Part shown: one piece after another, positions 1-64,000 of the stretch | Numbering within the stretch: position 1 is the stretch's first letter | How the letters are laid out: each line of letters opens with the position of its first letter | Source of the DNA: Paenibacillus timonensis | Lineage (GTDB): Bacteria; Bacillota; Bacilli; Paenibacillales; Paenibacillaceae | Reading direction: 5' to 3' | Assembly (NCBI RefSeq): GCF_009725205.1 | Contig: NZ_WNZY01000025.1 | Coordinates: 1 to 64,000, forward strand | Length of the DNA: 64,000 nucleotides | The notes under the pieces: model-generated | The model's input: the letters and a program-made list of their open reading frames with translations, nothing else | Database searches by the model: none | Told to the model about the DNA's origin: nothing | Program-made: the position numbers and the translations under genes

Positions 1-16
1 AAGACAACAAAGTAAG

Positions 17-57
17 ATCGTCGGCCAGGAATAACCTCTCCTGGCTGACGATTTTTC
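17..57. terminator. Rho-independent terminator of a gene left of the window
   Basis: A 14-bp stem (17-30 with 39-52, one G/A mismatch that can wobble) and a short loop are followed by TTTTT on the plus strand. It most likely ends a rightward gene lying outside the window. Confidence 0.7.
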
Positions 58-83
58 AAAAAACGAGGGTTTTTAAATGGAAA

Positions 84-124
84 GCTGTCCCTTAGAGTAG
101 TTTTTCAACTACTTTTGGGACAGC
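84..124. terminator. Hairpin between the window edge and the esterase gene
   Basis: GCTGTCCC (84-91) pairs perfectly with GGGACAGC (117-124), and a second nested arm around AGTAGTT/AACTACT lies inside. It sits directly behind the leftward esterase stop codon. It can fold on either strand and probably terminates the esterase transcript, although the T-run on the minus strand is weak. Confidence 0.5.
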
Positions 125-132
125 CCCTTTTC

Positions 133-1092
133 TTACAAACCAAGCATAAACTGGACGATCTTATCGGGCATGCCCGGCAATCCTTCGTGACCGAAGTCCG
201 GGAAGATCTCCAGCTTCTTCGGCGAGGAAATCGCGTTGTAGGCTGCAAATTGGGTGGATGGCGGACAAATCTCATCCATCAATCCAACTCCCATCAGCAC
301 TTCGGCTTGAATGCGGCTCGCCAGATGATGCACGTCGATATATCCCAGCTTGGCGAACAGCTCTTCCTCCCGCTCATGCTGCGGATCAAAGCGGCGGAAA
401 TACAGCCGCAGCTCCTCGTAAGCGTTCCGGGCCAAGTCCATCTCCCACACCCGACGGTAGTCGGACAGGAATGGATAGACTGGGGCCGCCCGGCGAACAC
501 GCGGCTCGAGCGCGGCGCAGGCCAACGTGATCCCGCCGCCTTGCGACCAACCGGTCACGCCAACGCGGTTCTCGTCCACCTCCGACAGGTCCATGACGAT
601 GCCCGTCAGTTGCACGGCATCCAGGAAAATATGGCGGAACAGCATGTTTTGCGGATCCCCGTCCACCCCGCGGATGATATGCCCTTGCAGCGTATTTCCG
701 ATCGTCCCGCCGACGTCTTCCGACTTACCTCCCTGTCCGCGGCAATCCATGGCGAACACGTGGAAGCCCAGCGAAGCATATCCCAGCTTCTCGCTCCAGT
801 CGCCGGAATTCGCGGAATAGCCGTGAAACAGGACTACGGCCGGGGCAGGGCCTTCGAATTTCGCCGGACGCACATATTGGGCATGAATGCGCGCTCCCTT
901 GACTCCGGTAAAATAAAGATGATAACATTCCACACCCGGCAGTTGATAATCGGCCTTTTCGATACGTACCTGCGGATCAACGGCGCGCATCTCGCGCAGC
1001 GCCACTTCCCAGTAAGCATCGAAATCCGGAAGCTTCGGGTTGATTCCCCTGTACTTGCGTAATTCGTCCAAAGGCATGTCGATAACCGGCAT
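133..1092 (-). CDS. Acetyl xylan esterase / cephalosporin-C deacetylase, CE7 family
   Basis: Predicted 319-aa alpha/beta-hydrolase that removes acetyl groups from xylo-oligosaccharides and similar acetylated compounds, probably in the cytoplasm because no signal peptide is seen. The three CE7 hallmark motifs are present: RGQ (in CRGQGG), the nucleophile elbow GWSQGG with the catalytic Ser, and the terminal HE pair (DFGHEG) carrying the catalytic His. The length matches the family, about 320 aa. I chose the ATG at 1092 (MPVIDMPLDEL) because GGAGAGGAAG lies just upstream; the open frame extends 24 codons further without a better RBS. It stands alone, with its own promoter at 1172-1200 and a hairpin behind it. 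Confidence 0.9.
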   Translation of the reverse strand: MPVIDMPLDELRKYRGINPKLPDFDAYWEVALREMRAVDPQVRIEKADYQLPGVECYHLYFTGVKGARIHAQYVRPAKFEGPAPAVVLFHGYSANSGDWSEKLGYASLGFHVFAMDCRGQGGKSEDVGGTIGNTLQGHIIRGVDGDPQNMLFRHIFLDAVQLTGIVMDLSEVDENRVGVTGWSQGGGITLACAALEPRVRRAAPVYPFLSDYRRVWEMDLARNAYEELRLYFRRFDPQHEREEELFAKLGYIDVHHLASRIQAEVLMGVGLMDEICPPSTQFAAYNAISSPKKLEIFPDFGHEGLPGMPDKIVQFMLGL

Positions 1093-1171
1093 TGATCTCT
1101 TCCTCTCCACAATAGGGTTTGATTTCACCGTCCGGCTTGACTGCAGCCGCAGTCGCCGGGCCATCGCTCAC

Positions 1172-1200
1172 AGTATAGCTTGACAACGCTTTCTGTACAA
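1172..1200 (-). promoter_or_regulatory. Sigma-A-type promoter of the esterase gene
   Basis: On the minus strand TTGTAC (1195-1200) is separated by exactly 17 bp from TATACT (1172-1177), about 80 bp upstream of the esterase start. Confidence 0.6.
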
Positions 1201-1259
1201 GAGGAATGGAGGATTATGACCGGCTTGCGCCCGCATGTTAGACTATTTTTATAGAGGTT

Positions 1260-1429
1260 GTTCAAAAAGTCTTCTTTCCATAACGAAGCGGAGCTTGTGA
1301 AGTGGATTCGACATCCAATCTTGAATTCAGCCGGGCCCTCCGTTGCTCACGTACCCAAAACGTACGCTCCGCTACTCACTCCCTAGCTTCATCCAACCTT
1401 CTCGGTCCTGAAAACCCGACTTTTTGAAC
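1260..1429. repeat. 170-bp intergenic element with 12-bp terminal inverted repeats
   Basis: GTTCAAAAAGTC (1260-1271) is repeated as its exact reverse complement at 1418-1429. Inside there are further dyads: GCGGAGC near 1288 against GCTCCGC near 1365, and a CGTAC...GTACG core near 1350-1365. No ORF of note. It fills most of the gap 1165-1478 and looks like a non-autonomous palindromic repeat (MITE or REP-like). Confidence 0.55.
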
Positions 1430-1478
1430 TTGCGCTTATAAATAGATCATTAATACGAACGGATAGGAGTTATCCCTA

Positions 1479-2258
1479 ATGAACAACTACAAAATCGTTT
1501 TCTTTGACATCGACGGTACCCTGGTGAACGAGGACAAGCAGGTGCCTGAGGATACGATCAAGGCCATCGCCGAATTGAAAGCGAACGGCATCGAGCCGGT
1601 CATTGCGACCGGGCGGGCGCCGTACTTTTTTGAACCGATCGCGAAGCTGCTGCACATCGAATCCTTCGTCAGTCTGAACGGCGCTTACGTCGTATACCGG
1701 GGGGAGCCGCTGTACCAACGCGCTCTGCCCCCGCAAAGTCTCCGGAAGCTGGTTGAACTAGCTGGACGCCATCGGCATCCGCTCGTGTTTCAGGGACATG
1801 AACGTTACTATGCCAATACCGATGCTCACCCGTTTATCGTCGAGTCCATCGATTCCCTAAAAGTAGAGCATCCGGGATTCGATCCCGAATTCTGGAGCAA
1901 GGCCCCGGTGTTTCAAGCGTTCTTGCACTGTGAAGAGCAGGATGAGTCTCTGTATGAGGGGCAGTTCGACGATCTGCGCCTGATCCGCTGGCACCCGAAA
2001 GCCATGGACGTGACGATCCGCGGCGGGTCTAAAGCCGTTGGTATCGCGGCTATGCTGGAGCGCCTTGGCATCCCCCTTTCCGAGGCCGTAGCTTTCGGCG
2101 ACGGTTTGAACGACAAGGAAATGCTGCAGGAGGTTGGACTTGGCATCGCCATGGGCAATTCCCATCCGGACTTACTGCCTTTCGCCAATTACGTCACCGC
2201 CTCCGTGGATGAAGGTGGGATTCGCCAAGGGCTGCGCCACGCAGGGTTGATTTCTTAA
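1479..2258 (+). CDS. Cof-type HAD-IIB sugar-phosphate phosphatase
   Basis: 259-aa haloacid-dehalogenase-superfamily hydrolase. Motif I is FFDIDGTL with the nucleophilic and acid/base Asp pair near residue 10. Motif IV is FGDGLNDKEML, which binds Mg2+, and the large C2B-type cap lies between. The length and the ending (MGNSHPDLLPFANYVTASVDEGG) are typical of Cof/YwpJ-type phosphatases, which dephosphorylate small phosphorylated metabolites such as sugar phosphates or flavin and PLP intermediates. The substrate cannot be inferred here. The start has a GGATAGGAG-like RBS. It is monocistronic; no neighbour suggests a pathway. Confidence 0.88.
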   Translation: MNNYKIVFFDIDGTLVNEDKQVPEDTIKAIAELKANGIEPVIATGRAPYFFEPIAKLLHIESFVSLNGAYVVYRGEPLYQRALPPQSLRKLVELAGRHRHPLVFQGHERYYANTDAHPFIVESIDSLKVEHPGFDPEFWSKAPVFQAFLHCEEQDESLYEGQFDDLRLIRWHPKAMDVTIRGGSKAVGIAAMLERLGIPLSEAVAFGDGLNDKEMLQEVGLGIAMGNSHPDLLPFANYVTASVDEGGIRQGLRHAGLIS

Positions 2259-2448
2259 GGATCTCGCAAAAAAATGAAGATCAAGTGAAACATCTCTAAC
2301 ACTTCCTGCGTCAAAGGGTTAAATCAAACCGTATCCGGGAGGAGGGAATTGACACTTAAGCCTCACCTCGTCGGGCGCTGCTGAACAGTGAAGCAACCCG
2401 GCGGATATGTTGCGTTTAACTAACTATGGTTCCAGGAGGGAATTGCGA

Positions 2449-3381
2449 ATGAAAACGAAAAAAACGTTATCCAAATTTCCGAAGCTGACGCTGCTGATGG
2501 TGATTGTATTCACCCTGATGTTCGGCGGCACCGCCTCGGCCTTTAATGATATTAAGGGCGACAAGGAGCAGAAAGCGATCGAACACCTCGAGAAACGGGG
2601 GATCATTAAAGGAGATTTCCACGGCCGCTACTATCCAGCCCAGAAACTGACCGGCGCTTCCGCCGTCTCCCTGATCGTTCAAACGCTGGACCTGAACTTC
2701 GATACCATCCGGTTCATCAAAATGCCAAAAGCCAGCGATTATTACACCAAGGTTAACGATAACGCCTGGTATGCCGAAGCTTTCGTCATCGCGAACTACT
2801 ATGGGCTGGACATTCCCAAGGACATCAATCCGGCCGCTAAAGTGACGAAGGAGCAGTTCAGCCACTGGCTGTTCAAAGGACTGAGCACCAAGGGCGATTA
2901 CATGTGGACGATGCAATATTTGAACATCAATGATGAGAAACAAATCAACAAAGATTATATGAACAGCATCCAGTCTCTTCTTCAGGCCAAAATCGTCACG
3001 TTGGATAAAAAGGGGAGTTTCGGACCGAAGCAACCGGTCTCCCGCAGCGAAGCCGCCGGCATGCTTGACCGGACCTTGCAGTTTATTGAGGACCGTCAGC
3101 CCGTTGAAAACCCGGTTCCCGGAAGCCTATACGACTTCGGGATGAATACAGACAAAATCTCGAACGACATCACGAAAGTGTCGATTACCGCGATGGCGCC
3201 GCACCCAGGGTACGGCCTGGAAGTTTCGAGTATCACATTCAAAGACGGGAAAGCCATTATCGACTATCGCGTTGTGGCACCTCAACCCGGACAATTTTAC
3301 CCGCAGGTTATTTCTGAAGTGACGGCCGTTACGTATATCCCGGCGGGCTACCAACCGGTACTCGGCGCACAATCGAAATAA
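2449..3381 (+). CDS. Secreted SLH-domain protein with a PrcB-like C-terminal domain
   Basis: 310-aa exported protein. Residues 1-33 form a basic, hydrophobic signal peptide ending near TASA. SLH-type repeats follow (AFNDIKGDKEQKAIEHLEKR, then two more degenerate segments ending near LDRTLQFIED), which would bind pyruvylated secondary cell-wall polymer. The last 75 residues (APHPGYGLEVSSI to SEVTAVTYIPAGY) resemble the PrcB C-terminal domain found in protease-complex accessory proteins. Start ATG 2449 is chosen because CCAGGAGGG precedes it by 7 bases; an upstream in-frame ATG at 2407 lacks an RBS. The 190-bp leader 2259-2448 shows no recognisable riboswitch. Confidence 0.75.
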   Translation: MKTKKTLSKFPKLTLLMVIVFTLMFGGTASAFNDIKGDKEQKAIEHLEKRGIIKGDFHGRYYPAQKLTGASAVSLIVQTLDLNFDTIRFIKMPKASDYYTKVNDNAWYAEAFVIANYYGLDIPKDINPAAKVTKEQFSHWLFKGLSTKGDYMWTMQYLNINDEKQINKDYMNSIQSLLQAKIVTLDKKGSFGPKQPVSRSEAAGMLDRTLQFIEDRQPVENPVPGSLYDFGMNTDKISNDITKVSITAMAPHPGYGLEVSSITFKDGKAIIDYRVVAPQPGQFYPQVISEVTAVTYIPAGYQPVLGAQSK

Positions 3382-3396
3382 TTCGCTTTAAACGAG

Positions 3397-3454
3397 AAAA
3401 GAATGGACCCAAGGACCGGCAACTGCCGGACTCTCGCGGTCCATTCTTTTTTTG
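3397..3454. terminator. Bidirectional terminator between the SLH gene and the MATE gene
   Basis: AGAATGGACC (3400-3409) pairs with GGTCCATTCT (3438-3447), flanked by an A-run on the left and T7 on the right, so it can serve both converging genes. A small inner stem CCGGCAACTGCCGG sits in the loop. Confidence 0.85.
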
Positions 3455-3457
3455 TGT

Positions 3458-4825
3458 TCATCCTTGGGGTTCTGGTGTTCCAAACGTCCGAATCCAGCGA
3501 TATCGGTTCACCTTTACAACGGCTACGAAGCATTTCAGAATTTGGTCGGATTTGAGGCAAATAAACGTCAATAACGGCGAAAGCCCAAACACGGCGGCAC
3601 ACAGGAAAGCCGAGGGCAGCACGATCAACCACATGAAAATGAAGTCGTTGTACAACACAAATCTCGTATCTCCCCCGCTTCGCACGATTCCCGTCAGCGC
3701 CGGCATTTGGTAGGCTGTGCCTACCGCCGTGATCGAAAGTACCGTCATAAATTGGAGAGCCAGTGCCTTGGATTCAGAGGATATGGCATAGAAGTCCAGC
3801 ACCACATCCTTGATCAAAAAGAGAACCACGCCCGTCCCCAAACCAATGATCAAGTAAAGCACCTGCAGCGTCTGGGCGTAAGGCTTGATTTTCTCCGGAT
3901 GTCCGGCACCAATCGTTTTTCCAATAATGACGGCCGTCGCACTGGCGGAAGCATACGTCACGACCGAGACGATTTGAAAGACCGTCGTTGCGATGCTGTT
4001 TGCGGCAATCGCCGCTTCCCCCATATGTCCCAAAATTCCGGACTGCACCGCCATAGCCAGTCCCCAGAGCGCATTGGACATCAGGATCGGCGAGCCGACG
4101 CTGACGTATTGTTTAAACGTTACCCGATCAAAGTGGAAGAAATCCCGCAGCGCAAAATTGATTTTCCGATCCACTCGTTTCAGATACACCAATACGATCG
4201 CTAGCTCGATGATTCGGGCCGTTAACGTCGCCGCCGCGGAGCCGCGGACGCCCCATGCGGGGAAGCCGAAATGCCCGTAAATCAGCAAATAGTTCAGGCA
4301 GACGTTGATGATTAACGTCGACAGAGAGAGAATAAATCCGACTCTGACCGTTTCTACGCTGCGTAAAGAAGCCAACAGTAGATTGGTCGCCGCAAAAAAG
4401 GGATACGAGAAGCCGATGATTCGTAAATACTTGGCCCCTTCGGCGATGACGCTGTCCTCGTTCGTGAACAAGGACAGACACCCATGAGGGAACAAGAACA
4501 CGGCCAGCCAAAGTACCAAGGCAAGAGCTAGTGCGAGGCGCATTCCGATGCTGGCAACCCTCTTGATGGTTGTCATGTCCCGAGCCCCCCAGGCTCGCGA
4601 CGACAGAATTACCACGCCCTCGCCTACGCCCATGACGAGCATCTGCAACAGGAATTGGAGCTGATTCGCAAGGGCTACCCCGGATAAAGCCGATTCGCTG
4701 TATCCGCCAAGCATGATATTATCCGATAAGTTCACGCCAAAGGAAATGACATTTTGCAGCGCAATGATCCAGGTGAGTCTGAAAAAACTGCGGTAAAATG
4801 CTTGATCCTGCACCATAAACTTCAT
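3458..4825 (-). CDS. MATE-family multidrug efflux transporter
   Basis: 455-aa inner-membrane protein with about 12 hydrophobic segments. It shows the MATE two-bundle pattern (NLSDNIMLGGYSESALSGVA near the start, and the repeated form ILGHMGEAAIAANSIATTV in the second half). Members export cationic drugs or toxic metabolites using Na+ or H+ gradients. It starts 5 bp after the upstream aldo/keto reductase stop, so the two are almost certainly co-transcribed. The substrate is unknown. Confidence 0.88.
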   Translation of the reverse strand: MKFMVQDQAFYRSFFRLTWIIALQNVISFGVNLSDNIMLGGYSESALSGVALANQLQFLLQMLVMGVGEGVVILSSRAWGARDMTTIKRVASIGMRLALALALVLWLAVFLFPHGCLSLFTNEDSVIAEGAKYLRIIGFSYPFFAATNLLLASLRSVETVRVGFILSLSTLIINVCLNYLLIYGHFGFPAWGVRGSAAATLTARIIELAIVLVYLKRVDRKINFALRDFFHFDRVTFKQYVSVGSPILMSNALWGLAMAVQSGILGHMGEAAIAANSIATTVFQIVSVVTYASASATAVIIGKTIGAGHPEKIKPYAQTLQVLYLIIGLGTGVVLFLIKDVVLDFYAISSESKALALQFMTVLSITAVGTAYQMPALTGIVRSGGDTRFVLYNDFIFMWLIVLPSAFLCAAVFGLSPLLTFICLKSDQILKCFVAVVKVNRYRWIRTFGTPEPQG

Positions 4826-4830
4826 TCAGG

Positions 4831-5763
4831 TTACCAGCCCAATGATTTGAAACGGATCTCTCGTTCCCATAGGTCCTGTAATTGTCTCAGCGCCGCTTCA
4901 GGCAGCTCCGCATCACTGGCAGCCACATTCTCACGAAGCTGAGCGCTATTCCGAACGCCGGGAATGACCGTCGCGACTTCCGGGTATGCCAAAATAAAAC
5001 GCAACGCTGCCATCGTCATCGTCGTTTGCTCATCCTCCAAAAAGCGAATCTGCTCCACCAATTTCGCGCGGGTCTGAATGACCTCCGGGGACCAGCGGCT
5101 GCGAACACCCGAGAACGAGCTGGTACCCTGATATTTACCCGACAACCAGCCGGAATCAAGCGGTACCTTGATGATCAATGCAACCTCCTTCTCCTTCGCC
5201 AACTGGAACGCCTGCGCCGTTTCCTGATAAAAGATGTTAAACATCACTTCCATAACACCCGGGCGAGCGTGCTCCAACACTTCAAGCATCTCACGGCTAG
5301 AATCGACCGACACGCCGTACGCCAGGATTTTGCCTTCTGCCTTAAGATCCTCCATCACCTGATAGTGGCCATATTTGCCGTCCAGGTGGTCGAACGGGGG
5401 GTTGTGGATCAATACGGAGTCGACATAATCAGTCTGCAGCCGCATTAAGCTGCGTTCGATCGAATTTCGAATTTGGGCCGCCGAATAATCCGTTCCTTCC
5501 GGGGAATGGCCAAATTTCGTATTGATGACCGCTTTCTCGCGTTTTCTTTCCAGGGCTTTGCCGAGCAACACCTCGCTTTTGCCTTGACCATAATTGGGAG
5601 CGGTATCAAAAAAGTTGACTCCGAGGTCCAGCGCTTCATGCACCAGACGGACAGCCTCCTCGTCCTCCATCGACGCCCAATCCTGCTTATTGCCGAGCTG
5701 CCAAGCGCCAAAGCCGATTTCCGACACCTGCTTGCCGGTCGTCCCATACCTTCTGTACTTCAT
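4831..5763 (-). CDS. Aldo/keto reductase
   Basis: 310-aa (beta/alpha)8 NADPH-dependent oxidoreductase. The catalytic tetrad is visible: Asp in FFDTAPNYG, Tyr in the same motif, Lys in VINTKFG, and His in VLIHNPP. The N-terminus (MKYRRYGTTGKQVSEIGFG) and the length are typical of AKR5/AKR11-like enzymes. It is the first gene of a two-gene unit with the MATE transporter, so it could modify a compound that the pump exports. That link is inference. Confidence 0.88.
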   Translation of the reverse strand: MKYRRYGTTGKQVSEIGFGAWQLGNKQDWASMEDEEAVRLVHEALDLGVNFFDTAPNYGQGKSEVLLGKALERKREKAVINTKFGHSPEGTDYSAAQIRNSIERSLMRLQTDYVDSVLIHNPPFDHLDGKYGHYQVMEDLKAEGKILAYGVSVDSSREMLEVLEHARPGVMEVMFNIFYQETAQAFQLAKEKEVALIIKVPLDSGWLSGKYQGTSSFSGVRSRWSPEVIQTRAKLVEQIRFLEDEQTTMTMAALRFILAYPEVATVIPGVRNSAQLRENVAASDAELPEAALRQLQDLWEREIRFKSLGW

Positions 5764-5810
5764 CCTCTCACGCTCCTGCGATGTTTGGATTTAAATTTAT
5801 CAGATCTCAT

Positions 5811-5833
5811 GCCCAATTCTAGACCGATTGGGC
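5811..5833. other. Small perfect dyad upstream of the aldo/keto reductase
   Basis: GCCCAAT and ATTGGGC flank a 9-bp loop, about 50 bp upstream of the reductase start. No T-run follows, so it is more likely an operator or incidental than a terminator. Confidence 0.25.
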
Positions 5834-5889
5834 AATGCGTGCAAGAGAATATCGACGTAACGGTATGGCGCATGTCGCTCGTCTCATAC

Positions 5890-5924
5890 GCAAAAGACCG
5901 TCCGGGAATAAACGGACGGTCTCT
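5890..5924 (-). terminator. Terminator of the GH2 glycosidase gene
   Basis: On the minus strand AGAGACCGTCCG, a loop, then CGGACGGTCTTTT: a 12-bp GC-rich stem followed by T4, 27 bp behind the GH2 stop. Confidence 0.8.
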
Positions 5925-5950
5925 CGCCTTACGGAGAATGAATCTGCGGA

Positions 5951-8701
5951 TTAGTGGCAGCGTACCTGAATGTCCAGCGGATAGCGCCCGGCGTTCCGGC
6001 CGTACAGCGCCAGCCCGCCTTCCCCGGCACGCAGCTCCAGCCGGAAATGGCGGCTGCGATCCAGTTTGGCGGCGATGCGCCCAGGTACCTTGATGCGGCA
6101 GAGATACCCGTACGAACCGGCCTCGTCCAAGCGGTTGTCCACCGGCTGGTAATGCCAAGACAATATGCCGCGGGCATCCGCCGGATCGTCGGGGAGGTGC
6201 ACGCTTCCGACAGGCTCGCCGTCGATGCAAACCGTCACCTTGGATTCATGGCGGATTTCATCCGTCATGTAGTAGGTGTTCGGGTTGTATTCGACGTCGG
6301 CGGAAGCCCCGTGCATGTAGCCGATCCCGTGATCTTGCGTTTTGACGCCTTCGAGGTTGCGGCCGAGCACCCTTTTGGCGCCGGCTTCGAAGGCGATTTC
6401 GATGTCGCCGATCAGCGCATGCTCCTCCCGGTCCGGCAACCGAACCTCATACGTGAAGGCGCCCGCCCCCGCGCCGCTCGCCTTCGCTCCTAGAATTGAC
6501 TCCCATTGCAGCGCAAACGTCTGTTGCGCAAAACCGCCCACCGGAACGCTAACTGTATGCACACCGACGGGGTCAGAAGCGGTGGCACCGCCGCGCACGT
6601 CGAACGCAGCGAAGTTGCGCGACACCGTCTCGCCTCCCTCGGCGACCAGCCGCAAGGCTAGCACCGCAACGGCGTCCTGCTTAGGCATCGCGATCTCGAG
6701 CGGAGCCAGCTCCGCCGCGCCGTAATCCTCCCAGGCGATCGCACGCTCGCCGCGGTCCGCCACGACGCGGATGCCAAGGTCGTCGTACCACAGCTCCCAA
6801 ACAAGTTGGAGCGTGCGGCCGTGGTACCGGTCTGAGAAGCTGGAGCCAAGCAGGGGCACGGACACCTTCGCCCCGGCGTCGACCGTTTGCGATGGAGGCG
6901 CATCGATGACAATGAAGTCCGGCGAATGCAGGTCGGTAAGCGACATACCCGGCACGAAACCGCCGTAACCGAAGTCTTTTTCCGTTCCGTCCAGCCGGTA
7001 ATACCCGTTGAATTCGTTTGTCACATCCCGAAACTCCGTGAATACGAAACCGCACATTTTATCATGACGGCGGAATTCGTTCAGCATGTAATGGTAATGC
7101 CAGGCCAGGTCGCTATCCCCCGCGCTGTGCTCGATGCCCCATACATTGCCGCATTCGCTGTTCATCAGGGGCGCGTCCGTCTGCGTTCGCCCGCCGATAT
7201 AGTTAAACGTCGCCCCCGGATACGTGTTGGCCACCACATTGCCGATATGCTCACGCACCTTCTCGTACCCGTTCACGTAAAAATGCCACGTGTTCAAGTC
7301 CGTTTCGACATGGTCCCAGTTGCAGGCGGAATTATCCTCCACGATGCGCGTCGGATCCGTCTCTTTGGCCCAGCGGTAAATCCCTTGAACCCACTGCTGA
7401 GTCTCGGGCAAATAATTCATGTTGCCCCATTCATCCCCGGTCAAGCTGCCGGCCGCTTTCCCCGATTTTAACCCCCACGTTTCGTTGAACATGATCCAGG
7501 CAAAAATCGACGGGTGATTGTAGTCCCGCTCGATGACCTCGCGCGCTTCGCTTTCGTAGGATGTCCGAGCTTTCGCGTCCGGCGCGCCCCAGAAGCAGGG
7601 CATATCCTGCATGATGAGCAGCCCCAGCTTATCCGCCCAATACAACTTGCGGGGTTCTTCCGGTTTGATGTGAATCCGGGCAAAGTTAAGCCCGAGTCGC
7701 TTCATCAGGTAAATTTCGTCCCTCATGTCCTCGTCGGTCGGATAGGTGAAATACCCGGTCGGGTGAAACGATTGGTCCAGCACGCCATTCAGGTAAATCG
7801 GCTTTCCGTTCAACGTGATCCAGCGGTAATCCCGCTGCCCGAATCGGGCGGTGCCGATTTCTCGAATGCCGAAATATGTGGCGATCGTGTCTTCCTCGGA
7901 GGCAACCGTCAGCCGCAGTTCCCCCTCATACAAGTGCGGCGTTTCCGGACTCCACAGCCGGGGCTCCGCCACCTTAAACGAGAGGTGGACCTTATTCTCG
8001 CCTGCGACCAGCGTCAATTCTTCCGTATGCTCTACGGTCCCGTCCTGAAACCGCAGGGCGAGCTTAGCCGCCGAAGCTTCCTTGGCTATGATGCGGGCCG
8101 TCACTTCAACCTGGCCGTCGAGACACGTGTGGAACTTCGCATTCTGCACGTAGGTTTGCGGCCGCGCTTCCAGCCAGACCGGCTGCCAAATGCCGCGAAT
8201 CTCGCCGTACCCCTGCTTGCCGCGTGCCTGATCGTCTCCGTCTGCATCCTCCGCGCGAACCAGGATCGTATTCTCCCCCTCCGCGTTCCAACAGTCCGTC
8301 ACTTCAAACTCGAAATTGCCATATCCACCTCGGTGCGATCCGGCATGGAAACCGTTGACCCAAACGTCACACTGATAATCCACGGCCCCAAAATGGAGGA
8401 AAATCCGCGACCTGGACGCTTCCGGCCGCCAGATGACGGTTCGCCGGTACCAGCCGACGCCGGCTTCGTTGTTACCAATGCCGGACAACGGGCTAGACCA
8501 GGAAAACGGCACCTCGATCCGTTCCGAAAAATCCTTTGCTTCTCCATCCTCCCGGGACGTGCCGGGCCCTACGGCGATCGGCTCGAACTGGAACGACCAG
8601 GTCCCGTTCAGATTAAGCCAATCCGCACGCTGCCAATCCGGCCGGGGATGCTCCGGGCGTGGAATTGCGGTCGCTCCGGTCGTTAACGATGGTTTCGTCA
8701 T
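5951..8701 (-). CDS. Glycoside hydrolase family 2 (beta-galactosidase/glucuronidase type)
   Basis: 916-aa retaining exo-beta-glycosidase with GH2 order: jelly-roll sugar-binding domain (residues ~15-190, PRPEHPRPDWQRADWLNLNG), immunoglobulin-like domain (~190-295), TIM barrel (~300-610), then extra C-terminal beta domains. The proposed acid/base Glu lies in MFNETWG and the nucleophile Glu in MNSECGNVWG. There is no signal peptide, so it should act on imported oligosaccharides. The ATG at 8701 (MTKPSLTT) is preferred because GGAAAGG lies upstream; an upstream ATG at 8770 falls in the AT-rich operator region. It is divergent from an ArsR-type regulator sharing a 130-bp intergenic region. Exact substrate is uncertain. 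Confidence 0.88.
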   Translation of the reverse strand: MTKPSLTTGATAIPRPEHPRPDWQRADWLNLNGTWSFQFEPIAVGPGTSREDGEAKDFSERIEVPFSWSSPLSGIGNNEAGVGWYRRTVIWRPEASRSRIFLHFGAVDYQCDVWVNGFHAGSHRGGYGNFEFEVTDCWNAEGENTILVRAEDADGDDQARGKQGYGEIRGIWQPVWLEARPQTYVQNAKFHTCLDGQVEVTARIIAKEASAAKLALRFQDGTVEHTEELTLVAGENKVHLSFKVAEPRLWSPETPHLYEGELRLTVASEEDTIATYFGIREIGTARFGQRDYRWITLNGKPIYLNGVLDQSFHPTGYFTYPTDEDMRDEIYLMKRLGLNFARIHIKPEEPRKLYWADKLGLLIMQDMPCFWGAPDAKARTSYESEAREVIERDYNHPSIFAWIMFNETWGLKSGKAAGSLTGDEWGNMNYLPETQQWVQGIYRWAKETDPTRIVEDNSACNWDHVETDLNTWHFYVNGYEKVREHIGNVVANTYPGATFNYIGGRTQTDAPLMNSECGNVWGIEHSAGDSDLAWHYHYMLNEFRRHDKMCGFVFTEFRDVTNEFNGYYRLDGTEKDFGYGGFVPGMSLTDLHSPDFIVIDAPPSQTVDAGAKVSVPLLGSSFSDRYHGRTLQLVWELWYDDLGIRVVADRGERAIAWEDYGAAELAPLEIAMPKQDAVAVLALRLVAEGGETVSRNFAAFDVRGGATASDPVGVHTVSVPVGGFAQQTFALQWESILGAKASGAGAGAFTYEVRLPDREEHALIGDIEIAFEAGAKRVLGRNLEGVKTQDHGIGYMHGASADVEYNPNTYYMTDEIRHESKVTVCIDGEPVGSVHLPDDPADARGILSWHYQPVDNRLDEAGSYGYLCRIKVPGRIAAKLDRSRHFRLELRAGEGGLALYGRNAGRYPLDIQVRCH

Positions 8702-8791
8702 CAAGTTTGCACACCTTTCCTTTTCAACTGGAACATGATTATTCGGATCATTTCGCCCCCATGATAGCACATATATTATATAATCACAATG

Positions 8792-8813
8792 TATATTATA
8801 AATTTACAATATA
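8792..8813. promoter_or_regulatory. 22-bp near-perfect dyad, candidate ArsR-regulator operator
   Basis: The 22 bp centred on TATAAATTTACA form an inverted repeat with a single mismatched pair, in the AT-rich divergent promoter region between the GH2 gene and the ArsR-fusion gene. Its position suits repression of one or both. Confidence 0.5.
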
Positions 8814-8898
8814 ACGTTTTTGAGGTACACTGGCTACAGGTTTGATGCCGATACGTGTTTTGACTTTTTGACTACCGTTCGAAGAAAGGAATATTTAG

Positions 8899-9828
8899 AT
8901 GAGTGAACCGTACCGTCAGGACACCCAACGCTATCCGGCCTCCCGGATTCTCGACGTGGCCAAAGCGTTGTCCGGGGACGTCCGCGTCCGCATCCTCGAA
9001 GCGTTGGGCAGGCAACCGATGAGCATCAGCCAGTTGGCTGAATCGCTTGGCGTCGCCCAGCCGACCATTTCCATCAACGTACAGATCCTGGAGCAGGCTG
9101 AACTGATCGTCTCTTCCCCAGGGGCCAACCGGGAGAAAATCTGCTCGGTTACCTGCCGCTCCATTCTCCTGGAACTCCCGACCCAGCCGGGAGAAGGGCT
9201 CCATCATGTAGAAGAAATTCATATGCCCATCGGCATGTATTCCATCTGCTCGGTAAGCCCGCCATGCGGCATGGTCGGGCGCGATGCAGGCCTGATCGGC
9301 TCTCAGGATGATCCGAGGGCGTTTTACATGCCAGAGCGGACCGAGGCCGCGCTGTTATGGTTCGCCGAGGCAGGGTACGTCGAATACTACTTTGCCAATC
9401 CGCTGCCGCCAAGCGTAGAGCTGGAGGAGCTCTGCATCCGGGCGGAGGTTTGTTCCGAGGCCCCGGGGTTCCGGGAAGATTGGCCTTCCGACATTACGGT
9501 CAGCGTGAACGGCATGCCGGTTGGCACCTGGACCAGTCCTGGCGATTTTGGCGAGCGCCAGGGCAAGCTGACGTCCGAGAAGTGGAAAGGCGGCACCCAG
9601 TACGGACAGCTTACCGAATGGCGAGTGACCCCGGAAGGCAGCTTCGTCAACGGCGTTTCCGCCGGGCCTACCGCGATCTCCGGACTGGGCTTGGCGTTCA
9701 ACGAGCCGATCCGCGTCCGCTTCGAGGTTCGCGAGGATGCCGCCAACCCACGCGGGCTAAACCTTTTCGGCAGCGGCTTTGGCGATTACCCGCAGGACAT
9801 CGTGTTATCATTCACTCGCCGAACCTGA
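8899..9828 (+). CDS. ArsR-family regulator fused to a large C-terminal beta-rich domain
   Basis: 309 aa. Residues ~15-85 are a winged helix of ArsR/SmtB type (RVRILEALGRQPMSISQLAE, then VAQPTISINVQILEQAELI). The remaining ~220 residues are not part of classical ArsR proteins: a segment with Cys (YSICSVSPPCGMVG), then a beta-rich region (ITVSVNGMPVGTWTSPGDFG and RGLNLFGSGFGDYPQDI) that reads like a ligand-binding jelly roll. No metal-binding Cys pair typical of SmtB (ELCVCDL) is seen in the HTH. Divergent from the GH2 gene with a dyad between them, so it probably senses a sugar or related ligand and controls that glycosidase. This role is inference. Confidence 0.75.
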   Translation: MSEPYRQDTQRYPASRILDVAKALSGDVRVRILEALGRQPMSISQLAESLGVAQPTISINVQILEQAELIVSSPGANREKICSVTCRSILLELPTQPGEGLHHVEEIHMPIGMYSICSVSPPCGMVGRDAGLIGSQDDPRAFYMPERTEAALLWFAEAGYVEYYFANPLPPSVELEELCIRAEVCSEAPGFREDWPSDITVSVNGMPVGTWTSPGDFGERQGKLTSEKWKGGTQYGQLTEWRVTPEGSFVNGVSAGPTAISGLGLAFNEPIRVRFEVREDAANPRGLNLFGSGFGDYPQDIVLSFTRRT

Positions 9829-9842
9829 TCATTTCCCATCGC

Positions 9843-9877
9843 AAAACCCCTACTCTGATTGTTAGAGCAGGGGTTTT
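9843..9877 (+). terminator. Terminator behind the ArsR-fusion gene
   Basis: AAAACCCCTACTCT, a 7-base loop and AGAGCAGGGGTTTT form a 14-bp stem with one mismatch; A- and T-runs on both sides allow bidirectional use. Confidence 0.8.
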
Positions 9878-9984
9878 GTGTTAGGTAATATAACATACGC
9901 GGGGTATGTCGCGAAAAACCGAGGAAATTCCTCTTTACGCAACCCAAAACTTGGATTATGATACCAAAGTCATGGTACCTATTA

Positions 9985-11163
9985 TCACATGAATTGTGGA
10001 GCGTCGGGGTAAACGCGCGGCACTCTTGAACCGATCAAACAAACGACTTCGTAATGGATCGTCCCCATCCAGGCGGCCACTTCGTCGATTGAAATCGACG
10101 CCTCCGCTCCATTTTCGCCGAAGATCACGACCTCGTCGCCCGCGCGGACGTTTTCCGCTTCGGTCACGTCCAGCATCGCCTGATCCATGCAGATCCGGCC
10201 GATGATCGGGACCCGCTGCCGGCGCACCAACGCGCAACCGCGATTGGACAGCGCCCGCGACAGGCCGTCGGCATACCCCACCGGAATGGTGGCGATGATT
10301 CGTTCCTTTGCCGCCCGGTATGTCCGGCCGTAGCCGACGGTGCGGCCCGGTTCGATCCGCTGGAGCGAGGCGATTTTCGACTTCAGCTGCATCGCCTGCC
10401 GCAGCGGATATTCCGGCAGCTGCAGCAGCGCGGAAGGATATAACCCGTACAACGCGATCCCCACCCGGATCATGTCGAGATGCATCCACGGAAAGCGCAT
10501 GGCCGCGGCGCTATTGCAGCAATGCTTGATCGGGATGTGCAGGCCGACGGCTTCCAAGGCGTCGATGCAGGCTTCGAACCGTGCGAATTGTTCCAAGGTA
10601 AACGCCGGATCGGGACCGTCCGCATCGGCAAAATGCGTAAACAAACCTTCCAGCACGACAAAGGGCGAGGCGGCCGCGGCTTGTGCGACCATCTCGATCA
10701 CCGCTTCGGCGGAAGGCAAGCCGATCCGGGTCATCCCGGTATCGTATTTCAAATGAATGCGGGCCTCGCGCCCTTGTTTTCTCGCGCAAGCGATCGCTTC
10801 CCGCAGCACGTCCTCGGTATACACCGTGAGGGTAACCCCGTGCCGGACGGCCATTTCCACCCCATGCGGTGGCGTGTAGCCGAGCACGAGAATAGGCTGT
10901 GATATACCGGCGGCCCGAAGCTGCAGCGCTTCGTCGACGAGGGCAACGCCCAGGTATTCGGCGCCCGCGCGGATCGCGGCTTGCGCCGCCTGTACGGCTC
11001 CATGCCCATACCCGTTTGCCTTGACCACGGCCATCACCCTGCAGCCCTCGGCCGCCTGTTTACGAAACAGGCCCGCGTTATGGGCAATCGCATCCAGCGA
11101 TACTTCCGCCCAGGTATCGCGGTAACCGGTGGATGAGAAGATCCTCGTTTGCGTTGTCGTCAT
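9985..11163 (-). CDS. alr: Alanine racemase
   Basis: 392-aa PLP enzyme that interconverts L- and D-alanine for peptidoglycan. The N-terminal barrel carries the PLP-binding Lys48 in AVVKANGYGHG. The C-terminal beta domain contains the catalytic Tyr region (GYGRTYRA) and the conserved RICMDQAMLDVT motif. Start ATG 11163 is supported by GGAAAGAGG upstream; the open frame reaches further without an RBS and would overlap the divergent adeR leader. It is divergent from adeR and ald, giving an alanine-metabolism cluster; spore formers often have a second racemase elsewhere. Confidence 0.95.
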   Translation of the reverse strand: MTTTQTRIFSSTGYRDTWAEVSLDAIAHNAGLFRKQAAEGCRVMAVVKANGYGHGAVQAAQAAIRAGAEYLGVALVDEALQLRAAGISQPILVLGYTPPHGVEMAVRHGVTLTVYTEDVLREAIACARKQGREARIHLKYDTGMTRIGLPSAEAVIEMVAQAAAASPFVVLEGLFTHFADADGPDPAFTLEQFARFEACIDALEAVGLHIPIKHCCNSAAAMRFPWMHLDMIRVGIALYGLYPSALLQLPEYPLRQAMQLKSKIASLQRIEPGRTVGYGRTYRAAKERIIATIPVGYADGLSRALSNRGCALVRRQRVPIIGRICMDQAMLDVTEAENVRAGDEVVIFGENGAEASISIDEVAAWMGTIHYEVVCLIGSRVPRVYPDAPQFM

Positions 11164-11231
11164 CGCGTTTAACCTCTTTCCGTTATCGATTGATAATTTT
11201 GAAAATATCCAAGTATCGGAGGTGCCCCCCC

Positions 11232-12479
11232 ATGCGAGAAGATCAGGACGACCCATTCGAACCTTACTCCGACAATCTGGAACTGCTCGCGGAAAAAATC
11301 AGCGAAGCGCTGGGCCGTCCGGTCACGATCGAAGACGCGAACCACCGCCTGGTCGCCTACAGCTCGCACGTGCCGGAAACCGACGCGGCGAGGCTGGCCA
11401 CCATCGTCGGCCGCCGCGTGCCCGATCAGGTCATCGGCTGCTTGTGGCGGGACGGCGTCATTCCCCGCCTGCTGGACAGCGAAACGCCGATCCGCATCGC
11501 CGCGATTAGCGAGGTGGGGCTGAGCGAACGGGTCGCGACCGCCATCCGCTCGGGCACTCGGGTTGTCGGGTTCATATGGGTGCTGGAGACCGAAAAGCCC
11601 TTTTCGGACCGGGAAATGGCCTTGTTAATGAAAGCGGCCCGAGCCGCCCGCACGAAAATGGCGCAATGGCAGCTCCAGCGCCATAAAGAAGACGAGGCGC
11701 ATCGGGATTTTTTCTGGCAGCTGCTGACCGGGCACCTAACCAACGAAGCCCTCATCCGGGATAAGGCCCACCGGATCGGAATCGCTCTCCCCCTGCAATT
11801 CCATGTGGTCATCCTGCAGTTCGCAGCCGAGGTTAAAGAGCCATGGCAGCAGCAGTCGCTGGAGAAATTCGCCTCCATCTGCAGCAACAGCCGGGTCGTG
11901 CTGCGAGCCGTCGATAAAAATCAAGTGATCCTGCTGTGCGCCCCGATCGTGGCGGGCTCCATGGAGGGAATCGCAGGCCAACTCCAACTTCTCCAGCGGA
12001 ACTTGCGTTCCTTTTTCAAAGTGGATTATGACGGACTGGCCAGCGGTTGTCTCTATAGCGAATATGGACGGCTGGAGGACAGCTACCGCGAGGCGTTGCT
12101 CCTGCTTCAGGTGAAACGGCGGTTCCCCTCGGAAACAGGCGACTTGGCAATGTACGGCGATCTCGGTTACTATCGCTATCTGCCGCTTATCTGGCAGGAA
12201 ACGCGGAAGCGCGGCAACGTTAACGCCCCGCTGGCCAGGTTGCGTACGTACGATTCGGAGCACCACAGCGAGCTGCTGCATACGCTGGAAGTTTTTTTGA
12301 CGTATGACAGCAATGCCAAGACGGCCGCCGATGCGCTGCACATTCATGCGAATACGTTGAATTACCGGCTGAAACGAATCGCCGAAATCGGCCGGATTGA
12401 CCTGGCCAGCATGGAGCAAAAAGTAACGTTGTACCTGGACCTGAAAGCCGAGCGTTTCGGCGACAGCCGCGATTTGTGA
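11232..12479 (+). CDS. adeR: PucR-family regulator, AdeR-like activator of alanine dehydrogenase
   Basis: 415-aa cytoplasmic transcription factor. Residues 1-200 are a ligand-sensing region beginning with a PucR/CdaR-type segment (ISEALGRPVTIEDANHRLVA). A GGDEF-like linker follows, and a C-terminal PucR helix-turn-helix (FLTYDSNAKTAADALHIHAN, then TLNYRLKRI) lies at ~350-400. In Bacillus subtilis the PucR-type AdeR activates ald, and here ald follows by 165 bp on the same strand, which supports the symbol. The RBS GGAGGTG sits 8 bases before ATG 11232, the spacer being a run of seven C. An 18-bp perfect palindrome overlaps its stop codon. Confidence 0.85.
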   Translation: MREDQDDPFEPYSDNLELLAEKISEALGRPVTIEDANHRLVAYSSHVPETDAARLATIVGRRVPDQVIGCLWRDGVIPRLLDSETPIRIAAISEVGLSERVATAIRSGTRVVGFIWVLETEKPFSDREMALLMKAARAARTKMAQWQLQRHKEDEAHRDFFWQLLTGHLTNEALIRDKAHRIGIALPLQFHVVILQFAAEVKEPWQQQSLEKFASICSNSRVVLRAVDKNQVILLCAPIVAGSMEGIAGQLQLLQRNLRSFFKVDYDGLASGCLYSEYGRLEDSYREALLLLQVKRRFPSETGDLAMYGDLGYYRYLPLIWQETRKRGNVNAPLARLRTYDSEHHSELLHTLEVFLTYDSNAKTAADALHIHANTLNYRLKRIAEIGRIDLASMEQKVTLYLDLKAERFGDSRDL

Positions 12480-12490
12480 AATTTCACAAA
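12473..12490. promoter_or_regulatory. 18-bp perfect palindrome between adeR and ald
   Basis: TTTGTGAAATTTCACAAA is fully self-complementary and includes the adeR stop codon; it lies about 155 bp upstream of ald. It is a good candidate operator for AdeR or another dimeric regulator. The spacing (2 bp between TTGTGAA and TTCACAA) differs from the 4 bp of a Rex box. Confidence 0.5.
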
Positions 12491-12644
12491 CACGGCGGTT
12501 TTTTTTCTTCGATCTCCACAAACAAAACCTGCCGTTCCTGTCCTATACTGATGTCAAATCTATTGACAGGTTTAGCCGATTTCTGGACAAAATAGGCTTT
12601 ATGCCGGAATCGTCGTCAGCAAAATTGACGGAGGAGGAAACATC

Positions 12645-13778
12645 ATGATCGTTGGAGTGCCGAAAGAAATCAAAAATAATGAAAACCGGGTGGCCCTGAC
12701 CCCTTCGGGCGTCTACTCGCTGGTGAACGCGGGACATCAGGTGTTGATCGAGACGAACGCCGGGGCCGGCAGCGGCTTTGAAGATACGGAATACGCGGCC
12801 GCCGGGGCCAAGGTGGTCGCGGGCGCGGCGGATGCTTGGTCCGCCGACCTGGTGATGAAGGTAAAGGAACCGCAGCCGTCGGAGTATGGCTTTTTCCGAC
12901 AAGGCTTGATCTTGTTTACGTATTTGCATCTGGCTCCGGAGCCGGAGCTGACCCAGGCGCTAAAGGACCATGGCGTCACGGCCATCGCTTACGAAACGGT
13001 CGAAGTGAACAAAACGCTGCCGCTATTAACGCCGATGAGCGAAGTCGCCGGTCGGATGTCGGTGCAAATCGGGGCGCAGTTTCTGGAGAAGCCGCAGGGG
13101 GGCAAAGGCATCCTGCTGGGCGGTGTGCCTGGCGTCAAGCGCGGCAAGGTGACGATCATCGGCGGAGGCGTCGTCGGGACGAATGCGGCCCGGGTAGCCA
13201 TCGGCCTGGGCGCCGACGTGACGATCATCGATCTGAACGCGGATCGTCTGCGGCAGTTGGAAGACATCTTCGGCGCAAGCGTACAGACGTTGATGTCCAA
13301 TCCGCAGCACATCGCCGAGGCGGTTGGCGAATCCGACCTGGTGATCGGTGCCGTGTTGATCCCCGGCGCCAAAGCGCCGAAGCTGGTCACGGAAAGCATG
13401 GTGAAGGCAATGCGTCCCGGCTCGGTCGTGGTGGACGTGGCCATCGATCAAGGTGGCATTTTCGAGACGGTCGACCGGATCACCACCCACTCCGATCCGA
13501 CTTACGTGAAGCATGGCGTCGTCCACTACGCCGTGGCGAACATGCCGGGCGCGGTGCCGCGCACCTCGACGCTGGCGCTGGCCAATGCCACGCTGCCTTA
13601 CGCGCTGGAGATCGCCTCGAAGGGTCTTTACGCGGCGCTTAGCGAACGAGCCGCGCTGCGCAAAGGGGTCAACGTCGCCGGCGGCGCGATTACGTACGCC
13701 TCCGTCGCACGAGACCTGCACTTCGAGTACGTCCCCGTCGAGCAGGTGCTGGAGCTGGCCGGGAACCCCGCCAACTAG
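12645..13778 (+). CDS. ald: Alanine dehydrogenase
   Basis: 377-aa NAD-dependent enzyme that deaminates L-alanine to pyruvate and ammonia, used in alanine catabolism and in sporulation and germination. The N-terminal signature [20 protein letters not shown], the catalytic region [11 protein letters not shown], the Rossmann motif [17 protein letters not shown] and the late motif [20 protein letters not shown] are all intact. Length is typical, about 370-378 aa. A strong GGAGGAGG RBS precedes the ATG. It is downstream of the PucR-type activator AdeR and followed by a terminator. Confidence 0.97.
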
Positions 13779-13807
13779 GCGACCTTCGCAGCAGCTTGCT
13801 TGATCCA

Positions 13808-13840
13808 AGAGATCCGTTCCTTTGCGGCGGGTCTCTTTTT
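13808..13840 (+). terminator. Terminator of ald
   Basis: AGAGATCCG (13808-13816) pairs with CGGGTCTCT (13828-13836) through one G-T wobble, followed by T5. Confidence 0.75.
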
Positions 13841-13855
13841 GTGTCGGCAGCGCGT

Positions 13856-14797
13856 CTATAAAGAATGAAGTGCAGGAACAACGCTGCCCCGCTCGACCAG
13901 CGACAGCTCGATGATCCGGTCGAGCAGTTCGCCGTAACTCATACCGGCGGCTGCGGCGCTGCGGGGAAGCAAGCTGTTCGCCGTCATCCCCGGCAGCGTA
14001 TTCACCTCAAGCACGTAAGGGATGCCGTCTTGGAGGATCATATCGACTCGGGTATACACACGGCATTGCAGCACCCGATAGCAGGCCAGCGCCGACTCCC
14101 GGACCCGCGTTTCTACGTCGGACTGCAAAGTTATCGGCCGCTCCTCCGCCCCGCCGTCGCTGTATTTGGCTTCGTAGTCGAACCACTCCGCCCCATTGGC
14201 CTGGATGCCCAACACCGGAAGCAGCTCCCCATCCAGGATTGGACAGGTGATCTCTTGGCCGTTTACCAGAGACTCGACGATCACGGATGCGTCCCAACGG
14301 AACGCCTCCGTAAGCGCACCGCGCAACAACTCCGGCCGGTCGACGCGCTGTACGCCAATGCTGGAGCCTCCCGCATTCGGCTTGACGAATAGGGGATACG
14401 CGAGTCCCGCCACCTCGTTTTCCCACGATCCGTTGGCCAATCCAGCTCGGTCCAGATAGGCCCAGTCCGCCGTAATCACGCCTTCGGCCCTTAGCAGCCG
14501 CTTCGTCAGGTTCTTATCCATGCACAAACTGCTGGACAATACGCCGCTGCCGGAATAGGGAATCCCTAGCGTCTCCAGCACGCCCTGCACCGTACCGTCC
14601 TCGCCAAACGCACCATGCAGCGCAAGCAAAGCGAAGTCGATGCCCCGCACCCGGTCGATCAGTTCCTCCCGTTTTGCCACGTCAATCGGCACCACATCAT
14701 ACTTGTTTGGATTCAGCCGCCCCACGATTTCCTTCCCCGTCATCAGCGAAACCTCGCGTTCCGAGGAGACGCCGCCCATAATTACCCCTACTTTCAT
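13856..14797 (-). CDS. ddl: D-alanine--D-alanine ligase
   Basis: 313-aa ATP-grasp enzyme that joins two D-Ala for the peptidoglycan stem peptide. Motifs: N-terminal VGVIMGGVSSEREVSLMTG, central LHGAFGEDGTVQGVLE, ATP-grasp segment LFVKPNAGGSSIGVQRV, and C-terminal VLEVNTLPGMTANSLLPRSA with the Mg2+-binding Glu and Asn. Start ATG 14797 follows AGGAGAGG. It lies 57 bp behind a MocR-type regulator on the same strand, an arrangement known for DdlR-controlled ddl genes, and faces ald. Confidence 0.96.
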   Translation of the reverse strand: MKVGVIMGGVSSEREVSLMTGKEIVGRLNPNKYDVVPIDVAKREELIDRVRGIDFALLALHGAFGEDGTVQGVLETLGIPYSGSGVLSSSLCMDKNLTKRLLRAEGVITADWAYLDRAGLANGSWENEVAGLAYPLFVKPNAGGSSIGVQRVDRPELLRGALTEAFRWDASVIVESLVNGQEITCPILDGELLPVLGIQANGAEWFDYEAKYSDGGAEERPITLQSDVETRVRESALACYRVLQCRVYTRVDMILQDGIPYVLEVNTLPGMTANSLLPRSAAAAGMSYGELLDRIIELSLVERGSVVPALHSL

Positions 14798-14854
14798 CCG
14801 ATTCCTCTCCTTCAACCGTTGTTTAAGTCCAAGCCGCAATCAAGCGATCCGCAG

Positions 14855-16336
14855 CTAACGCTGATCTCCTAGCAGCTTCGCGGCCATTTCGCCGATCAAG
14901 CGAATTCCCCTCTCGATGTCCTCCTCTGACACACGGGAGAAACCGATCCGCATCGTGTTCCGTCCCCTGCCGTCAACGTAAAACATATCTCCGGGAGTAA
15001 ACAACACGCCCTGATTCGCGCAAAGCTCCAGCAACTCCCACGTATCGAACCCGTCTGGAAACTCCAGGAACAAATGCAAGCCCCCGCTGCCTGACAGCCG
15101 GGAATACGGCACCTCCCGTTCGCAGCAGGCTTTCGTCCATTCGTATTTTCGCCGGTATTCGGCTCGGGCCCGTTTCAAATATTTCTCCAGGTTGCCGTTC
15201 AGCAAATATTGATACAGCAGCGATTGGTCCAGCGTCGAAGTATGAATGCTGCGCGCCCGCTTGACGCTCTCCAGTACCTCGATCAGCTCCCGGTCCGCCA
15301 GCACCCAGCCGACGCGAATGCCCGGGAACAACACCTTGGAGAAGCTCCCCAGGTACACCACCCCGTTCCCCTGCCCTGCCATCGCGATCAAAGGGGCAAC
15401 ATGGGAACCAGAGTACCTCAGCTCCTCATTAAAGCCGTCCTCAATGATCGGTACGCGGTAGCGGCCAAGCAGCTCCAGCAGGGCCAGCCGTTTCTCGGCG
15501 GACGTCACGATACCGGTGGGGTTATGGTAGGAGGGCACCAGAAACGCACCGTCAAACGCATGCTTGTTGAGTTCCCGTTCCAACGCGACCAAGTCCAGGC
15601 CGTCCGGTTCCATCGGAATGCCGGTGATCTCGAACCCGTGCCGCCGCAAATTTTTGATTGCGGTCTGGTGCGTTGGATTTTCGCATAGCATGCGCCCGCC
15701 CGATCCGTCGTCCCGTCCGATCGCCGACAGGACGATGTCCAGCCCTTCGGTAAATCCACTGGTGATCAGCATATCCTTGCCCGTTAGATCCACGCCTTTG
15801 TGTTCCATATATTTAAGCAAATATTCAATGAGCGGTTTATATCCTTTGGCGTAACCATAGTTCAACAGGACCCGGCCTTCCACTGCCATCCGATCCAAAA
15901 AAGCGCGTTTTACATTCTCCAGATCAAACAGCTGTTCTTCAGGGGCGATGCTCGTAAACAATATCTTGCCTTTACCCGCCCGCAGGCCGGGCCTGCCGCG
16001 TTTCATATGGTCGAGCTCCACGGACAGCCGGGCTTGCCGGTTCATTCGTTCATGCCAATCCATTCGCCAGGCCGGGATGGCATGTGCCCCTGGTGTGGAC
16101 ACCTCGGCCACGAAGCTCCCCTTTCCCGTAACCGCGTATGCGAGTCCTTCGTCGGTTAATGCCTCGTAAGCGGCAATGATGCTGCCCCGGCTAACCCCCA
16201 ACAGCTCGGCCAGCTCCCGTGTCGACGGAAGCCGTTGACCCGCCTGCAAAGCCCCTTGCATCATCAGACGTTTGATATAATTTTTCACCTGCACGTATAC
16301 CGGCGTCTCGGCCACGAGCTTGAAATCATTAAACAC
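14855..16336 (-). CDS. MocR-type (GntR-HTH plus aminotransferase) regulator, DdlR-like
   Basis: 493 aa. Residues ~12-80 are a GntR winged helix (QRLPSTRELAELLGVSRGSI, then IAAYEALTDEGLA). Residues ~110-490 are a fold-type-I aminotransferase-like domain with the PLP-binding Lys in YLGSFSKVLFPGIRVG. MocR regulators use PLP and an amino-acid-type ligand as effectors. Because it sits immediately upstream of and codirectional with ddl, I infer a DdlR-like role (Brevibacillus brevis DdlR activates ddl). A PdxR or GabR role is less likely, since no pyridoxine or GABA genes are nearby. Confidence 0.85.
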   Translation of the reverse strand: MFNDFKLVAETPVYVQVKNYIKRLMMQGALQAGQRLPSTRELAELLGVSRGSIIAAYEALTDEGLAYAVTGKGSFVAEVSTPGAHAIPAWRMDWHERMNRQARLSVELDHMKRGRPGLRAGKGKILFTSIAPEEQLFDLENVKRAFLDRMAVEGRVLLNYGYAKGYKPLIEYLLKYMEHKGVDLTGKDMLITSGFTEGLDIVLSAIGRDDGSGGRMLCENPTHQTAIKNLRRHGFEITGIPMEPDGLDLVALERELNKHAFDGAFLVPSYHNPTGIVTSAEKRLALLELLGRYRVPIIEDGFNEELRYSGSHVAPLIAMAGQGNGVVYLGSFSKVLFPGIRVGWVLADRELIEVLESVKRARSIHTSTLDQSLLYQYLLNGNLEKYLKRARAEYRRKYEWTKACCEREVPYSRLSGSGGLHLFLEFPDGFDTWELLELCANQGVLFTPGDMFYVDGRGRNTMRIGFSRVSEEDIERGIRLIGEMAAKLLGDQR

Positions 16337-16375
16337 TACATATCGCCCCCACCCTCATGATGGCACATTCCAAGC

Positions 16376-16424
16376 CAAAAACAAAAGAACCACCCTCTCG
16401 CCTTTTTCGCAAGAAGGTGGTTCC
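16376..16424 (-). terminator. Terminator of htpG
   Basis: On the minus strand GAACCACC...GGTGGTTC (16387-16423) with an inner CTT...AAG arm, followed by a T-rich tract; 24 bp behind the htpG stop. Confidence 0.8.
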
Positions 16425-16447
16425 CATCCTCTCGGGCCCCTGCCCGC

Positions 16448-18328
16448 TTACACCATCACTTTACAAATGTCGTTCGTAAATTCAACCGGATCGCTGACCG
16501 GCAATCCTTCGATCAAGAGCGCTTGATTGTACAACAGGTTCGTGTACAAAGCTAGCTTCTCCTTATCGCTGTCGTAAGCTTTCTTCAGTGACTGGAACAC
16601 GTCATGGTTCACGTTGAGCTCCAGCACCTTGTCCGCCTTAACCGACTGTCCGTCCGCGCCAGGCATTGCATTCAGCACTTTTTCCATCTCGATTGTCAGC
16701 TCGCCTTCTGTCGATAGGCAGACCGGATGCGATTTCAGGCGTTTGGATGCTTTGACTTCCTTCACCTTGCTCGCCAGCAATTCCTTCATCGCCGCGAACA
16801 ATTCCTTGTTCTCGTCCGCATGGGCCTTGTCTTCGGAAGCCTCGGCTTCGATCCCCAAGTCGCCGCTCGATACCGACTTGAATTCCTTGTCCTTGTATTT
16901 CATGATCATTTTGATCGCAAATTCGTCGATATCGTCGGTGAAATACAGAATCTCGTACCCTTTATCAAGCACCAGCTCGGTTTGCGGCAGCTTCTCCAGA
17001 CGTTCCACCGATTCGCCGGCGGCATAGTAAATATACTTTTGGTCCTCCGGCATGTGGGTGACGTATTCATCTAGCGTGACAAGCTTCTTCTCCTTGGACG
17101 AAGTGAACAGCAGCAGATCCTGAAGCACGTCCTTGTTCATCCCATAGTCGTTGTACACGCCAAACTTCAGTTGACGGCCAAACGAAGCGTAAAACTTCTC
17201 GTATTTGTCGCGCCCATCCTTGAGCAGCGTCTGCAATTGGCTCTTGATCTTGCTCTGTATATTTTTCGCGATCGCCTTCAACTGACGGTCATGCTGCAGC
17301 ATTTCCCGCGAAATGTTAAGCGAGAGATCCTCGGAATCCACCATCCCTTTGACGAAGCTGAAATAGTCCGGCAGCAGGTCGGCGCATTTGTTCATGATCA
17401 GCACGCCGTTTGAATACAGCTCCAGCCCTTTTTCGTATTCCTTGGTGTAATAGTCAAAAGGTGTCGTCTCCGGAATGTACAAAATCGCATTGTACACGAC
17501 CGCGCCATCCGCCTTGATATGGATATGCGATACCGGTTTGTCGAACCCGTAACGTTTCTCCATATAAAAGTTCTCGTAATCCTCGTCCGTCAGCTCGGAT
17601 TTGTTCTTGCGCCAGATTGGCACCATGCTGTTCACGGTCTGCTCTTCCGTATACGACTCATATTCGCCTTCGCTGCCTTCCTTCGGCCGGCTGCTCGTAA
17701 CGTCCATTTTGATCGGGTAACGGATAAAATCGGAATATTTCTTTACGATTGACTTCAGCCGGTATTCCTCGAGGTATTCGTCGTATTGGTCGTCTTCGGT
17801 GTTCTCTTTGATCTGTAAAAGAATATCTGTGCCGACCTCCGCCTTCTCGCACGGCTCAATCGTATATCCGTCAGCTCCCCGGGACTCCCACTTATAAGCC
17901 TCATCCGAGCCCAGCGCCCGGCTGATGACGGTAACCACGTCCGCGACCATGAACGCGGAATAGAAGCCCACGCCAAACTGCCCGATGATGTTATGGCCGT
18001 CCTTCAGCTCATTCTCGTTCTTGAATGCAAACGAGCCGCTGTTTGCGATAATGCCTAGATTGTTCTCCATCTCGTCCTTCGTCATCCCAATACCGGTATC
18101 GGAAATAACCAAGGTACGGGTTGCTTTGTCCGCCTGGATCTTGATAAAGTAATCGTCCTTGTTAAACACCAACTGGTCATCGGTTAACGCCCGGTAATAA
18201 ATTTTATCGATGGCATCGCTGGCGTTTGAAATCAGCTCGCGCAGGAAAATCTCCCGCTGCGTATAAATCGAGTTGATCATCATTTCCAGCAATCTTTTCG
18301 ATTCGGCTTTAAACTGCTTTTTCGCCAT
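16448..18328 (-). CDS. htpG: Molecular chaperone HtpG (bacterial Hsp90)
   Basis: 626-aa cytosolic ATP-dependent chaperone. The N-terminal GHKL ATPase motifs are complete: [11 protein letters not shown], the Mg2+/adenine loop DTGIGM, and the lid [13 protein letters not shown]. The middle domain ([19 protein letters not shown]) and the C-terminal dimerisation domain follow, and the length matches the family. Start ATG 18328 ([10 protein letters not shown]) has AAAGGAG 9 bases upstream. A perfect CIRCE operator lies 48 bp before the start, so HrcA repression and heat induction are predicted; B. subtilis htpG is not a CIRCE gene. Confidence 0.98.
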
Positions 18329-18375
18329 GAAACAAATCTCCTTTCGCCGCATGGGGTAACTTGTCTAACAATATA

Positions 18376-18402
18376 TTAGCACTCTGAGGGGCAGAGTGCT
18401 AA
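18376..18402. promoter_or_regulatory. CIRCE element (HrcA operator) upstream of htpG
   Basis: TTAGCACTC-N9-GAGTGCTAA, a perfect match to the CIRCE consensus in both arms, spacer TGAGGGGCA. Confidence 0.95.
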
Positions 18403-18449
18403 TTCCTATTTTTTAGTTTATCGATCCAGAATTCGAGTGTCAATATGTT

Positions 18450-19628
18450 CTAGGGAAAGAGGGGGGTATAACCCGTTTGCTCCACTAAAGACTGACCTTG
18501 TGGGGACAAAATCCAATCGATCAGCTTCTCCACATTTGGATTGTCACTGCCTGCCGTTACCGCGTAGAACTCCGCCGCTAACGGGTATTCGCCGCTGGCG
18601 ATCGTCGCCCGCTCCGGCTTCACGCCGTCAATACTCAGCAGGCGGATATTCCCGTTTCGCACCATCTCGGTAGCATAAAACAGAAAGGTGTAGCCGAGCG
18701 CGTTTTTGTAATTGCGGTAATCCGCGGTCCGCGAAATGATGCCGCCCATCCCGGATTCGACATCCTCCTTGGGAGGTTTGGCCAGCTCCCGGCCGTCCAT
18801 CACACGGACCAGCATCGATTGACTTCCGCTATCCTCCGGCCGCTGAAACGCTCGGATGCTCCCCCCGTCCCCCCCCACTTCGCTCCAGCGGGTGATTTCT
18901 CCCGAGTAGATCCCACGAATCTGATCCGTCGTCAATCCGGACACCGGATTGGAGGCGTTGACAAAAAAAACGAACGCTTCACGGCCAATAGGGGTGAACT
19001 TCAATTCCTTGCCTTGCTTGCGGGCGGCAGCCTTTTGACCTTCTGACGGCGCAGCGACAAAGATGATATCTGCTTGGCCTTCGATGAGATTCTTATAAGC
19101 CACGGGCGTTGTATTCACCATGACTTCACTTTGATAAAGATCGTATTCTTGGCGCGGATACACCGCCTGCGCAAACGCGGCATACAGCGGATAAAGTGCC
19201 GTTGCCCCGTCCAGCCGCGGCAGATCCTTCGTCAATGTCAATTCCGACGGTTCCGGCAACAATGCCAGCTTGCCTGTATCCCCGAACGGCCGGTACGGCT
19301 CCATGTTCACTTCCTGGTCGCTGACGACCGGAATCCGGTGATGATACGCCTCGCGGATCTCGTAACCCGCCGTCGTCAAGCCTCCCAAGACGACGATTGC
19401 AAGCATCGATACGTACAACTTGCGCCGGTGACGTGTTGGCAAGAACAAGAAGAAGGCCAGAAATAGGACCCCTACAGCTGTCGCGATCAGCACCAGTGGC
19501 GCGTAGAATATCGCGCCGCCCGAAATAGAAACGATCAATCCGGCAAAAAATCCGAGAAAGATAAACACGCCGGATAAGAATACGAACAACACGATTTTCA
19601 CCACAAGTTCTCCGCCTTGCCTGCTCAT
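18450..19628 (-). CDS. Membrane-anchored PstS-like substrate-binding protein
   Basis: 392 aa. Three hydrophobic segments at ~10-35, 40-62 and 70-88 precede an extracytoplasmic type-II periplasmic-binding domain (~120-392) of the PstS group: LPRLDGATALYPLYAAFAQA, TPIGREAFVFFVN, TDQIRGIYSGEITRWSEVGG and RPEDSGSQSM. This replaces the usual lipoprotein anchor. It overlaps the upstream histidine-kinase stop by 4 bases (ATGA), so the two are translationally coupled. I infer that it senses phosphate or another anion for the kinase rather than feeding a transporter, since no pst permease or ATPase genes are nearby. A run of eight G lies in the coding strand near 18869-18876. Confidence 0.8.
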   Translation of the reverse strand: MSRQGGELVVKIVLFVFLSGVFIFLGFFAGLIVSISGGAIFYAPLVLIATAVGVLFLAFFLFLPTRHRRKLYVSMLAIVVLGGLTTAGYEIREAYHHRIPVVSDQEVNMEPYRPFGDTGKLALLPEPSELTLTKDLPRLDGATALYPLYAAFAQAVYPRQEYDLYQSEVMVNTTPVAYKNLIEGQADIIFVAAPSEGQKAAARKQGKELKFTPIGREAFVFFVNASNPVSGLTTDQIRGIYSGEITRWSEVGGDGGSIRAFQRPEDSGSQSMLVRVMDGRELAKPPKEDVESGMGGIISRTADYRNYKNALGYTFLFYATEMVRNGNIRLLSIDGVKPERATIASGEYPLAAEFYAVTAGSDNPNVEKLIDWILSPQGQSLVEQTGYTPLFP

Positions 19629-20917
19629 GCTTCAACAGCCTCCCTTGCTTCTTCCACGTCTCGGGTATAAATCGGCAATTGGATCGTAAACTTCGTCCCC
19701 GCGCCGGGTTCGCTTTGTACGTTCACCGTTCCGCCAAAGGAGAGAATGGCTTGGTAGGAGAAGGTCATGCCGAGTCCCGTCCCGGAGGATTTGGTGGAAA
19801 AATAGACCGAACCCAGCCGTTTGGCCTGTTCTTCGGTCATGCCGATTCCGTTATCCTGAATGGTTAACGTGACCTTGCGAGCTGCGATCTGCAGCCGCAA
19901 AGTAACCTTGCCGCGGGCATGCGACACTTCGGCGCACGCTTCAACGGCATTTTTGATAAAATTTACGAGCACTTGCTTCATTTTATCGGGATTGGCTAGA
20001 ATCCACACCGGCTCCGGAGGATGGCTGATTTCGAGCAGCACGTTGTGCATATTGGCATACGGACTCATGACATCCTTCGTGATCCGCAGCAACTCCTCAA
20101 GGTCGGTAGGCTCCTGCTTATCGCCAATCGGCTTGGAAATGGCCAGATACTCGGACAGTATGTATTCCGTCCGGGCAATTTCACTCATGCAGATTTCAAT
20201 GTAGCGCTCAATCCGCCCGCGGTCCGTTACGCCATCGCGAATCAGCGTAAGAAATCCCTTCACCGCAGTCAGTGGATTCCGCACTTCATGGACCAGCGAA
20301 GCCGCAACGTGGCTGATCGCCCGCACCCGCTCATTTTGCGCATAGCTAATGAACAACTCTTTATCAGTGACCGCTTTTCTGAACAGAGTAATCAGCAGCC
20401 AGCAGCCAACCAGGTTCTGCATCGGAATGACTAATAAGTGAAAGCTCAAGTTACGGATGACCGATTGCGGATTCTCCAGATAAACGAACAACAGAGGCGT
20501 TACGGAGAAGAACACACCAGCCAGTAATAAAACCAGTGATTTCCGTTCGGACTTCCGGTAAATACGGTAAAGCAGGTAAGAACCCGGGAACGTCACCAAC
20601 ATGATCACCATTGCAATAAACGTACCGTCGCCCCCGATATATAAACGGAACAGAACAAATTCCGCCAAGAGAGCGAACCCCGTCTGCAAGCCTCCAAAGA
20701 TCAAACCAAAAAACATGATGGTATACCTAATGTCGTAAAAATAGCCGCTGACCACGCTAGCCCCGAAAGTCATGGAAATGAACAAGCAAATCATGCTGGT
20801 GATCGCAATAAATTTTTGCGTGTAATTCTGGGACTGATCACGATAGAACACGCTATACATGACAAACGGCATATGGGCAAAGAAGAGCTGAAGGATAATA
20901 TCTTTAAGAATAGTCAT
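19625..20917 (-). CDS. Sensor histidine kinase with polytopic membrane sensor, KinB-like
   Basis: 430 aa. About six transmembrane helices occupy residues ~5-195 with almost no extracellular loop. The dimerisation box has the phospho-accepting His in AASLVHEVRNPLTAVKGFL. The HATPase shows N-box FIKNAVEAC, G1 DNGIGM and G2 GTGLGM, all intact. The layout resembles sporulation kinases of the KinB type. No response regulator gene is adjacent, so it may feed a shared acceptor such as Spo0F; that is inference. Its partner is the overlapping PstS-like protein. Confidence 0.88.
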   Translation of the reverse strand: MTILKDIILQLFFAHMPFVMYSVFYRDQSQNYTQKFIAITSMICLFISMTFGASVVSGYFYDIRYTIMFFGLIFGGLQTGFALLAEFVLFRLYIGGDGTFIAMVIMLVTFPGSYLLYRIYRKSERKSLVLLLAGVFFSVTPLLFVYLENPQSVIRNLSFHLLVIPMQNLVGCWLLITLFRKAVTDKELFISYAQNERVRAISHVAASLVHEVRNPLTAVKGFLTLIRDGVTDRGRIERYIEICMSEIARTEYILSEYLAISKPIGDKQEPTDLEELLRITKDVMSPYANMHNVLLEISHPPEPVWILANPDKMKQVLVNFIKNAVEACAEVSHARGKVTLRLQIAARKVTLTIQDNGIGMTEEQAKRLGSVYFSTKSSGTGLGMTFSYQAILSFGGTVNVQSEPGAGTKFTIQLPIYTRDVEEAREAVEA

Positions 20918-21118
20918 GCGCGCTCACCCCTCATCGGCTGATTGGGTTTCACCCTGTTATGTATATCCCCTTTATTCCATATTTCACCCCATAAACCCTT
21001 TTTCTCCGGCAACAAAACGTGGATCGCGGATGTGTCTTTGGCATGCCTGCCTGTTTAGGTGCATAGGCTGTACAAGCAGGACTAGCCTGCCATTCCATCT
21101 TCCTGAAGGATGATTTAA

Positions 21119-21775
21119 GTGTCGATAAATCGCGCCCCGGTCCGGGCTTATTTTCTACGCCGTTTATGGCAAAAGAGTTCCCATATCTTTGCAGGCTCCT
21201 TAATTCAAGGCTTCGCCATGGGGGTATTCCTGTTTCCCCATTCGATCCCCTCCGGCGGTGGCGCAGGGATTGCCGTGCTGCTCAACTACTGGTTCGGGAT
21301 GCCAATGAGCCTTGGCTTATGGCTGACCAATATCTCCTTTCTCCTCTTCGCCGTCCATTACTTGGGGCGGATCAGCGCAATCGGGACCATCATGGTCATC
21401 ACGGTGACCTCGGTATCCGTTAATTATTTTGACGTTTACTTCCATAGCCCCTTTGCCAACGTATGGATTAACTTGTTCATTGGTTCTCTCTTTCTAGGTA
21501 TCGGCATTTCCATCCTGTTTCGAGAACGGGTGACGAACGGCGGAATCGGCTTCGTCGCGCTCGCCATCGCCAAGCGGAAGAGGATCAACCCTGGATCTGC
21601 GTTGTTTTGGATGAACGGCGGCATTTTTCTTCTGACGGCTATCGTTATCGATTGGAAAATCATCATTCAAGCCTTACTCTGCCAATGGTTGTCCACTCGA
21701 ATCGTCAAATGGCTGCATACCCCTTCGGTCATCGGGAAGCGCCCCTTATATTTCATGGCCTGGCGCAGGAAATGA
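21119..21775 (+). CDS. YitT-family integral membrane protein, short form
   Basis: 218 aa with about five or six transmembrane helices and the two YitT repeats (IPSGGGAGIAVLLNYWFG and RERVTNGGIGFVALAIA). Most YitT proteins continue into a cytoplasmic DUF2179 domain; this one stops right after the membrane part. GTG start at 21119 with GAAGGATG upstream. Family function is unknown. It converges on the MFS gene, and the transposase-like element lies between them. Confidence 0.75.
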   Translation: MSINRAPVRAYFLRRLWQKSSHIFAGSLIQGFAMGVFLFPHSIPSGGGAGIAVLLNYWFGMPMSLGLWLTNISFLLFAVHYLGRISAIGTIMVITVTSVSVNYFDVYFHSPFANVWINLFIGSLFLGIGISILFRERVTNGGIGFVALAIAKRKRINPGSALFWMNGGIFLLTAIVIDWKIIIQALLCQWLSTRIVKWLHTPSVIGKRPLYFMAWRRK

Positions 21776-21835
21776 GGTCGAGGACTCTGCCACTCCGCCT
21801 CTCCGCCTCCCGGTCCTCCACTCCTACCTTTGCTC

Positions 21836-21866
21836 CCCCTTTGCATGATTATCCCTATCGATCAGG
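21836..21866 (+). repeat. Left 31-bp inverted repeat of the element
   Basis: Inverted partner of 23046-23076; 28 of 31 positions identical. Confidence 0.8.
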
Positions 21867-21930
21867 ACACCAAGGATGGCGGGGATTAGAAAAAAAGAAA
21901 AGAAGAGGGATTATTCCCCTGATTTTTAAC

Positions 21931-21959
21931 TTGAAATAAGAACACATGTTTGGTATAAT
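21931..21959 (+). promoter_or_regulatory. Near-consensus promoter of the transposase-like gene
   Basis: TTGAAA (21931-21936), 17-bp spacer, TATAAT (21954-21959). This is stronger than expected for an insertion-sequence transposase. Confidence 0.75.
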
Positions 21960-22013
21960 TTAACTAATGACAGGAACGTATGTACGCATAAATTAATGGA
22001 GGGGGACGTCAAT

Positions 22014-22913
22014 ATGGAGGTTAATACAGGAATCATTGTTCAACCATTACACCGTTATAATCGTGAGCAGGACTGTATGGAGGCGCTGATCGCGATGAAA
22101 TGGCCGAACGGCTTTGTCTGCCCGAGATGTGCCTACACGCGTTGCAGCCAATTGACCTCCCGGCGTATCCCCCTATTCGAGTGCGGAAAGTGCGCGCATC
22201 AAACTTCGGCTTTGGTTGGCACCATTTTTGAAGGAACGCGCCTTCCACTGTTGAAGTGGTTTCACGCCCTAGAATTGTTCCTGCTCCCGGATGGGATCTC
22301 TGCAATGCGGTTGCACCAGGTCATTCGGGTTACTTACAAGACCGCTTGGTTAATGCTGCACAAAATACGCCATGCCGTTGGCGAATTCGACGCCCGCGAG
22401 CTATTGAGCGGGGATGTGAAGGTGAATAGCGATACATATGGTTACGATCCATCCCGGTGTAAGCTTTTCCAACCTCATGCCTCGGCTGTTATAGCTGGCT
22501 GTACGGTGACGGAGTCGGGGGAGCCGGAACAGGTCAAAATCCAGCTAATCCCTCATAAGCGTGGAAGGGAAAATAGGGCAACCCGTCATGAACTCACCGC
22601 TTTCATCAATGATCATGTGGATGCCCGTATATCCGAAGTGCATTCGTTTCCTCTGGCCTTTCAACTGTATTCACCCTTGCGGAAAGTAGTCAGAGAAGCA
22701 TGGGTGTCTTTGAAGAGTACATATATAGCCTTGGGACCAAAGCATTTGCAGGCGTATTTGAACGAGTATACCTTACGCCGCCGACTGTACTTGCTCGGTG
22801 CGAGAGAGGCGATGCACGAGAAATTGCTATGCCTGTGTGTGGCAATTCCGGCAATTCCTTATTCTCAACTGATCATGCATCATCCGAGCCGCCCTCTTTC
22901 CGCTGTAGCCTGA
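22014..22913 (+). CDS. IS1595-like transposase with eroded catalytic motifs
   Basis: 299 aa. N-terminal zinc ribbon (CPRC ... CGKC, residues ~36-65), then the helical segment usual in IS1595/ISXO2-type proteins (YKTAWLMLHKIRHAV). Where active relatives have VEVDETYVGG, this one has VKVNSDTYGYD, so the first catalytic Asp is not aligned. The middle Asp segment is shortened, and the last motif (HTNxIExFWSxLK in relatives) reads HSFPLAFQLYSPLRK, although the following PKHLQAYLNEYTLRRRL is conserved. ATG 22014 follows GGAGGGGG. An open frame with a strong promoter but lost catalytic residues suggests a defective or domesticated transposase. Confidence 0.7.
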   Translation: MEVNTGIIVQPLHRYNREQDCMEALIAMKWPNGFVCPRCAYTRCSQLTSRRIPLFECGKCAHQTSALVGTIFEGTRLPLLKWFHALELFLLPDGISAMRLHQVIRVTYKTAWLMLHKIRHAVGEFDARELLSGDVKVNSDTYGYDPSRCKLFQPHASAVIAGCTVTESGEPEQVKIQLIPHKRGRENRATRHELTAFINDHVDARISEVHSFPLAFQLYSPLRKVVREAWVSLKSTYIALGPKHLQAYLNEYTLRRRLYLLGAREAMHEKLLCLCVAIPAIPYSQLIMHHPSRPLSAVA

Positions 22914-23045
22914 TATATAGCACCATGACAACAGCGGGGATGGCTAATTGCCTTTCAACTTCCTTATCAGCTACCTAATTTCTGAAGTTATCATCCATCG
23001 GCGGCAGCTTCTTTGCTCCCTGTCAGTTAGCTCGATTACTCTGAG

Positions 23046-23076
23046 CCTGATCGTACGGGATAATCATGCAAAGGGG
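23046..23076 (-). repeat. Right 31-bp inverted repeat of the element
   Basis: Inverted partner of 21836-21866; ends 42 bp before the MFS gene stop. Confidence 0.8.
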
Positions 23077-23118
23077 TGTACAGAGGGGATTGGGGAGGGG
23101 GCACATAGGATCTATCTT

Positions 23119-24378
23119 CTATTTTTCTATCACCTTCCCTTGGTCCTTCATCGCTCGCCGGATAAAAAGGAGCGGCAGCAGGCCCATCACAATAACGACA
23201 ACGAGGAACATCGATAAACTTGTCTCCAGCCCTTCTGTTCCTCGCCGATAGATTCCGAATAGCAGCGCAACGCCGGAGATTCGCCCGGCGCTTAGTGCCA
23301 TTTCTCGCCAAACCATCAGCTCGATACGAAGACGACCACCCTGGTCCCATCGGCTGACCGCATTAAAGGTTAGCGTATTAAACGGCGTGTCGAAGAACGG
23401 CCGGGCGACCGCGTTGATCACGCCGTACAATACCAGCGTCCAGGCCGCCAGATGCGCGGTGATCCCGAGCAGGGACACCCCCATCAACAGAGCGCCGAGG
23501 ACGAGGTAACGCCAACGGTAACGATCGCGGCCGAAGCGGCCGATCAGGTAGAAGCTGGCGACGGAGAGCAACGTTGTGGCAAAAGCAAACCGGCCGGTGG
23601 CGTTCTCGCTGCCGGTCGCGAGGAACACCCAGAGCCAAATCGCGATCGTCAGTACACCGTCGCGGAAGGCTACGCCAACAAAAGCGCAGCTCAGGTGGCG
23701 CCACTCTCGATGTCGCAGCACCCCAAACAGGCTGCGCCATTCAAAAACGCCGGCAGCGGCCTGTTTCGGCAGCAACAGCGCCGCCCCCAGCGACAGCGCG
23801 AAGCACAGCAGGCTGGCAAGGAATACGGCGGCGTAGCCAGCCATCGACGGCAGGGATTCGACCAGCGCGCCGGCGATCAGCGGCCCGGCCATGCCCGTCA
23901 GCGCGCCAGCCGCGCCGTTGATGCCGTTGATGCCGTTGAACCAATTGCGGTTACCCGCTTCGGTCACGTCGATAGATAAGACGTTCATCGACATCCAGTA
24001 GAAGCCCTGGCCGATCCCGTACATCAGTCCGAGCGGTAACAGAAACTGCGGCGATTCGCTTCCCGACAAGAGAACGACGACGTAGAACAGCATTTGCACC
24101 ACGCTGCCGATCCACAGCGGTTTCGTGCGGTCCACGCGCTTGCTGAGCCAGCCGGCTGCTACGAATGCCGGCAGCCAAACCAAATACGAAGCCAGGTTGA
24201 ACAGCAGCGTTTGCGACATATCATTCGTCAATTTGTACCAGTATACATTGATAAAGATGTTGGACAAGGCGTTCCCTAACGCGTTCAGCGCGTTGACCGA
24301 TAACAGCGCCTTGGCAGGACGGTCCAAGATTGTCGTATTGCCGGATACGTGATGGGGATCCGTGATCGCCGGCTTCAT
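23119..24378 (-). CDS. MFS transporter
   Basis: 419-aa major-facilitator protein with about 12 transmembrane helices and a positively charged loop typical of MFS (WLSKRVDRTKPLW after helix 2). The start ATG 24378 overlaps the terminal TGA of the extended PHP reading frame (ATGA), indicating ancestral translational coupling; the frame upstream of this ATG has no convincing RBS. It is the last gene of the LacI/ABC/PHP operon and may export or import a product of that pathway. The substrate is unknown. Confidence 0.85.
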   Translation of the reverse strand: MKPAITDPHHVSGNTTILDRPAKALLSVNALNALGNALSNIFINVYWYKLTNDMSQTLLFNLASYLVWLPAFVAAGWLSKRVDRTKPLWIGSVVQMLFYVVVLLSGSESPQFLLPLGLMYGIGQGFYWMSMNVLSIDVTEAGNRNWFNGINGINGAAGALTGMAGPLIAGALVESLPSMAGYAAVFLASLLCFALSLGAALLLPKQAAAGVFEWRSLFGVLRHREWRHLSCAFVGVAFRDGVLTIAIWLWVFLATGSENATGRFAFATTLLSVASFYLIGRFGRDRYRWRYLVLGALLMGVSLLGITAHLAAWTLVLYGVINAVARPFFDTPFNTLTFNAVSRWDQGGRLRIELMVWREMALSAGRISGVALLFGIYRRGTEGLETSLSMFLVVVIVMGLLPLLFIRRAMKDQGKVIEK

Positions 24379-24518
24379 ACGGACTCGCCTACGGTTCCCT
24401 GCGCGATATAGACCGGATTGGTCAGGCAAGTCATGACCTCAAGGTCCCACTCGGGCAAGTATCGCCGCGCTTCCACACGGTAAAACAACCGATCCGCCGG
24501 CATTCGGAAAACGAGGTC
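24375..24518 (-). pseudogene. Cut-off C-terminal reading frame of the PHP metallohydrolase
   Basis: Immediately after the TGA at 24519-24521 the same frame continues for 47 codons (DLVFRMPADRLFYRVE ... LPEWDLEVMTCLTNP) and ends in TGA at 24375-24377, overlapping the MFS start as ATGA. The peptide reads like a natural C-terminus of the family, so the internal stop looks like a substitution rather than the true end. Confidence 0.7.
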
Positions 24519-25670
24519 TCACTCGCCCCCCTCCACGGTCCATTCCTGCTCCAGGCCGTAGTTCGACCATAGGCTAACGCGATCTCCCTGTGCACCGCGT
24601 ATCGTGATCAACAGCTCTACATCGTCCCGTCCGGGCGCTGCCTCCAGTTCATCGCCTACGCCGACCCCGTCGGCCGTCAACGTGATGAAGGCATCGTCGG
24701 GCCCCATCGACAGCACCACCGCACCACGCCTTACGGCGTCAAGCACTGCCGCAACCGTCTCTTCAGCGACGTATACATGCGCCGTTGGCACTCCGTGCCG
24801 GACGAACGGATCGTCTCGGTGCGTATCGCTGCCGCCGACAGCCACGATGCGCTGGCCTTCGGCAAGGCGCTGCTGCCACCAGGCCACCGCCGTTTCGTTG
24901 AGCTCCCGCCACGGCCCGTTCCACACCTCAATCGCATCGAAAGGTACGTCGAAGCCAAGCTCCCATGGGCAGTCCGGGCAGAACGGGTGATTCAGCGAGA
25001 CTAGCGCGCCTTTCTCTTGTGCTTGCCGGAGCTCCTTGGCCGCTGCTTCCGGAGTCAACACGCGAAAATCTGTCAACGCGTCCGGATGCCCGAGCAGGTT
25101 GGCATGGCCTTTATAGCTAGTCATCTCCACGCCGGGGATCAGCAGCAACGTTTCCTCCTGCGCCACTGAAAAGCGATTTTGCGAAGCGGTGTTGTGATCG
25201 GTGAGCGCGAGGAAATCGAGTCCTTTCTCCCGGCAGGAGGCCAGTGCCTCGCTGACTGTATAGCTTCCGTCACTGTGAACGGTATGGGCGTGCAAGTCGC
25301 CTTTAAGCCAATGCGGATGCTTTAAAGTAATCGTGATCTCAACCTCTACCAGTATCCCTTCGTCAGGGACCCGATAGGCACCTAGCAGCACCGCCCATTC
25401 TCCTGGATGGATGGGTCCGGCCAAATAACCGGGGGTTGCTTTTTCTAAACCTATCTGAAAACCGTTCCGCGCCCCGCCGCTCCAACCGATGATCCGGTCC
25501 GGTGAACGCAAGCCGAGGTCGACCACGGAACGATCGTTTTTTTCGTAGCGATATTGAACTTCGATGGACTCCGCCTCTTCCGGAACGAAAAAGGCGACCT
25601 CCGGATAACTCCGTTCTTGCTCTTGAACAAGCTGAATTTGAACTTGGTGCTCCAACCGATTCTTTGCCAT
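24519..25670 (-). CDS. CehA/McbA-family PHP-type metallohydrolase, C-terminally truncated
   Basis: 383 aa as it stands. Residues ~1-115 are a beta-rich domain. Residues ~125-330 are a PHP phosphoesterase domain with metal ligands in GDLHAHTVHSDGSYTV, LALTDHNTAS, NHPFCPDC and VGGSDTHRDD. Family members hydrolyse phosphoester or carbamate bonds using two or three metals. The frame is interrupted by TGA at 24519-24521; without it the protein would have about 431 residues. It follows two sugar ABC permeases with 18 bp spacing and precedes the MFS gene. Activity may survive, because all metal ligands lie before the stop. Confidence 0.82.
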   Translation of the reverse strand: MAKNRLEHQVQIQLVQEQERSYPEVAFFVPEEAESIEVQYRYEKNDRSVVDLGLRSPDRIIGWSGGARNGFQIGLEKATPGYLAGPIHPGEWAVLLGAYRVPDEGILVEVEITITLKHPHWLKGDLHAHTVHSDGSYTVSEALASCREKGLDFLALTDHNTASQNRFSVAQEETLLLIPGVEMTSYKGHANLLGHPDALTDFRVLTPEAAAKELRQAQEKGALVSLNHPFCPDCPWELGFDVPFDAIEVWNGPWRELNETAVAWWQQRLAEGQRIVAVGGSDTHRDDPFVRHGVPTAHVYVAEETVAAVLDAVRRGAVVLSMGPDDAFITLTADGVGVGDELEAAPGRDDVELLITIRGAQGDRVSLWSNYGLEQEWTVEGGE

Positions 25671-25688
25671 AACCTAGCAGCATCCTTT

Positions 25689-26561
25689 CTATTCCTTGCT
25701 AGCTCCCAACATGATGCCCTTCATGAAAAACCGCTGCACAAACGGGTATACCGCAATCAGCGGGAGAATCGCGATCACGATGCCGGCCATCTTTACGTTG
25801 GTCGTCACCAGATAATTGCTCGACACGCTGCTCGTATCGATGATGATCGACTTCAGCGCGACCTGCAGCGTATACTTCATGCTGTCGTTTATGAAAATGA
25901 GCGGTGCCGTAAACATGTTCCAGCGTCCGACAAACTCGAACAGCGACACGGTGGCAAGTCCAGGCGCGGCCAAACGCAAATAAATTCTAGCGAAAATCCA
26001 GAAGTCTCCTGCCCCATCGATTCGGCCGGCTTCGGCAATCTCGTAAGGGATGCCCATGAAGAAGTTCCGCATCAGCAGGATCGAAAAACCGGACACCAAC
26101 CCGGACAACACCAGTACCGTCAGCGTATTAATTAAATGAAAATCCTTATTTACCACGTACAGCGGAATCAGCACCGCTTCCTGCGGAATCATCATCGTTA
26201 GCAGAATAAACGTGATCATCCCCTTCTTTCCCGGCACATGCGGATGGATTAATACATACCCTGCCAGCGAAGACAGCAGTACGTGCAGGATCGTTCCGAC
26301 TACGGTAACGATCGCGCTGTTCAGGAACGGCCGCCATAGGTCAAGGCTCTCCCAAATCGTCCGGTAGCCCTCCGCGCTGAACTCCGCCGGAAACAGTACG
26401 ATATCCGGCTGCATCGAGGCAAGCCCCGACGAAAACGACAAAGCTAGCACGTTGAGAAAAGGAACGACCATCACAAGCATCATCAGCAGCAGAAAAAGCA
26501 GATTTATCGCGTCAAACCATTTATTTTTCCAACCCAAACGTTCGAAGCGTTCGCTCCCCAT
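25689..26561 (-). CDS. Carbohydrate ABC transporter permease (MalG/AraQ type)
   Basis: 290-aa inner-membrane permease with six predicted helices and the EAA motif (IPYEIAEAGRIDGAGDFWIF) that contacts the ATPase. It is the second permease, paired with the upstream gene 2 bp away. The cognate ATPase is not in the operon, as is usual for sugar transporters that share an MsmX-type ATPase. Confidence 0.92.
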   Translation of the reverse strand: MGSERFERLGWKNKWFDAINLLFLLLMMLVMVVPFLNVLALSFSSGLASMQPDIVLFPAEFSAEGYRTIWESLDLWRPFLNSAIVTVVGTILHVLLSSLAGYVLIHPHVPGKKGMITFILLTMMIPQEAVLIPLYVVNKDFHLINTLTVLVLSGLVSGFSILLMRNFFMGIPYEIAEAGRIDGAGDFWIFARIYLRLAAPGLATVSLFEFVGRWNMFTAPLIFINDSMKYTLQVALKSIIIDTSSVSSNYLVTTNVKMAGIVIAILPLIAVYPFVQRFFMKGIMLGASKE

Positions 26562-26563
26562 CG

Positions 26564-27442
26564 TTATCCCACCTCGTCAAATCGGGTTAATTTGCGCACG
26601 ACCAACGTCAGCGCCAGGGTGAACAGCAGTACTAGAAAGCTGGCGGCTGCGGCTACGCCGACCTGCATGTTCATGATCCCTTTTTCAAACGTATACACCA
26701 TCAATACATCGACATCCGGAGCGGTAGATGGATTGCGCAGCACAAATACCTGATCAAAGATCCGCAAAACGCCCATCGTATTCAGCAGCAAAACAACCTT
26801 CATCGTTCCCAGTAACTGGGGCAGCGTTACGTAACGAACCTGCTGCCAGCGGGATGCCCCATCCATGCGCGCCGCTTCGTAGAGAGACGGATTAATCGTC
26901 ACGATCCCGGCCATGAACAAGATACAGTTATAGCCCATGTCCTTCCAGGTCGCCACGAGGATCATCACCAAGCGGGCCCAAAATGACTCAGCCAGAAAAT
27001 GAATCGGCGGCATGCCTGCCCAGCGCTGCAGCAATAGATTAACCAGCCCGGTATCGGGAGACAGCAGGAAAATCCAGATTCCCCCGACGATTACCCAGGA
27101 CAGTAAATGAGGAATGTAGAGCACCATTTGGGCTGTTTTTTTGAAACGGGCATGCAGTACTTCGTTTAAGGACAACGCTAGCACCAGAGGAGCGACAAAA
27201 CCGAAGGCCAGGATGCCTCCCCCGATCACCAGTGTGTTCGTCAGCGACTTCCAGAAGAACGGGTCATGCCAGACCTGCGAATAATTCGCAAGCCCGGCAT
27301 ATGGACCGTCCCCCATGAGTCGATAATCCTGAAAGCTGACCTGCAGCCCTTTAACGAGCGGATAATAACCATAGATGAAAAAATAGATGGCTACCGGGAT
27401 CATCATGAGATATAAAGCTGCATGTTTTCGAAGAGCTTTCAT
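26564..27442 (-). CDS. Carbohydrate ABC transporter permease (MalF/LplB type)
   Basis: 292-aa inner-membrane permease with about six helices and an EAA loop (NPSLYEAARMDGASRWQQVR). It forms the channel with the next gene. The ATG at 27442 is preferred; a GTG four codons earlier at 27454 overlaps the AGGAT RBS. It lies 26 bp behind the substrate-binding lipoprotein gene. Confidence 0.92.
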   Translation of the reverse strand: MKALRKHAALYLMMIPVAIYFFIYGYYPLVKGLQVSFQDYRLMGDGPYAGLANYSQVWHDPFFWKSLTNTLVIGGGILAFGFVAPLVLALSLNEVLHARFKKTAQMVLYIPHLLSWVIVGGIWIFLLSPDTGLVNLLLQRWAGMPPIHFLAESFWARLVMILVATWKDMGYNCILFMAGIVTINPSLYEAARMDGASRWQQVRYVTLPQLLGTMKVVLLLNTMGVLRIFDQVFVLRNPSTAPDVDVLMVYTFEKGIMNMQVGVAAAASFLVLLFTLALTLVVRKLTRFDEVG

Positions 27443-27468
27443 GGTTATCGTCACATCCTATCTTTGGC

Positions 27469-28926
27469 CTATTCGTCGATGAGATTAGCTGCCTTCAGTT
27501 CCTTCTGCATTTGGCTCACCGCATCAGCCGCCGTCATTTCTCCGGACATGGCCTTCAGGGCGTAATTCTGCACGATTTTCTCTGCGTCGGCCCACTCCGG
27601 CAATGACAGCTCCAAAGTGGCGTACTGCTTGACCAGATCCTGCGCTTCTTGAACCCCCGGCAGCTTGCCGAACGGCGGCTTCACGGTTTCGTTGTACCAG
27701 AACGGTACGCCGTGGTCCATGTTATGCTCTTTGCCAGTCGCAGTCAGTGTGTACTGGTCGCCGTCCTTCGTGTAATCATCGCCTTCGATCCCCAGGCTGC
27801 CCAACGTAATTCCCGCTTCGGTGTGCCAAAACTCCAAGAACTTCTTCGCCGCATCCGGGTGCTCGGCATTCACTGGCATCATCCAGTAGTCCGGATCCCC
27901 GCGGCGCATCAGCAGGCTGCCATCCGGTCCTGTTGCACTGGCCAAAGCTTTGGCCTCAAACGTGGTGTTCGGGTCGGCTTCCTTCCGCGTGCTGTTGAAC
28001 ATCCCGACCCAGGCATCCCAATACGTGACCATGCCGACGCGGTCGGTCAGGAACAGGTTGCGCATCTTGCCCGTATCGTTCGTGACGAAGTTCGGGTCCA
28101 TGATGCCTTCCTTAGTCAGCTTGGCAAACCATTCGTACATCGGGATTGCCGCATCCGACGCATACGGAATCGTCCGTTTTCCGTCCTTCAGCACGTAACG
28201 ATATTTCAACCCGGCCGCGCTCATGAAGCCTTGAATATCATACAGGCCGGAGGTGCTAAGCCCGTATGTATCGGCTTTGCCGTTACCGTCCGGGTCCTGC
28301 TCCTTGAACGCCTTCAGCACGTTATAATAGTCGTCAAGCGTTTTGGGCTCCTGCAGGTTCAGCTTGTCCAGCCAGTCCTTGCGGACGATCGGCATCGTAC
28401 CGCCTTGAAACTTGGAGAATACGGCGTAGATGTTACCGTCTTGACCTTTCAGTTGATCCCATTCCGCGGATGGAACGACGCTTGGATCTGACAATTGGCT
28501 CGAACCTTGCACGAAATCCGTTATGTTAGTCAGCGCACCTTGTTCGACGAAGCTGTTCAGCTTGCCGAGGTCGCTGCCTTCGATAAGGTCGTATTTCTCA
28601 CCGGAACCTAGCGCTGTCAGCACCTTTTGGTCATAGTCGCTGGCCGGGCGCTCAATTGTCACGTCGATACCCGTTAACCGTTTGATTTCCTGCTCAAATT
28701 TGGCGTTCTCCTCCGGCGTTTTTCCGCCTACGTTGGCGGACAAGATGCGCAGCTTCATGTCCCCTGCCGGCGTTTCCGATGGCGCTCCGGTTGAAGCGCT
28801 GTTTTGTGTTTCGTTCGTCCCGCCATTCGCCGAGGTACCATTATTAGGTGTATTTCCACCGCAGGCCGACAACAGCATCGAACCAATCGCCAGCAGCGCC
28901 ATGAGATGAGTCGCTTTCCTTTTCAC
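27469..28926 (-). CDS. Extracellular solute-binding lipoprotein of a sugar ABC transporter
   Basis: 485-aa type-1 (MalE/LplA-like) binding protein. Signal peptide with lipobox LLSACGG gives the anchored Cys near residue 22, followed by a Ser/Thr/Asn-rich linker to ~55 and two binding lobes. GTG start at 28926 with GGAGG 9 bases upstream. The large size (LplA group) is typical of Paenibacillus transporters for oligosaccharides or complex sugars. It follows the LacI gene by 40 bp with no obvious promoter between, so both may be co-transcribed. Confidence 0.92.
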   Translation of the reverse strand: MKRKATHLMALLAIGSMLLSACGGNTPNNGTSANGGTNETQNSASTGAPSETPAGDMKLRILSANVGGKTPEENAKFEQEIKRLTGIDVTIERPASDYDQKVLTALGSGEKYDLIEGSDLGKLNSFVEQGALTNITDFVQGSSQLSDPSVVPSAEWDQLKGQDGNIYAVFSKFQGGTMPIVRKDWLDKLNLQEPKTLDDYYNVLKAFKEQDPDGNGKADTYGLSTSGLYDIQGFMSAAGLKYRYVLKDGKRTIPYASDAAIPMYEWFAKLTKEGIMDPNFVTNDTGKMRNLFLTDRVGMVTYWDAWVGMFNSTRKEADPNTTFEAKALASATGPDGSLLMRRGDPDYWMMPVNAEHPDAAKKFLEFWHTEAGITLGSLGIEGDDYTKDGDQYTLTATGKEHNMDHGVPFWYNETVKPPFGKLPGVQEAQDLVKQYATLELSLPEWADAEKIVQNYALKAMSGEMTAADAVSQMQKELKAANLIDE

Positions 28927-28966
28927 TGGATGATTTCCTCCTTGGTTTCTCTTCTAGATTCCTATC

Positions 28967-30001
28967 CTATCCTAGGGTTGATGCGCAGGAGCCACGTACC
29001 ACGATCTCTGCCGGAATTAGCGTTCGTTTGGCGAGACGCTTGCCGGTTTCGAGCTGCTCCAGCAAAAGCAGCATGGACTCCTGCCCCAGTTGGTCGGCAT
29101 GAAGCCGAACCCCGGTGAGGGGCGGTGAAAATTCCTGCGCCAATGGGCTGTCGTAAGCGAAGGACAACACGGACAGTTGCTCCGGTATGCTTAGGCCAAG
29201 CCGCTCCGCGGCCTGGTACACGCCTAGCGCCATCGAGTCGGTGTCGGCAAGAACCGCTGTGATGCCGGGATCCGCACACAGTTGGGCCAACACCGTATCG
29301 CAGCCAAACGTCATCGACGAGGTGATGCCGTCTGGCTTGTGTACGATCATGTCCCTCGGAGGCGCTAAGCCTGCCTGCTCAAACGCATTCAGGTAGCCTT
29401 GTCCGCGGTCAACCGCCACGGTACGGTTCGCCGGAGCATTCAGAAACAGGATGCGACGGTGCCCAAGCGACATCAGGTACTGTGTCGCTTTCGCAGCGAT
29501 ACCGACATTATCGTTGTCGACATAACAGACACGGGACTCGTCCTCCTCCGACGGACGACCGATGACAACGATGGGAAGGTCCCGCTGTAAGCAATCCTCA
29601 ATTCGGGAATCACCGATCACCGCATCAAGGATAATCTCGCCGTCCACCGGATCGGAGGCGATGTGTTCCACCTGATTTTTGTAGGTGGAAGACACGTTGT
29701 TGATTAACAGGCGATACCCTTGCTCATAACATACGGGCAGCACCCCGTTGAGCAGCGAATACTGAAACTGGTTCAGCTTCGCCTTCTGTTCGCCCCGCAT
29801 ATTCAGGCCGACGATGCGCGTCGTTTTGTTCACCAGACTACGGGCCCAGTAGTTTGGTCGGTAATTCAGCTCTTTTGCCACCCGGAGAACCTCTGCCGTC
29901 ACTTCCTTGCTGATCGGGCGTTTTTTGCTGAACACACTGGATACCGTGCTCTTTGATACCCCCGCCGCCTTTGCCACATCATCAATCGTTGCCAAGGTCA
30001 C
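28967..30001 (-). CDS. LacI-family transcriptional regulator
   Basis: 344 aa. N-terminal HTH and hinge helix (TIDDVAKAAGVSKSTVSSVF ... LNYRPNYWARSL), then a periplasmic-binding-like sensor domain (~60-340). GTG start at 30001 with AGAGGA upstream. Two AAACCGGTTT palindromes in its own leader suggest autoregulation and control of the following sugar-uptake operon; the effector sugar is unknown. Confidence 0.93.
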   Translation of the reverse strand: MTLATIDDVAKAAGVSKSTVSSVFSKKRPISKEVTAEVLRVAKELNYRPNYWARSLVNKTTRIVGLNMRGEQKAKLNQFQYSLLNGVLPVCYEQGYRLLINNVSSTYKNQVEHIASDPVDGEIILDAVIGDSRIEDCLQRDLPIVVIGRPSEEDESRVCYVDNDNVGIAAKATQYLMSLGHRRILFLNAPANRTVAVDRGQGYLNAFEQAGLAPPRDMIVHKPDGITSSMTFGCDTVLAQLCADPGITAVLADTDSMALGVYQAAERLGLSIPEQLSVLSFAYDSPLAQEFSPPLTGVRLHADQLGQESMLLLLEQLETGKRLAKRTLIPAEIVVRGSCASTLG

Positions 30002-30017
30002 TCGATCCTCTCTACAA

Positions 30018-30033
30018 TTCGTACTAGTACGAA
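30018..30033. promoter_or_regulatory. 16-bp perfect palindrome in the lacI leader
   Basis: TTCGTACTAGTACGAA lies 17-32 bp upstream of the GTG start, close to the RBS. It could be an additional operator or an RNA hairpin occluding initiation. Confidence 0.4.
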
Positions 30034-30041
30034 CCTAGATT

Positions 30042-30051
30042 AAACCGGTTT
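30042..30051. promoter_or_regulatory. LacI-type operator O1
   Basis: AAACCGGTTT with central CCGG, typical of LacI/GalR operators; a degenerate half copy (AAACCGTTT) lies just beyond at 30057-30065. Confidence 0.6.
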
Positions 30052-30111
30052 TGTTAAAACCGTTTCGTCTTCCCGTCTGAAGTTTGTAAAATTGCAGCGC
30101 TGCGGTCTGTA

Positions 30112-30121
30112 AAACCGGTTT
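30112..30121. promoter_or_regulatory. LacI-type operator O2
   Basis: Second identical AAACCGGTTT, 70 bp centre to centre from the first, compatible with looping. Confidence 0.6.
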
Positions 30122-30143
30122 AACTGAAATGAATAGATTGCAC

Positions 30144-30171
30144 AAAAAAAACGGCCAATCGGCCGTTTTTC
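30144..30171. terminator. Terminator of the fucosidase gene
   Basis: AAAAACGGCC-AATC-GGCCGTTTTT, a 10-bp perfect stem with A/T runs on both sides, 38 bp behind the fucosidase stop. Confidence 0.85.
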
Positions 30172-30208
30172 ATCGATAGAATATAAATGTGTCTCGCAAT
30201 CTCTTACT

Positions 30209-31495
30209 CTAGTTATGGGTGACAACGGCGCCTGATCCGCCGTACATTTCGATGGGCTCGGCAAACTCCAGCTTCAGGACAGTGACCTGCGCATGGCAAT
30301 CCTCCGGCGTCATATATATCCACGTCGTACCCGGAATGTTAAACCAAGGCACACCGCCATGGATGTCATAGTTCAGCTCCTTGCCCGTATGGAGGACGGT
30401 GATTTTACGGATTGGATTGCATAATCCCTTTAAGCAGACGCTTTCCTTCGGATCATCGTAAACGAATAGATACAACGTCCTCCGGTCTTTGCTGAGCGTG
30501 CTTCCGCCTGACCAATACCGGGTCATAATCCCCTCGGCGGTTCCATACACCGCATCTTCGTGCGTTCGAATCCAATCGCCCAATCCAAGCAGGATATCGA
30601 CTTGTCTCGAATCGATCGTCCCGTCTTCGCGGGGACCGATATTGAGCAGCATGTTGCCGCCCATGGAAATACAGTCGCAGAACATCCGAATCATTTGGTT
30701 TAATGATTTATAGTTGTGGTCATTCGGCTGATAACCCCAAGACGTATTGATCGTCGTGCAGAACTCCCAAGGTCCTTCGGGTCTTGTGATCGGCAGCCCT
30801 TGCTCCGGCGTTTTGTAGTCTCCGTGGCCGGCTAGGCGCGAATTGAGGATGAGATCCGGGTTAAAGGAGCGAAGATAAGTTTTAAACTCCGGCAATCCCC
30901 ATTGCTCCGCGCTGCGTTCCCAGTCTCCGTCGAACCAGAGTAAATCAACTGCGCCGTACCTCGTTAAAATCTCCTTCAGCTGATTCCGATTGAACTCTAG
31001 GAAGCTCTGCCATCTCTCCTCGTCCTGGATGCCGTCCAGCGGCTCCGAGAAACGGTTAACCTGGTTCAAATCCTCAGGCACGACTCCGCTTGGATACACG
31101 CTAGGGTAGTCCGGATGCGACCAGTCAATCAGCGAATAGTACATCCCAAGCCGAATCCCCCGTTTCTTGATCGCTTCGGCATATTCCTTAACGATGTCGC
31201 GTTCGGCCGGCGTTCGCTTCACTACGCTCAAGTCGCTGTATTGAGTATCAAACAGCGCTACGCCATCATGATGTTTCGTCGTCAACACCGCGTATTTGGC
31301 CCCGGACCGCTCGATCAATTCAGCCCACTGGTCCGCATCGAACCGGGACGCCGTAAAACCCTCCAGCTGCTTCATGTATTCCTCATACGAGATCACGCCA
31401 TTATGGAAAGACCAGGATTCCGAAACGCCATCGACCGCGTAGATTCCGTAATGAATAAAAATTCCCAGTTTGGCATCTTCAAACCATGGCCGCAT
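30209..31495 (-). CDS. Alpha-L-fucosidase, GH29-like
   Basis: 428-aa TIM-barrel enzyme predicted to release terminal L-fucose from oligosaccharides in the cytoplasm (no signal peptide). The N-terminus WFEDAKLGIFIHYGIYAVDG matches the GH29 opening, and the nucleophile Asp is proposed in DLLWFDGDW. The acid/base residue cannot be fixed by eye. The ATG at 31495 is chosen because AGGGGG lies 7 bases upstream; the ATG at 31501 is too close. It stands upstream of the LacI gene but is separated from it by a terminator. Confidence 0.85.
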   Translation of the reverse strand: MRPWFEDAKLGIFIHYGIYAVDGVSESWSFHNGVISYEEYMKQLEGFTASRFDADQWAELIERSGAKYAVLTTKHHDGVALFDTQYSDLSVVKRTPAERDIVKEYAEAIKKRGIRLGMYYSLIDWSHPDYPSVYPSGVVPEDLNQVNRFSEPLDGIQDEERWQSFLEFNRNQLKEILTRYGAVDLLWFDGDWERSAEQWGLPEFKTYLRSFNPDLILNSRLAGHGDYKTPEQGLPITRPEGPWEFCTTINTSWGYQPNDHNYKSLNQMIRMFCDCISMGGNMLLNIGPREDGTIDSRQVDILLGLGDWIRTHEDAVYGTAEGIMTRYWSGGSTLSKDRRTLYLFVYDDPKESVCLKGLCNPIRKITVLHTGKELNYDIHGGVPWFNIPGTTWIYMTPEDCHAQVTVLKLEFAEPIEMYGGSGAVVTHN

Positions 31496-31527
31496 CGTCA
31501 TGCCCCCTAATGTTATTTTTCTCTCTA

Positions 31528-31577
31528 ACGATAGGCTTTGGGGGTTTGAACGGTAAATATGTTGTTTTTACGATAGG
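31528..31577. repeat. Direct repeat ACGATAGG upstream of the fucosidase
   Basis: ACGATAGG occurs at 31528-31535 and 31570-31577, exactly 42 bp apart (four helical turns), upstream of the fucosidase start. It could be paired activator sites. Confidence 0.3.
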
Positions 31578-31598
31578 TATGTCGTTTTTGGAAAGTGC

Positions 31599-31880
31599 TT
31601 ACTGGTTTACCTTTGCAAAGAATGCCTTGAGCTCGCTTTTAACCTCCGCATCCATCAGATGCCAGCGTATGCCCCGAATGGCTCCTTCCAACGCATAAAG
31701 CATGTTCAGGCATGCCGTAGGATCTTGAAGCTTAATTCTTACAAAGGCTTCTTTGCTGCCCATCGTATAAAGCTGATCCGGCGTGTCCAGTCCGGCTTGC
31801 CGCAAATTACGCGCAATTACCGTACTGATATTAGGGAGGTCCTGAAGTTGAAGTTGCCGTTTTAAAGTACTCATTCCCAT
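31599..31880 (-). CDS. TfoX/Sxy C-terminal-domain protein
   Basis: 93 aa. It consists only of the helix-hairpin-helix-like TfoX C-terminal domain (DLPNISTVIARNLRQAGLDT, then DQLYTMGSKEAFVRIK); the N-terminal TfoX domain is absent. Stand-alone forms are common in Firmicutes and of unknown role. The upstream stop (31883-31885) is 2 bp before the ATG at 31880, so translation is coupled to the zinc-ribbon gene. Confidence 0.8.
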   Translation of the reverse strand: MGMSTLKRQLQLQDLPNISTVIARNLRQAGLDTPDQLYTMGSKEAFVRIKLQDPTACLNMLYALEGAIRGIRWHLMDAEVKSELKAFFAKVNQ

Positions 31881-31882
31881 CC

Positions 31883-32134
31883 CTACCCTTCCCGTAGTTG
31901 CTCCTGCCAAGCCGGCAGCCGCGCCATCAGGCTTCGAGCGGTGGACCTGGCCGCCTGAGCGTCCAGCCCTTGAGTACGAACTATAAAGTCGGTCATAGAT
32001 TTCAACTTCTCCTCCAACGACTGCATCGTACCATCTGGTCTCGCGCAGTGTACGCAGTAATCCTTACTCGTGTCGCTTAAGGCGAACTCGGACGGCTCTT
32101 GCATGGGCATGCCGCAGGCAATACAATTTTTCAT
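31883..32134 (-). CDS. Small zinc-ribbon protein
   Basis: 83 aa with a treble/ribbon made of CIACG (residues 4-8) and CVHCA (~28-32), followed by a helical tail. ATG 32134 (MKNCIACGMP) is preceded by AAGGAGTG. It is the second gene of a TetR/zinc-ribbon/TfoX-C unit; function unknown. Confidence 0.75.
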   Translation of the reverse strand: MKNCIACGMPMQEPSEFALSDTSKDYCVHCARPDGTMQSLEEKLKSMTDFIVRTQGLDAQAARSTARSLMARLPAWQEQLREG

Positions 32135-32168
32135 CTTAAACACTCCTTTTTAGTTTGACTAGGTACCC

Positions 32169-32840
32169 TTATCCCCGAGACGCAAGCAAACTTAGATAAT
32201 GCTCCAGCAGTTCCTCCCCGTAACGTTCCAATACAGAGCCCTCCGGTGCAAATAGATCGTCGTTCGCCAAATAATAATGGAGCAAACCGATCCAGGTGTT
32301 GAACAGCAAATGAAGCGGCATGGTCCGGATCAAACCAGCCCGCATCTCCCGTTCGGCAGCGGCGCAGAGATGATGGGATACAACCGACTGGATCGCAGTC
32401 AAGATATGCCGCGATTCGTCCGGCAGCATCCGGCTTTCCCTGACCAGCCGGGCATAAAAAGCCTCTCCTTCCCGCAGCCCCGCCAAATGAGCCTGCAGCA
32501 CCTCGCGCAGGCTACTTCCCTGGGAAGCCAGCTCATGCATCCGGGCGATCGTCTGTGCGCTAAACGCCTCGATCACTGCATTCAAGAGCGCCTCCTGCGT
32601 GGCAAAATGGGCAAATATCGTGCCGTGCGACACTCCCGCCTCCCGAGCTACATCCGCGGTACGAGTAGCTAACAGCCCTTCCCGGGCATACAGCGACAAC
32701 GCCGTATCGATTAACCGCTGACGGGTCTGTTCCTTTTGCTGCTGGCGCTGCGATTTAACCTTCTCCCCGCTCCCCTTGACTTCCAAGGCAATCCCCCTCT
32801 CCATTCCGTCCGTTGTTGAAGGCCCGTATACTCTATTCAT
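32169..32840 (-). CDS. TetR/AcrR-family repressor
   Basis: 223 aa. After a basic N-terminal tail, residues ~37-85 carry the TetR HTH (DTALSLYAREGLLATRTADV, then AREAGVSHGTIFAHFATQEA). The C-terminal ligand domain is all helical. Start ATG 32840 has GGAGAAA upstream. Its promoter region contains two tandem perfect dyads, so it almost certainly represses itself and the two small genes behind it. Confidence 0.9.
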   Translation of the reverse strand: MNRVYGPSTTDGMERGIALEVKGSGEKVKSQRQQQKEQTRQRLIDTALSLYAREGLLATRTADVAREAGVSHGTIFAHFATQEALLNAVIEAFSAQTIARMHELASQGSSLREVLQAHLAGLREGEAFYARLVRESRMLPDESRHILTAIQSVVSHHLCAAAEREMRAGLIRTMPLHLLFNTWIGLLHYYLANDDLFAPEGSVLERYGEELLEHYLSLLASRG

Positions 32841-32865
32841 GAAGTATTTCTCCGTTCACAAATTA

Positions 32866-32923
32866 TTGAGTTTAAACTCATTGAGTTTAAACTCAATATA
32901 AATCCATTGAGTTGAATTGTCAA
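32866..32923 (-). promoter_or_regulatory. TetR promoter with tandem operators
   Basis: TTGACA (32918-32923), 17-bp spacer, TATATT (32895-32900) on the minus strand. TGAGTTTAAACTCA occurs at 32867-32880 and again at 32882-32895, abutting the -10 and start point; a half copy (TTGAGTT) is in the spacer. Confidence 0.8.
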
Positions 32924-32950
32924 CTTTTGGTTTTACTTCTCCAGAACACA

Positions 32951-32979
32951 AAAGGAGTGTTCCCATAAGGAACACCCCC
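32951..32979 (-). terminator. Terminator of the beta-mannosidase gene
   Basis: On the minus strand GGGGTGTTCC-TTAT-GGGAACACTCCTTTTG, a stem of about 10 bp followed by TTTT, 17 bp behind the stop. Confidence 0.75.
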
Positions 32980-32995
32980 ACCTGTCTTCTGCAGG

Positions 32996-35491
32996 TTAAA
33001 TATCGAACACGCTGCGAACGGTGAGTCGCTCTCGCAGCTCGGCTAGCTCCGCCGGGCGACTCATTGCCGATTTGAGGATGGTAACCGTCTTCTGTGCCCC
33101 GGCCGACAAATCGAAATAGTTATCGCTGAAAATCGCGTCCAGCTCCGTAACATCCAGCTCTACGAACCGAGCATACGCTTCTGAGGTTAGCGTTATCGTA
33201 AAGCGATCTTCTGCCTCCGTGATCACGGCGTGGATGCCCGGGTCAACGAACCTGAAGTGCTTTGGTTTCACGAACAGGACCGTGCTGCCGCTTACGATCT
33301 CGCCGTCTTCGACCCAAGCATATTCGAGGTAGGACTCCCGCAGCTTCGCTTTGGTGTCCAGCTCTCCGGTAAAATCAAGCTTTTCCAGCTCCTTGCTGGT
33401 AAACGGTGGGATTTCCGCCATCCGCTCTCCTTGCCGGAGCACTTCGGAACGCGCATTCCGCAGCGTCCAGACCAGCTGGCCATTCGCAGTCCGCTTGCTT
33501 TCGTTGGATACGTGCAGCGCAACCCGCGCTCCTTCCTCGCAGGCGGATGCCAACACGGGGGCGAAGAAGCGCTTAGCCTCGTACTGCAACGCCTTCCATC
33601 GCCCGAAGTAGTCGATGCTCGACCAGGAGGCCACCGGCCAGATATCGTTGAGCTGCCAGTACAACGCCCCCATACAGCGGCCCCGGTGACGCCGCCAATG
33701 CTCCACTCCGCAGCGCATCCCTTCGGCTTGAATCAGCTGGGAGGCATACAACAAGGAGGAGAAGTCCCTCGGATAACGATACGTCTCCCCGATGTAGTAG
33801 AGGATTTTTTCGTTCCCTGTCCCGTTTTTTTGGTGGGATTCCATCACATACGAGAAGATATTCCGGTCCTCAGGCAGCGTAAACGTCTCCACCGTCTTAA
33901 GCGACGGGAACGACTGCAGGCCGAACTCCGACATGTAACGCGGGTATAGCGTGCGGTAGGCGGTGAAAGGCTTTTTGCCGTGCCACACATCCCAATAATG
34001 CATGTCTCCGTAATTCTCGTCATTTGGCTTATCGAAGCTCCCCTTCGAGGACGGCGAAGCCCGCCAGTAGAACGTGTTCGGATCAATTTCCTTCGCGATC
34101 TCCGGCAGTAACACCTCATACATCTTGATGTAGTCCGCTTGCAGCTGCAGCGAGGTTTGCTCCGCCCAATTCCACTCGTCCCAAGCCAGCTCCTGTTCGT
34201 TATTCCCGCACCACAGCCCCAGCGAGGCGTGATGGCGCAGCCGCTTCATGTTGTCGATCGTCTCCTGCGTAATGTTCTCCTTGAATTCTTCGGTCAGCTC
34301 ATAAACGCCGCACGCATACATGTGGTCCTGCCAAACGACAATCCCAAATTCATCGCATAGGTCGTAAAAATAATCCTCCGGATAATGCCCTCCGCCCCAA
34401 ACGCGAATCGTATTAAAGTTGGCTTCGGCACAGCTGCGAATCAGCTGCTCCGTGCGCTCTCGGCTACGGCGCGGGAAGATGTTGTCCTCCGGAATATAAT
34501 CCGCCCCCATGGAAAAGAACGGGATCCCGTTCACGACAAACTGGAACGATTCGCCCCATTCGTCTTCTTCCTGCAGCACCGTCAGGGTGCGCAGTCCAAT
34601 GCGCAGCTCGCGCCGGTCCAGTTCTCGCCCCTGCTCACTCACTACGACCTCGACCTCATATAGCGGTTGCTCGCCGAGCCCATTTGGCCACCACAATTCC
34701 GGATTTGGAATCTCCACCGGGATGTGTTGCTCCTGGAGAGTACCGTCCGGCCCCACCGTTAACGGCTCGTTTCGTTCCAGGACGCCGGTTTCAACCACGT
34801 TACCCGATGGGCTGGTCACACGGACCGTGATCCCCCGGTTCCCTTCCGCCCAGCTATCCGTCCGTACGCGCACATCCAAACTGACCTTGCCGGGTTCATG
34901 GGTTTGCGTGACGTACACGTCCTTGATCCGGGCGCGATCGTAACCCCGGACGGTCATCTCCCTCCAAATCCCGAGGTCGGGCAGCTGCGGTCCCCAATCC
35001 CAGCCGAACATCGAGTGCGCCTTGCGTAGATGCGATATGCCCGGTACAGCATCAGCGCAACCGATCAGCGGACGTTCCGCCTGTTTGCGCAGCACATATT
35101 CGACCGGCGATCGCAAGATCACGTAAATGTGATTTTCCCCAAGGGTCAGCAGCGACTTCATGTCCACCTCGTACGTGCGATGCATGTTGTCGGCGTTTAG
35201 AATCGCTATCCCGTTCAGGTACACCTCGGCCAGCGTGTCCAGCCCTTCGCAAAGCAGCACTACCCGGTCATGGTCCAGCGCAGACTCGTCCACAAGGAAC
35301 GTCCGTTCATATTCGTAATCATATTTGGATAACTCAAGCACTTCGTACTCCTGATCACGGTAATACGGATCCGGCATTTGCCCGGCATTCAATAAATCGT
35401 AATAAACCGAACCCGGCACCGTCCCTGGGCTCCATTCGGTCTGGTCCAGCCGTTTCATCCGCCAAGCTCCGCCCAAATCGACAAGCAGCAT
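32996..35491 (-). CDS. Beta-mannosidase, glycoside hydrolase family 2
   Basis: 831-aa retaining glycosidase. Order: jelly-roll domain (~1-180, [18 protein letters not shown]), Ig-like domain, TIM barrel (~290-590) with [19 protein letters not shown], the acid/base Glu in WCGNNEQE and the nucleophile Glu in [11 protein letters not shown], then C-terminal beta domains. These motifs are those of the mannosidase branch of GH2. No signal peptide, so it acts on imported manno-oligosaccharides or N-glycan fragments. It is divergent from an AraC-type regulator, which probably controls it. Confidence 0.93.
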
Positions 35492-35626
35492 CGTTTTGCC
35501 TCCTCATGTACTTTTTTATCCTGACTATGGTTTGATTGTACTAAAGAGGCTGGCTAGTTTCTTGTATTGTGTTCACCCAAGTCATGTGCTATTTTAACAT
35601 CAACTGATCATGGCGAGGTGTCATCC

Positions 35627-36511
35627 ATGTTGAAATATACCGAGGAAAACTACATCGATCCGGAGGTGCCGGTCAACCCCTTCTGGGTGGAAAGCTTGTC
35701 CCAGGTATCGCCGGAGCATACTCATGATTTTTTCGAATTTTTCGTGATCGAGGACGGGAGTTGCCGCCATGTCGTTAATGGAGAGACCCAATGGCTGCGA
35801 GCAGGCTGCCTCGTATTTATAAGACCGGAAGATGTACATAAATATGAGCGGAACGGGGAGGAGGATTGCCGGTTTTACAATGTCCCCTGCCGCCATCGTT
35901 TGGTCAGCGAAGCGCTGGCCTATTTAGGGGAAGCGGAGATGACCGGACAGCTGCTGCAGTCGCCCACCCCCCGGGTCGCCATGCTGTCGCAAACGGAGGT
36001 CGGCGAATTCGTCGCCTTGTTCGAACGCATCAAGCTGTTGTCCAGCATCGATAAGCAGAAAGCTCGCATCGCTCTCAAAAGCGGGCTGATCGACCTTCTG
36101 ACCCGCTACTTCTTCAACCCGGACCCGGTAAAGCAGGCGGAATTCCCACTGTGGCTGGAGTACGCCCTCGGCAAAATGCAGCTAAAAGACAACCTCCACC
36201 GCGGGTTACCCGCCCTGTATGAATTGTCGGGAAGGAGCGTTGGCCACGTGAACCGCGCCTTCCGGCAGTATTTGCAGCAGACCCCAACGGAATATCTCAA
36301 TCAGCTCAAGCTGAATATCGCTCGCAATCTGTTGCTAACCACAGAGCTGCGCGTTGTGGAAATCGCTCTGGAGTGCGGGTTCGAGAATGTCAGCCATTTT
36401 TATCATCAGTTCAAAAAATGGTACCGCCAAGCTCCGCTGGACCTACGCCGGAGTCGCCAAGCCGCCCCTAGGCCGACAGCCGGTCCCGGGGCAACGCGAC
36501 AGCCGGAATAA
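35627..36511 (+). CDS. AraC-family regulator with N-terminal cupin
   Basis: 294 aa. Residues ~15-110 form an AraC-type sugar-binding cupin (EHTHDFFEFFVIEDGS). Two C-terminal HTH motifs follow (LYELSGRSVGHVNRAFRQYL and VVEIALECGFENVSHFYHQF). ATG 35627 is preceded by GCGAGGTG; an upstream ATG has no RBS. It is divergent from the beta-mannosidase gene with a 135-bp shared promoter region, so it is the likely inducer-responsive activator. Confidence 0.9.
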   Translation: MLKYTEENYIDPEVPVNPFWVESLSQVSPEHTHDFFEFFVIEDGSCRHVVNGETQWLRAGCLVFIRPEDVHKYERNGEEDCRFYNVPCRHRLVSEALAYLGEAEMTGQLLQSPTPRVAMLSQTEVGEFVALFERIKLLSSIDKQKARIALKSGLIDLLTRYFFNPDPVKQAEFPLWLEYALGKMQLKDNLHRGLPALYELSGRSVGHVNRAFRQYLQQTPTEYLNQLKLNIARNLLLTTELRVVEIALECGFENVSHFYHQFKKWYRQAPLDLRRSRQAAPRPTAGPGATRQPE

Positions 36512-36522
36512 TTCCGGCTTTG
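36501..36522. terminator. Short hairpin overlapping the AraC stop codon
   Basis: AGCCGGAATAATTCCGGCT is a perfect dyad containing the TAA stop, followed by only TT; a weak terminator. Confidence 0.45.
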
Positions 36523-36527
36523 CGCCG

Positions 36528-36875
36528 CTACTTTTTGTCCACCTGCACCAATGTGACTTGTTTGACGGAGAACGTCCCTGCCAGCTTGTCCTCGGGGATC
36601 ACGTTCAGCTTCAAGAGTCCGGCTACCTTTTGCGCGTCCGCTTTGGAAATCAACCGCCATACTTCGGGATCCGGTAGCGCTTCGTAGAGTTTATGATCAT
36701 CGTACTCCTTTCGTTCCTGATGGATCGTTCTGACCCGATAGCCGTCCACGTCCAGTTCCGAGATACCTTGCTCCCGAAAATGATCCAAAATATCCCCGCG
36801 CAAAGCGGCAAGCTCCTGCTCCGTTTCTTTCTGCAGCTGCTTCAGTTCATAATAGCGATGCACTTTCTGATCCAT
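36528..36875 (-). CDS. Hypothetical coiled-coil protein
   Basis: 115 aa, not recognised. A charged helix (residues ~1-45, VHRYYELKQLQKETEQELAA) likely forms a coiled coil, followed by a compact alpha/beta part (LDVDGYRVRTIHQERKEYDD). Clear RBS AAGGAG before ATG 36875. No signal peptide or membrane segment. It converges with the AraC gene. Confidence 0.65.
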   Translation of the reverse strand: MDQKVHRYYELKQLQKETEQELAALRGDILDHFREQGISELDVDGYRVRTIHQERKEYDDHKLYEALPDPEVWRLISKADAQKVAGLLKLNVIPEDKLAGTFSVKQVTLVQVDKK

Positions 36876-36919
36876 TTAACCACGCTCCTTCAGTGAGTTC
36901 GAAACCTACCTGATGTATA

Positions 36920-36960
36920 TGAAAACCGCCGTCGGCATCATGCGCGCCAACGGCGGTTCG
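36920..36960 (-). terminator. Terminator of the S8 protease gene
   Basis: AACCGCCGT (36924-36932) pairs with ACGGCGGTT (36950-36958); on the minus strand it is followed by TT and an AT-rich tract, directly behind the protease stop. Confidence 0.65.
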
Positions 36961-36968
36961 AAAGAAAC

Positions 36969-39900
36969 TTATTTCGTAAAGTCCTTGAAGATCCGGTAAA
37001 CGACGACGGCTGCTTCAGCTCGGGTCGTCAGCAATTCGGCTTCGAAGCGGTTCCCCGCTTTGCCTTTCATGATGCCAAGGCCCGTGACTTTGGCTACCGC
37101 CTCGGCGGACCAGGCCGGAATGTGGGCTTGATCGGCAAAGCCGGCAAGCTCCCCGGCTGCCCCCACAGATTGGCCCAATGCCTCCAGCGCCTTGGACAAG
37201 ACCACTGCCATTTCGCCGCGGGTAATCGGGCGATCCGGCGCGAAGATGCCGCTGGCGTAACCGCTGATCAGACCTCGGGAAGTCGCAATTTTCACAGCCT
37301 CTTCGTACCAGCTGCCTGCAGGAACGTCACTGAAACTTACCGCGCTAACTGCATTAGGATCGGCCTTCAGTTCCAGCGCCCGTACCAGCATGGATACGAA
37401 CTCAGCCCGGGTGACTTGGGTTTCGGGATGGAAGTTGCCGTCGACGGAGCCGGCAAGAATGTCCTTCGACGCCAGAATTTCGATGGCATCCACCGCCCAT
37501 GCGAATTTCGCTGGGGTGACATCGGTAAAGGTAACGTTCTTGGCCAGGTAGATATAACGGCTAAACCCGTACAGGTTGGCAACCACCTTCCCATCCTTCA
37601 ATCGTCCAAAGAATTGGTCTAATTCGCCTTTGTCTCCCAGTTTAAACAAGCTGATTTTTTCCCCTTTAATAGTCCCGGGGTTCAATGCTGTAAGTGGCAT
37701 CGCCGCTTCGGCTGGTTTGCTGAGCGTGACAGGGTCCAGCGGTTTCCCGTCTTTCGTCAAAATGTTGATATCATAATAGATTCCAAACGGTTGAATCCCC
37801 GCCGCCAGCTTCAAGCCTTCCAGCAGCTTCTTCGTATCTTCCTCGGTCGCCGGCGTGACTTGAACGTAAGCGGCCTCCGACGAAGTAATTGCGCCTGCGG
37901 GAATCGTCAGCGTAAACCCGTTCGGCAGCTTCACGACCGTAGGCTCGCCTGCCTTGATGGCTACGGCATCCTTAGGGATTGCCGGTGGAGCAGGTGGAGT
38001 AGGCGTCGTTGTTGGCGTAGAAGTGGAACCGCCGCTGCTCGATCCTCCCCCGCCGCTGCCGCCGCCATTGCCTCCTCCGCCTCCGTTGTTAGGCGGGTCT
38101 GCTGGAGTGACCGTGACGGTCACGTGTCCCACCAAACCTTGGTAGATCACGTCGATGGAGGTTGAGCCGGCCTTCACAGCCGAGATTAAACCTGTACTTG
38201 AAACGGTAGCAATCTGCGGATTTTTCGATTCGTAAACCGCATCTGTCACGGTTGTTTCGTTACCTTCCACATCCTTATACGTAACCGTTAACTGAGTGCT
38301 GGTTCCGGCTTTCAGGGACAAGGAAGCTGGCGTGACGGTCAACTCACCGCCGGTGACGGACACGAATAAATTTTTAAAAAGGTTATTATAACTGATTTTA
38401 ATCCCTGTTTTCCCCACCACTTTCCCTAACACGCTTCCATCAGTTATCTCGGCTACTTGCGGGTCCGTGATGACGTAATTCGCCAATTCCGTTACATCCA
38501 TTTCCGTCCCGTCCACCGCCCTGTAGGTTACGGTAATTGCTTGACTCTCGCCTACCTGAAGCGTTAAGTCCTCCGGATTAATGATTAGTTCCGGATACTC
38601 TTCGCCTCCAGTAGTTACGATCACGGAGACGGACTTGGTGAGGCCTTCGTGCTCGACCTCAATCGTTGTCGTTCCGGCCGCTACCCCGGTCACGTTACCG
38701 TTGGTAACTGTTGCGATGGTTGGATCCATCACGCGATATTCCGCAACTGCCGTTACATCGCTTTCCGTTCCGTCTACCGCTTTATAGGTGACGGCGAGCG
38801 TTTGGCTCTCGCCGGCTTGAAGCGTCAGCGTTTCCGGGTTCACCCGAAGCTCTGCCTGCTCTTCGCCGCCTTCGGGGGTGACGGTCACGGTTACGGTTCT
38901 TGAGAGACCTCCGAACACAACCTCAATCGTTGTCGTTCCGGCTGCTACCCCGGTCACGTTACCTTTGGTAACTGTTGCGATGGTTGGATCTACCACGCGA
39001 TATTCCGCGGCTGCCGTTACATCGCTTTCCGTTCCGTCTATCGCTTTATAGGTAACGGCGAGCGCTTGGCTCTCGCCGGCTTGAAGTGTCAACGTTTCCG
39101 AGCTCACTCGAAGTTCCGCCTGCTCTTCGCCGCTTTCAGCGGTCACTGTGACGGCAACGGTCTTAGTCAGGCCTTCGTGCTCGACCTCGATCGTCGTCGT
39201 TCCGGCCGCTAGGCCCGTCACGTTCCCGGCATTCACTTCAACTATCGCCGGATCCGTTACACGATAAATTGCTGCTGTGGTTACATCGCTTTCCGTACCG
39301 TCTACCGTCTTATAGGTGACAGCGAGCGCTTGGCTCTCGCCGGCTTGAAGTGTCAGCGTTTCCGGGCTCACTCGAAGCTCCGCCTGCTCTTCGCCGCCTT
39401 CGGCGGTGACGGTCACGGTTACGGTTCTTGAGAGACCTTCATGCACAACCTCAATCGTTGTCGTACCTTCCGCTACCCCGGTCACGTTGCCGTTGGTAAC
39501 TGTTGCGAGGGTTGGATCCGCCACACGATATTCCGCTGCTGCCGTTGCATCGCTTTCCGTTCCGTCCGCCGCTTTATAGGTGACGGCCAGCGCCTGGCTC
39601 TCGCCTACATGCAGCGTCAGACTCTCCGGGCTTACCCGTAGTTCCGGCTGTGTAACGTGGTTGTACTCCACAACATGAGCCGGATCCCAATACCCATTCC
39701 CGGCCAAGTCATAGACGTAAACCTCGTAATAATTGTCTCCAGGTAAAACCGGAACATCGATTTTGAAGTTCCCTTGATTATCGATAGTCCCTATGCTTGT
39801 TTCAACCTCGCCAAATGCGTTCAAATACAGCGCTTCGACGCCAATCACAACGTCCATATCCAGTCCGCCGGCGGTGACCAGATAATTGATCAGCATATCC

Positions 39901-42704
39901 TCTGTAACTTCGCCGTAAATGACCCCGGTTTGACCGGTGCTCTTCACTTTTAATGCCGGCTCGTTAAGCTTGGATACCGGTGCTGAGGTGTCAACGAAGA
40001 ACACGTAGGCTGAATCTTCTGATGGAACGGAATCGAACATGGACGTGCCGGTATAAGGGACCAGCAGGTATTCTCCATCGGGAAGCGCTACTTCCTCGTC
40101 AAATTCATCAAGAATCCTTCCATCCCATCCGCTTAACGTGTAGCTGTCAGGACTAACCCCTCCATCCGTTTGGAAGACCACGCCTAGCCAAGTTCCATCG
40201 ATATCATGCACTTCCAACGAAAAATACTCGGCATATTCGTTCACCGTAAACGAGATATCCGTGGTATCAAACAGCTCATCGTCGTTCGGCGAGATCGGAT
40301 TGTTCGACAGTTCTACGTCCGTCACAACATCCTGCTGCGGTGTATCGCCGACATAAACCGCTACCGGTAGTTTGATCTCATGCCCGGTCGTCGTCTCCGT
40401 CAAAATCACTTCGCCTTCGTATCGCTGGTTTGCCGCTTCTTCCGGCACCGCAACCTCGACGTCGAAGCCGGTTTCCCCGCCCGCGCTTAACGCTGCTTCA
40501 GAAGCAGACAGTGTCAGGTCTATCGGTGAATTCCCATACCACTGCGAGCGAATCGCGTAATTCGAGGACTCGCCGGCAATGTCTTTGACGATCACATGTT
40601 GTTCGGCAGAGAAGCCGTTACCGACGTACCCAAACGACAAGCTGCCCGTATAAAAAGTTTCCGGGGCCTCCCCATCAACGTAAGGCGTCGAATCCTCCAC
40701 CATCGCTACCGCTTTGGCCTCGAGCACCTGATCCAGCGCGATCCGTCCGGCTCCCTGATCCATATGCGTATAGCGGTCACCGTTTCGATCGTTTAACTTC
40801 ACAGTATTATTCATGAATAACGACTTGATTTCATAAGGCGTCAAGTTTGGATATTTCTGCGCTGCAAGTGCCGCCGCGCCCGTAACATGCGGTGCGGCCA
40901 TGCTGGTGCCGTTTTGGGCGGCATACCAATCCTCATATTCCGGTACGCTGGAGCGGATGCTCATCCCCGGCGCGGAAATATCTGGTTTGATGTCATATCC
41001 CGGTTTGGCCGGTCCACGCGAGCTGAATCCTGCCATAATATCTTCTTCTATCGTCGAACTGAACTCGGCGGACAACTCCTGCGCTTGCAGAGCGGTCCGA
41101 ATTCGTTCTCCATAAACCCCGGAAAGGGCGTACACCGGGATGTTAATCTCCACGTTCCCCAACGTCCCGCTTTCCAATGCTTCTGGCGCATTGTTAAACA
41201 CAATTGCAGCCACGGCGCCTGAAGCTTGGGCGTTCAGGGCTTTATCCGCAAAGGAGATTTCGCCGCGTTTGATGAAGGCAATTTTACCGGTTAAATCCTT
41301 ACCCGTATAATCTCCCGGCTTGCCTAACCCGACATCGACCAGCGGGTAAGAATCCGTCAAATTCTCGATTCCCGCGGACTTATCGAACGTCTCCATAAAG
41401 AAGCCTTCCTCGCCCATCGCCGCAATCTGCATGATCGGCGTGACGAGCGGCGGCTTGGAGGCGCCGACGGTAATTGCTAACTCCGAAGTGCCCGGATCAC
41501 TAACGGTAGCAGACCCAGGTCCGGAGTTGCCACTGGAGACGACGGCCACAACGCCCGCTTTCATCGCATTGTTGACCGCAATCGAATCGGCGGAGCGCTG
41601 GTTATTGGTCTCCGAACCCAGCGACAAGTTAATGACGTCCATTCCGTCCTCCACGGCCCGCTCGATTCCGGCGATCACGTCCTCCGTCGAACCGCTGCCG
41701 TAAGGCCCCAACACCTTATAAGCGTAAACCTCCGCTTCCGGCGCAACCCCTTTAACACCAGCCAGATCGTCCTTACCGATGCCGCGTCCGGCTACGATGC
41801 CCGACACATGGCTGCCGTGCGAGGTATAGTAAGGTCTACCGTCTGAGTTGAATTCGGGTTGTCCCGAACTCAAGAAATCATCGTAAGTCGTTTCATAGGG
41901 ATCATTATCCTCGTTGACGAAGTCATATCCCCAATATCCGTCAGGAATGGCTTCCGCCAAATCGGGATGGTCCTTGGCTGCGCCGGTATCGATCACGCCG
42001 ACCTTAATGCCTTGGCCTTCGGTCCCTTCCTCCCAGAACGACCCGCTGCCGATGAATGACACGCTGTCCAACGGTGCGGCCGGAACCTCTTCTGCCTCGG
42101 TTGCATAAACCGTCTCATTCGGGTATATCGCCTTGACGCCCGGAAGCTTCAGCAGGCTTTCCACCTCGTTAGCGGGAATCGTCAACGAATACCCATTGAA
42201 AATATGTTCGTATTCGCGGTGAATGTTCGCCTTCAGCTTACTAACCGCTTGCGTCTTGAACGTTTGCTGTTGCAAATCGATCGCTTTTCTGTGGGAGCTC
42301 AGCGACTGGCTCGAACGCGCTTTGCTCTGCGAAACTTCAAACACCTTCAAAGGTGCTTCCTGCAGCTCGACGATCACCGTCGTTGGTTCGCTGCCATCCG
42401 TAAGCGGCACGAAGTTTTGGGGCTGAACCGCAGACGCCTCGGCATCCCGGCGCTCCAGAGTTAATCCGTTGTCCACAGCGGAGGACTGCCCGGAAACTTG
42501 CCGTTTCTCTCTACCGCTGAGCTGAACCCTCGCGGCCTGATCCCGCAGCACTTCCTGGGTCACTACATCTTGATTCAGCCGGGGAATGCCTTCCCTCCTT
42601 CCGTCGGCTCCCGCCAAAGCGCCGCCTTCCGCTCCCGCCATCGGCAGCAGCAGCGTAAACGCCAGGATGAAGCTTAAGATTCCTGCGACGACTCTCTTGC
42701 TCAA
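36969..42704 (-). CDS. Giant S-layer-anchored subtilisin-like serine protease
   Basis: 1911-aa secreted protease. Signal peptide 1-27; I9-type propeptide ~105-205; S8 domain ~220-635 with the catalytic triad Asp in GVIDTG (~239), His in SHGSHVSG (~296) and Ser in NGTSMAAPHVTG (~601); a PA domain inserted at ~455-540. Fn3-like regions follow, then six bacterial Ig-like repeats of about 88 aa (four nearly identical), a Gly/Ser/Pro linker, a ZU5-like beta domain and three SLH domains at the C-terminus. The SLH domains anchor it to the cell wall. Start TTG 42704 is preferred because GAGGGAG lies 7 bases upstream and it begins the signal peptide exactly; ATGs at 42737 and 42728 add a charged tail. 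Confidence 0.9.
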   Translation of the reverse strand: MSKRVVAGILSFILAFTLLLPMAGAEGGALAGADGRREGIPRLNQDVVTQEVLRDQAARVQLSGREKRQVSGQSSAVDNGLTLERRDAEASAVQPQNFVPLTDGSEPTTVIVELQEAPLKVFEVSQSKARSSQSLSSHRKAIDLQQQTFKTQAVSKLKANIHREYEHIFNGYSLTIPANEVESLLKLPGVKAIYPNETVYATEAEEVPAAPLDSVSFIGSGSFWEEGTEGQGIKVGVIDTGAAKDHPDLAEAIPDGYWGYDFVNEDNDPYETTYDDFLSSGQPEFNSDGRPYYTSHGSHVSGIVAGRGIGKDDLAGVKGVAPEAEVYAYKVLGPYGSGSTEDVIAGIERAVEDGMDVINLSLGSETNNQRSADSIAVNNAMKAGVVAVVSSGNSGPGSATVSDPGTSELAITVGASKPPLVTPIMQIAAMGEEGFFMETFDKSAGIENLTDSYPLVDVGLGKPGDYTGKDLTGKIAFIKRGEISFADKALNAQASGAVAAIVFNNAPEALESGTLGNVEINIPVYALSGVYGERIRTALQAQELSAEFSSTIEEDIMAGFSSRGPAKPGYDIKPDISAPGMSIRSSVPEYEDWYAAQNGTSMAAPHVTGAAALAAQKYPNLTPYEIKSLFMNNTVKLNDRNGDRYTHMDQGAGRIALDQVLEAKAVAMVEDSTPYVDGEAPETFYTGSLSFGYVGNGFSAEQHVIVKDIAGESSNYAIRSQWYGNSPIDLTLSASEAALSAGGETGFDVEVAVPEEAANQRYEGEVILTETTTGHEIKLPVAVYVGDTPQQDVVTDVELSNNPISPNDDELFDTTDISFTVNEYAEYFSLEVHDIDGTWLGVVFQTDGGVSPDSYTLSGWDGRILDEFDEEVALPDGEYLLVPYTGTSMFDSVPSEDSAYVFFVDTSAPVSKLNEPALKVKSTGQTGVIYGEVTEDMLINYLVTAGGLDMDVVIGVEALYLNAFGEVETSIGTIDNQGNFKIDVPVLPGDNYYEVYVYDLAGNGYWDPAHVVEYNHVTQPELRVSPESLTLHVGESQALAVTYKAADGTESDATAAAEYRVADPTLATVTNGNVTGVAEGTTTIEVVHEGLSRTVTVTVTAEGGEEQAELRVSPETLTLQAGESQALAVTYKTVDGTESDVTTAAIYRVTDPAIVEVNAGNVTGLAAGTTTIEVEHEGLTKTVAVTVTAESGEEQAELRVSSETLTLQAGESQALAVTYKAIDGTESDVTAAAEYRVVDPTIATVTKGNVTGVAAGTTTIEVVFGGLSRTVTVTVTPEGGEEQAELRVNPETLTLQAGESQTLAVTYKAVDGTESDVTAVAEYRVMDPTIATVTNGNVTGVAAGTTTIEVEHEGLTKSVSVIVTTGGEEYPELIINPEDLTLQVGESQAITVTYRAVDGTEMDVTELANYVITDPQVAEITDGSVLGKVVGKTGIKISYNNLFKNLFVSVTGGELTVTPASLSLKAGTSTQLTVTYKDVEGNETTVTDAVYESKNPQIATVSSTGLISAVKAGSTSIDVIYQGLVGHVTVTVTPADPPNNGGGGGNGGGSGGGGSSSGGSTSTPTTTPTPPAPPAIPKDAVAIKAGEPTVVKLPNGFTLTIPAGAITSSEAAYVQVTPATEEDTKKLLEGLKLAAGIQPFGIYYDINILTKDGKPLDPVTLSKPAEAAMPLTALNPGTIKGEKISLFKLGDKGELDQFFGRLKDGKVVANLYGFSRYIYLAKNVTFTDVTPAKFAWAVDAIEILASKDILAGSVDGNFHPETQVTRAEFVSMLVRALELKADPNAVSAVSFSDVPAGSWYEEAVKIATSRGLISGYASGIFAPDRPITRGEMAVVLSKALEALGQSVGAAGELAGFADQAHIPAWSAEAVAKVTGLGIMKGKAGNRFEAELLTTRAEAAVVVYRIFKDFTK
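38589..39644 (-). repeat. Four tandem 264-bp repeats in the protease gene
   Basis: The 88-codon Ig-like unit (ELRVSPESLTLHVGESQALA ... ) recurs with a 264-bp period, e.g. GCCTGCTCTTCGCCG at 38854, 39118 and 39382. Protein-level differences between units are few, pointing to recent duplication; two more diverged units lie beyond 38589. Confidence 0.85.
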
Positions 42705-42823
42705 ACTCTCATCTCCCTCACCATTCATAGTTTTCAAGGAGCCTATACAAGCTGATACCTTTATATCTATTGGTGAGGTTTCAATATATTCCCATTCTCA
42801 TGGTAAGAAAGCATAATAAGGAT

Positions 42824-42857
42824 AAAAAAATACGCCTACCCATTTAAGGTAAGCGCA
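42824..42857 (-). terminator. Terminator of the ferredoxin-NADP reductase gene
   Basis: On the minus strand GCGCTTACC, a short loop and GGGTAGGCGTA, then T7, 21 bp behind the stop. Confidence 0.75.
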
Positions 42858-42877
42858 TCCATATCAAGTAGATTCGG

Positions 42878-43936
42878 TCAATCTGCCAGTGCGGCAAACA
42901 GCTGCTTCTTCAGTTCCCGATTTTTCTCCACGAAGAGATCATTATGCGAAGAGACCATCCCGTAAGCCTCTGCCTCGGGGGTGATATACTGTTTGGCCCG
43001 GTTTACGGCATTGGCTGCATCCTGGAAAGCCCCGGCGATCAAATGCAGCTTGCCCTCATAAGCCAAGATATCCCCGGCTGCAAAAATCCCCTCCACCGAA
43101 GTTTCACTCAGGGGAGTTCCGGCGACCCCGTACTCGTTAGCCATGTTCATCTGAATTTCGCTATTGTCCAGCAACGCTTTATCCCGTTCATATCCATGAC
43201 TCACGACGACCTCATCGATTTCCAGTTCGACGATGGAGCCATCCTCATGATTTTGAATCCAGACGCTGTGGATCGTCTCCCCGCCCTTGGCCCCGGTCAA
43301 TTTCACAATCGACGTGTTCAGCAGGCAAGCCACATTATTCCTCAACAGCTTCGATATCTCTGCCTCGTGGCCTTTCAGCGCTTCCTTACGATAAGTCAAA
43401 TACACTTTCTTCGCAATCGGAGCCAGCTCGTTCGCCCAATCGATTGCCGTGTTCCCTCCGCCTGAAATCAGCACGGTTTTCCCTTTGAACCGGCCCAGCG
43501 ATTTCACCGTATAATGGAGGTTCGTCACTTCAAACCGTTCGGCCCCTTCGATTTCGAGCTTCGTGGGTTTCAGGATCCCGCCTCCAATGGCAAGGATGAT
43601 CGTCTTGGAATAATGTACGGTGCCTGATGCGGTGTGCAGTGTGAACGTACAATCTGCGTTTTGAGAAATCGACGTCACCTTCTCACCAAGCACGACTTCC
43701 GGCTGGAACGTCAATCCCTGCTGGATCAACTGTTGAATCAGCTGTTCCCCGGTAACCGGCGTCAGGCCGCCGATGTCCCAGATCATTTTCTCCGGATATA
43801 CATTCACCTTGCCGCCGAGAAAAGGCTGATATTCAATCAGCTTCGTTCTCATCTCGCGCAAGCCGCTGTAGAAGGCGGAATATAAACCTGCAGGTCCTCC
43901 TCCGATAATCGTGACATCAAACACGGTTTGTTCCAT
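42878..43936 (-). CDS. Ferredoxin/flavodoxin--NADP reductase, thioredoxin-reductase-like (YumC/YcgT type)
   Basis: 352-aa FAD/NADPH flavoprotein. FAD motif GGGPAGLYSAFYSGLREM near residue 12; NADPH motif ISGGGNTAIDWANEL near 160; C-terminal FAD motif GIFAAGDI. The redox CxxC of thioredoxin reductase is absent, which defines the FNR type. It supplies reduced ferredoxin or flavodoxin electrons, for example to iron release or heme degradation. A Fur-box-like site overlaps the predicted promoter, which favours a YcgT-like iron-regulated role. Confidence 0.88.
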   Translation of the reverse strand: MEQTVFDVTIIGGGPAGLYSAFYSGLREMRTKLIEYQPFLGGKVNVYPEKMIWDIGGLTPVTGEQLIQQLIQQGLTFQPEVVLGEKVTSISQNADCTFTLHTASGTVHYSKTIILAIGGGILKPTKLEIEGAERFEVTNLHYTVKSLGRFKGKTVLISGGGNTAIDWANELAPIAKKVYLTYRKEALKGHEAEISKLLRNNVACLLNTSIVKLTGAKGGETIHSVWIQNHEDGSIVELEIDEVVVSHGYERDKALLDNSEIQMNMANEYGVAGTPLSETSVEGIFAAGDILAYEGKLHLIAGAFQDAANAVNRAKQYITPEAEAYGMVSSHNDLFVEKNRELKKQLFAALAD

Positions 43937-43968
43937 CGTCGCAACCTCTCCTTTTGCTCACATAAGGA

Positions 43969-43982
43969 AGTGAAATTTCACT
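43969..43982. promoter_or_regulatory. 14-bp perfect palindrome upstream of the reductase
   Basis: AGTGAAATTTCACT; its 12-bp core GTGAAATTTCAC is identical to the core of the palindrome at 12473-12490. Located between the predicted -10 and the RBS. Confidence 0.4.
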
Positions 43983-43993
43983 AGGATGGAACC

Positions 43994-44022
43994 ATCGTAT
44001 CATATCTAATTGAGAATGAAAA
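43994..44022 (-). promoter_or_regulatory. Candidate promoter of the ferredoxin-NADP reductase
   Basis: TTTTCA (44017-44022), 17-bp spacer, TACGAT (43994-43999); each hexamer matches the consensus at four positions. Confidence 0.4.
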
Positions 44023-44030
44023 TCATTATT
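44012..44030. promoter_or_regulatory. Fur-box-like site
   Basis: GAGAATGAAAATCATTATT matches 16 of 19 positions of the classical Fur box and overlaps the -35 region of the reductase promoter. Confidence 0.65.
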
Positions 44031-44065
44031 ATTGGAAAAATACACCTGGAACCGTCGATTCGATC

Positions 44066-44767
44066 TTAACTAAAAAGCGAATCCTTCTCCGGCTGCGACT
44101 GGCTGCCGCGGATAAAATATTCATAGCGGCCAAAGTTCCGCAGCGCTTTGTCATCCCGTTGCCATACCCATTCCATCAGCTCCGATTGGCAGCGGTGAGC
44201 GCGGAAGGCAGCCAGTTTAGCCTTCAAATGCTCTTGTACATCCACGCGGGCGATGTCGCCTGCGGTATAGCCGTACTTGTCCGGCTGCAGCATCATGTCA
44301 CCGAAGGAAACAAAATACAGCGCACCTTGCTTATACCGGCGAAACGCTGCCGTCGTCGCTTTACCGATCGCGCAGTGGTCCGGGTGTCCACCCAATGTTT
44401 CGTGGAACGTGAGTACCACTTCGGGCTGGAGCTCCCTCATCAGTTCCTCGATCCGTCCGATGAGCAGTTTCTCGTTGATGAACTCGACCGTTTTATCGCG
44501 GATATCGAGAAATTTCAATTCGTATACGCCCAAATGGTCGCACGCCTGACGCAACTCGATTTCGCGGGCTGCCGCCAGCGTCTCCCGGTTTAAATAGGGC
44601 GGATTCCCCATCCGCCGCCCCATTTCGCCGCGGGTTGCACTCACCACCGTGACCTCCACACCTTCGGCGGCGTATTTGGCTAACGTACCTCCGCAAATAA
44701 ACGACTCGTCGTCAGGATGGGCAAACACCGCCAGCAACTTGCGTCCCATAGTATGTTGTGTATTCAT
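44066..44767 (-). CDS. bshB2: Bacillithiol biosynthesis deacetylase BshB2
   Basis: 233-aa zinc-dependent LmbE-like N-deacetylase that converts GlcNAc-malate to GlcN-malate in bacillithiol synthesis. The metal motif AHPDDE (residues ~16-21) and the His motif GHPDH are present. Its start overlaps the stop of the upstream yojF gene by 4 bases; yojF-bshB2 (yojG) is a conserved Bacillus pair. The 3' end faces the Fur-box region. Confidence 0.93.
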   Translation of the reverse strand: MNTQHTMGRKLLAVFAHPDDESFICGGTLAKYAAEGVEVTVVSATRGEMGRRMGNPPYLNRETLAAAREIELRQACDHLGVYELKFLDIRDKTVEFINEKLLIGRIEELMRELQPEVVLTFHETLGGHPDHCAIGKATTAAFRRYKQGALYFVSFGDMMLQPDKYGYTAGDIARVDVQEHLKAKLAAFRAHRCQSELMEWVWQRDDKALRNFGRYEYFIRGSQSQPEKDSLFS

Positions 44768-45075
44768 TCCGGAAACGGCTCCCTTCCCAAATGCAGTGCA
44801 ACGTCCATACGTCCCTTGTCGTCAAAGCCCTCTAGCAGGAGACGTCCTTGATCGTCAAGCTCTAAATGGGTCAGCCCTTCGATGCGCAGCCAACCCTGGC
44901 CGTCAAATCGCAATGCCGCCCGGTAAGGTCCTTCCCCGGCAATAAAGGCGTCGGTCAGGTTCACCTTGAAATTACGGACAAACAGATACGATGTAGCTTC
45001 ACTATGCAGATACACGTCCGATCCGACAAAAGCATTCAGCAGATCTTCCGCATGTTTCTTCTCAATGAGATTCAT
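44764..45075 (-). CDS. yojF: YojF family protein (DUF1806)
   Basis: 103-aa cytoplasmic beta-rich protein of unknown biochemical role (HSEATSYLFVRNFKVNLTDA, then IAGEGPYRAALRFDGQGWLR). Always next to bshB2 in bacilli and overlapping it here by ATGA, so a role with the deacetylase is likely. Confidence 0.85.
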   Translation of the reverse strand: MNLIEKKHAEDLLNAFVGSDVYLHSEATSYLFVRNFKVNLTDAFIAGEGPYRAALRFDGQGWLRIEGLTHLELDDQGRLLLEGFDDKGRMDVALHLGREPFPE

Positions 45076-45171
45076 GTGGGCACGCAGTCCTTTTCGTAGT
45101 AATTTGGGCTATCGAAATCACAGTAACTATTATACGCTCAGGGTCTGGTTGCACAAGTGACTTTTCCCCGG

Positions 45172-45200
45172 TTGACAATCCCCTTTAAATTGATTATTAT
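45172..45200 (+). promoter_or_regulatory. Promoter of the HesB-like gene
   Basis: Perfect TTGACA (45172-45177), 17-bp spacer, TATTAT (45195-45200), 57 bp upstream of the start codon. Confidence 0.75.
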
Positions 45201-45256
45201 TAAATTGTAAACAATATAATTTTATGAAATTTAAAATACAAAGGATGTGTGTCGGA

Positions 45257-45601
45257 ATGAGAGTAGACATGACGAATGATACGAAAGTGAAGCTGCAACA
45301 AACTCTGGGCGACCGGCCTGGATACTTCAAGCTGATCGGTGAATCGGAAGGGTGCAGCGCAGCCGGCGTTTATTCGCTGCATCTGATCAGCGAGCCGCTC
45401 CCCACCGACATCGCGTTTGAATCGGGCGGCTTCACCTTCTTGGTGGATCGCCAGCAGGAAATTTTGTTCGATGACGTGATGCGGTTGCTTGCCCATGACC
45501 CCTTCCCAACTTATCGTTTAAGCAGCGATTCGATGTTATACAGCAACAATGTCGTGCTGAAAGACAAACGCGTCGCCGCTCCTAGCGAAACCGTTCGCTA
45601 A
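45257..45601 (+). CDS. HesB/IscA-superfamily Fe-S biogenesis-like protein
   Basis: 114-aa Fe-S_biosyn-fold protein (KLIGESEGCSAAGVYSLHLI, then FTFLVDRQQEILFDDVMRL). Only one Cys, in EGCSAAG, occupies the usual metal-ligand region; the C-terminal CxC of canonical A-type carriers is missing, as in the YneR/YqkB-type Firmicute proteins. ATG 45257 has AAAGGATG upstream. Divergent from yojF-bshB2. Confidence 0.75.
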   Translation: MRVDMTNDTKVKLQQTLGDRPGYFKLIGESEGCSAAGVYSLHLISEPLPTDIAFESGGFTFLVDRQQEILFDDVMRLLAHDPFPTYRLSSDSMLYSNNVVLKDKRVAAPSETVR

Positions 45602-45632
45602 CTCTAAGATGTTCCTATTCCTTTCCGCTTTC

Positions 45633-45664
45633 GGCTGCCGGGATTCATGACCCGGCGGCCTTTT
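45633..45664 (+). terminator. Terminator of the HesB-like gene
   Basis: GGCTGCCGGG, 8-base loop, CCCGGCGGCC, then TTTT. Confidence 0.75.
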
Positions 45665-45844
45665 GGCTATTCTCCCCGGGCTCTCTCTTCCGCTCTTGAA
45701 ACCATCGTCCTTCTATGTCACAATGATGGGGGCATCCAGGCACCCATAACGTCCAGTCCGTATGGATTGTTGCTTCTATCCGATTACATAGCTGCCCGGG
45801 TGACCCGTTCATCTATACCTATTCAACTGAGGAGGATCCGACTA

Positions 45845-46762
45845 ATGAAGACCATCAAGCTGGGAACAAGCACGCTGGAAGTCCCCGTCATCGCCGTCGG
45901 CTGCATGCGCATCAACTCGCTGGACAAAGCCGGTGCGGAACGTTTCGTACAAACCGCGTTGGAAGAAGGCGCTAATTTCTTCGACCATGCGGATATATAT
46001 GGAGGCGGCTCCTGCGAGGAGATTTTCGCCGATGCGATCCACATGAACCCGGAGATTCGGGAGAAAATCATCCTGCAATCGAAATGCGGCATCCGCCAAG
46101 GCTCCTTCGACTTCTCGAAAGAGCACATTTTGTCCTCGGTGGACGGCATTTTAAAACGCCTGAACACCGAATATCTTGACGTGCTGCTGCTGCATCGTCC
46201 GGATGCCCTCGTAGAGCCCGAGGAAGTTGCCGAAGCGTTCGACCAATTGCATACCGCGGGCAAAGTACGTCATTTTGGCGTATCCAACCAGAACCCGATG
46301 CAAATCCAACTGCTGCAAAAATACGTTAAACAGCCGATCGTCGCGAATCAGCTTCAGCTGAGCATCACGAACACCACGATGATTTCGGCCGGCATGAACG
46401 TAAACATGGAAAATGAAGCCGCCGTCAACCGCGATGGCAGCGTGCTGGACTTCTGCCGTTTGAACGACATCACGATCCAACCTTGGTCGCCGTTCCAATA
46501 CGGATTCTTCGAGGGAGTCTTCCTCGGCAACGAGAAGTTCCCTGAGCTGAATCAGAAGATTGACGAAATCGCCGCGAAATACGGCGTTACGAACACAACC
46601 ATTGCCATCGCGTGGCTGCTGCGCCACCCGGCCCAAATGCAGCCGGTGATCGGGACGATGAACATCGATCGTTTGAAGGACTGCATCCAAGCCGGCGAGA
46701 TCCGCTTGACCCGCGAAGAGTGGTACGAAATTTACCGCGCTGCGGGCAACATTTTGCCATAA
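45845..46762 (+). CDS. Aldo/keto reductase, YdhF-like
   Basis: 305-aa AKR with tetrad residues in FFDHADIYGGG (Asp and Tyr), LQSKCGI (Lys) and LLLHRPD (His). The long insert LSITNTTMISAGMNVNMENE is typical of the YdhF subgroup. ATG 45845 is preceded by GAGGAGG; upstream in-frame ATGs have no RBS. Substrate unknown; it is monocistronic with a terminator behind. Confidence 0.9.
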   Translation: MKTIKLGTSTLEVPVIAVGCMRINSLDKAGAERFVQTALEEGANFFDHADIYGGGSCEEIFADAIHMNPEIREKIILQSKCGIRQGSFDFSKEHILSSVDGILKRLNTEYLDVLLLHRPDALVEPEEVAEAFDQLHTAGKVRHFGVSNQNPMQIQLLQKYVKQPIVANQLQLSITNTTMISAGMNVNMENEAAVNRDGSVLDFCRLNDITIQPWSPFQYGFFEGVFLGNEKFPELNQKIDEIAAKYGVTNTTIAIAWLLRHPAQMQPVIGTMNIDRLKDCIQAGEIRLTREEWYEIYRAAGNILP

Positions 46763-46782
46763 GCCAAGTCGTCCCTACGCGA

Positions 46783-46826
46783 AACAACCTAAGCCCTGTT
46801 TCTTACGGACTTAGGTTGTTTTTTTG
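46783..46826 (+). terminator. Terminator of the YdhF-like gene
   Basis: AACAACCTAAG (46783-46793) pairs perfectly with CTTAGGTTGTT (46810-46820), followed by T-run. Confidence 0.9.
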
Positions 46827-46853
46827 CCAAAATTCCCGAAAGGAGGCGTTCCT

Positions 46854-48068
46854 ATGCCATCCGGAAGCACACCGGTCCGGTTGAGTCGGTTTCTGGCGTT
46901 GACCCTGGCCGTCACCGCCGGCATCGCCGTGGCGAATCTTTATTATATCCAGCCGCTGCTGGCGGAAATCGCCGCCGCGTTTCATGTCACGCAAGCCCAG
47001 GTGGGTTATGCCGCCACCTTGACCCAAGTCGGATATGCGCTGGGGATGCTGATGATCCTGCCGCTGGCCGATATCCGCGAGAAGAAATCGCTGATCCTGT
47101 TCATGCTCCTCTGCTCCGCCGGCGCCTTGTTATTTCTGGCGTTTGCCTGGAACAGCACCGTGCTGAGCATCGCTTCCTTCGCCGTTGGCTTCACTTCCAT
47201 TGTGCCTCAACTGATCGTACCGCTCGCTGCGCAGCTGGCCGACCCGAAGGAACGCGGCCGGATTATCGGCACCGTTATGAGCGGACTCTTAATCGGGATT
47301 CTCGTCTCCCGGACCTTCAGCGGACTCGTAGGCAAATACCTTGGCTGGCCGTCCGTCTATTTCATCGCCTCCGGTCTCATGATCCTTCTGGCTGGCTTCC
47401 TGACGTTTCGTCTACCCAAATCCCCGTCCACGGCATCGGCAGGTTACGGGGCTTTGTTCCGCTCGATGGCGTCGCTTATCAAAGATCTACCGCTACTCCG
47501 AGAGGCGTCGCTGAACGGCGGCATGATGTTCGCCGCGTTTAGCGTGTTCTGGACGACGCTGTCGTTCCTGCTGGCCGAACCCCGCTTTGGGCTAGGCCCT
47601 GACGCGGCCGGTCTGTTCGGGCTCATCGGCGTCGTCGGGGCTCTGGCCGCTCCGGTTGCCGGGCGGATGGCCGACCGGCGCAGCCCGCGCTTCACCATTG
47701 GCATCGGCATGGGCGCGGTCATCCTCGCCTACGTCTGCCTGCTGGGCTTCGGCTACATCCTGGCGGGGCTGGTTGTCGGCGTGATCCTGCTTGATCTCGG
47801 TGTCCAATCAACGCAGATCTCCAACCAGGCCCGCATCCACGCCATCAGCGACGAAGCCCGCAACCGCATCAATACGATTTACATGGTTTCGTATTTCGTC
47901 GGCGGTGCCCTCGGCTCCTGGGTCGGCTCGTTCAGCTATGCGCATTTCGGCTGGACCGGCGTGTGCATCGCCGGCCTGCTAACGCAGCTCATCGCCGTTT
48001 ATGCGCAGGTGCGCGATCGGCGGCGCGAGCTGGGCAGTAGATCGGAAGCACCGGCTAACGGAATCTAG
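46854..48068 (+). CDS. MFS transporter
   Basis: 404-aa 12-helix major-facilitator protein with the MFS loop motif DIREKKSLI after helix 2 and a drug-exporter-like N-terminal half (TAGIAVANLYYIQPLLAEIA). ATG 46854 follows AAAGGAGG; the frame upstream overlaps the terminator. Likely an efflux pump; substrate unknown. Confidence 0.87.
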   Translation: MPSGSTPVRLSRFLALTLAVTAGIAVANLYYIQPLLAEIAAAFHVTQAQVGYAATLTQVGYALGMLMILPLADIREKKSLILFMLLCSAGALLFLAFAWNSTVLSIASFAVGFTSIVPQLIVPLAAQLADPKERGRIIGTVMSGLLIGILVSRTFSGLVGKYLGWPSVYFIASGLMILLAGFLTFRLPKSPSTASAGYGALFRSMASLIKDLPLLREASLNGGMMFAAFSVFWTTLSFLLAEPRFGLGPDAAGLFGLIGVVGALAAPVAGRMADRRSPRFTIGIGMGAVILAYVCLLGFGYILAGLVVGVILLDLGVQSTQISNQARIHAISDEARNRINTIYMVSYFVGGALGSWVGSFSYAHFGWTGVCIAGLLTQLIAVYAQVRDRRRELGSRSEAPANGI

Positions 48069-48076
48069 GAACGTCC

Positions 48077-48209
48077 TAACGGAACGCAAAGACCCTATTT
48101 CGCTCTAAATCACGTCCATACAGGTGATTAGGAGGAAATAAGGTCTTCCACTTCCGTTAGAACTCCCATCATGCGAAATGGGGCTAAATAAGGTCGCTGA
48201 GTTCCGTTA
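48077..48209. repeat. Three copies of a 24-bp intergenic repeat
   Basis: The unit AAATAAGGTC-N6-TTCCGTTA occurs at 48136-48159 and 48186-48209 in direct orientation, and inverted (with one extra difference) at 48077-48100. It fills the gap between the converging MFS and NUDIX genes and can fold into a long imperfect hairpin, so it may also terminate both. Confidence 0.65.
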
Positions 48210-48219
48210 CAGTCCCAGC

Positions 48220-48642
48220 CTACTCCCTTCTCTGTAGCGCCTCAATTGCTGCCGCGGTGAAACTGGCCAGCTTGTCCGGCAAACGATTCAAAGGGAACCA
48301 CTCCATCGCGCCGATGGCTCCCCCTTCCTCCATATTCCGAAGCTCGCCACCGACAACCACCGCTTCGAATATCACCGAAACCCAGTGCTCCATCTTTTCC
48401 GGTCGAATCGTCTCCGCCGTACACAATAGCCCCGTTACCTCGATATCGAGGTTTACCTCTTCCTTGATTTCCCGCACGACACCATGCTCCATCGTTTCGT
48501 ACAAATCGATTTTTCCACCGGGGATGCTCCAAGTGTCCTTTTCCGGTTCCCGATTGCGCAGCACCATCAGGATCTCCCCCTGGTCGTTCCGAATCACCGC
48601 ACCTACCCCCAACCGTGGGACGGCAGTTTCCATTGTTTTCAT
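48220..48642 (-). CDS. NUDIX hydrolase
   Basis: 140-aa pyrophosphohydrolase. Nudix box GGKIDLYETMEHGVVREIKEE has the expected spacing, with Asn in place of the final Gly (EEVNL). N-terminus RLGVGAVIRNDQGEILMVLR is typical of MutT/ADP-sugar types. ATG 48642 follows GGTGGAG; two earlier ATGs are weaker. Substrate unknown. Confidence 0.88.
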   Translation of the reverse strand: MKTMETAVPRLGVGAVIRNDQGEILMVLRNREPEKDTWSIPGGKIDLYETMEHGVVREIKEEVNLDIEVTGLLCTAETIRPEKMEHWVSVIFEAVVVGGELRNMEEGGAIGAMEWFPLNRLPDKLASFTAAAIEALQRRE

Positions 48643-48720
48643 GCGTTTCTCCACCTCTCAACAGTACACACCCAAGTAGATTACCGGGTTCTATTATAAA
48701 GTAAAAACCTTTTGCTTATT

Positions 48721-48738
48721 TTGTGAATTATTTCACTT
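48721..48738. promoter_or_regulatory. Rex-box-like site
   Basis: TTGTGAA-TTAT-TTCACTT matches the Rex consensus TTGTGAA-N4-TTCACAA at 12 of 14 fixed positions with the correct 4-bp spacer, 97 bp upstream of the secreted flavin reductase start. Confidence 0.6.
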
Positions 48739-48767
48739 TAATGTACGAGGAATCGCGCTATTCTGAT

Positions 48768-48783
48768 AGTGACCACGGTCACT
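48768..48783. promoter_or_regulatory. 7-2-7 dyad, candidate TetR-type operator
   Basis: AGTGACC-AC-GGTCACT, perfect arms, directly after a possible -10 (TATTCT near 48759) of the flavin reductase gene; a further partial copy (CGGTCA) follows. Confidence 0.5.
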
Positions 48784-48834
48784 GACTTCGGTCATCGAAC
48801 GCGGACAAATCAAGATTGAAGGGGAGTTTGGGCT

Positions 48835-50742
48835 ATGAAATCTTGGATTAAGTCGGTAACAGCGGGCTTATTAGGCCTAGCGCTGGTCCTCGGCGGCGCA
48901 CAAATCGGTAGCAAAGCTGTCAGCGATGTCAATGCCGCAGCGGCACAAGGTGCAAACAGCAAGACGGGCACCGCAACGGAAAAAGGCTTTGGCGGAGATG
49001 TCAAAGTGACCTTAACCGTCGACGGCAAGAAAATCACCAATGTAACGATTCAAGCGGACAAGGAAACGCCGGAAGTCGGAGGCGCGGCCGCGAAGAAGCT
49101 GCAGGAGCAAATAGTAGCTAAGCAAAACGTTGAACTGGACGCTATCGCCGGTGCATCCCACACCTCGGCCGCCGTATTGGCCGCCGCTAAAGCGGCGCTG
49201 GCACAAACCGGCCTGAAGCCTTCTGACTTGCAAACGGTTACGACGGGCGGCAAGGTACATACCGCTACGGCGGACGTCGTCGTCGTTGGCGGCGGCACAT
49301 CGGGAACGGCCGCTGCACTGGCCGCAGTTCAAAACGGCGCGAAGGTGATCGTGCTGGAGAAAACCTCCGCGATGGGCGGTCTCTTAAACTACGCGATGGG
49401 CATCGCCGGTACGGAAACCTCCCTGCAAAAGAAAGCCGGAGAAACCGTAACGACCGAATACCTATTTAACTATCTGGAGAAATACAACCATTACCGCAGC
49501 AATGCCCCGCTGCTCAAGGCCGTTCTCAACAAATCGGGCAGTACGATTGATTGGCTGCAGGCCAACGGCATCGGATTGCGGCTGAGCCTTGGGGTCAACC
49601 AGAAGCTGCATGTCGATTCGCCAAAGACGTATCACCTGTGGACGAACGCGAAAGCAGACTTTGCCAAGCTGCATGAACGGATGCAAAAAGAACTCGGTGT
49701 CGACGTCCGCTTCAACACGACCGGACAGTCGTTGATCACCGATGCGAAAGGCCGCGTCACCGGCGTCACCGCCACCATGGAGGACGGCAGCACCCTGAAG
49801 GTGACGGCGAAAAACGTCATCCTGGCCAGCGGCGGATTCGGGGCCAATGAAGAGATGTTCAAAGAGAAAACGAAGGTGAATTATTATAACTATTACGGGT
49901 GGGGGAACAAAGGCGAAGGCGTGAAAATGGCTTGGGCGATCGGTGCTGACGAAATCGGCAGCGGCGTGATCCAAATCCACCTGGGCGACCTGTCGGGGAC
50001 CAAAGGGATCTTCGAAAACTACAACGGCCGTCCGACCTTTACCGTTAAAGACCTTCCGCTGTTCTGGGTGAACAAAGAAGGCACCCGGTTCGTGGACGAA
50101 GGGGTTGTGTATGACAACGTGCTGTGGGGGAATGCCGCTTACTCCGTGGGCGGCGAATATTTTGCCGTGATTGACCAAGCTACCGTGGACAAGCTGACCA
50201 AAGAGGGTAGCAGTTTGTGCGGCGCTTATCAAGTCAATGGGGACGGCTTATTTGCCCAAGGGCGCAACGACGTTACCAAGCTGAAGACTGCACCAATTAA
50301 AGATTTGCAATCTGATCTTGAAACATTCGCCAAAAACGGCGTTGTCGCCATCGGCAAAACGCTAGACGATTTGGCTGCCAAAACCGGCATGAACGCAGCG
50401 AAACTGAAATCGTCGGCACAAACCTACAACCAAGCCGTAGCAGCTAAAAAGGATACATTGTATTACAAGGACCCGGCTTACCTTCAATATAAGATTGAAA
50501 AAGGTCCGTTCTACGCCATCCGCGTCAGCGGTTCGACCTATGGGTCAATCGGCGGCGTACGCGTTAATGAAGACCTGCAGGCTTTGACCGCAGAAGGTAA
50601 AGTCATTCCTGGCCTTTATGCGGTTGGCAACGATGCTGGTGGTTTGTATGACAACAGCTACCCGGATGTGGAAGGCTTAACGATGGCCTTTGCCGTCAAC
50701 TCCGGCCGAATTGCCGGAGAACATGCGGCCTCCCACAAATAA
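48835..50742 (+). CDS. Secreted FMN- and FAD-containing reductase (fumarate/urocanate reductase-like)
   Basis: 635 aa. Signal peptide 1-34 (SVTAGLLGLALVLGGAQIG, no lipobox). FMN-binding domain ~40-125 with the flavinylation-type motif DAIAGASHTSAAV, whose Thr would receive FMN from ApbE. FAD_binding_2 domain ~142-630 (VVVVGGGTSGTAAALAAVQN and GLYAVGNDAGGLYDNSYPDV). There is no heme domain, unlike Shewanella flavocytochrome c. Such enzymes reduce fumarate, urocanate or related acceptors outside the membrane. Rex-like and TetR-like sites lie upstream. No apbE gene is in the window. Confidence 0.88.
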   Translation: MKSWIKSVTAGLLGLALVLGGAQIGSKAVSDVNAAAAQGANSKTGTATEKGFGGDVKVTLTVDGKKITNVTIQADKETPEVGGAAAKKLQEQIVAKQNVELDAIAGASHTSAAVLAAAKAALAQTGLKPSDLQTVTTGGKVHTATADVVVVGGGTSGTAAALAAVQNGAKVIVLEKTSAMGGLLNYAMGIAGTETSLQKKAGETVTTEYLFNYLEKYNHYRSNAPLLKAVLNKSGSTIDWLQANGIGLRLSLGVNQKLHVDSPKTYHLWTNAKADFAKLHERMQKELGVDVRFNTTGQSLITDAKGRVTGVTATMEDGSTLKVTAKNVILASGGFGANEEMFKEKTKVNYYNYYGWGNKGEGVKMAWAIGADEIGSGVIQIHLGDLSGTKGIFENYNGRPTFTVKDLPLFWVNKEGTRFVDEGVVYDNVLWGNAAYSVGGEYFAVIDQATVDKLTKEGSSLCGAYQVNGDGLFAQGRNDVTKLKTAPIKDLQSDLETFAKNGVVAIGKTLDDLAAKTGMNAAKLKSSAQTYNQAVAAKKDTLYYKDPAYLQYKIEKGPFYAIRVSGSTYGSIGGVRVNEDLQALTAEGKVIPGLYAVGNDAGGLYDNSYPDVEGLTMAFAVNSGRIAGEHAASHK

Positions 50743-50757
50743 CAAGGATACAAGCAA

Positions 50758-50799
50758 AACAACCCGTTCCTCCGCGATACTGCGGGGAAACGGGTTGTT
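50758..50799. terminator. Bidirectional terminator between the flavin reductase and TetR genes
   Basis: AACAACCCGTT (50758-50768) pairs perfectly with AACGGGTTGTT (50789-50799); an inner CCTCCGC/GCGGGG arm is present. Confidence 0.9.
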
Positions 50800-50805
50800 G
50801 TTATT

Positions 50806-51390
50806 TCATGAACGGATCGCATTCATCATAAATTCGAAATAATCCATGCCTTCCTGCATCAAGTCGTAACATTCGCTGTCGGCGATCCAATAGCGGACTA
50901 GACCGAGATTGCCGTCCGACCAGTAATGGCCGATTTTCTCCGGATTCAGCTCCTTGCGGAAAGCCTCCTGCTCTTGCCCCAGGCGGATATAACGCTCAAT
51001 AAAGCTGTTATGCAAGTCGGACACGTCTCCGCTGGAGAACTGAATCGTATGGATGATTTTGAAGATCTCCCGCGACATTGCCGGCCCGCATTCCATGACC
51101 GTTTGGAAATACATCCGGGTATACTCCCGAAGTTGCGGCTCTGCCGGCTGCGTAACATCAACTTCCAGACCGTGGAACAAACGGACGTTAATGTCCTTCA
51201 GAATTTCGATTGCAATCTCACTCTTGGAGCTGAAATGGGTATAGAATGAACCCTTGGCCACCTCGCTCTTCTGGCAAATCTGCGAGATCGTGACCTCGTC
51301 GTATCCATAGGCCGTAATCAACTCAATCGAATTCCGCAAAATTTTCTCTTTGGTGAGCAGCGATTGCTGCTCCCTTTTTTTCAATCCCAT
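50806..51390 (-). CDS. TetR-family regulator
   Basis: 194 aa. HTH region at ~15-60 (EVTISQICQKSEVAKGSFYT) followed by a helical ligand domain. ATG 51390 (MGLKKREQQS) is preceded by GAGGGG. It converges on the secreted flavin reductase gene, whose promoter bears a 7-2-7 dyad; this makes it a candidate repressor of that enzyme, although the regulator sits at the 3' end. Confidence 0.88.
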   Translation of the reverse strand: MGLKKREQQSLLTKEKILRNSIELITAYGYDEVTISQICQKSEVAKGSFYTHFSSKSEIAIEILKDINVRLFHGLEVDVTQPAEPQLREYTRMYFQTVMECGPAMSREIFKIIHTIQFSSGDVSDLHNSFIERYIRLGQEQEAFRKELNPEKIGHYWSDGNLGLVRYWIADSECYDLMQEGMDYFEFMMNAIRS

Positions 51391-51514
51391 GAGCTTGCCC
51401 CTCATTATCGATGATCATCCTACCCGCAACTTATCGTTCAACAACTCTTGTACCAGTGTAACGGATGTTTTGCTTGGGAGGCAAGTTCAGCACACTTCAG
51501 GCAGCGGTTTCGAA

Positions 51515-53242
51515 TTAAAACTTAAATTGTCCCACCAAACCATTCAAATCGTCAGCGACTTCCTTCATCTCCCCAGCCGAAGCGGATACCTGCTCCATGC
51601 TAGCCAACTGCTGCTCGGTGGAAGCGGAGATTTCCTCGGTAGCCGCAGTGGATTCCTGCGCGATGGAAGAGATGCTTTCGATGGTGCCGATCACTTCGTT
51701 TTTGTCGTGATTGACTTGAGTGATGCCGTCTATCAGTTCCTGCATCCCTGCGATCATATGATGAATCGTCTGGTCGATTTGCCGGAACGCCTTCCCGGTT
51801 TCCTGCGACACCTCACTTGTGCGGGTAATCACCTCGGCGCCTTGCTGCATAAACTCTCGGGTTTTCGCAACTGCGGCGGCCACTTCCCGAACCATCTCCT
51901 CGATCCCTTGCACCGAACCCGTCGTTTGTTCGGCCAGCTTGCGGATCTGCTCCGCCACGACCGCGAACCCACGTCCTTGTTCGCCGGCTCTGGCGCTTTC
52001 AATCATAGCGTTCAGCGCCAACAGATTGGTTTGCTCGGAGATCGCCTTGATCACGGTCGTGACCTGAGTGATCGCTTCCGATTTATCGCTGAGATCGTTG
52101 ACCTGCTCTTCGATATTGATGGTTACTTCCGCGTTTTCGCGGATCGCCTTCTGCAAATGCTTCATGCTGGTCATGGTTGTTTGGTTCGCTTCTTGGGTTT
52201 CCTCGATGCTGGTCTTCATCTCATCTGCCCGCCCGGTGAGCGAAATGATCTCCTCCGCCAATCGATTTAACCGCTCCAACCCTTCCTGTGCGTTTAACGC
52301 CAGGTCTCCCGACCCCGCCGCCAGCGCATCCGTCGCGGTCGAAATTTCTTTAGCCGCCTGCGAGCTCTCCCCGATCATAACCGAAAGCTGCTGCGAACCG
52401 GACGTGACCTGACCCGCGCGAAGCTGGATGTTCTCCATCATCCCGCCCAGCTTGCTGCGCATATGCGCCAAATCTGCCGCCATTCTCCCGATCTCATCCT
52501 CACTATCATGTACGAACTCCTCCGAGAAATCCCCGGCGGCATAGCTTTTGATACGCTTTGACATCATCGTGATCGGCCGGATCATCCGGCGTCCCATGAA
52601 CAAGCCCAAGGCAACCGCTAACAGTAGAATTGCAAGTGAAATAAAGATCGTCTCTTTCAATGCTTCCCGGATCTGACCATACATGCTTTCCAGCGAGATC
52701 CCCACATTTAGTGCGCCGGAGAGCTCCTTGCTGTATGTAAAATCTGTCGAGATGTTATAAACCTTCTCCCCGCCGGCCGTTTCCAAGATACTGCCTTGGG
52801 TCTCCTGATTGGAAACCACGGTGGTTAAATCCGTGTTCGTTGATGTTGCCGAGGCCGAAGCCGTAGCGTCCGTCGCCTCAGCATCGTTCCCTTCCTGGGT
52901 CCGGCTATTGTCGGACACGATTAAATTCCCCTTCGCATCGGAGAGGGAGATATACACGATGTTGCCTTTTCCCTCCTCTTTGATCGTCTGGAATACCTTC
53001 TGAAGTTGGCCCATGTCCAGCAGCTCGTTGCTAACGATCTCGCGTTTGATATTCGTTACGAGGGTGGTCCCGTCACTTCTCATTTGGCTGGTCATCGATC
53101 TTTGCACCTCATAATAAGACACCAAAGTGAAGGAAACGGCGCATACTACCATTAGCAACACGATCATTCCCACCAATTTGCCGATTAGCGAACGAAATCT
53201 GAATCTCTTGAACCATCGGAATGGATTTCCTAGCCTGAACAT
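51515..53242 (-). CDS. Methyl-accepting chemotaxis protein
   Basis: 575-aa transmembrane chemoreceptor. TM1 ~20-42, extracellular sCache-like sensor ~45-185 with a Thr/Ala/Ser-rich insertion ([20 protein letters not shown]), TM2 ~188-208, HAMP ~208-262 and the signalling domain to the end. The conserved hairpin tip is [20 protein letters not shown] followed by [19 protein letters not shown] precedes the ATG. It signals to CheA/CheW; the ligand is unknown. Confidence 0.93.
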
Positions 53243-53511
53243 TATAATTCCACCTTTGATATTATTTTCACATAGAGGACGACTTCAACAACGCTTGCAT
53301 AATTGTCAATTAATACAAACGATGTTATCTTCCTAATTTTAACCAAAACGAATAATATCACAGTGACTATTTTAATAGTTCACATGTCACGGAATAGAGG
53401 ACCTAAGTCCTGCGTGTAAAAAATACAAATCCTAGGGAACCCGGCTACCCCAATGGCCGTCACCAATTATTCACCACCCTGACCTTTTTTTTCGGGGATC
53501 ACGAGCTTATT
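53243..53511. other. Intergenic stretch without recognised features
   Basis: AT-rich region between the chemoreceptor start and the coat-protein promoter. It should hold the chemoreceptor promoter on the minus strand, but no hexamer pair stands out; nothing else was recognised. Confidence 0.5.
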
Positions 53512-53540
53512 GCATATTTGTCCCGGTTTCGCAGACAATA
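53512..53540 (+). promoter_or_regulatory. Possible forespore (sigma-F/G-like) promoter
   Basis: GCATA (53512-53516), 17-bp gap, GACAATA (53534-53540), 34 bp before the first coat-protein start. The hexamers resemble forespore sigma sites, but the match is loose. Confidence 0.3.
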
Positions 53541-53573
53541 ACCAGCGAATACCAAATGAAAGGAGCAGATCAC

Positions 53574-53759
53574 ATGTCCCAAATCAACCAACAGGAGCTG
53601 CAGAGCCTGCGGCACCTGATCGGCGCACATGAAACGGCACATCAAAAAATGCTCACCTACGCGCAGCAGTCCGTCGATCCGCAGGTCAAAGCCTACTTTC
53701 AAAAATCGGCCCAAGACGCGATGAACACCAAGCAACAGCTGATGTCATTTTTGAATTAG
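53574..53759 (+). CDS. Small spore-coat-like protein
   Basis: 61 aa, helical, Gln-rich (MSQINQQELQSLRHLIGAHE, then QKSAQDAMNTKQQLMSFLN). It resembles the short partner proteins that accompany CotF-family coat proteins in Paenibacillus and Bacillus. ATG 53574 follows AAAGGAG. The next gene starts 16 bp later, so they form an operon. Confidence 0.7.
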   Translation: MSQINQQELQSLRHLIGAHETAHQKMLTYAQQSVDPQVKAYFQKSAQDAMNTKQQLMSFLN

Positions 53760-53775
53760 GGAGGAACATTAACCA

Positions 53776-54024
53776 ATGATGCAAGATAAAGAAATGGTGA
53801 ACGACGCGTTGTCCATGGTCAAGAGCAGCTTGACTACTTACAGCAGCGTCATTTCGGAGTGCGCCAATCTCCAGCTGAGATCCACCGTTCAACAAATCCG
53901 GGACAATTGCGAAAAATCCCAATACGAGCTGTTCCAACTGGCCGAGTCCAAAGGTTTCTACCAGCCGGCGATGATGGCGGACACTCAGGAAGTACAGCAA
54001 GTGAAGTCGCAGCTTGGCAGCTGA
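53776..54024 (+). CDS. CotF-family spore coat protein
   Basis: 82-aa protein with the coat-F domain (DKEMVNDALSMVKSSLTTYS, then SVISECANLQLRSTVQQIRD, ending in KGFYQPA). It is expected in the spore coat. GGGAGGAAC lies upstream, and a strong terminator is 35 bp downstream. Confidence 0.85.
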   Translation: MMQDKEMVNDALSMVKSSLTTYSSVISECANLQLRSTVQQIRDNCEKSQYELFQLAESKGFYQPAMMADTQEVQQVKSQLGS

Positions 54025-54058
54025 AGAGGAGTCCCCCTGCAGAAGCACGACAAGTAGC

Positions 54059-54099
54059 AAAAAGCTTCCTCGCATCTTTTTGATGCAGGAAGCTTTTTT
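54059..54099 (+). terminator. Terminator of the coat-protein operon
   Basis: AAAAAGCTTCCTCGCATC and GATGCAGGAAGCTTTTTT form a 17-bp stem with one mismatch and flanking A/T runs. Confidence 0.92.
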
Positions 54100-54212
54100 A
54101 CGGTTTTTATCTCCTTAGGGCGAAAGGAGGGGACAAGCCACAGATGTATGCGAAAAATCGAATACAAATCGGTAGTACGAGTACTCCATCTCATCAAGTT
54201 AACCTAGCCCCA

Positions 54213-54782
54213 CTATTGCCCCTGCTTCTGCTCCTTTGCCGCCAGCTGGTCTCGGGCCAGTTCCCGGTTCAACTCAGCAACCGCCTCGTCCAGCCGCTCA
54301 CGGAGCTGCTCCTCAAGCGCGTAACCTCCGGCGTTCTCCAAACGGCTGACCCACTGATCTACGGCGAACACGCCGCTGAGGATATGCGTCCCGCCAAGTG
54401 CCGCGACCACCGGTTTCAGTGCATAGTCCACCGCCAGCAAATGGGCGATTGTCCCGCCGATAAAGAGTGGCAGTACCACTTTGCCCTGCAGCCCTTTTTG
54501 CGGGATTAAGTCCAGGATCGTCTTTAGTGCGCCTGAGTAGGCTGCTTTGTAGACTGGACTCGCGATGACGACCGCATCCGCCGATTCGACGGCAGCGAGT
54601 GCCGCCTTTATGGCCGGGCTACCGAAGTTAGCCCGCAGCAAATCCTCCGCCGGCAGTTCCGCAGCCGAAATCCTATCGATGGCACTGCCCGTTTGGATCA
54701 GTCGTTCCCGCACGTAATCCGTTAATCCAAACAACCGCGAACCTGGGGTTGGGCTCCCTGCAATAATGGTCACTCTAGACAT
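54213..54782 (-). CDS. NADPH-dependent FMN reductase, SsuE type
   Basis: 189-aa flavodoxin-fold reductase (MSRVTIIAGSPTPGSRLFGL; FMN-binding segment SADAVVIASPVYKAAYSGAL). It supplies FMNH2 to two-component luciferase-like monooxygenases. Two such monooxygenase genes are in the same operon, one lying 20 bp upstream, so it is most likely their reductase partner. Last gene of the sulfur-scavenging operon. Confidence 0.9.
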   Translation of the reverse strand: MSRVTIIAGSPTPGSRLFGLTDYVRERLIQTGSAIDRISAAELPAEDLLRANFGSPAIKAALAAVESADAVVIASPVYKAAYSGALKTILDLIPQKGLQGKVVLPLFIGGTIAHLLAVDYALKPVVAALGGTHILSGVFAVDQWVSRLENAGGYALEEQLRERLDEAVAELNRELARDQLAAKEQKQGQ

Positions 54783-54802
54783 AACTCTCTCCCTCCTTTC
54801 CC

Positions 54803-56146
54803 TTAGGCCTTAGCTACCGCTTTTTGGCGCTCCAACGTATACCGGTTCTCCGGAACCGGCAAGCCCAGGTTCCCGCGCAGCGTATCGCTTTCGTAATCCG
54901 TCCGGAACAGGCCGCGCTCCTGCAAAATCGGAACAACCAGATCGACGAATTCTTCTAGGCCGTTCGGAACGGCGGAGGCAATCATGAATCCGTCGGCAGC
55001 CTCTCCTTCGAACCAGGCCTGAATGCGGTCCGCGACCTGTTCCGGCGTACCGATGAAGCCACCGCGCGGCGTTGCAGCCTGCAGCGCCACTTGTCGCAGC
55101 ATCAGCCCTTTTTCCTTGGCGTCTTTTTTGATTTTGTCCGTGCCGCTTTGGAAGCTGTTTTTGCCCAAATCGCCGAGTTCCGGGAACGGCTCGTCAAGTG
55201 GGTATTGGGAGAAGTCGTGGTGCTCGAAGAACCGTCCCAAATAATCCAAGGCATTCTCAATCGTCACCAGGCTGGCGACCTCTTGATACTTGCGTTCCGC
55301 CTCCTCCGGCGTGCGGCCAAGGATCGGGCTGATGCCCGGGAAGATCAAGACTTCGTCCGGATTGCGTCCGAACGAAGCGGCGCGGGACTTCACGTCTTGA
55401 TAAAAGGCTTGCGCGTCCTCAATCGTTTCATGTCCCGTGAACACGGAGTCCGCATGCTTTGCCGCATAATTTTTGCCGACCTCAGAGGAGCCTGCCTGGA
55501 AGATTACCGGCTGCCCCTGCTTGGAACGGGCAATATTGAGCGGCCCCTTCACCGAGAAGAATTCCCCGACATGATTGAGCGTGTGCATTTTGTCCGGATC
55601 GAAAAACACCCCTGTCTCCTTATTCCGTACGAAAGCGTCATCCTCCCACGAATCCCACAGGCCGCGGGCAACCTCCAGAAACTCGGTGGCAATCCGGTAA
55701 CGTTTGTCATGATCCGGATGCTCTTTCTTCCCATAGTTGAGTGCGGAGCCTTCCAAGGGGGAAGTCACGATATTCCAACCTGCACGGCCGCCGCTAATCC
55801 GATCCAGGGAGGCGAACTGACGGGAGACGGTGAACGGCTCGCTGTACGAAGTGGATAACGTCCCGACCAGGCCGACATGCTTACTGACCGCAGCCAGGGC
55901 GCTAAGGAGCGTTAACGGCTCAAAACGATTCAAGAAATGGGGGATCGATTTCTCCGTGATATATAAACCATCTGCGATAAACACCAGATCGAATTTGCCC
56001 GCCTCCGCTTTTTGCACCCAATGTTTGTAGACGTCAATATTGATGCTGGCATCAGGTTGCACCTCCGGATGTCGCCACAAAGAGGTCCCTCCACCTACCC
56101 CGTGCAGTAACGCGCCCAATTTGAGTTGTTTTTGCTTTGCCATCAT
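54803..56146 (-). CDS. FMNH2-dependent monooxygenase, NtaA/SnaA/DszA family (YtnJ-like)
   Basis: 447-aa luciferase-like (beta/alpha)8 enzyme with the family signature [20 protein letters not shown], the FMN region [12 protein letters not shown] and the substrate-entry segment [13 protein letters not shown]. subtilis YtnJ, a homologue in the ytmI operon, oxidises S-substituted cysteine derivatives to cleave the C-S bond. The operon context is the same here (cystine-type ABC, M20 deacylase, second LLM enzyme). GGAGGAACG precedes the start; ATG 56143 is an equal alternative. Confidence 0.88.
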
Positions 56147-56197
56147 TTCGTTCCTCCTTATCGATTTGATATAACTTACTTTGTTTCTTCCCCTGGC

Positions 56198-56665
56198 TTA
56201 GGCGACTTCGGCTGCTTGTTTGATCCGATTAATTTGCTCCAAGTGGCGCTGCACGTGGCGGGTAAAACCCTCTACGATATCCGTAATGGCGACGGTTTCC
56301 CCTTTGGCATTCACTCCGGTTTTCTCCAGGTCGGCCGCATCCAAGCGGCTGAGCAGCAGACTGTTGTACAGCAGGAGCGCATGGAAAGCCTGCAACACAT
56401 CGGCTACGTTACCCGAGTTGGCATATTGGCCGCTGACCCAGGCATCTTGGGTAAAAGCCGGCAGCCGGGCCTCCGTCCCCGCCAGAATATCCCGGATCCG
56501 GAAGGAGATGACGATGCTGTGATCCACCAAATGGGACAACACCTCCAGTACGCTCCAGCTCTCCGGCTTCGGCTTCCATACCGTCTGTTCCTCGCTCAGG
56601 CCATCGATCGCCGAGACGAGTTGCCCGTGCGTATTCAAAAATGCTTCAAAATTGACTTGGGTCAT
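56198..56665 (-). CDS. DinB/YfiT-superfamily protein
   Basis: 155-aa four-helix-bundle protein. The metal-binding His triad is plausible: His in LEVLSHLVDHS (two) and in FTRHVQRHLEQI. The superfamily includes bacillithiol S-transferases. With bshB2/yojF in the same genome, a thiol-transferase role in the sulfur operon is a reasonable inference, not shown. Its position between the sarcosine-oxidase-like and NtaA-like genes differs from the B. subtilis operon. Confidence 0.75.
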   Translation of the reverse strand: MTQVNFEAFLNTHGQLVSAIDGLSEEQTVWKPKPESWSVLEVLSHLVDHSIVISFRIRDILAGTEARLPAFTQDAWVSGQYANSGNVADVLQAFHALLLYNSLLLSRLDAADLEKTGVNAKGETVAITDIVEGFTRHVQRHLEQINRIKQAAEVA

Positions 56666-56699
56666 TCGATCCCCTCCGATTCAAAATCAAGCTTCCTCC

Positions 56700-57863
56700 C
56701 TACTCCCCCAATGGGGCTGGCTGAACGAAACGATCGAGCGCAAAAGGCCGCAGGGAGTAACCGGCCTTCCCATCTCCTATGAAGTCCGCGAGCAGTTCCC
56801 CGACTACGCTGGCAAATTTGAAGCCGTGTCCGGAAAATCCGCCCGCCACCCAAACCTGCGGGTGTTCCGGATGCCGGTCGATGATGAAGTCCTCGTCCGG
56901 CGTCAGCTCGTATTTGCAGGCCGCACCTTGCTTCAGGCGGCCAGCCGCCCCCGGGAAGTAAGCCTCGAGCACACGGCGCAGATCATCCTCATCCTCCGGA
57001 TGGGCGCCGAACGGAGCCAATTTCTCTCCCGGTGCCCAGGGGATTCCGCCGTCGTGGCGGCCAATCTTCAGGCCGGCTCCACCGATGCTCGGAAATCCGT
57101 AGTATCCGCCTTCCGGCGTCCCCAGCGTAAACCCCGGAAACCGTCCCGCGTCAAAACCAGGTCCGGAGGTTTCGAACCATCCGACCCCCTTGCGTACAGC
57201 GCGAATGGGGAGGTCGACGAATGGAGCCAACGTGCTGAACCACGCTCCGGCAGCAAGCAGAACGGCCCCCGCGTGGAACTTGTCGTCCGCCGTATATACC
57301 GTAACGCCGCCTTCTCCGCCGTGCACTTTCACCTCTCGAACGATGGAGTACGGTAGCAGCTCCGCGCCTTGCCTCAAAGCCAGCTTGCGGTACGCCTCGA
57401 TGCATCGCTCGCTATACAAATACCCGGCGTCCGGTTCGTACATCGCCTCAAACGAATCCGGAATCGTCAACTCCGGCCAGCGCGCGCGGATTTCCGCCGC
57501 GTCCAGCCATTCAGTGCGGACGCCCAGCGCCCCCGATTGCGCGATTCGCGGCTTGAAGGAATACAGCCCGCGATCTGCAAGATTTAACACGCCGGACGGC
57601 TCCAGCAGACGGGTCCCGGTTTGCTCCTCCACGTCATTCCATAACCGATGAGCTCGAATTGCCAATTCCGTATACAAGGGATCTCCGCTGTAGGCATGCC
57701 GGATCAGTCGGGGCTCGCCGTGATGGCTGCCCTCCCGGTGCGGAGGATCAAAGGCGTCGATCAGCAGCGTCCGGAGACCCTTGCGGGCCAGATAATAACC
57801 GGCGCTCATCCCCATGGAGCCCGCGCCGACGACAATGACGTCATAAGAGGCGTGCGTACTCAT
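56700..57863 (-). CDS. N-methyl-amino-acid oxidase (SolA/MTOX, sarcosine oxidase-like)
   Basis: 387-aa monomeric FAD amine oxidase. N-terminal FAD motif VVGAGSMGMSAGYYLARKG. The conserved Arg region is HHGEPRLIRHAYSGDP. The Cys in AACKYELTPDEDFIID is the expected site of covalent FAD attachment, and GGFSGHGFKFA is the C-terminal FAD motif. It oxidises N-methyl amino acids to free amine, formaldehyde and H2O2. It overlaps the M20 gene by 4 bases. Confidence 0.88.
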   Translation of the reverse strand: MSTHASYDVIVVGAGSMGMSAGYYLARKGLRTLLIDAFDPPHREGSHHGEPRLIRHAYSGDPLYTELAIRAHRLWNDVEEQTGTRLLEPSGVLNLADRGLYSFKPRIAQSGALGVRTEWLDAAEIRARWPELTIPDSFEAMYEPDAGYLYSERCIEAYRKLALRQGAELLPYSIVREVKVHGGEGGVTVYTADDKFHAGAVLLAAGAWFSTLAPFVDLPIRAVRKGVGWFETSGPGFDAGRFPGFTLGTPEGGYYGFPSIGGAGLKIGRHDGGIPWAPGEKLAPFGAHPEDEDDLRRVLEAYFPGAAGRLKQGAACKYELTPDEDFIIDRHPEHPQVWVAGGFSGHGFKFASVVGELLADFIGDGKAGYSLRPFALDRFVQPAPLGE

Positions 57864-59059
57864 CGGGATGCACCTTCCCTCCGGCCGTCCTCCTGATCCA
57901 GATCGTTCAGAGCCAGCTCCGCCAGCTTCACGAAGAAGCCAATGCTTACCGGAATGGCCCGCTCGTCAAGATCGAAGGCCGGGTGATGCCATTCCCGCGG
58001 CCCATCCGTCCCCATGAAGACGAAGAGACCGGGAATTTTCCGCTGATAGAAGGAAAAATCCTCTCCCGCAGGCGACGGAACCGGCGTAACGGCCAGGTAC
58101 CCTGACGCCTCCGCCGCCGCCAGCCCGAGCTCCGCCAGCGCAGCGTCGTTTAACACGGGCGGCGGCCCTTCGATCCAGCGGACAGCGGCCGTTGTGCCAA
58201 ACGCAGCCGCCACTCCCTGAACAACTTCTTCGAAACGCTCCAGTACCCGCCGCCGCACCTCCTCGTCGAAGGTCCGGATCGTTCCCTCCAGCAGCGCTGA
58301 TTCGGGGACGACGTTCCAGGCTGTGCCGCTATGCAGCCTCGTGACGCTGATGACGGCACTTTCCAAGGAGCCGACATTCCGGCTGATGATTGTTTGCAGC
58401 GCCGTCACGAGATGCGCGGCGGTGACGATCGGATCGTTGCCGGCTTCCGGCACGGCTGCATGGGTCCCCCGCCCGGCGATCTCAACGACAAAGCCGTCGG
58501 CGGCGGCCATCAGCGGACCGCTCTTGATCCCGATCGTCCCGACGGGAAGATCCGGCTTATTGTGCATGCCGAAGATAGCCTGCACCCCTATCAAGGCGCC
58601 GCTGTCGATGACCTGGCGCGCGCCTTTGGCTTTCTCCTCGGCCGGCTGGAAGATCAGCCGGACCGTGCCCTTCAGTTGCGACTCTCGGGCTTTAAGCGCA
58701 TGCGCCGTGCCGATCAGGGCGGCGGTATGGAAATCATGCCCGCAGGCATGCATCTTGCCGGGATGCGTCGAGGCAAACGGGAGCCCGGTCTCCTCCTGAA
58801 TCGGCAGCGCGTCGATGTCCGCCCGAAGCGCGATGACCGGCCCCTCCTGGAGTCCGCCAACCTCCGCGACCAGCCCCGTCGCCAGCGGAACGTCCAGGAT
58901 CCGGATGTCCGCTTCCTCCAGCCATCCACGGATACGGCGGGTCGTCTCGATTTCCTCGTTCGACAGCTCCGGGTACCGGTGCAGCTCACGGCGAATCTCC
59001 ACGAACCGTTCTGCCGCTATCCCGGACGTCCCTTGAATCGTAAAAATATCGTTTGTCAT
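57860..59059 (-). CDS. M20-family amidohydrolase / N-acyl amino acid deacylase (YtnL-like)
   Basis: 399-aa zinc metallohydrolase. Metal ligands are visible in MHACGHDFHTA (Cys and His), PAEEKAKGA and the late motif AGEDFSFYQRKIPG. B. subtilis YtnL is the N-acetyl deacylase of the ytmI operon and would release free cysteine after dealkylation. Two bases separate it from the YtmO-like gene upstream. The substrate is inferred from context. Confidence 0.9.
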   Translation of the reverse strand: MTNDIFTIQGTSGIAAERFVEIRRELHRYPELSNEEIETTRRIRGWLEEADIRILDVPLATGLVAEVGGLQEGPVIALRADIDALPIQEETGLPFASTHPGKMHACGHDFHTAALIGTAHALKARESQLKGTVRLIFQPAEEKAKGARQVIDSGALIGVQAIFGMHNKPDLPVGTIGIKSGPLMAAADGFVVEIAGRGTHAAVPEAGNDPIVTAAHLVTALQTIISRNVGSLESAVISVTRLHSGTAWNVVPESALLEGTIRTFDEEVRRRVLERFEEVVQGVAAAFGTTAAVRWIEGPPPVLNDAALAELGLAAAEASGYLAVTPVPSPAGEDFSFYQRKIPGLFVFMGTDGPREWHHPAFDLDERAIPVSIGFFVKLAELALNDLDQEDGRREGASR

Positions 59060-59061
59060 GG

Positions 59062-60078
59062 TTACGCCTCTGCCTTCACTTCGACCAAAGCGTCGTGAAG
59101 CAGTTCAAAGGAGCGGACGCGCTTCTCAAAAGGGCTGATATTGCTGGTCACGATCATTTCCTCGATGCCCGTGTCCCGCTGCAACGCCAATAGCTGCTCA
59201 CGGACAACTTCCTTGGTGCCTTTGACAATCCAGGGATCCTGCTCCTCAATCGTATAAGACTCTCCCGCTTGGCGGCCAAACTCTTCCGCTTGCTCCCGCG
59301 TGCCGAGCGTCACCGTTCTGCCACTGTCCAGCCGCACCTTCACGACCTTCTGCTTGCCGGCAAGTTCGGCGGCTTCCGCTTCGGATTCGGCGACGACGAG
59401 GGACAACGCCAGGATGACTTGAGGCTCCGAACCGTGCGACGTATCAAAGCTCTGCCGGTATGTTTGGATCGCCTGGAGCGCGATCGCCGGATCCCCGTTA
59501 ATGAACAGGGAAAATACATAAGGCAAGCCAAGCCCTGCTGCGACTTCCGCACTGTCCACGCTTGCTCCGAGCACGTAAAGCTCGGGGGCCTGCGCCGGGT
59601 GAGGGGCAGCGCGCAATCCGGCCAACGGATGATCCGCCTCCAGACGGTCCTGCACGTATTTGCGCAGCTCTACGATTTTGTCCGTTAACGAAGCCGACTC
59701 TCGCGAACCTTGCTGCAAGGCCTGCGTGCTCTTCGGCAATCCTCCGGGAGCGCGGCCGACGCCAAGATCCACCCGCCCCGGCTCCAGAGAAGCCAACACG
59801 TTAAAGTTCTCCGCCACTTTGTATGGACTGTAATGCTGCAGCATCACGCCGCCGGAGCCGATGCGGATCGTGTTCGTTTTGGCTAAAAGGTAGGAGATCA
59901 GCACCTCCGGCGAGGAACCGGCCACCTGCTCCGAATCATGATGCTCCGACACCCAAAACCGCCGGAACCCCAACACCTCGGCTTTTCGGGCCAGTGCAAC
60001 GGTATGCGCAAACGCCTGCTCCGCCGTTTCTCCCGGGTAAATCGGGCTTTGATCCAACACGCTTATCGTTAGTCCCAT
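59062..60078 (-). CDS. LLM-class flavin-dependent oxidoreductase, YtmO-like
   Basis: 338-aa luciferase-like monooxygenase (N-terminus GLTISVLDQSPIYPGETAEQ; SEHHDSEQVAGSSPEVLISY; GSGGVMLQHYSPYKVAENF). Ordinal position right after the TcyN-type ATPase matches ytmO in B. subtilis. GGAGGCG lies 10 bases before ATG 60078. It starts 15 bp after the natural end of the interrupted ATPase frame. Confidence 0.88.
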   Translation of the reverse strand: MGLTISVLDQSPIYPGETAEQAFAHTVALARKAEVLGFRRFWVSEHHDSEQVAGSSPEVLISYLLAKTNTIRIGSGGVMLQHYSPYKVAENFNVLASLEPGRVDLGVGRAPGGLPKSTQALQQGSRESASLTDKIVELRKYVQDRLEADHPLAGLRAAPHPAQAPELYVLGASVDSAEVAAGLGLPYVFSLFINGDPAIALQAIQTYRQSFDTSHGSEPQVILALSLVVAESEAEAAELAGKQKVVKVRLDSGRTVTLGTREQAEEFGRQAGESYTIEEQDPWIVKGTKEVVREQLLALQRDTGIEEMIVTSNISPFEKRVRSFELLHDALVEVKAEA

Positions 60079-60092
60079 CTCTCTTTCGCCTC

Positions 60093-60188
60093 CTAAATGC
60101 TATAGCTGAGCTCGGGGGTAATTCGTTTCAGGAACTGCTTCGTCCGTTCTTCGCGTGGATGGTACAGCAGCTCCGTCGGACTCCCCTC
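60093..60188 (-). pseudogene. Cut-off C-terminal reading frame of the TcyN-like ATPase
   Basis: After TAG at 60189-60191 the same frame stays open for 31 codons (EGSPTELLYHPREER, then TKQFLKRI) and ends in TAG at 60093-60095. This is the normal C-terminus of a polar-amino-acid ABC ATPase (usually IVEEGSP or IVEQGSP), so a Gln or Glu codon has become a stop. Confidence 0.85.
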
Positions 60189-60845
60189 CTAGACGATCAC
60201 GCCGCCGTCCATGAACACGGCATGGTTGGCCACGTCCCGGGCAAACCCCATCTCATGGGTCACGACGATCATCGTAATCCCTTCTCTGGCGATCTTGCGA
60301 ATGACCTCCAGCACTTCGCCGACAAGCTCGGGATCCAGAGCCGACGTAGGTTCGTCGAAAAGAATCACCTCCGGCTCCAAGGCCAGTGCCCGGGCAATGC
60401 CCACCCGTTGCTGCTGCCCTCCCGACAACTGGCTCGGATAGGCGTCCAGCTTGCTGGCCAGACCAACTTTCTCCAACAGCTCAATGCTGCGGGCTTTGGC
60501 TTCTTCCTTCGGCATTTTTTTGACGATGACCAGACCTTCCATCACGTTCTCCAGCGCAGTCTTATGCTTAAACAAGTTATATTGTTGAAACACCATTGCC
60601 GACTTTTGGCGGAGGGCATGAATGTCTTTCTTCGTCGCCCGGTTGCAGCTTAGTTGGAAGTCACCGATCGCAATCTCGCCGCCGCTGGGTTTCTCCAGAT
60701 AGTTGATGCATCGCAGAAGCGTTGTTTTGCCGGAACCACTCGGACCCAAAATGACTACGACATCGCCTTGGTTCACCGTCAGATCAATCGACTTTAACAC
60801 CTGCTGGCGCCCAAAGGACTTAGAAATGTGACGAAGCTGAATCAT
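60189..60845 (-). CDS. tcyN: Polar amino acid/cystine ABC transporter ATPase (TcyN-like), truncated by in-frame TAG
   Basis: 218 aa as it stands; about 250 if the stop at codon 219 were sense. Walker [12 protein letters not shown] (~34-44), signature [20 protein letters not shown], Walker [14 protein letters not shown] and H-loop [10 protein letters not shown] are all intact before the stop. The lost part is the final ~31 residues of the fold. It would energise import with the two permeases and binding protein upstream; ATGA overlaps couple it to them. Either a weakened ATPase, a pseudogene or a readthrough product. Confidence 0.85.
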
Positions 60846-61552
60846 GCCACTCCCCCTCGATTGTAGATTTGGATTCGTTTCTCGATCCGGGCGGTCAGCC
60901 GTTCGATCAAGACGGTTAGCCCCCAGAATATCAACGCCGCCGCCAAATAGGCCTCAAAAAACTTCCAGTTGGTCGAGGCAACGATTTGCGCTTTGGCGTT
61001 AATGTCCACGACGGAGACGGTAAAAGCGAGCGTCGAGCCGTGCAGCATCCCGATCGCCGAGTTCGACAGGTTCGGGAGGCTGACCGCCAGCGCCTGAGGG
61101 AACACGATCCGCCGCAGCGCCTGAAACGTCGTCATCCCGACGGAATAAGCCGCCTCGATCTGCCCGCGGTTCACCGCCAGCAACCCCGAGCGGACCACCT
61201 CGGACATATAAGCTCCGGCCGTGATGGAGAATGAAATGAAGGCAAAAGCGATCATCGGAATGGAGGCGGATTTGAACCCCCAGCCGAACGAGGCGGACAA
61301 GCCGTCAAGGATCACCGGCAAGCCGAAGTAAATGAGCAGTAAGTGCGTCAGCATCGGCGTTCCGCGAATAAAAGTGACATAGGCGGTAGAAAGCTGACCC
61401 AACACAGGCACCCGATACAGCCGGAACAACGCGGTGATCACCCCGATCACAAAGCCGACCGAGACGGATACGGCGGTAATCAGCAACGTGGTAGGAATCG
61501 CTGACAACAGATGAAGGAACGCTGTCCAGATGAACGAGGGGTCGATTTTCAT
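60842..61552 (-). CDS. tcyM: Amino acid ABC transporter permease (TcyM-like)
   Basis: 236-aa inner-membrane protein with His/Glu/Gln-type permease motif ([20 protein letters not shown], then [20 protein letters not shown]). It overlaps the ATPase and the first permease by ATGA. It forms a heterodimeric channel with its neighbour, probably for cystine or S-substituted cysteine. Confidence 0.9.
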
Positions 61553-62334
61553 AGTTTTGCGCCTCCCTTCTCCGCGCCGATTCCGGCGAACATGCCACGG
61601 ATCGATGGCTTCCGCTCGATGCGAAATCTTCTTCTCTCCGCCCCATCCGGCTGCTCATGCTTCAGCAAACGCCGTTCGGCTGCCCGCAGCAACTTCTCCA
61701 GCGTGAAGCTCACGACCAGATAAATGAACGCTAGAGCCAGATACGCTTCAATAAAATGCTGGGTAAGCGCGCCTAGCGTCTGTGCCTTACCGGTTAACTC
61801 CATGACGCCGAGCGTAAACGCCAGCGATGTATCTTTCAACAAGGCAATCACCATATTGGAAAATACCGGCACCGCAACCGCCAGCGCCTGTGGTAATACG
61901 ATTCTTGTGAACGCCTGAAGCCCCTTCATCCCGATGGCATAAGCCGCTTCGACCTGCCCCCGGTCCACGGCCATAACCGAAGCGCGGATCGTCTCCGACA
62001 TAAAGGCTCCGGTGTGCAAGCCGTAGGTCAAAATGACGAAGAACAACACGGGGGCGCGGGAGATATCCAAGTGGGCAAACTTCAACAACTCCGGCAAGCC
62101 ATAGTAGAACAGGAACAATTGGATCAAAATCGGCGTCCCTCTGAAAAAAGAAACGTAAACCTTCGAAAACAGATCCAACACCGGGATCCTGTAAAGCCTG
62201 GGGAGTGCAATCAGAAATCCGATAACAATCCCCGTCAGCAATGATCCGCCCACAATCAGCAAGGTCACGCCCAGCGTCGACCACAGCTTCGAAAAGGCGC
62301 CGATCACGAAAGAAAAATCAAACGGTGCCCCCAC
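61549..62334 (-). CDS. tcyL: Amino acid ABC transporter permease (TcyL-like)
   Basis: 261-aa permease of the same type (GQVEAAYAIGMKGLQAFTRI, then VLPQALAVAVPVFSNMVIAL), with a longer C-terminal tail (AERRLLKHEQPDGAERRRF ...). It is 30 bp behind the binding-protein gene and overlaps tcyM. Confidence 0.9.
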   Translation of the reverse strand: MGAPFDFSFVIGAFSKLWSTLGVTLLIVGGSLLTGIVIGFLIALPRLYRIPVLDLFSKVYVSFFRGTPILIQLFLFYYGLPELLKFAHLDISRAPVLFFVILTYGLHTGAFMSETIRASVMAVDRGQVEAAYAIGMKGLQAFTRIVLPQALAVAVPVFSNMVIALLKDTSLAFTLGVMELTGKAQTLGALTQHFIEAYLALAFIYLVVSFTLEKLLRAAERRLLKHEQPDGAERRRFRIERKPSIRGMFAGIGAEKGGAKL

Positions 62335-62364
62335 GAAAGTCCCCCTCCTCTCCCGTCATGTTGA

Positions 62365-63198
62365 TTAGTTATCCGAGGTAAAGTCGTCACCGAGCCATTC
62401 CTTACTTAACTTGCCTAAAGTACCATCCGCTTTCAATTCCTTGATCACCTCGTCGATGGCATCCGACAGCTTCTGTCCCTCGGGATCGTCTTTGCGGAAG
62501 ACGAAGAGAATATCGGCTTGCGAGAGCTCCTCCCCAGTCGTCTTCAGCTTCCCTTGAGGGTCGATCAGCGAAAGCGAGAAGTCCGCTCCCAGCGTGGCAT
62601 CCACCCGGCCAGAGGTAAGCTGGTTAACCGTATCGTTAGCCGCACCGTTCTGATATACGATCTCGATGGCATTGTTATTTTCCTTATTGTAGTTCTCTAA
62701 AATTTGCGCCTGCGCGCTGGTTGCCGAGGTCAGCACCTTCTTCCCTTTCAAATCGTCCAGCGAATGAATCGTATCGTTGTCCTTGGCGACGATGATTTTG
62801 TTTCTCCAGTGGGCGTAAGGCTCTTTGTTGAACAAATACTTCTCGGTTCGCTCCGGATTCTTCTCCATTTCGTGGGCGACAAAATCGATCTTCTTCGTCT
62901 CCAGACTTAGCAACAGGTTGGAAAACTCCTGGGTCTGGAACTCGAATTCATATTCTGCCAGACGGTTATCGATTTCGCGAACAAGTTCAACGTCAAACCC
63001 GGTTAACTTCCCGTTCTCGTCGATAAAGCATACCTTTGGAAAACCCGTGCCCGTACCCACGATGATTTTCTTAACTTCCCCCGAAGCTGCGCTCGCCGCC
63101 GCGTCCTTCGATTCCGTCCCACCGGACGACCCCGCTCCGCATCCTGCCAACACTCCCGTTAACACAAGCACGATCGCGGCACTTAACCATCTCTTCAT
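62365..63198 (-). CDS. Amino acid ABC transporter substrate-binding lipoprotein (TcyJ/K-like)
   Basis: 277-aa family-3 binding protein. Lipoprotein signal MKRWLSAAIVLVLTGVLAGC gives the anchored Cys20. The binding lobes show IDENGKLTGFDVELVREIDN and KIDFVAHEMEKNPERTEKY. ATG 63198 is preceded by AAGGGG; an earlier start at 63225 is less likely. B. subtilis has two such proteins (TcyJ, TcyK); only one is present here. Likely ligand is cystine or S-substituted cysteine. Confidence 0.9.
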   Translation of the reverse strand: MKRWLSAAIVLVLTGVLAGCGAGSSGGTESKDAAASAASGEVKKIIVGTGTGFPKVCFIDENGKLTGFDVELVREIDNRLAEYEFEFQTQEFSNLLLSLETKKIDFVAHEMEKNPERTEKYLFNKEPYAHWRNKIIVAKDNDTIHSLDDLKGKKVLTSATSAQAQILENYNKENNNAIEIVYQNGAANDTVNQLTSGRVDATLGADFSLSLIDPQGKLKTTGEELSQADILFVFRKDDPEGQKLSDAIDEVIKELKADGTLGKLSKEWLGDDFTSDN

Positions 63199-63301
63199 GT
63201 CCCTAACCCCTTCCCTATTTCCCATTTTCTTAGTTTTACAATCCCTATAAGTTTAGTCAGGATTATGTTGACACTACTTTACTGTGATTTTTGTTACGCG
63301 T

Positions 63302-64000
63302 CTAATCGAGTTTTTCTATGGGTACATGCAAATCGTTGATGGGAGGAACACCTAGTTCCAATAAAGCGTCCATAAAGATGTTGTTTTCGCCGCTGAGGGA
63401 AATCAGGTGGGTTTGCAAGGAGACGCCTGCCGTCTCGAGGATGTCTACCGGGACGAGACTTCCCTCCTGTACTTCTTGTCTGGCAGACAAACCGGGAAGA
63501 AAGCAAATCCCAGCCCGGCTTAACACGAGTTTCTTGGCGGTCTCGGCATTGTCGACTTGAAACAGGATGTTCGGCGGCTGCTCCAGACTTTCGAAGGCGC
63601 GGTGAATCCGCATCCAGTCGAGGGAGCCGCACTCGAAGAATATGAGGGGTTCCCGCCGGATGTCACGGATGGATACACTTTCGGCCGCGGCAAGCGGGTG
63701 ATCCTTATAGACGTAAAGTCGGATGGGGTCATTATAGAAGGGATAGGATTGAAAGGCCGGGCTCATTTGCTTGCGCGCGAAAGCCAGGTTGATTTCCTTG
63801 GTCATCAGCTTCGCCGCAAGGACGTCCGTCGGGCCGGTTGTCACTTTGAAGTTGATCAACGGAAAGCGTTGATGCAGGAGCATAAGCAAATGCGGCATCA
63901 AGTAATTGGACACAGATACGGTGCTGCCGATCCGAAGCTCCTCGGGGGTACCCGGCTGGGAGTGAAGATGATGTTTCCCCTTTTGATATGTCTGGAGGAT
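63302..64000 (-). CDS. LysR-family regulator, N-terminus beyond the window
   Basis: Partial: 232 C-terminal residues are in the window; the HTH lies to the right of position 64000. The visible part is the LysR co-inducer domain (ELRIGSTVSVSNYLMPHLLM, then LAFARKQMSP, PLIFFECGS). It reads in the same direction as the sulfur operon and ends 104 bp before its first start. A YtlI-like activator role is plausible; YtlI activates the ytmI operon in B. subtilis. Confidence 0.9.
   Translation of the reverse strand: MLQTYQKGKHHLHSQPGTPEELRIGSTVSVSNYLMPHLLMLLHQRFPLINFKVTTGPTDVLAAKLMTKEINLAFARKQMSPAFQSYPFYNDPIRLYVYKDHPLAAAESVSIRDIRREPLIFFECGSLDWMRIHRAFESLEQPPNILFQVDNAETAKKLVLSRAGICFLPGLSARQEVQEGSLVPVDILETAGVSLQTHLISLSGENNIFMDALLELGVPPINDLHVPIEKLD

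Follow-up and report, generated by a model that had tools for sequence, protein, structure and literature searches.

The gene for a metallohydrolase of the CehA/McbA family (PHP-type) in this genome is likely to be a recent, lineage-specific nonsense allele. It lies in the window, the 64-kb stretch analyzed here, which is the beginning of a contig of 72,264 bases in a draft genome of 5.12 Mb and 81 contigs. On the minus strand, the ORF starts with the ATG at 25670 and runs for 383 codons until an in-frame TGA, located in the last ninth of the gene and directly 3' of a G run. The position and nature of this TGA, as described in an earlier note made from the sequence, were correct on re-reading. 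The next in-frame stop beyond codon 384 is the TGA at 24377-24375, and it lies within an ATGA whose ATG (24378-24376) opens the ORF 24378-23119 of an MFS transporter. The features are as follows.

24519..25670, minus strand: CehA/McbA-family metallohydrolase, shortened ORF, 383 aa, NF038032 216.7 bits, profile positions 1-267 of 315
24519..24521, minus strand: in-frame TGA, hydrolase codon 384, with a stop at this site in none of the frames of the 14 long homologues
24378..24518, minus strand: 47 sense codons left of the ancestral hydrolase frame, encoding the three final strands of the C-terminal sandwich and the last part of the predicted strand before them
24375..24378, minus strand: ATGA overlap of the ancestral hydrolase stop and the MFS start, shared with P. 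mellifer and P. barengoltzii
23119..24378, minus strand: MFS transporter of 419 aa with an open frame; dN/dS of 0.12 relative to P. mellifer

The assignment to the family is indicated by the NCBIfam profile NF038032, with 216.7 bits for the shortened ORF and 233.9 bits for the frame read through the TGA, against the curated cut-off of 80 bits. The match ends at profile position 267 of 315 in the shortened ORF, which lacks the complete C-terminus, and at 314 of 315 in the read-through frame. The Pfam PHP domain is also recognized (28.8 bits; cut-off 26.4).

Some match to the hydrolase was found in 39 of the 40 genomes searched from the genus Paenibacillus. The long, closely related form is present in seven of them, including the present genome, and the other six show no internal stop. 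A search of genome contigs revealed 11 loci, three of which are the same records as in the genus search, giving 14 distinct long homologues in total from Paenibacillus, Cohnella, Sporolactobacillus, and an archaeal (Thermofilum) bin. All 14 frames are open up to a C-terminal stop that follows an NP[IV]Y motif near the end, those from Sporolactobacillus and the Thermofilum bin included, and none of them ends at GGE, a natural end that the earlier note had named as evidence against an interruption. Thirteen of the 14 were aligned, and the remaining one (G024) was read without alignment. The residues opposite codon 384 are Leu (4), Gln (3), Arg (2), Gly (2), Ala (1), and Asp (1), in a column that is only loosely aligned for distant relatives.

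The 47 codons beyond the TGA are 83% identical to P. mellifer (47 residues), 86% identical to the P. timonensis orthologue (43 aligned), and 76% identical to P. barengoltzii (46 aligned). Judged by these alignments, the tail is homologous coding sequence and not a chance open frame, as was suspected from its family-like appearance. The proposal that an intact gene, translationally coupled to the MFS gene, has been cut by a nonsense codon is thereby supported: relative to intact orthologues, the probably disabling change is seen in the present genome and in none of the 14 long homologues. No title on this hydrolase gene in Paenibacillus was included among the literature matches listed.

Three amino-acid changes in the tail were assigned to the present branch since the split from P. 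mellifer, and at most one more is ambiguous. If the tail had been unconstrained throughout, 14.7-18 changes are expected, and the probability of four or fewer is 0.0011 to 8.6e-5. These are too few changes for a tail untranslated since the split; therefore, the stop is either of recent origin or leaky, or it stems from an assembly error. The P. mellifer branch, on which the tail is translated, was assigned four changes. Relaxed constraint after the TGA was not detected in this comparison, which is compatible with a young lesion. The dN/dS against P. mellifer is 0.12 for the upstream body of the hydrolase and 0.29 for the tail. The higher value of the tail is no sign of decay because stop-free relatives show the same tendency, with tail values of about 0.23 between P. 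mellifer and P. timonensis and 0.43 between P. mellifer and P. barengoltzii. In a rough test with one change subtracted from the C-terminal count, the C-terminal part did not change faster on the present lineage than in P. mellifer (Fisher p = 0.71). The lack of an excess of tail changes on the present lineage is a point against a nonsense allele. It is explained by a recent origin, and would also be explained by an assembly error or some readthrough.

The predicted structure suggests what the stop would do to the protein. The AlphaFold2 model, built from the intact orthologue of P. mellifer and an alignment of 12 sequences, has a mean pLDDT of 86.9 and a pTM of 0.88. Codon 384 falls within the predicted strand 372-391, and the strands 396-405, 410-417, and 420-424 come after it; the block-mean pLDDT is 89-97 for residues 381-420 and 62 for 421-430. 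The invariant columns of the alignment are all upstream of the stop, the last being residue 339; later columns could not score as invariant because the alignment includes the shortened protein. On this model, the shortened protein would keep the metal-site and catalytic half without a complete C-terminal beta sandwich. As the end of the sandwich is missing, the 383-residue protein is probably unstable or inactive.

The reading as a nonsense allele thus proposes the following course. A nonsense mutation would have arisen recently in the last ninth of the gene in a single lineage, so that translation would normally end at codon 384 and yield the 383-residue protein, retaining the metal-site half and probably disabled by the loss of the sandwich end. 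The old tail would still look coding because the mutation is young. Ribosomes that formerly ended on the ATGA would now stop 141 bases upstream of the MFS start, by which coupled re-initiation is probably weakened. Loss of the translational coupling to the MFS gene, as proposed in the earlier note, is a reasonable expectation. It is most likely that the enzyme is dispensable, that the allele is young, and that the event is of an ordinary kind.

The MFS gene itself is under constraint, with the dN/dS given above, and therefore, it may not depend on coupling to the hydrolase. The MFS gene was looked for at 14 loci, some with short flanks: a long match was found at four, a 27-residue stub at one, and none at nine. 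A possible MFS start directly follows the hydrolase stop in G020 and G038. In P. barengoltzii, the MFS protein is matched over its first 27 residues only, and no MFS match was found at the locus of the P. timonensis orthologue, where about 320 bases of contig remain beyond the hydrolase. Adjoining the MFS end, an ORF on the plus strand (21996-22913) has a single Pfam domain at E <= 0.001, the zinc ribbon of an IS1595-type transposase. The region 21777-23144 gave no blastn match longer than 150 bases in the stretches of P. mellifer, P. barengoltzii, and P. timonensis compared.

Upstream of the hydrolase, the following genes are encoded.

25689-26561, minus strand: ABC permease of a sugar-type transporter, open frame
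26564-27454, minus strand: second ABC permease of a sugar-type transporter, open frame
27469-28926, minus strand: solute-binding protein of a sugar-type ABC transporter, open frame
25689..28926, minus strand: the sugar-type ABC transporter as a whole unit, two permeases and the solute-binding protein
28967..30001, minus strand: LacI-family regulator, open frame
30209..31501, minus strand: alpha-L-fucosidase, 430-codon ORF, open in the window

The permeases, solute-binding protein, LacI regulator, and fucosidase are on one strand; thus, these neighbours indicate that the hydrolase locus is probably an oligosaccharide-uptake operon. The alpha-L-fucosidase orthologue of P. mellifer (L046, C1 about 63841-65130) is interrupted by an in-frame TAG at the place of codon 411 of the ORF in the window, followed by a conserved tail of about 20 codons. 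As read from the two sequences, this TAG is an independent nonsense event at the same locus. The MFS stub in P. barengoltzii and the fucosidase stop in P. mellifer together suggest that parts of the locus are dispensable in this clade.

The frequency of interrupted genes was estimated by comparing the present contig and contig C71 (329 kb) with 420 kb of P. mellifer. This comparison replaced a survey of PF00005 in four genomes, a domain that does not cover the C-terminus. Depending on the direction, 243 or 248 ORF pairs were obtained, and 230 or 231 of them passed a third-position filter; a few shadow frames remain among these. In the 329 kb of the present genome, three C-terminal nonsense codons (TGA, TAG, and TAA) were found, each followed by conserved sequence. 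Besides the hydrolase, they are the following.

60096..60845, minus strand: ABC ATPase, TAG at codon 219 and 31 conserved codons after it, shortened ORF 60845-60189
C71 163813-164286, plus strand: 157-codon gene interrupted by TAA at codon 146, with the 11 codons beyond it conserved

The earlier note had also pointed to the TAG near the C-terminus of the ATPase, and it was confirmed; the 31 codons beyond it match P. mellifer at 94%, with a dN/dS of 0.14. The ATPase (60845-60096) has an ABC_tran domain and is presumably of the amino-acid-transporter type by its resemblance. The P. mellifer sample contains one nonsense interruption, that of the fucosidase. Two probable frameshifts were recognized in the present genome (C71 at about 67121 and 38422), in genes that form single ORFs of 535 and 605 codons in P. 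mellifer and two ORFs apiece on C71; P. mellifer has at least one probable frameshift, in the counterpart of a 369-codon gene of the present genome. The total is about five interrupted genes of 231 in the present genome (about 1-2%) and somewhat fewer, at least two, in P. mellifer. A further candidate interruption in P. mellifer, corresponding to C71 255334-256269, stands outside this count.

Several classes of ORFs were left out of the nonsense count: those with a stop near the N-terminus, as start-site differences; those with the stop no more than nine codons from the end (at 155 of 158 or 421 of 423, for example); and several multi-stop ORFs that are probable shadow frames. ORFs of 208 and 173 residues were likewise left out: they pass the third-position filter but overlap other ORFs that are open in the two genomes, and they probably represent shadow frames. 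So were a 127-residue ORF with 22, 9, and 6 changes at codon positions 1, 2, and 3, and a 491-residue P. mellifer ORF with a stop at codon 188 in the present genome, whose changes at the three positions number 42, 11, and 4 in the first 220 codons and 14, 7, and 72 after them.

Two of the nonsense codons are in the 72-kb contig and one is in 256 kb of C71. The probability of two or more in 72 kb, calculated by hand, comes to about 0.14 with the pooled rate and to 0.03 if the C71 rate is used; the two genes are at most a mild cluster, and chance can explain them. The late positions of the stops are the expected outcome of weak selection against late truncation. The unusualness that the earlier note implied finds little support in this comparison: genes with interruptions account for about 1-2% of those sampled in the present genome and for a slightly smaller share in P. 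mellifer. Elsewhere in the window, a 1922-aa subtilase with SLH and Big_2 domains is encoded at 36969-42737 (minus strand), with 3.8 copies of a 264-bp tandem repeat at 38640-39650; the counterparts of this ORF have 1648 residues in P. mellifer and 1742 in P. timonensis.

A sequencing or assembly error, in which the true codon is a sense codon and the gene is intact, is unlikely. The TGA is known from the assembled sequence of one draft genome in many contigs, the hydrolase tail is otherwise intact, and the TGA directly follows a G run, after which short reads can be poor. The present genome also has more interruptions than P. mellifer (three nonsense codons compared with one, and two probable frameshifts compared with at least one). 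However, a homopolymer indel would be insufficient, as a substitution is required, and P. mellifer has the same kind of event. The genome has a completeness score of 99.98% and contamination of 0, scores that do not assess single bases.

Leaky reading of the UGA, in which a few per cent are read as Trp, enough full-length enzyme is produced to keep the tail under selection, and the stop serves as a dosage brake, is decidedly unlikely. It would account for the conservation of the tail. According to the available part of PMC7918605, in-frame stops with dN/dS below 1 are widespread, and 6% readthrough is cited there for catA86-TGA in a prfB+ strain of B. subtilis. In addition, the tRNA-Trp (CCA) of the present genome (L100 1160-1233) has an apparent A at position 24 in the author's own numbering, the base of the Hirsh G24A UGA-readthrough variant as presented in the available part of PMC13092985. 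The shortened tRNA-Trp anticodon stem described there was rejected, since the stem reads as canonical 5 bp. A low general leakiness of UGA in this genome is possible. On the other hand, the stop is found in one species only and in none of the 14 long homologues, which does not fit programmed readthrough with a stop conserved across species, and Trp is at the site in none of the 13 aligned relatives. RF2 is present (prfB match of 539.8 bits). One in-frame TAA is reported within the prfB match in all four genomes searched, and RF2 genes often have a programmed frameshift. Among the 231 coding-like ORFs sampled that have a counterpart in P. mellifer, both interrupted genes of the window included, 116 end in TAA, 59 in TGA (the shortened hydrolase among them), and 56 in TAG; TGA, TAG, and TAA all serve as terminators in the present genome. 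A more specific version, in which the TGA is a young leaky brake, readthrough by the A24 tRNA-Trp keeping the tail selected and upstream termination lowering the coupled MFS expression, is very improbable.

Other ways of decoding the stop were rejected. Positions of tRNAs were found with Rfam and anticodons with ARAGORN, with 150 of 214 first-look candidates scored in the draft genome. All 70 detected tRNAs have sense anticodons, and UCA, CUA, or UUA is found in none; a suppressor tRNA was thus rejected, and it was right that a single one could not explain both the TGA and the TAG. Reassignment of UGA was rejected with RF2 kept and 59 of 231 ORFs ending in TGA. Selenocysteine at codon 384 was rejected with Cys in none of the 13 aligned relatives and tRNA-Sec among none of the 70 tRNAs; a partial SelA match (PF03841) above the Pfam cut-off (46 bits, positions 55-275 of 367) was observed, and a match of this type is present in all four genomes searched. 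Re-initiation at the ATG six codons past the TGA would yield no more than a 42-residue fragment and offers no useful explanation. Recoding thus looks unsupported, and the gene does not look like a case of a new way of reading the genetic code.

A functional protein of 383 residues whose new end is tolerated or adaptive is highly improbable: the invariant columns end before the stop, albeit in an alignment whose shortened row hides later ones, and the body shows no relaxed constraint (dN/dS 0.12), but the lost tail with its NP[IV]Y motif is present in all 14 long homologues and the cut falls inside a predicted strand.

With the recent nonsense allele as the preferred reading, the hydrolase should be annotated as truncated (a probable pseudogene) or resequenced, and its function cannot be assumed in the present strain. 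In a modest way, it also illustrates how sister species lose different genes from what is probably a catabolic locus (LacI regulator, sugar-type ABC transporter, hydrolase, MFS transporter, and fucosidase).

Among structures, Foldseek matched the intact P. mellifer model best to PDB 3e38 (BVU_3505), a two-domain PHP-like phosphoesterase, with 18% identity and a TM-score of 0.39 by query length, indicating a distant relative only. The in-frame stops in the available part of PMC7918605 are similar in that the gene keeps a coding appearance beyond its internal stop, and a Paenibacillus example is also described there; that work focuses on stops common to two or more species, whereas the TGA of the hydrolase comes from a single genome. 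The gene resembles the CehA/McbA family (NF038032; PHP superfamily) in its score above the cut-off, its PHP domain, and the C-terminal tail of the read-through frame, and it differs in that its ORF stops at profile position 267 of 315. Its closest known relatives are the orthologues from P. mellifer (L032), P. timonensis (L033), and P. barengoltzii (L034), which are 91%, 85%, and 84% identical, respectively, lie in syntenic neighbourhoods, and continue through codon 384 without a stop.
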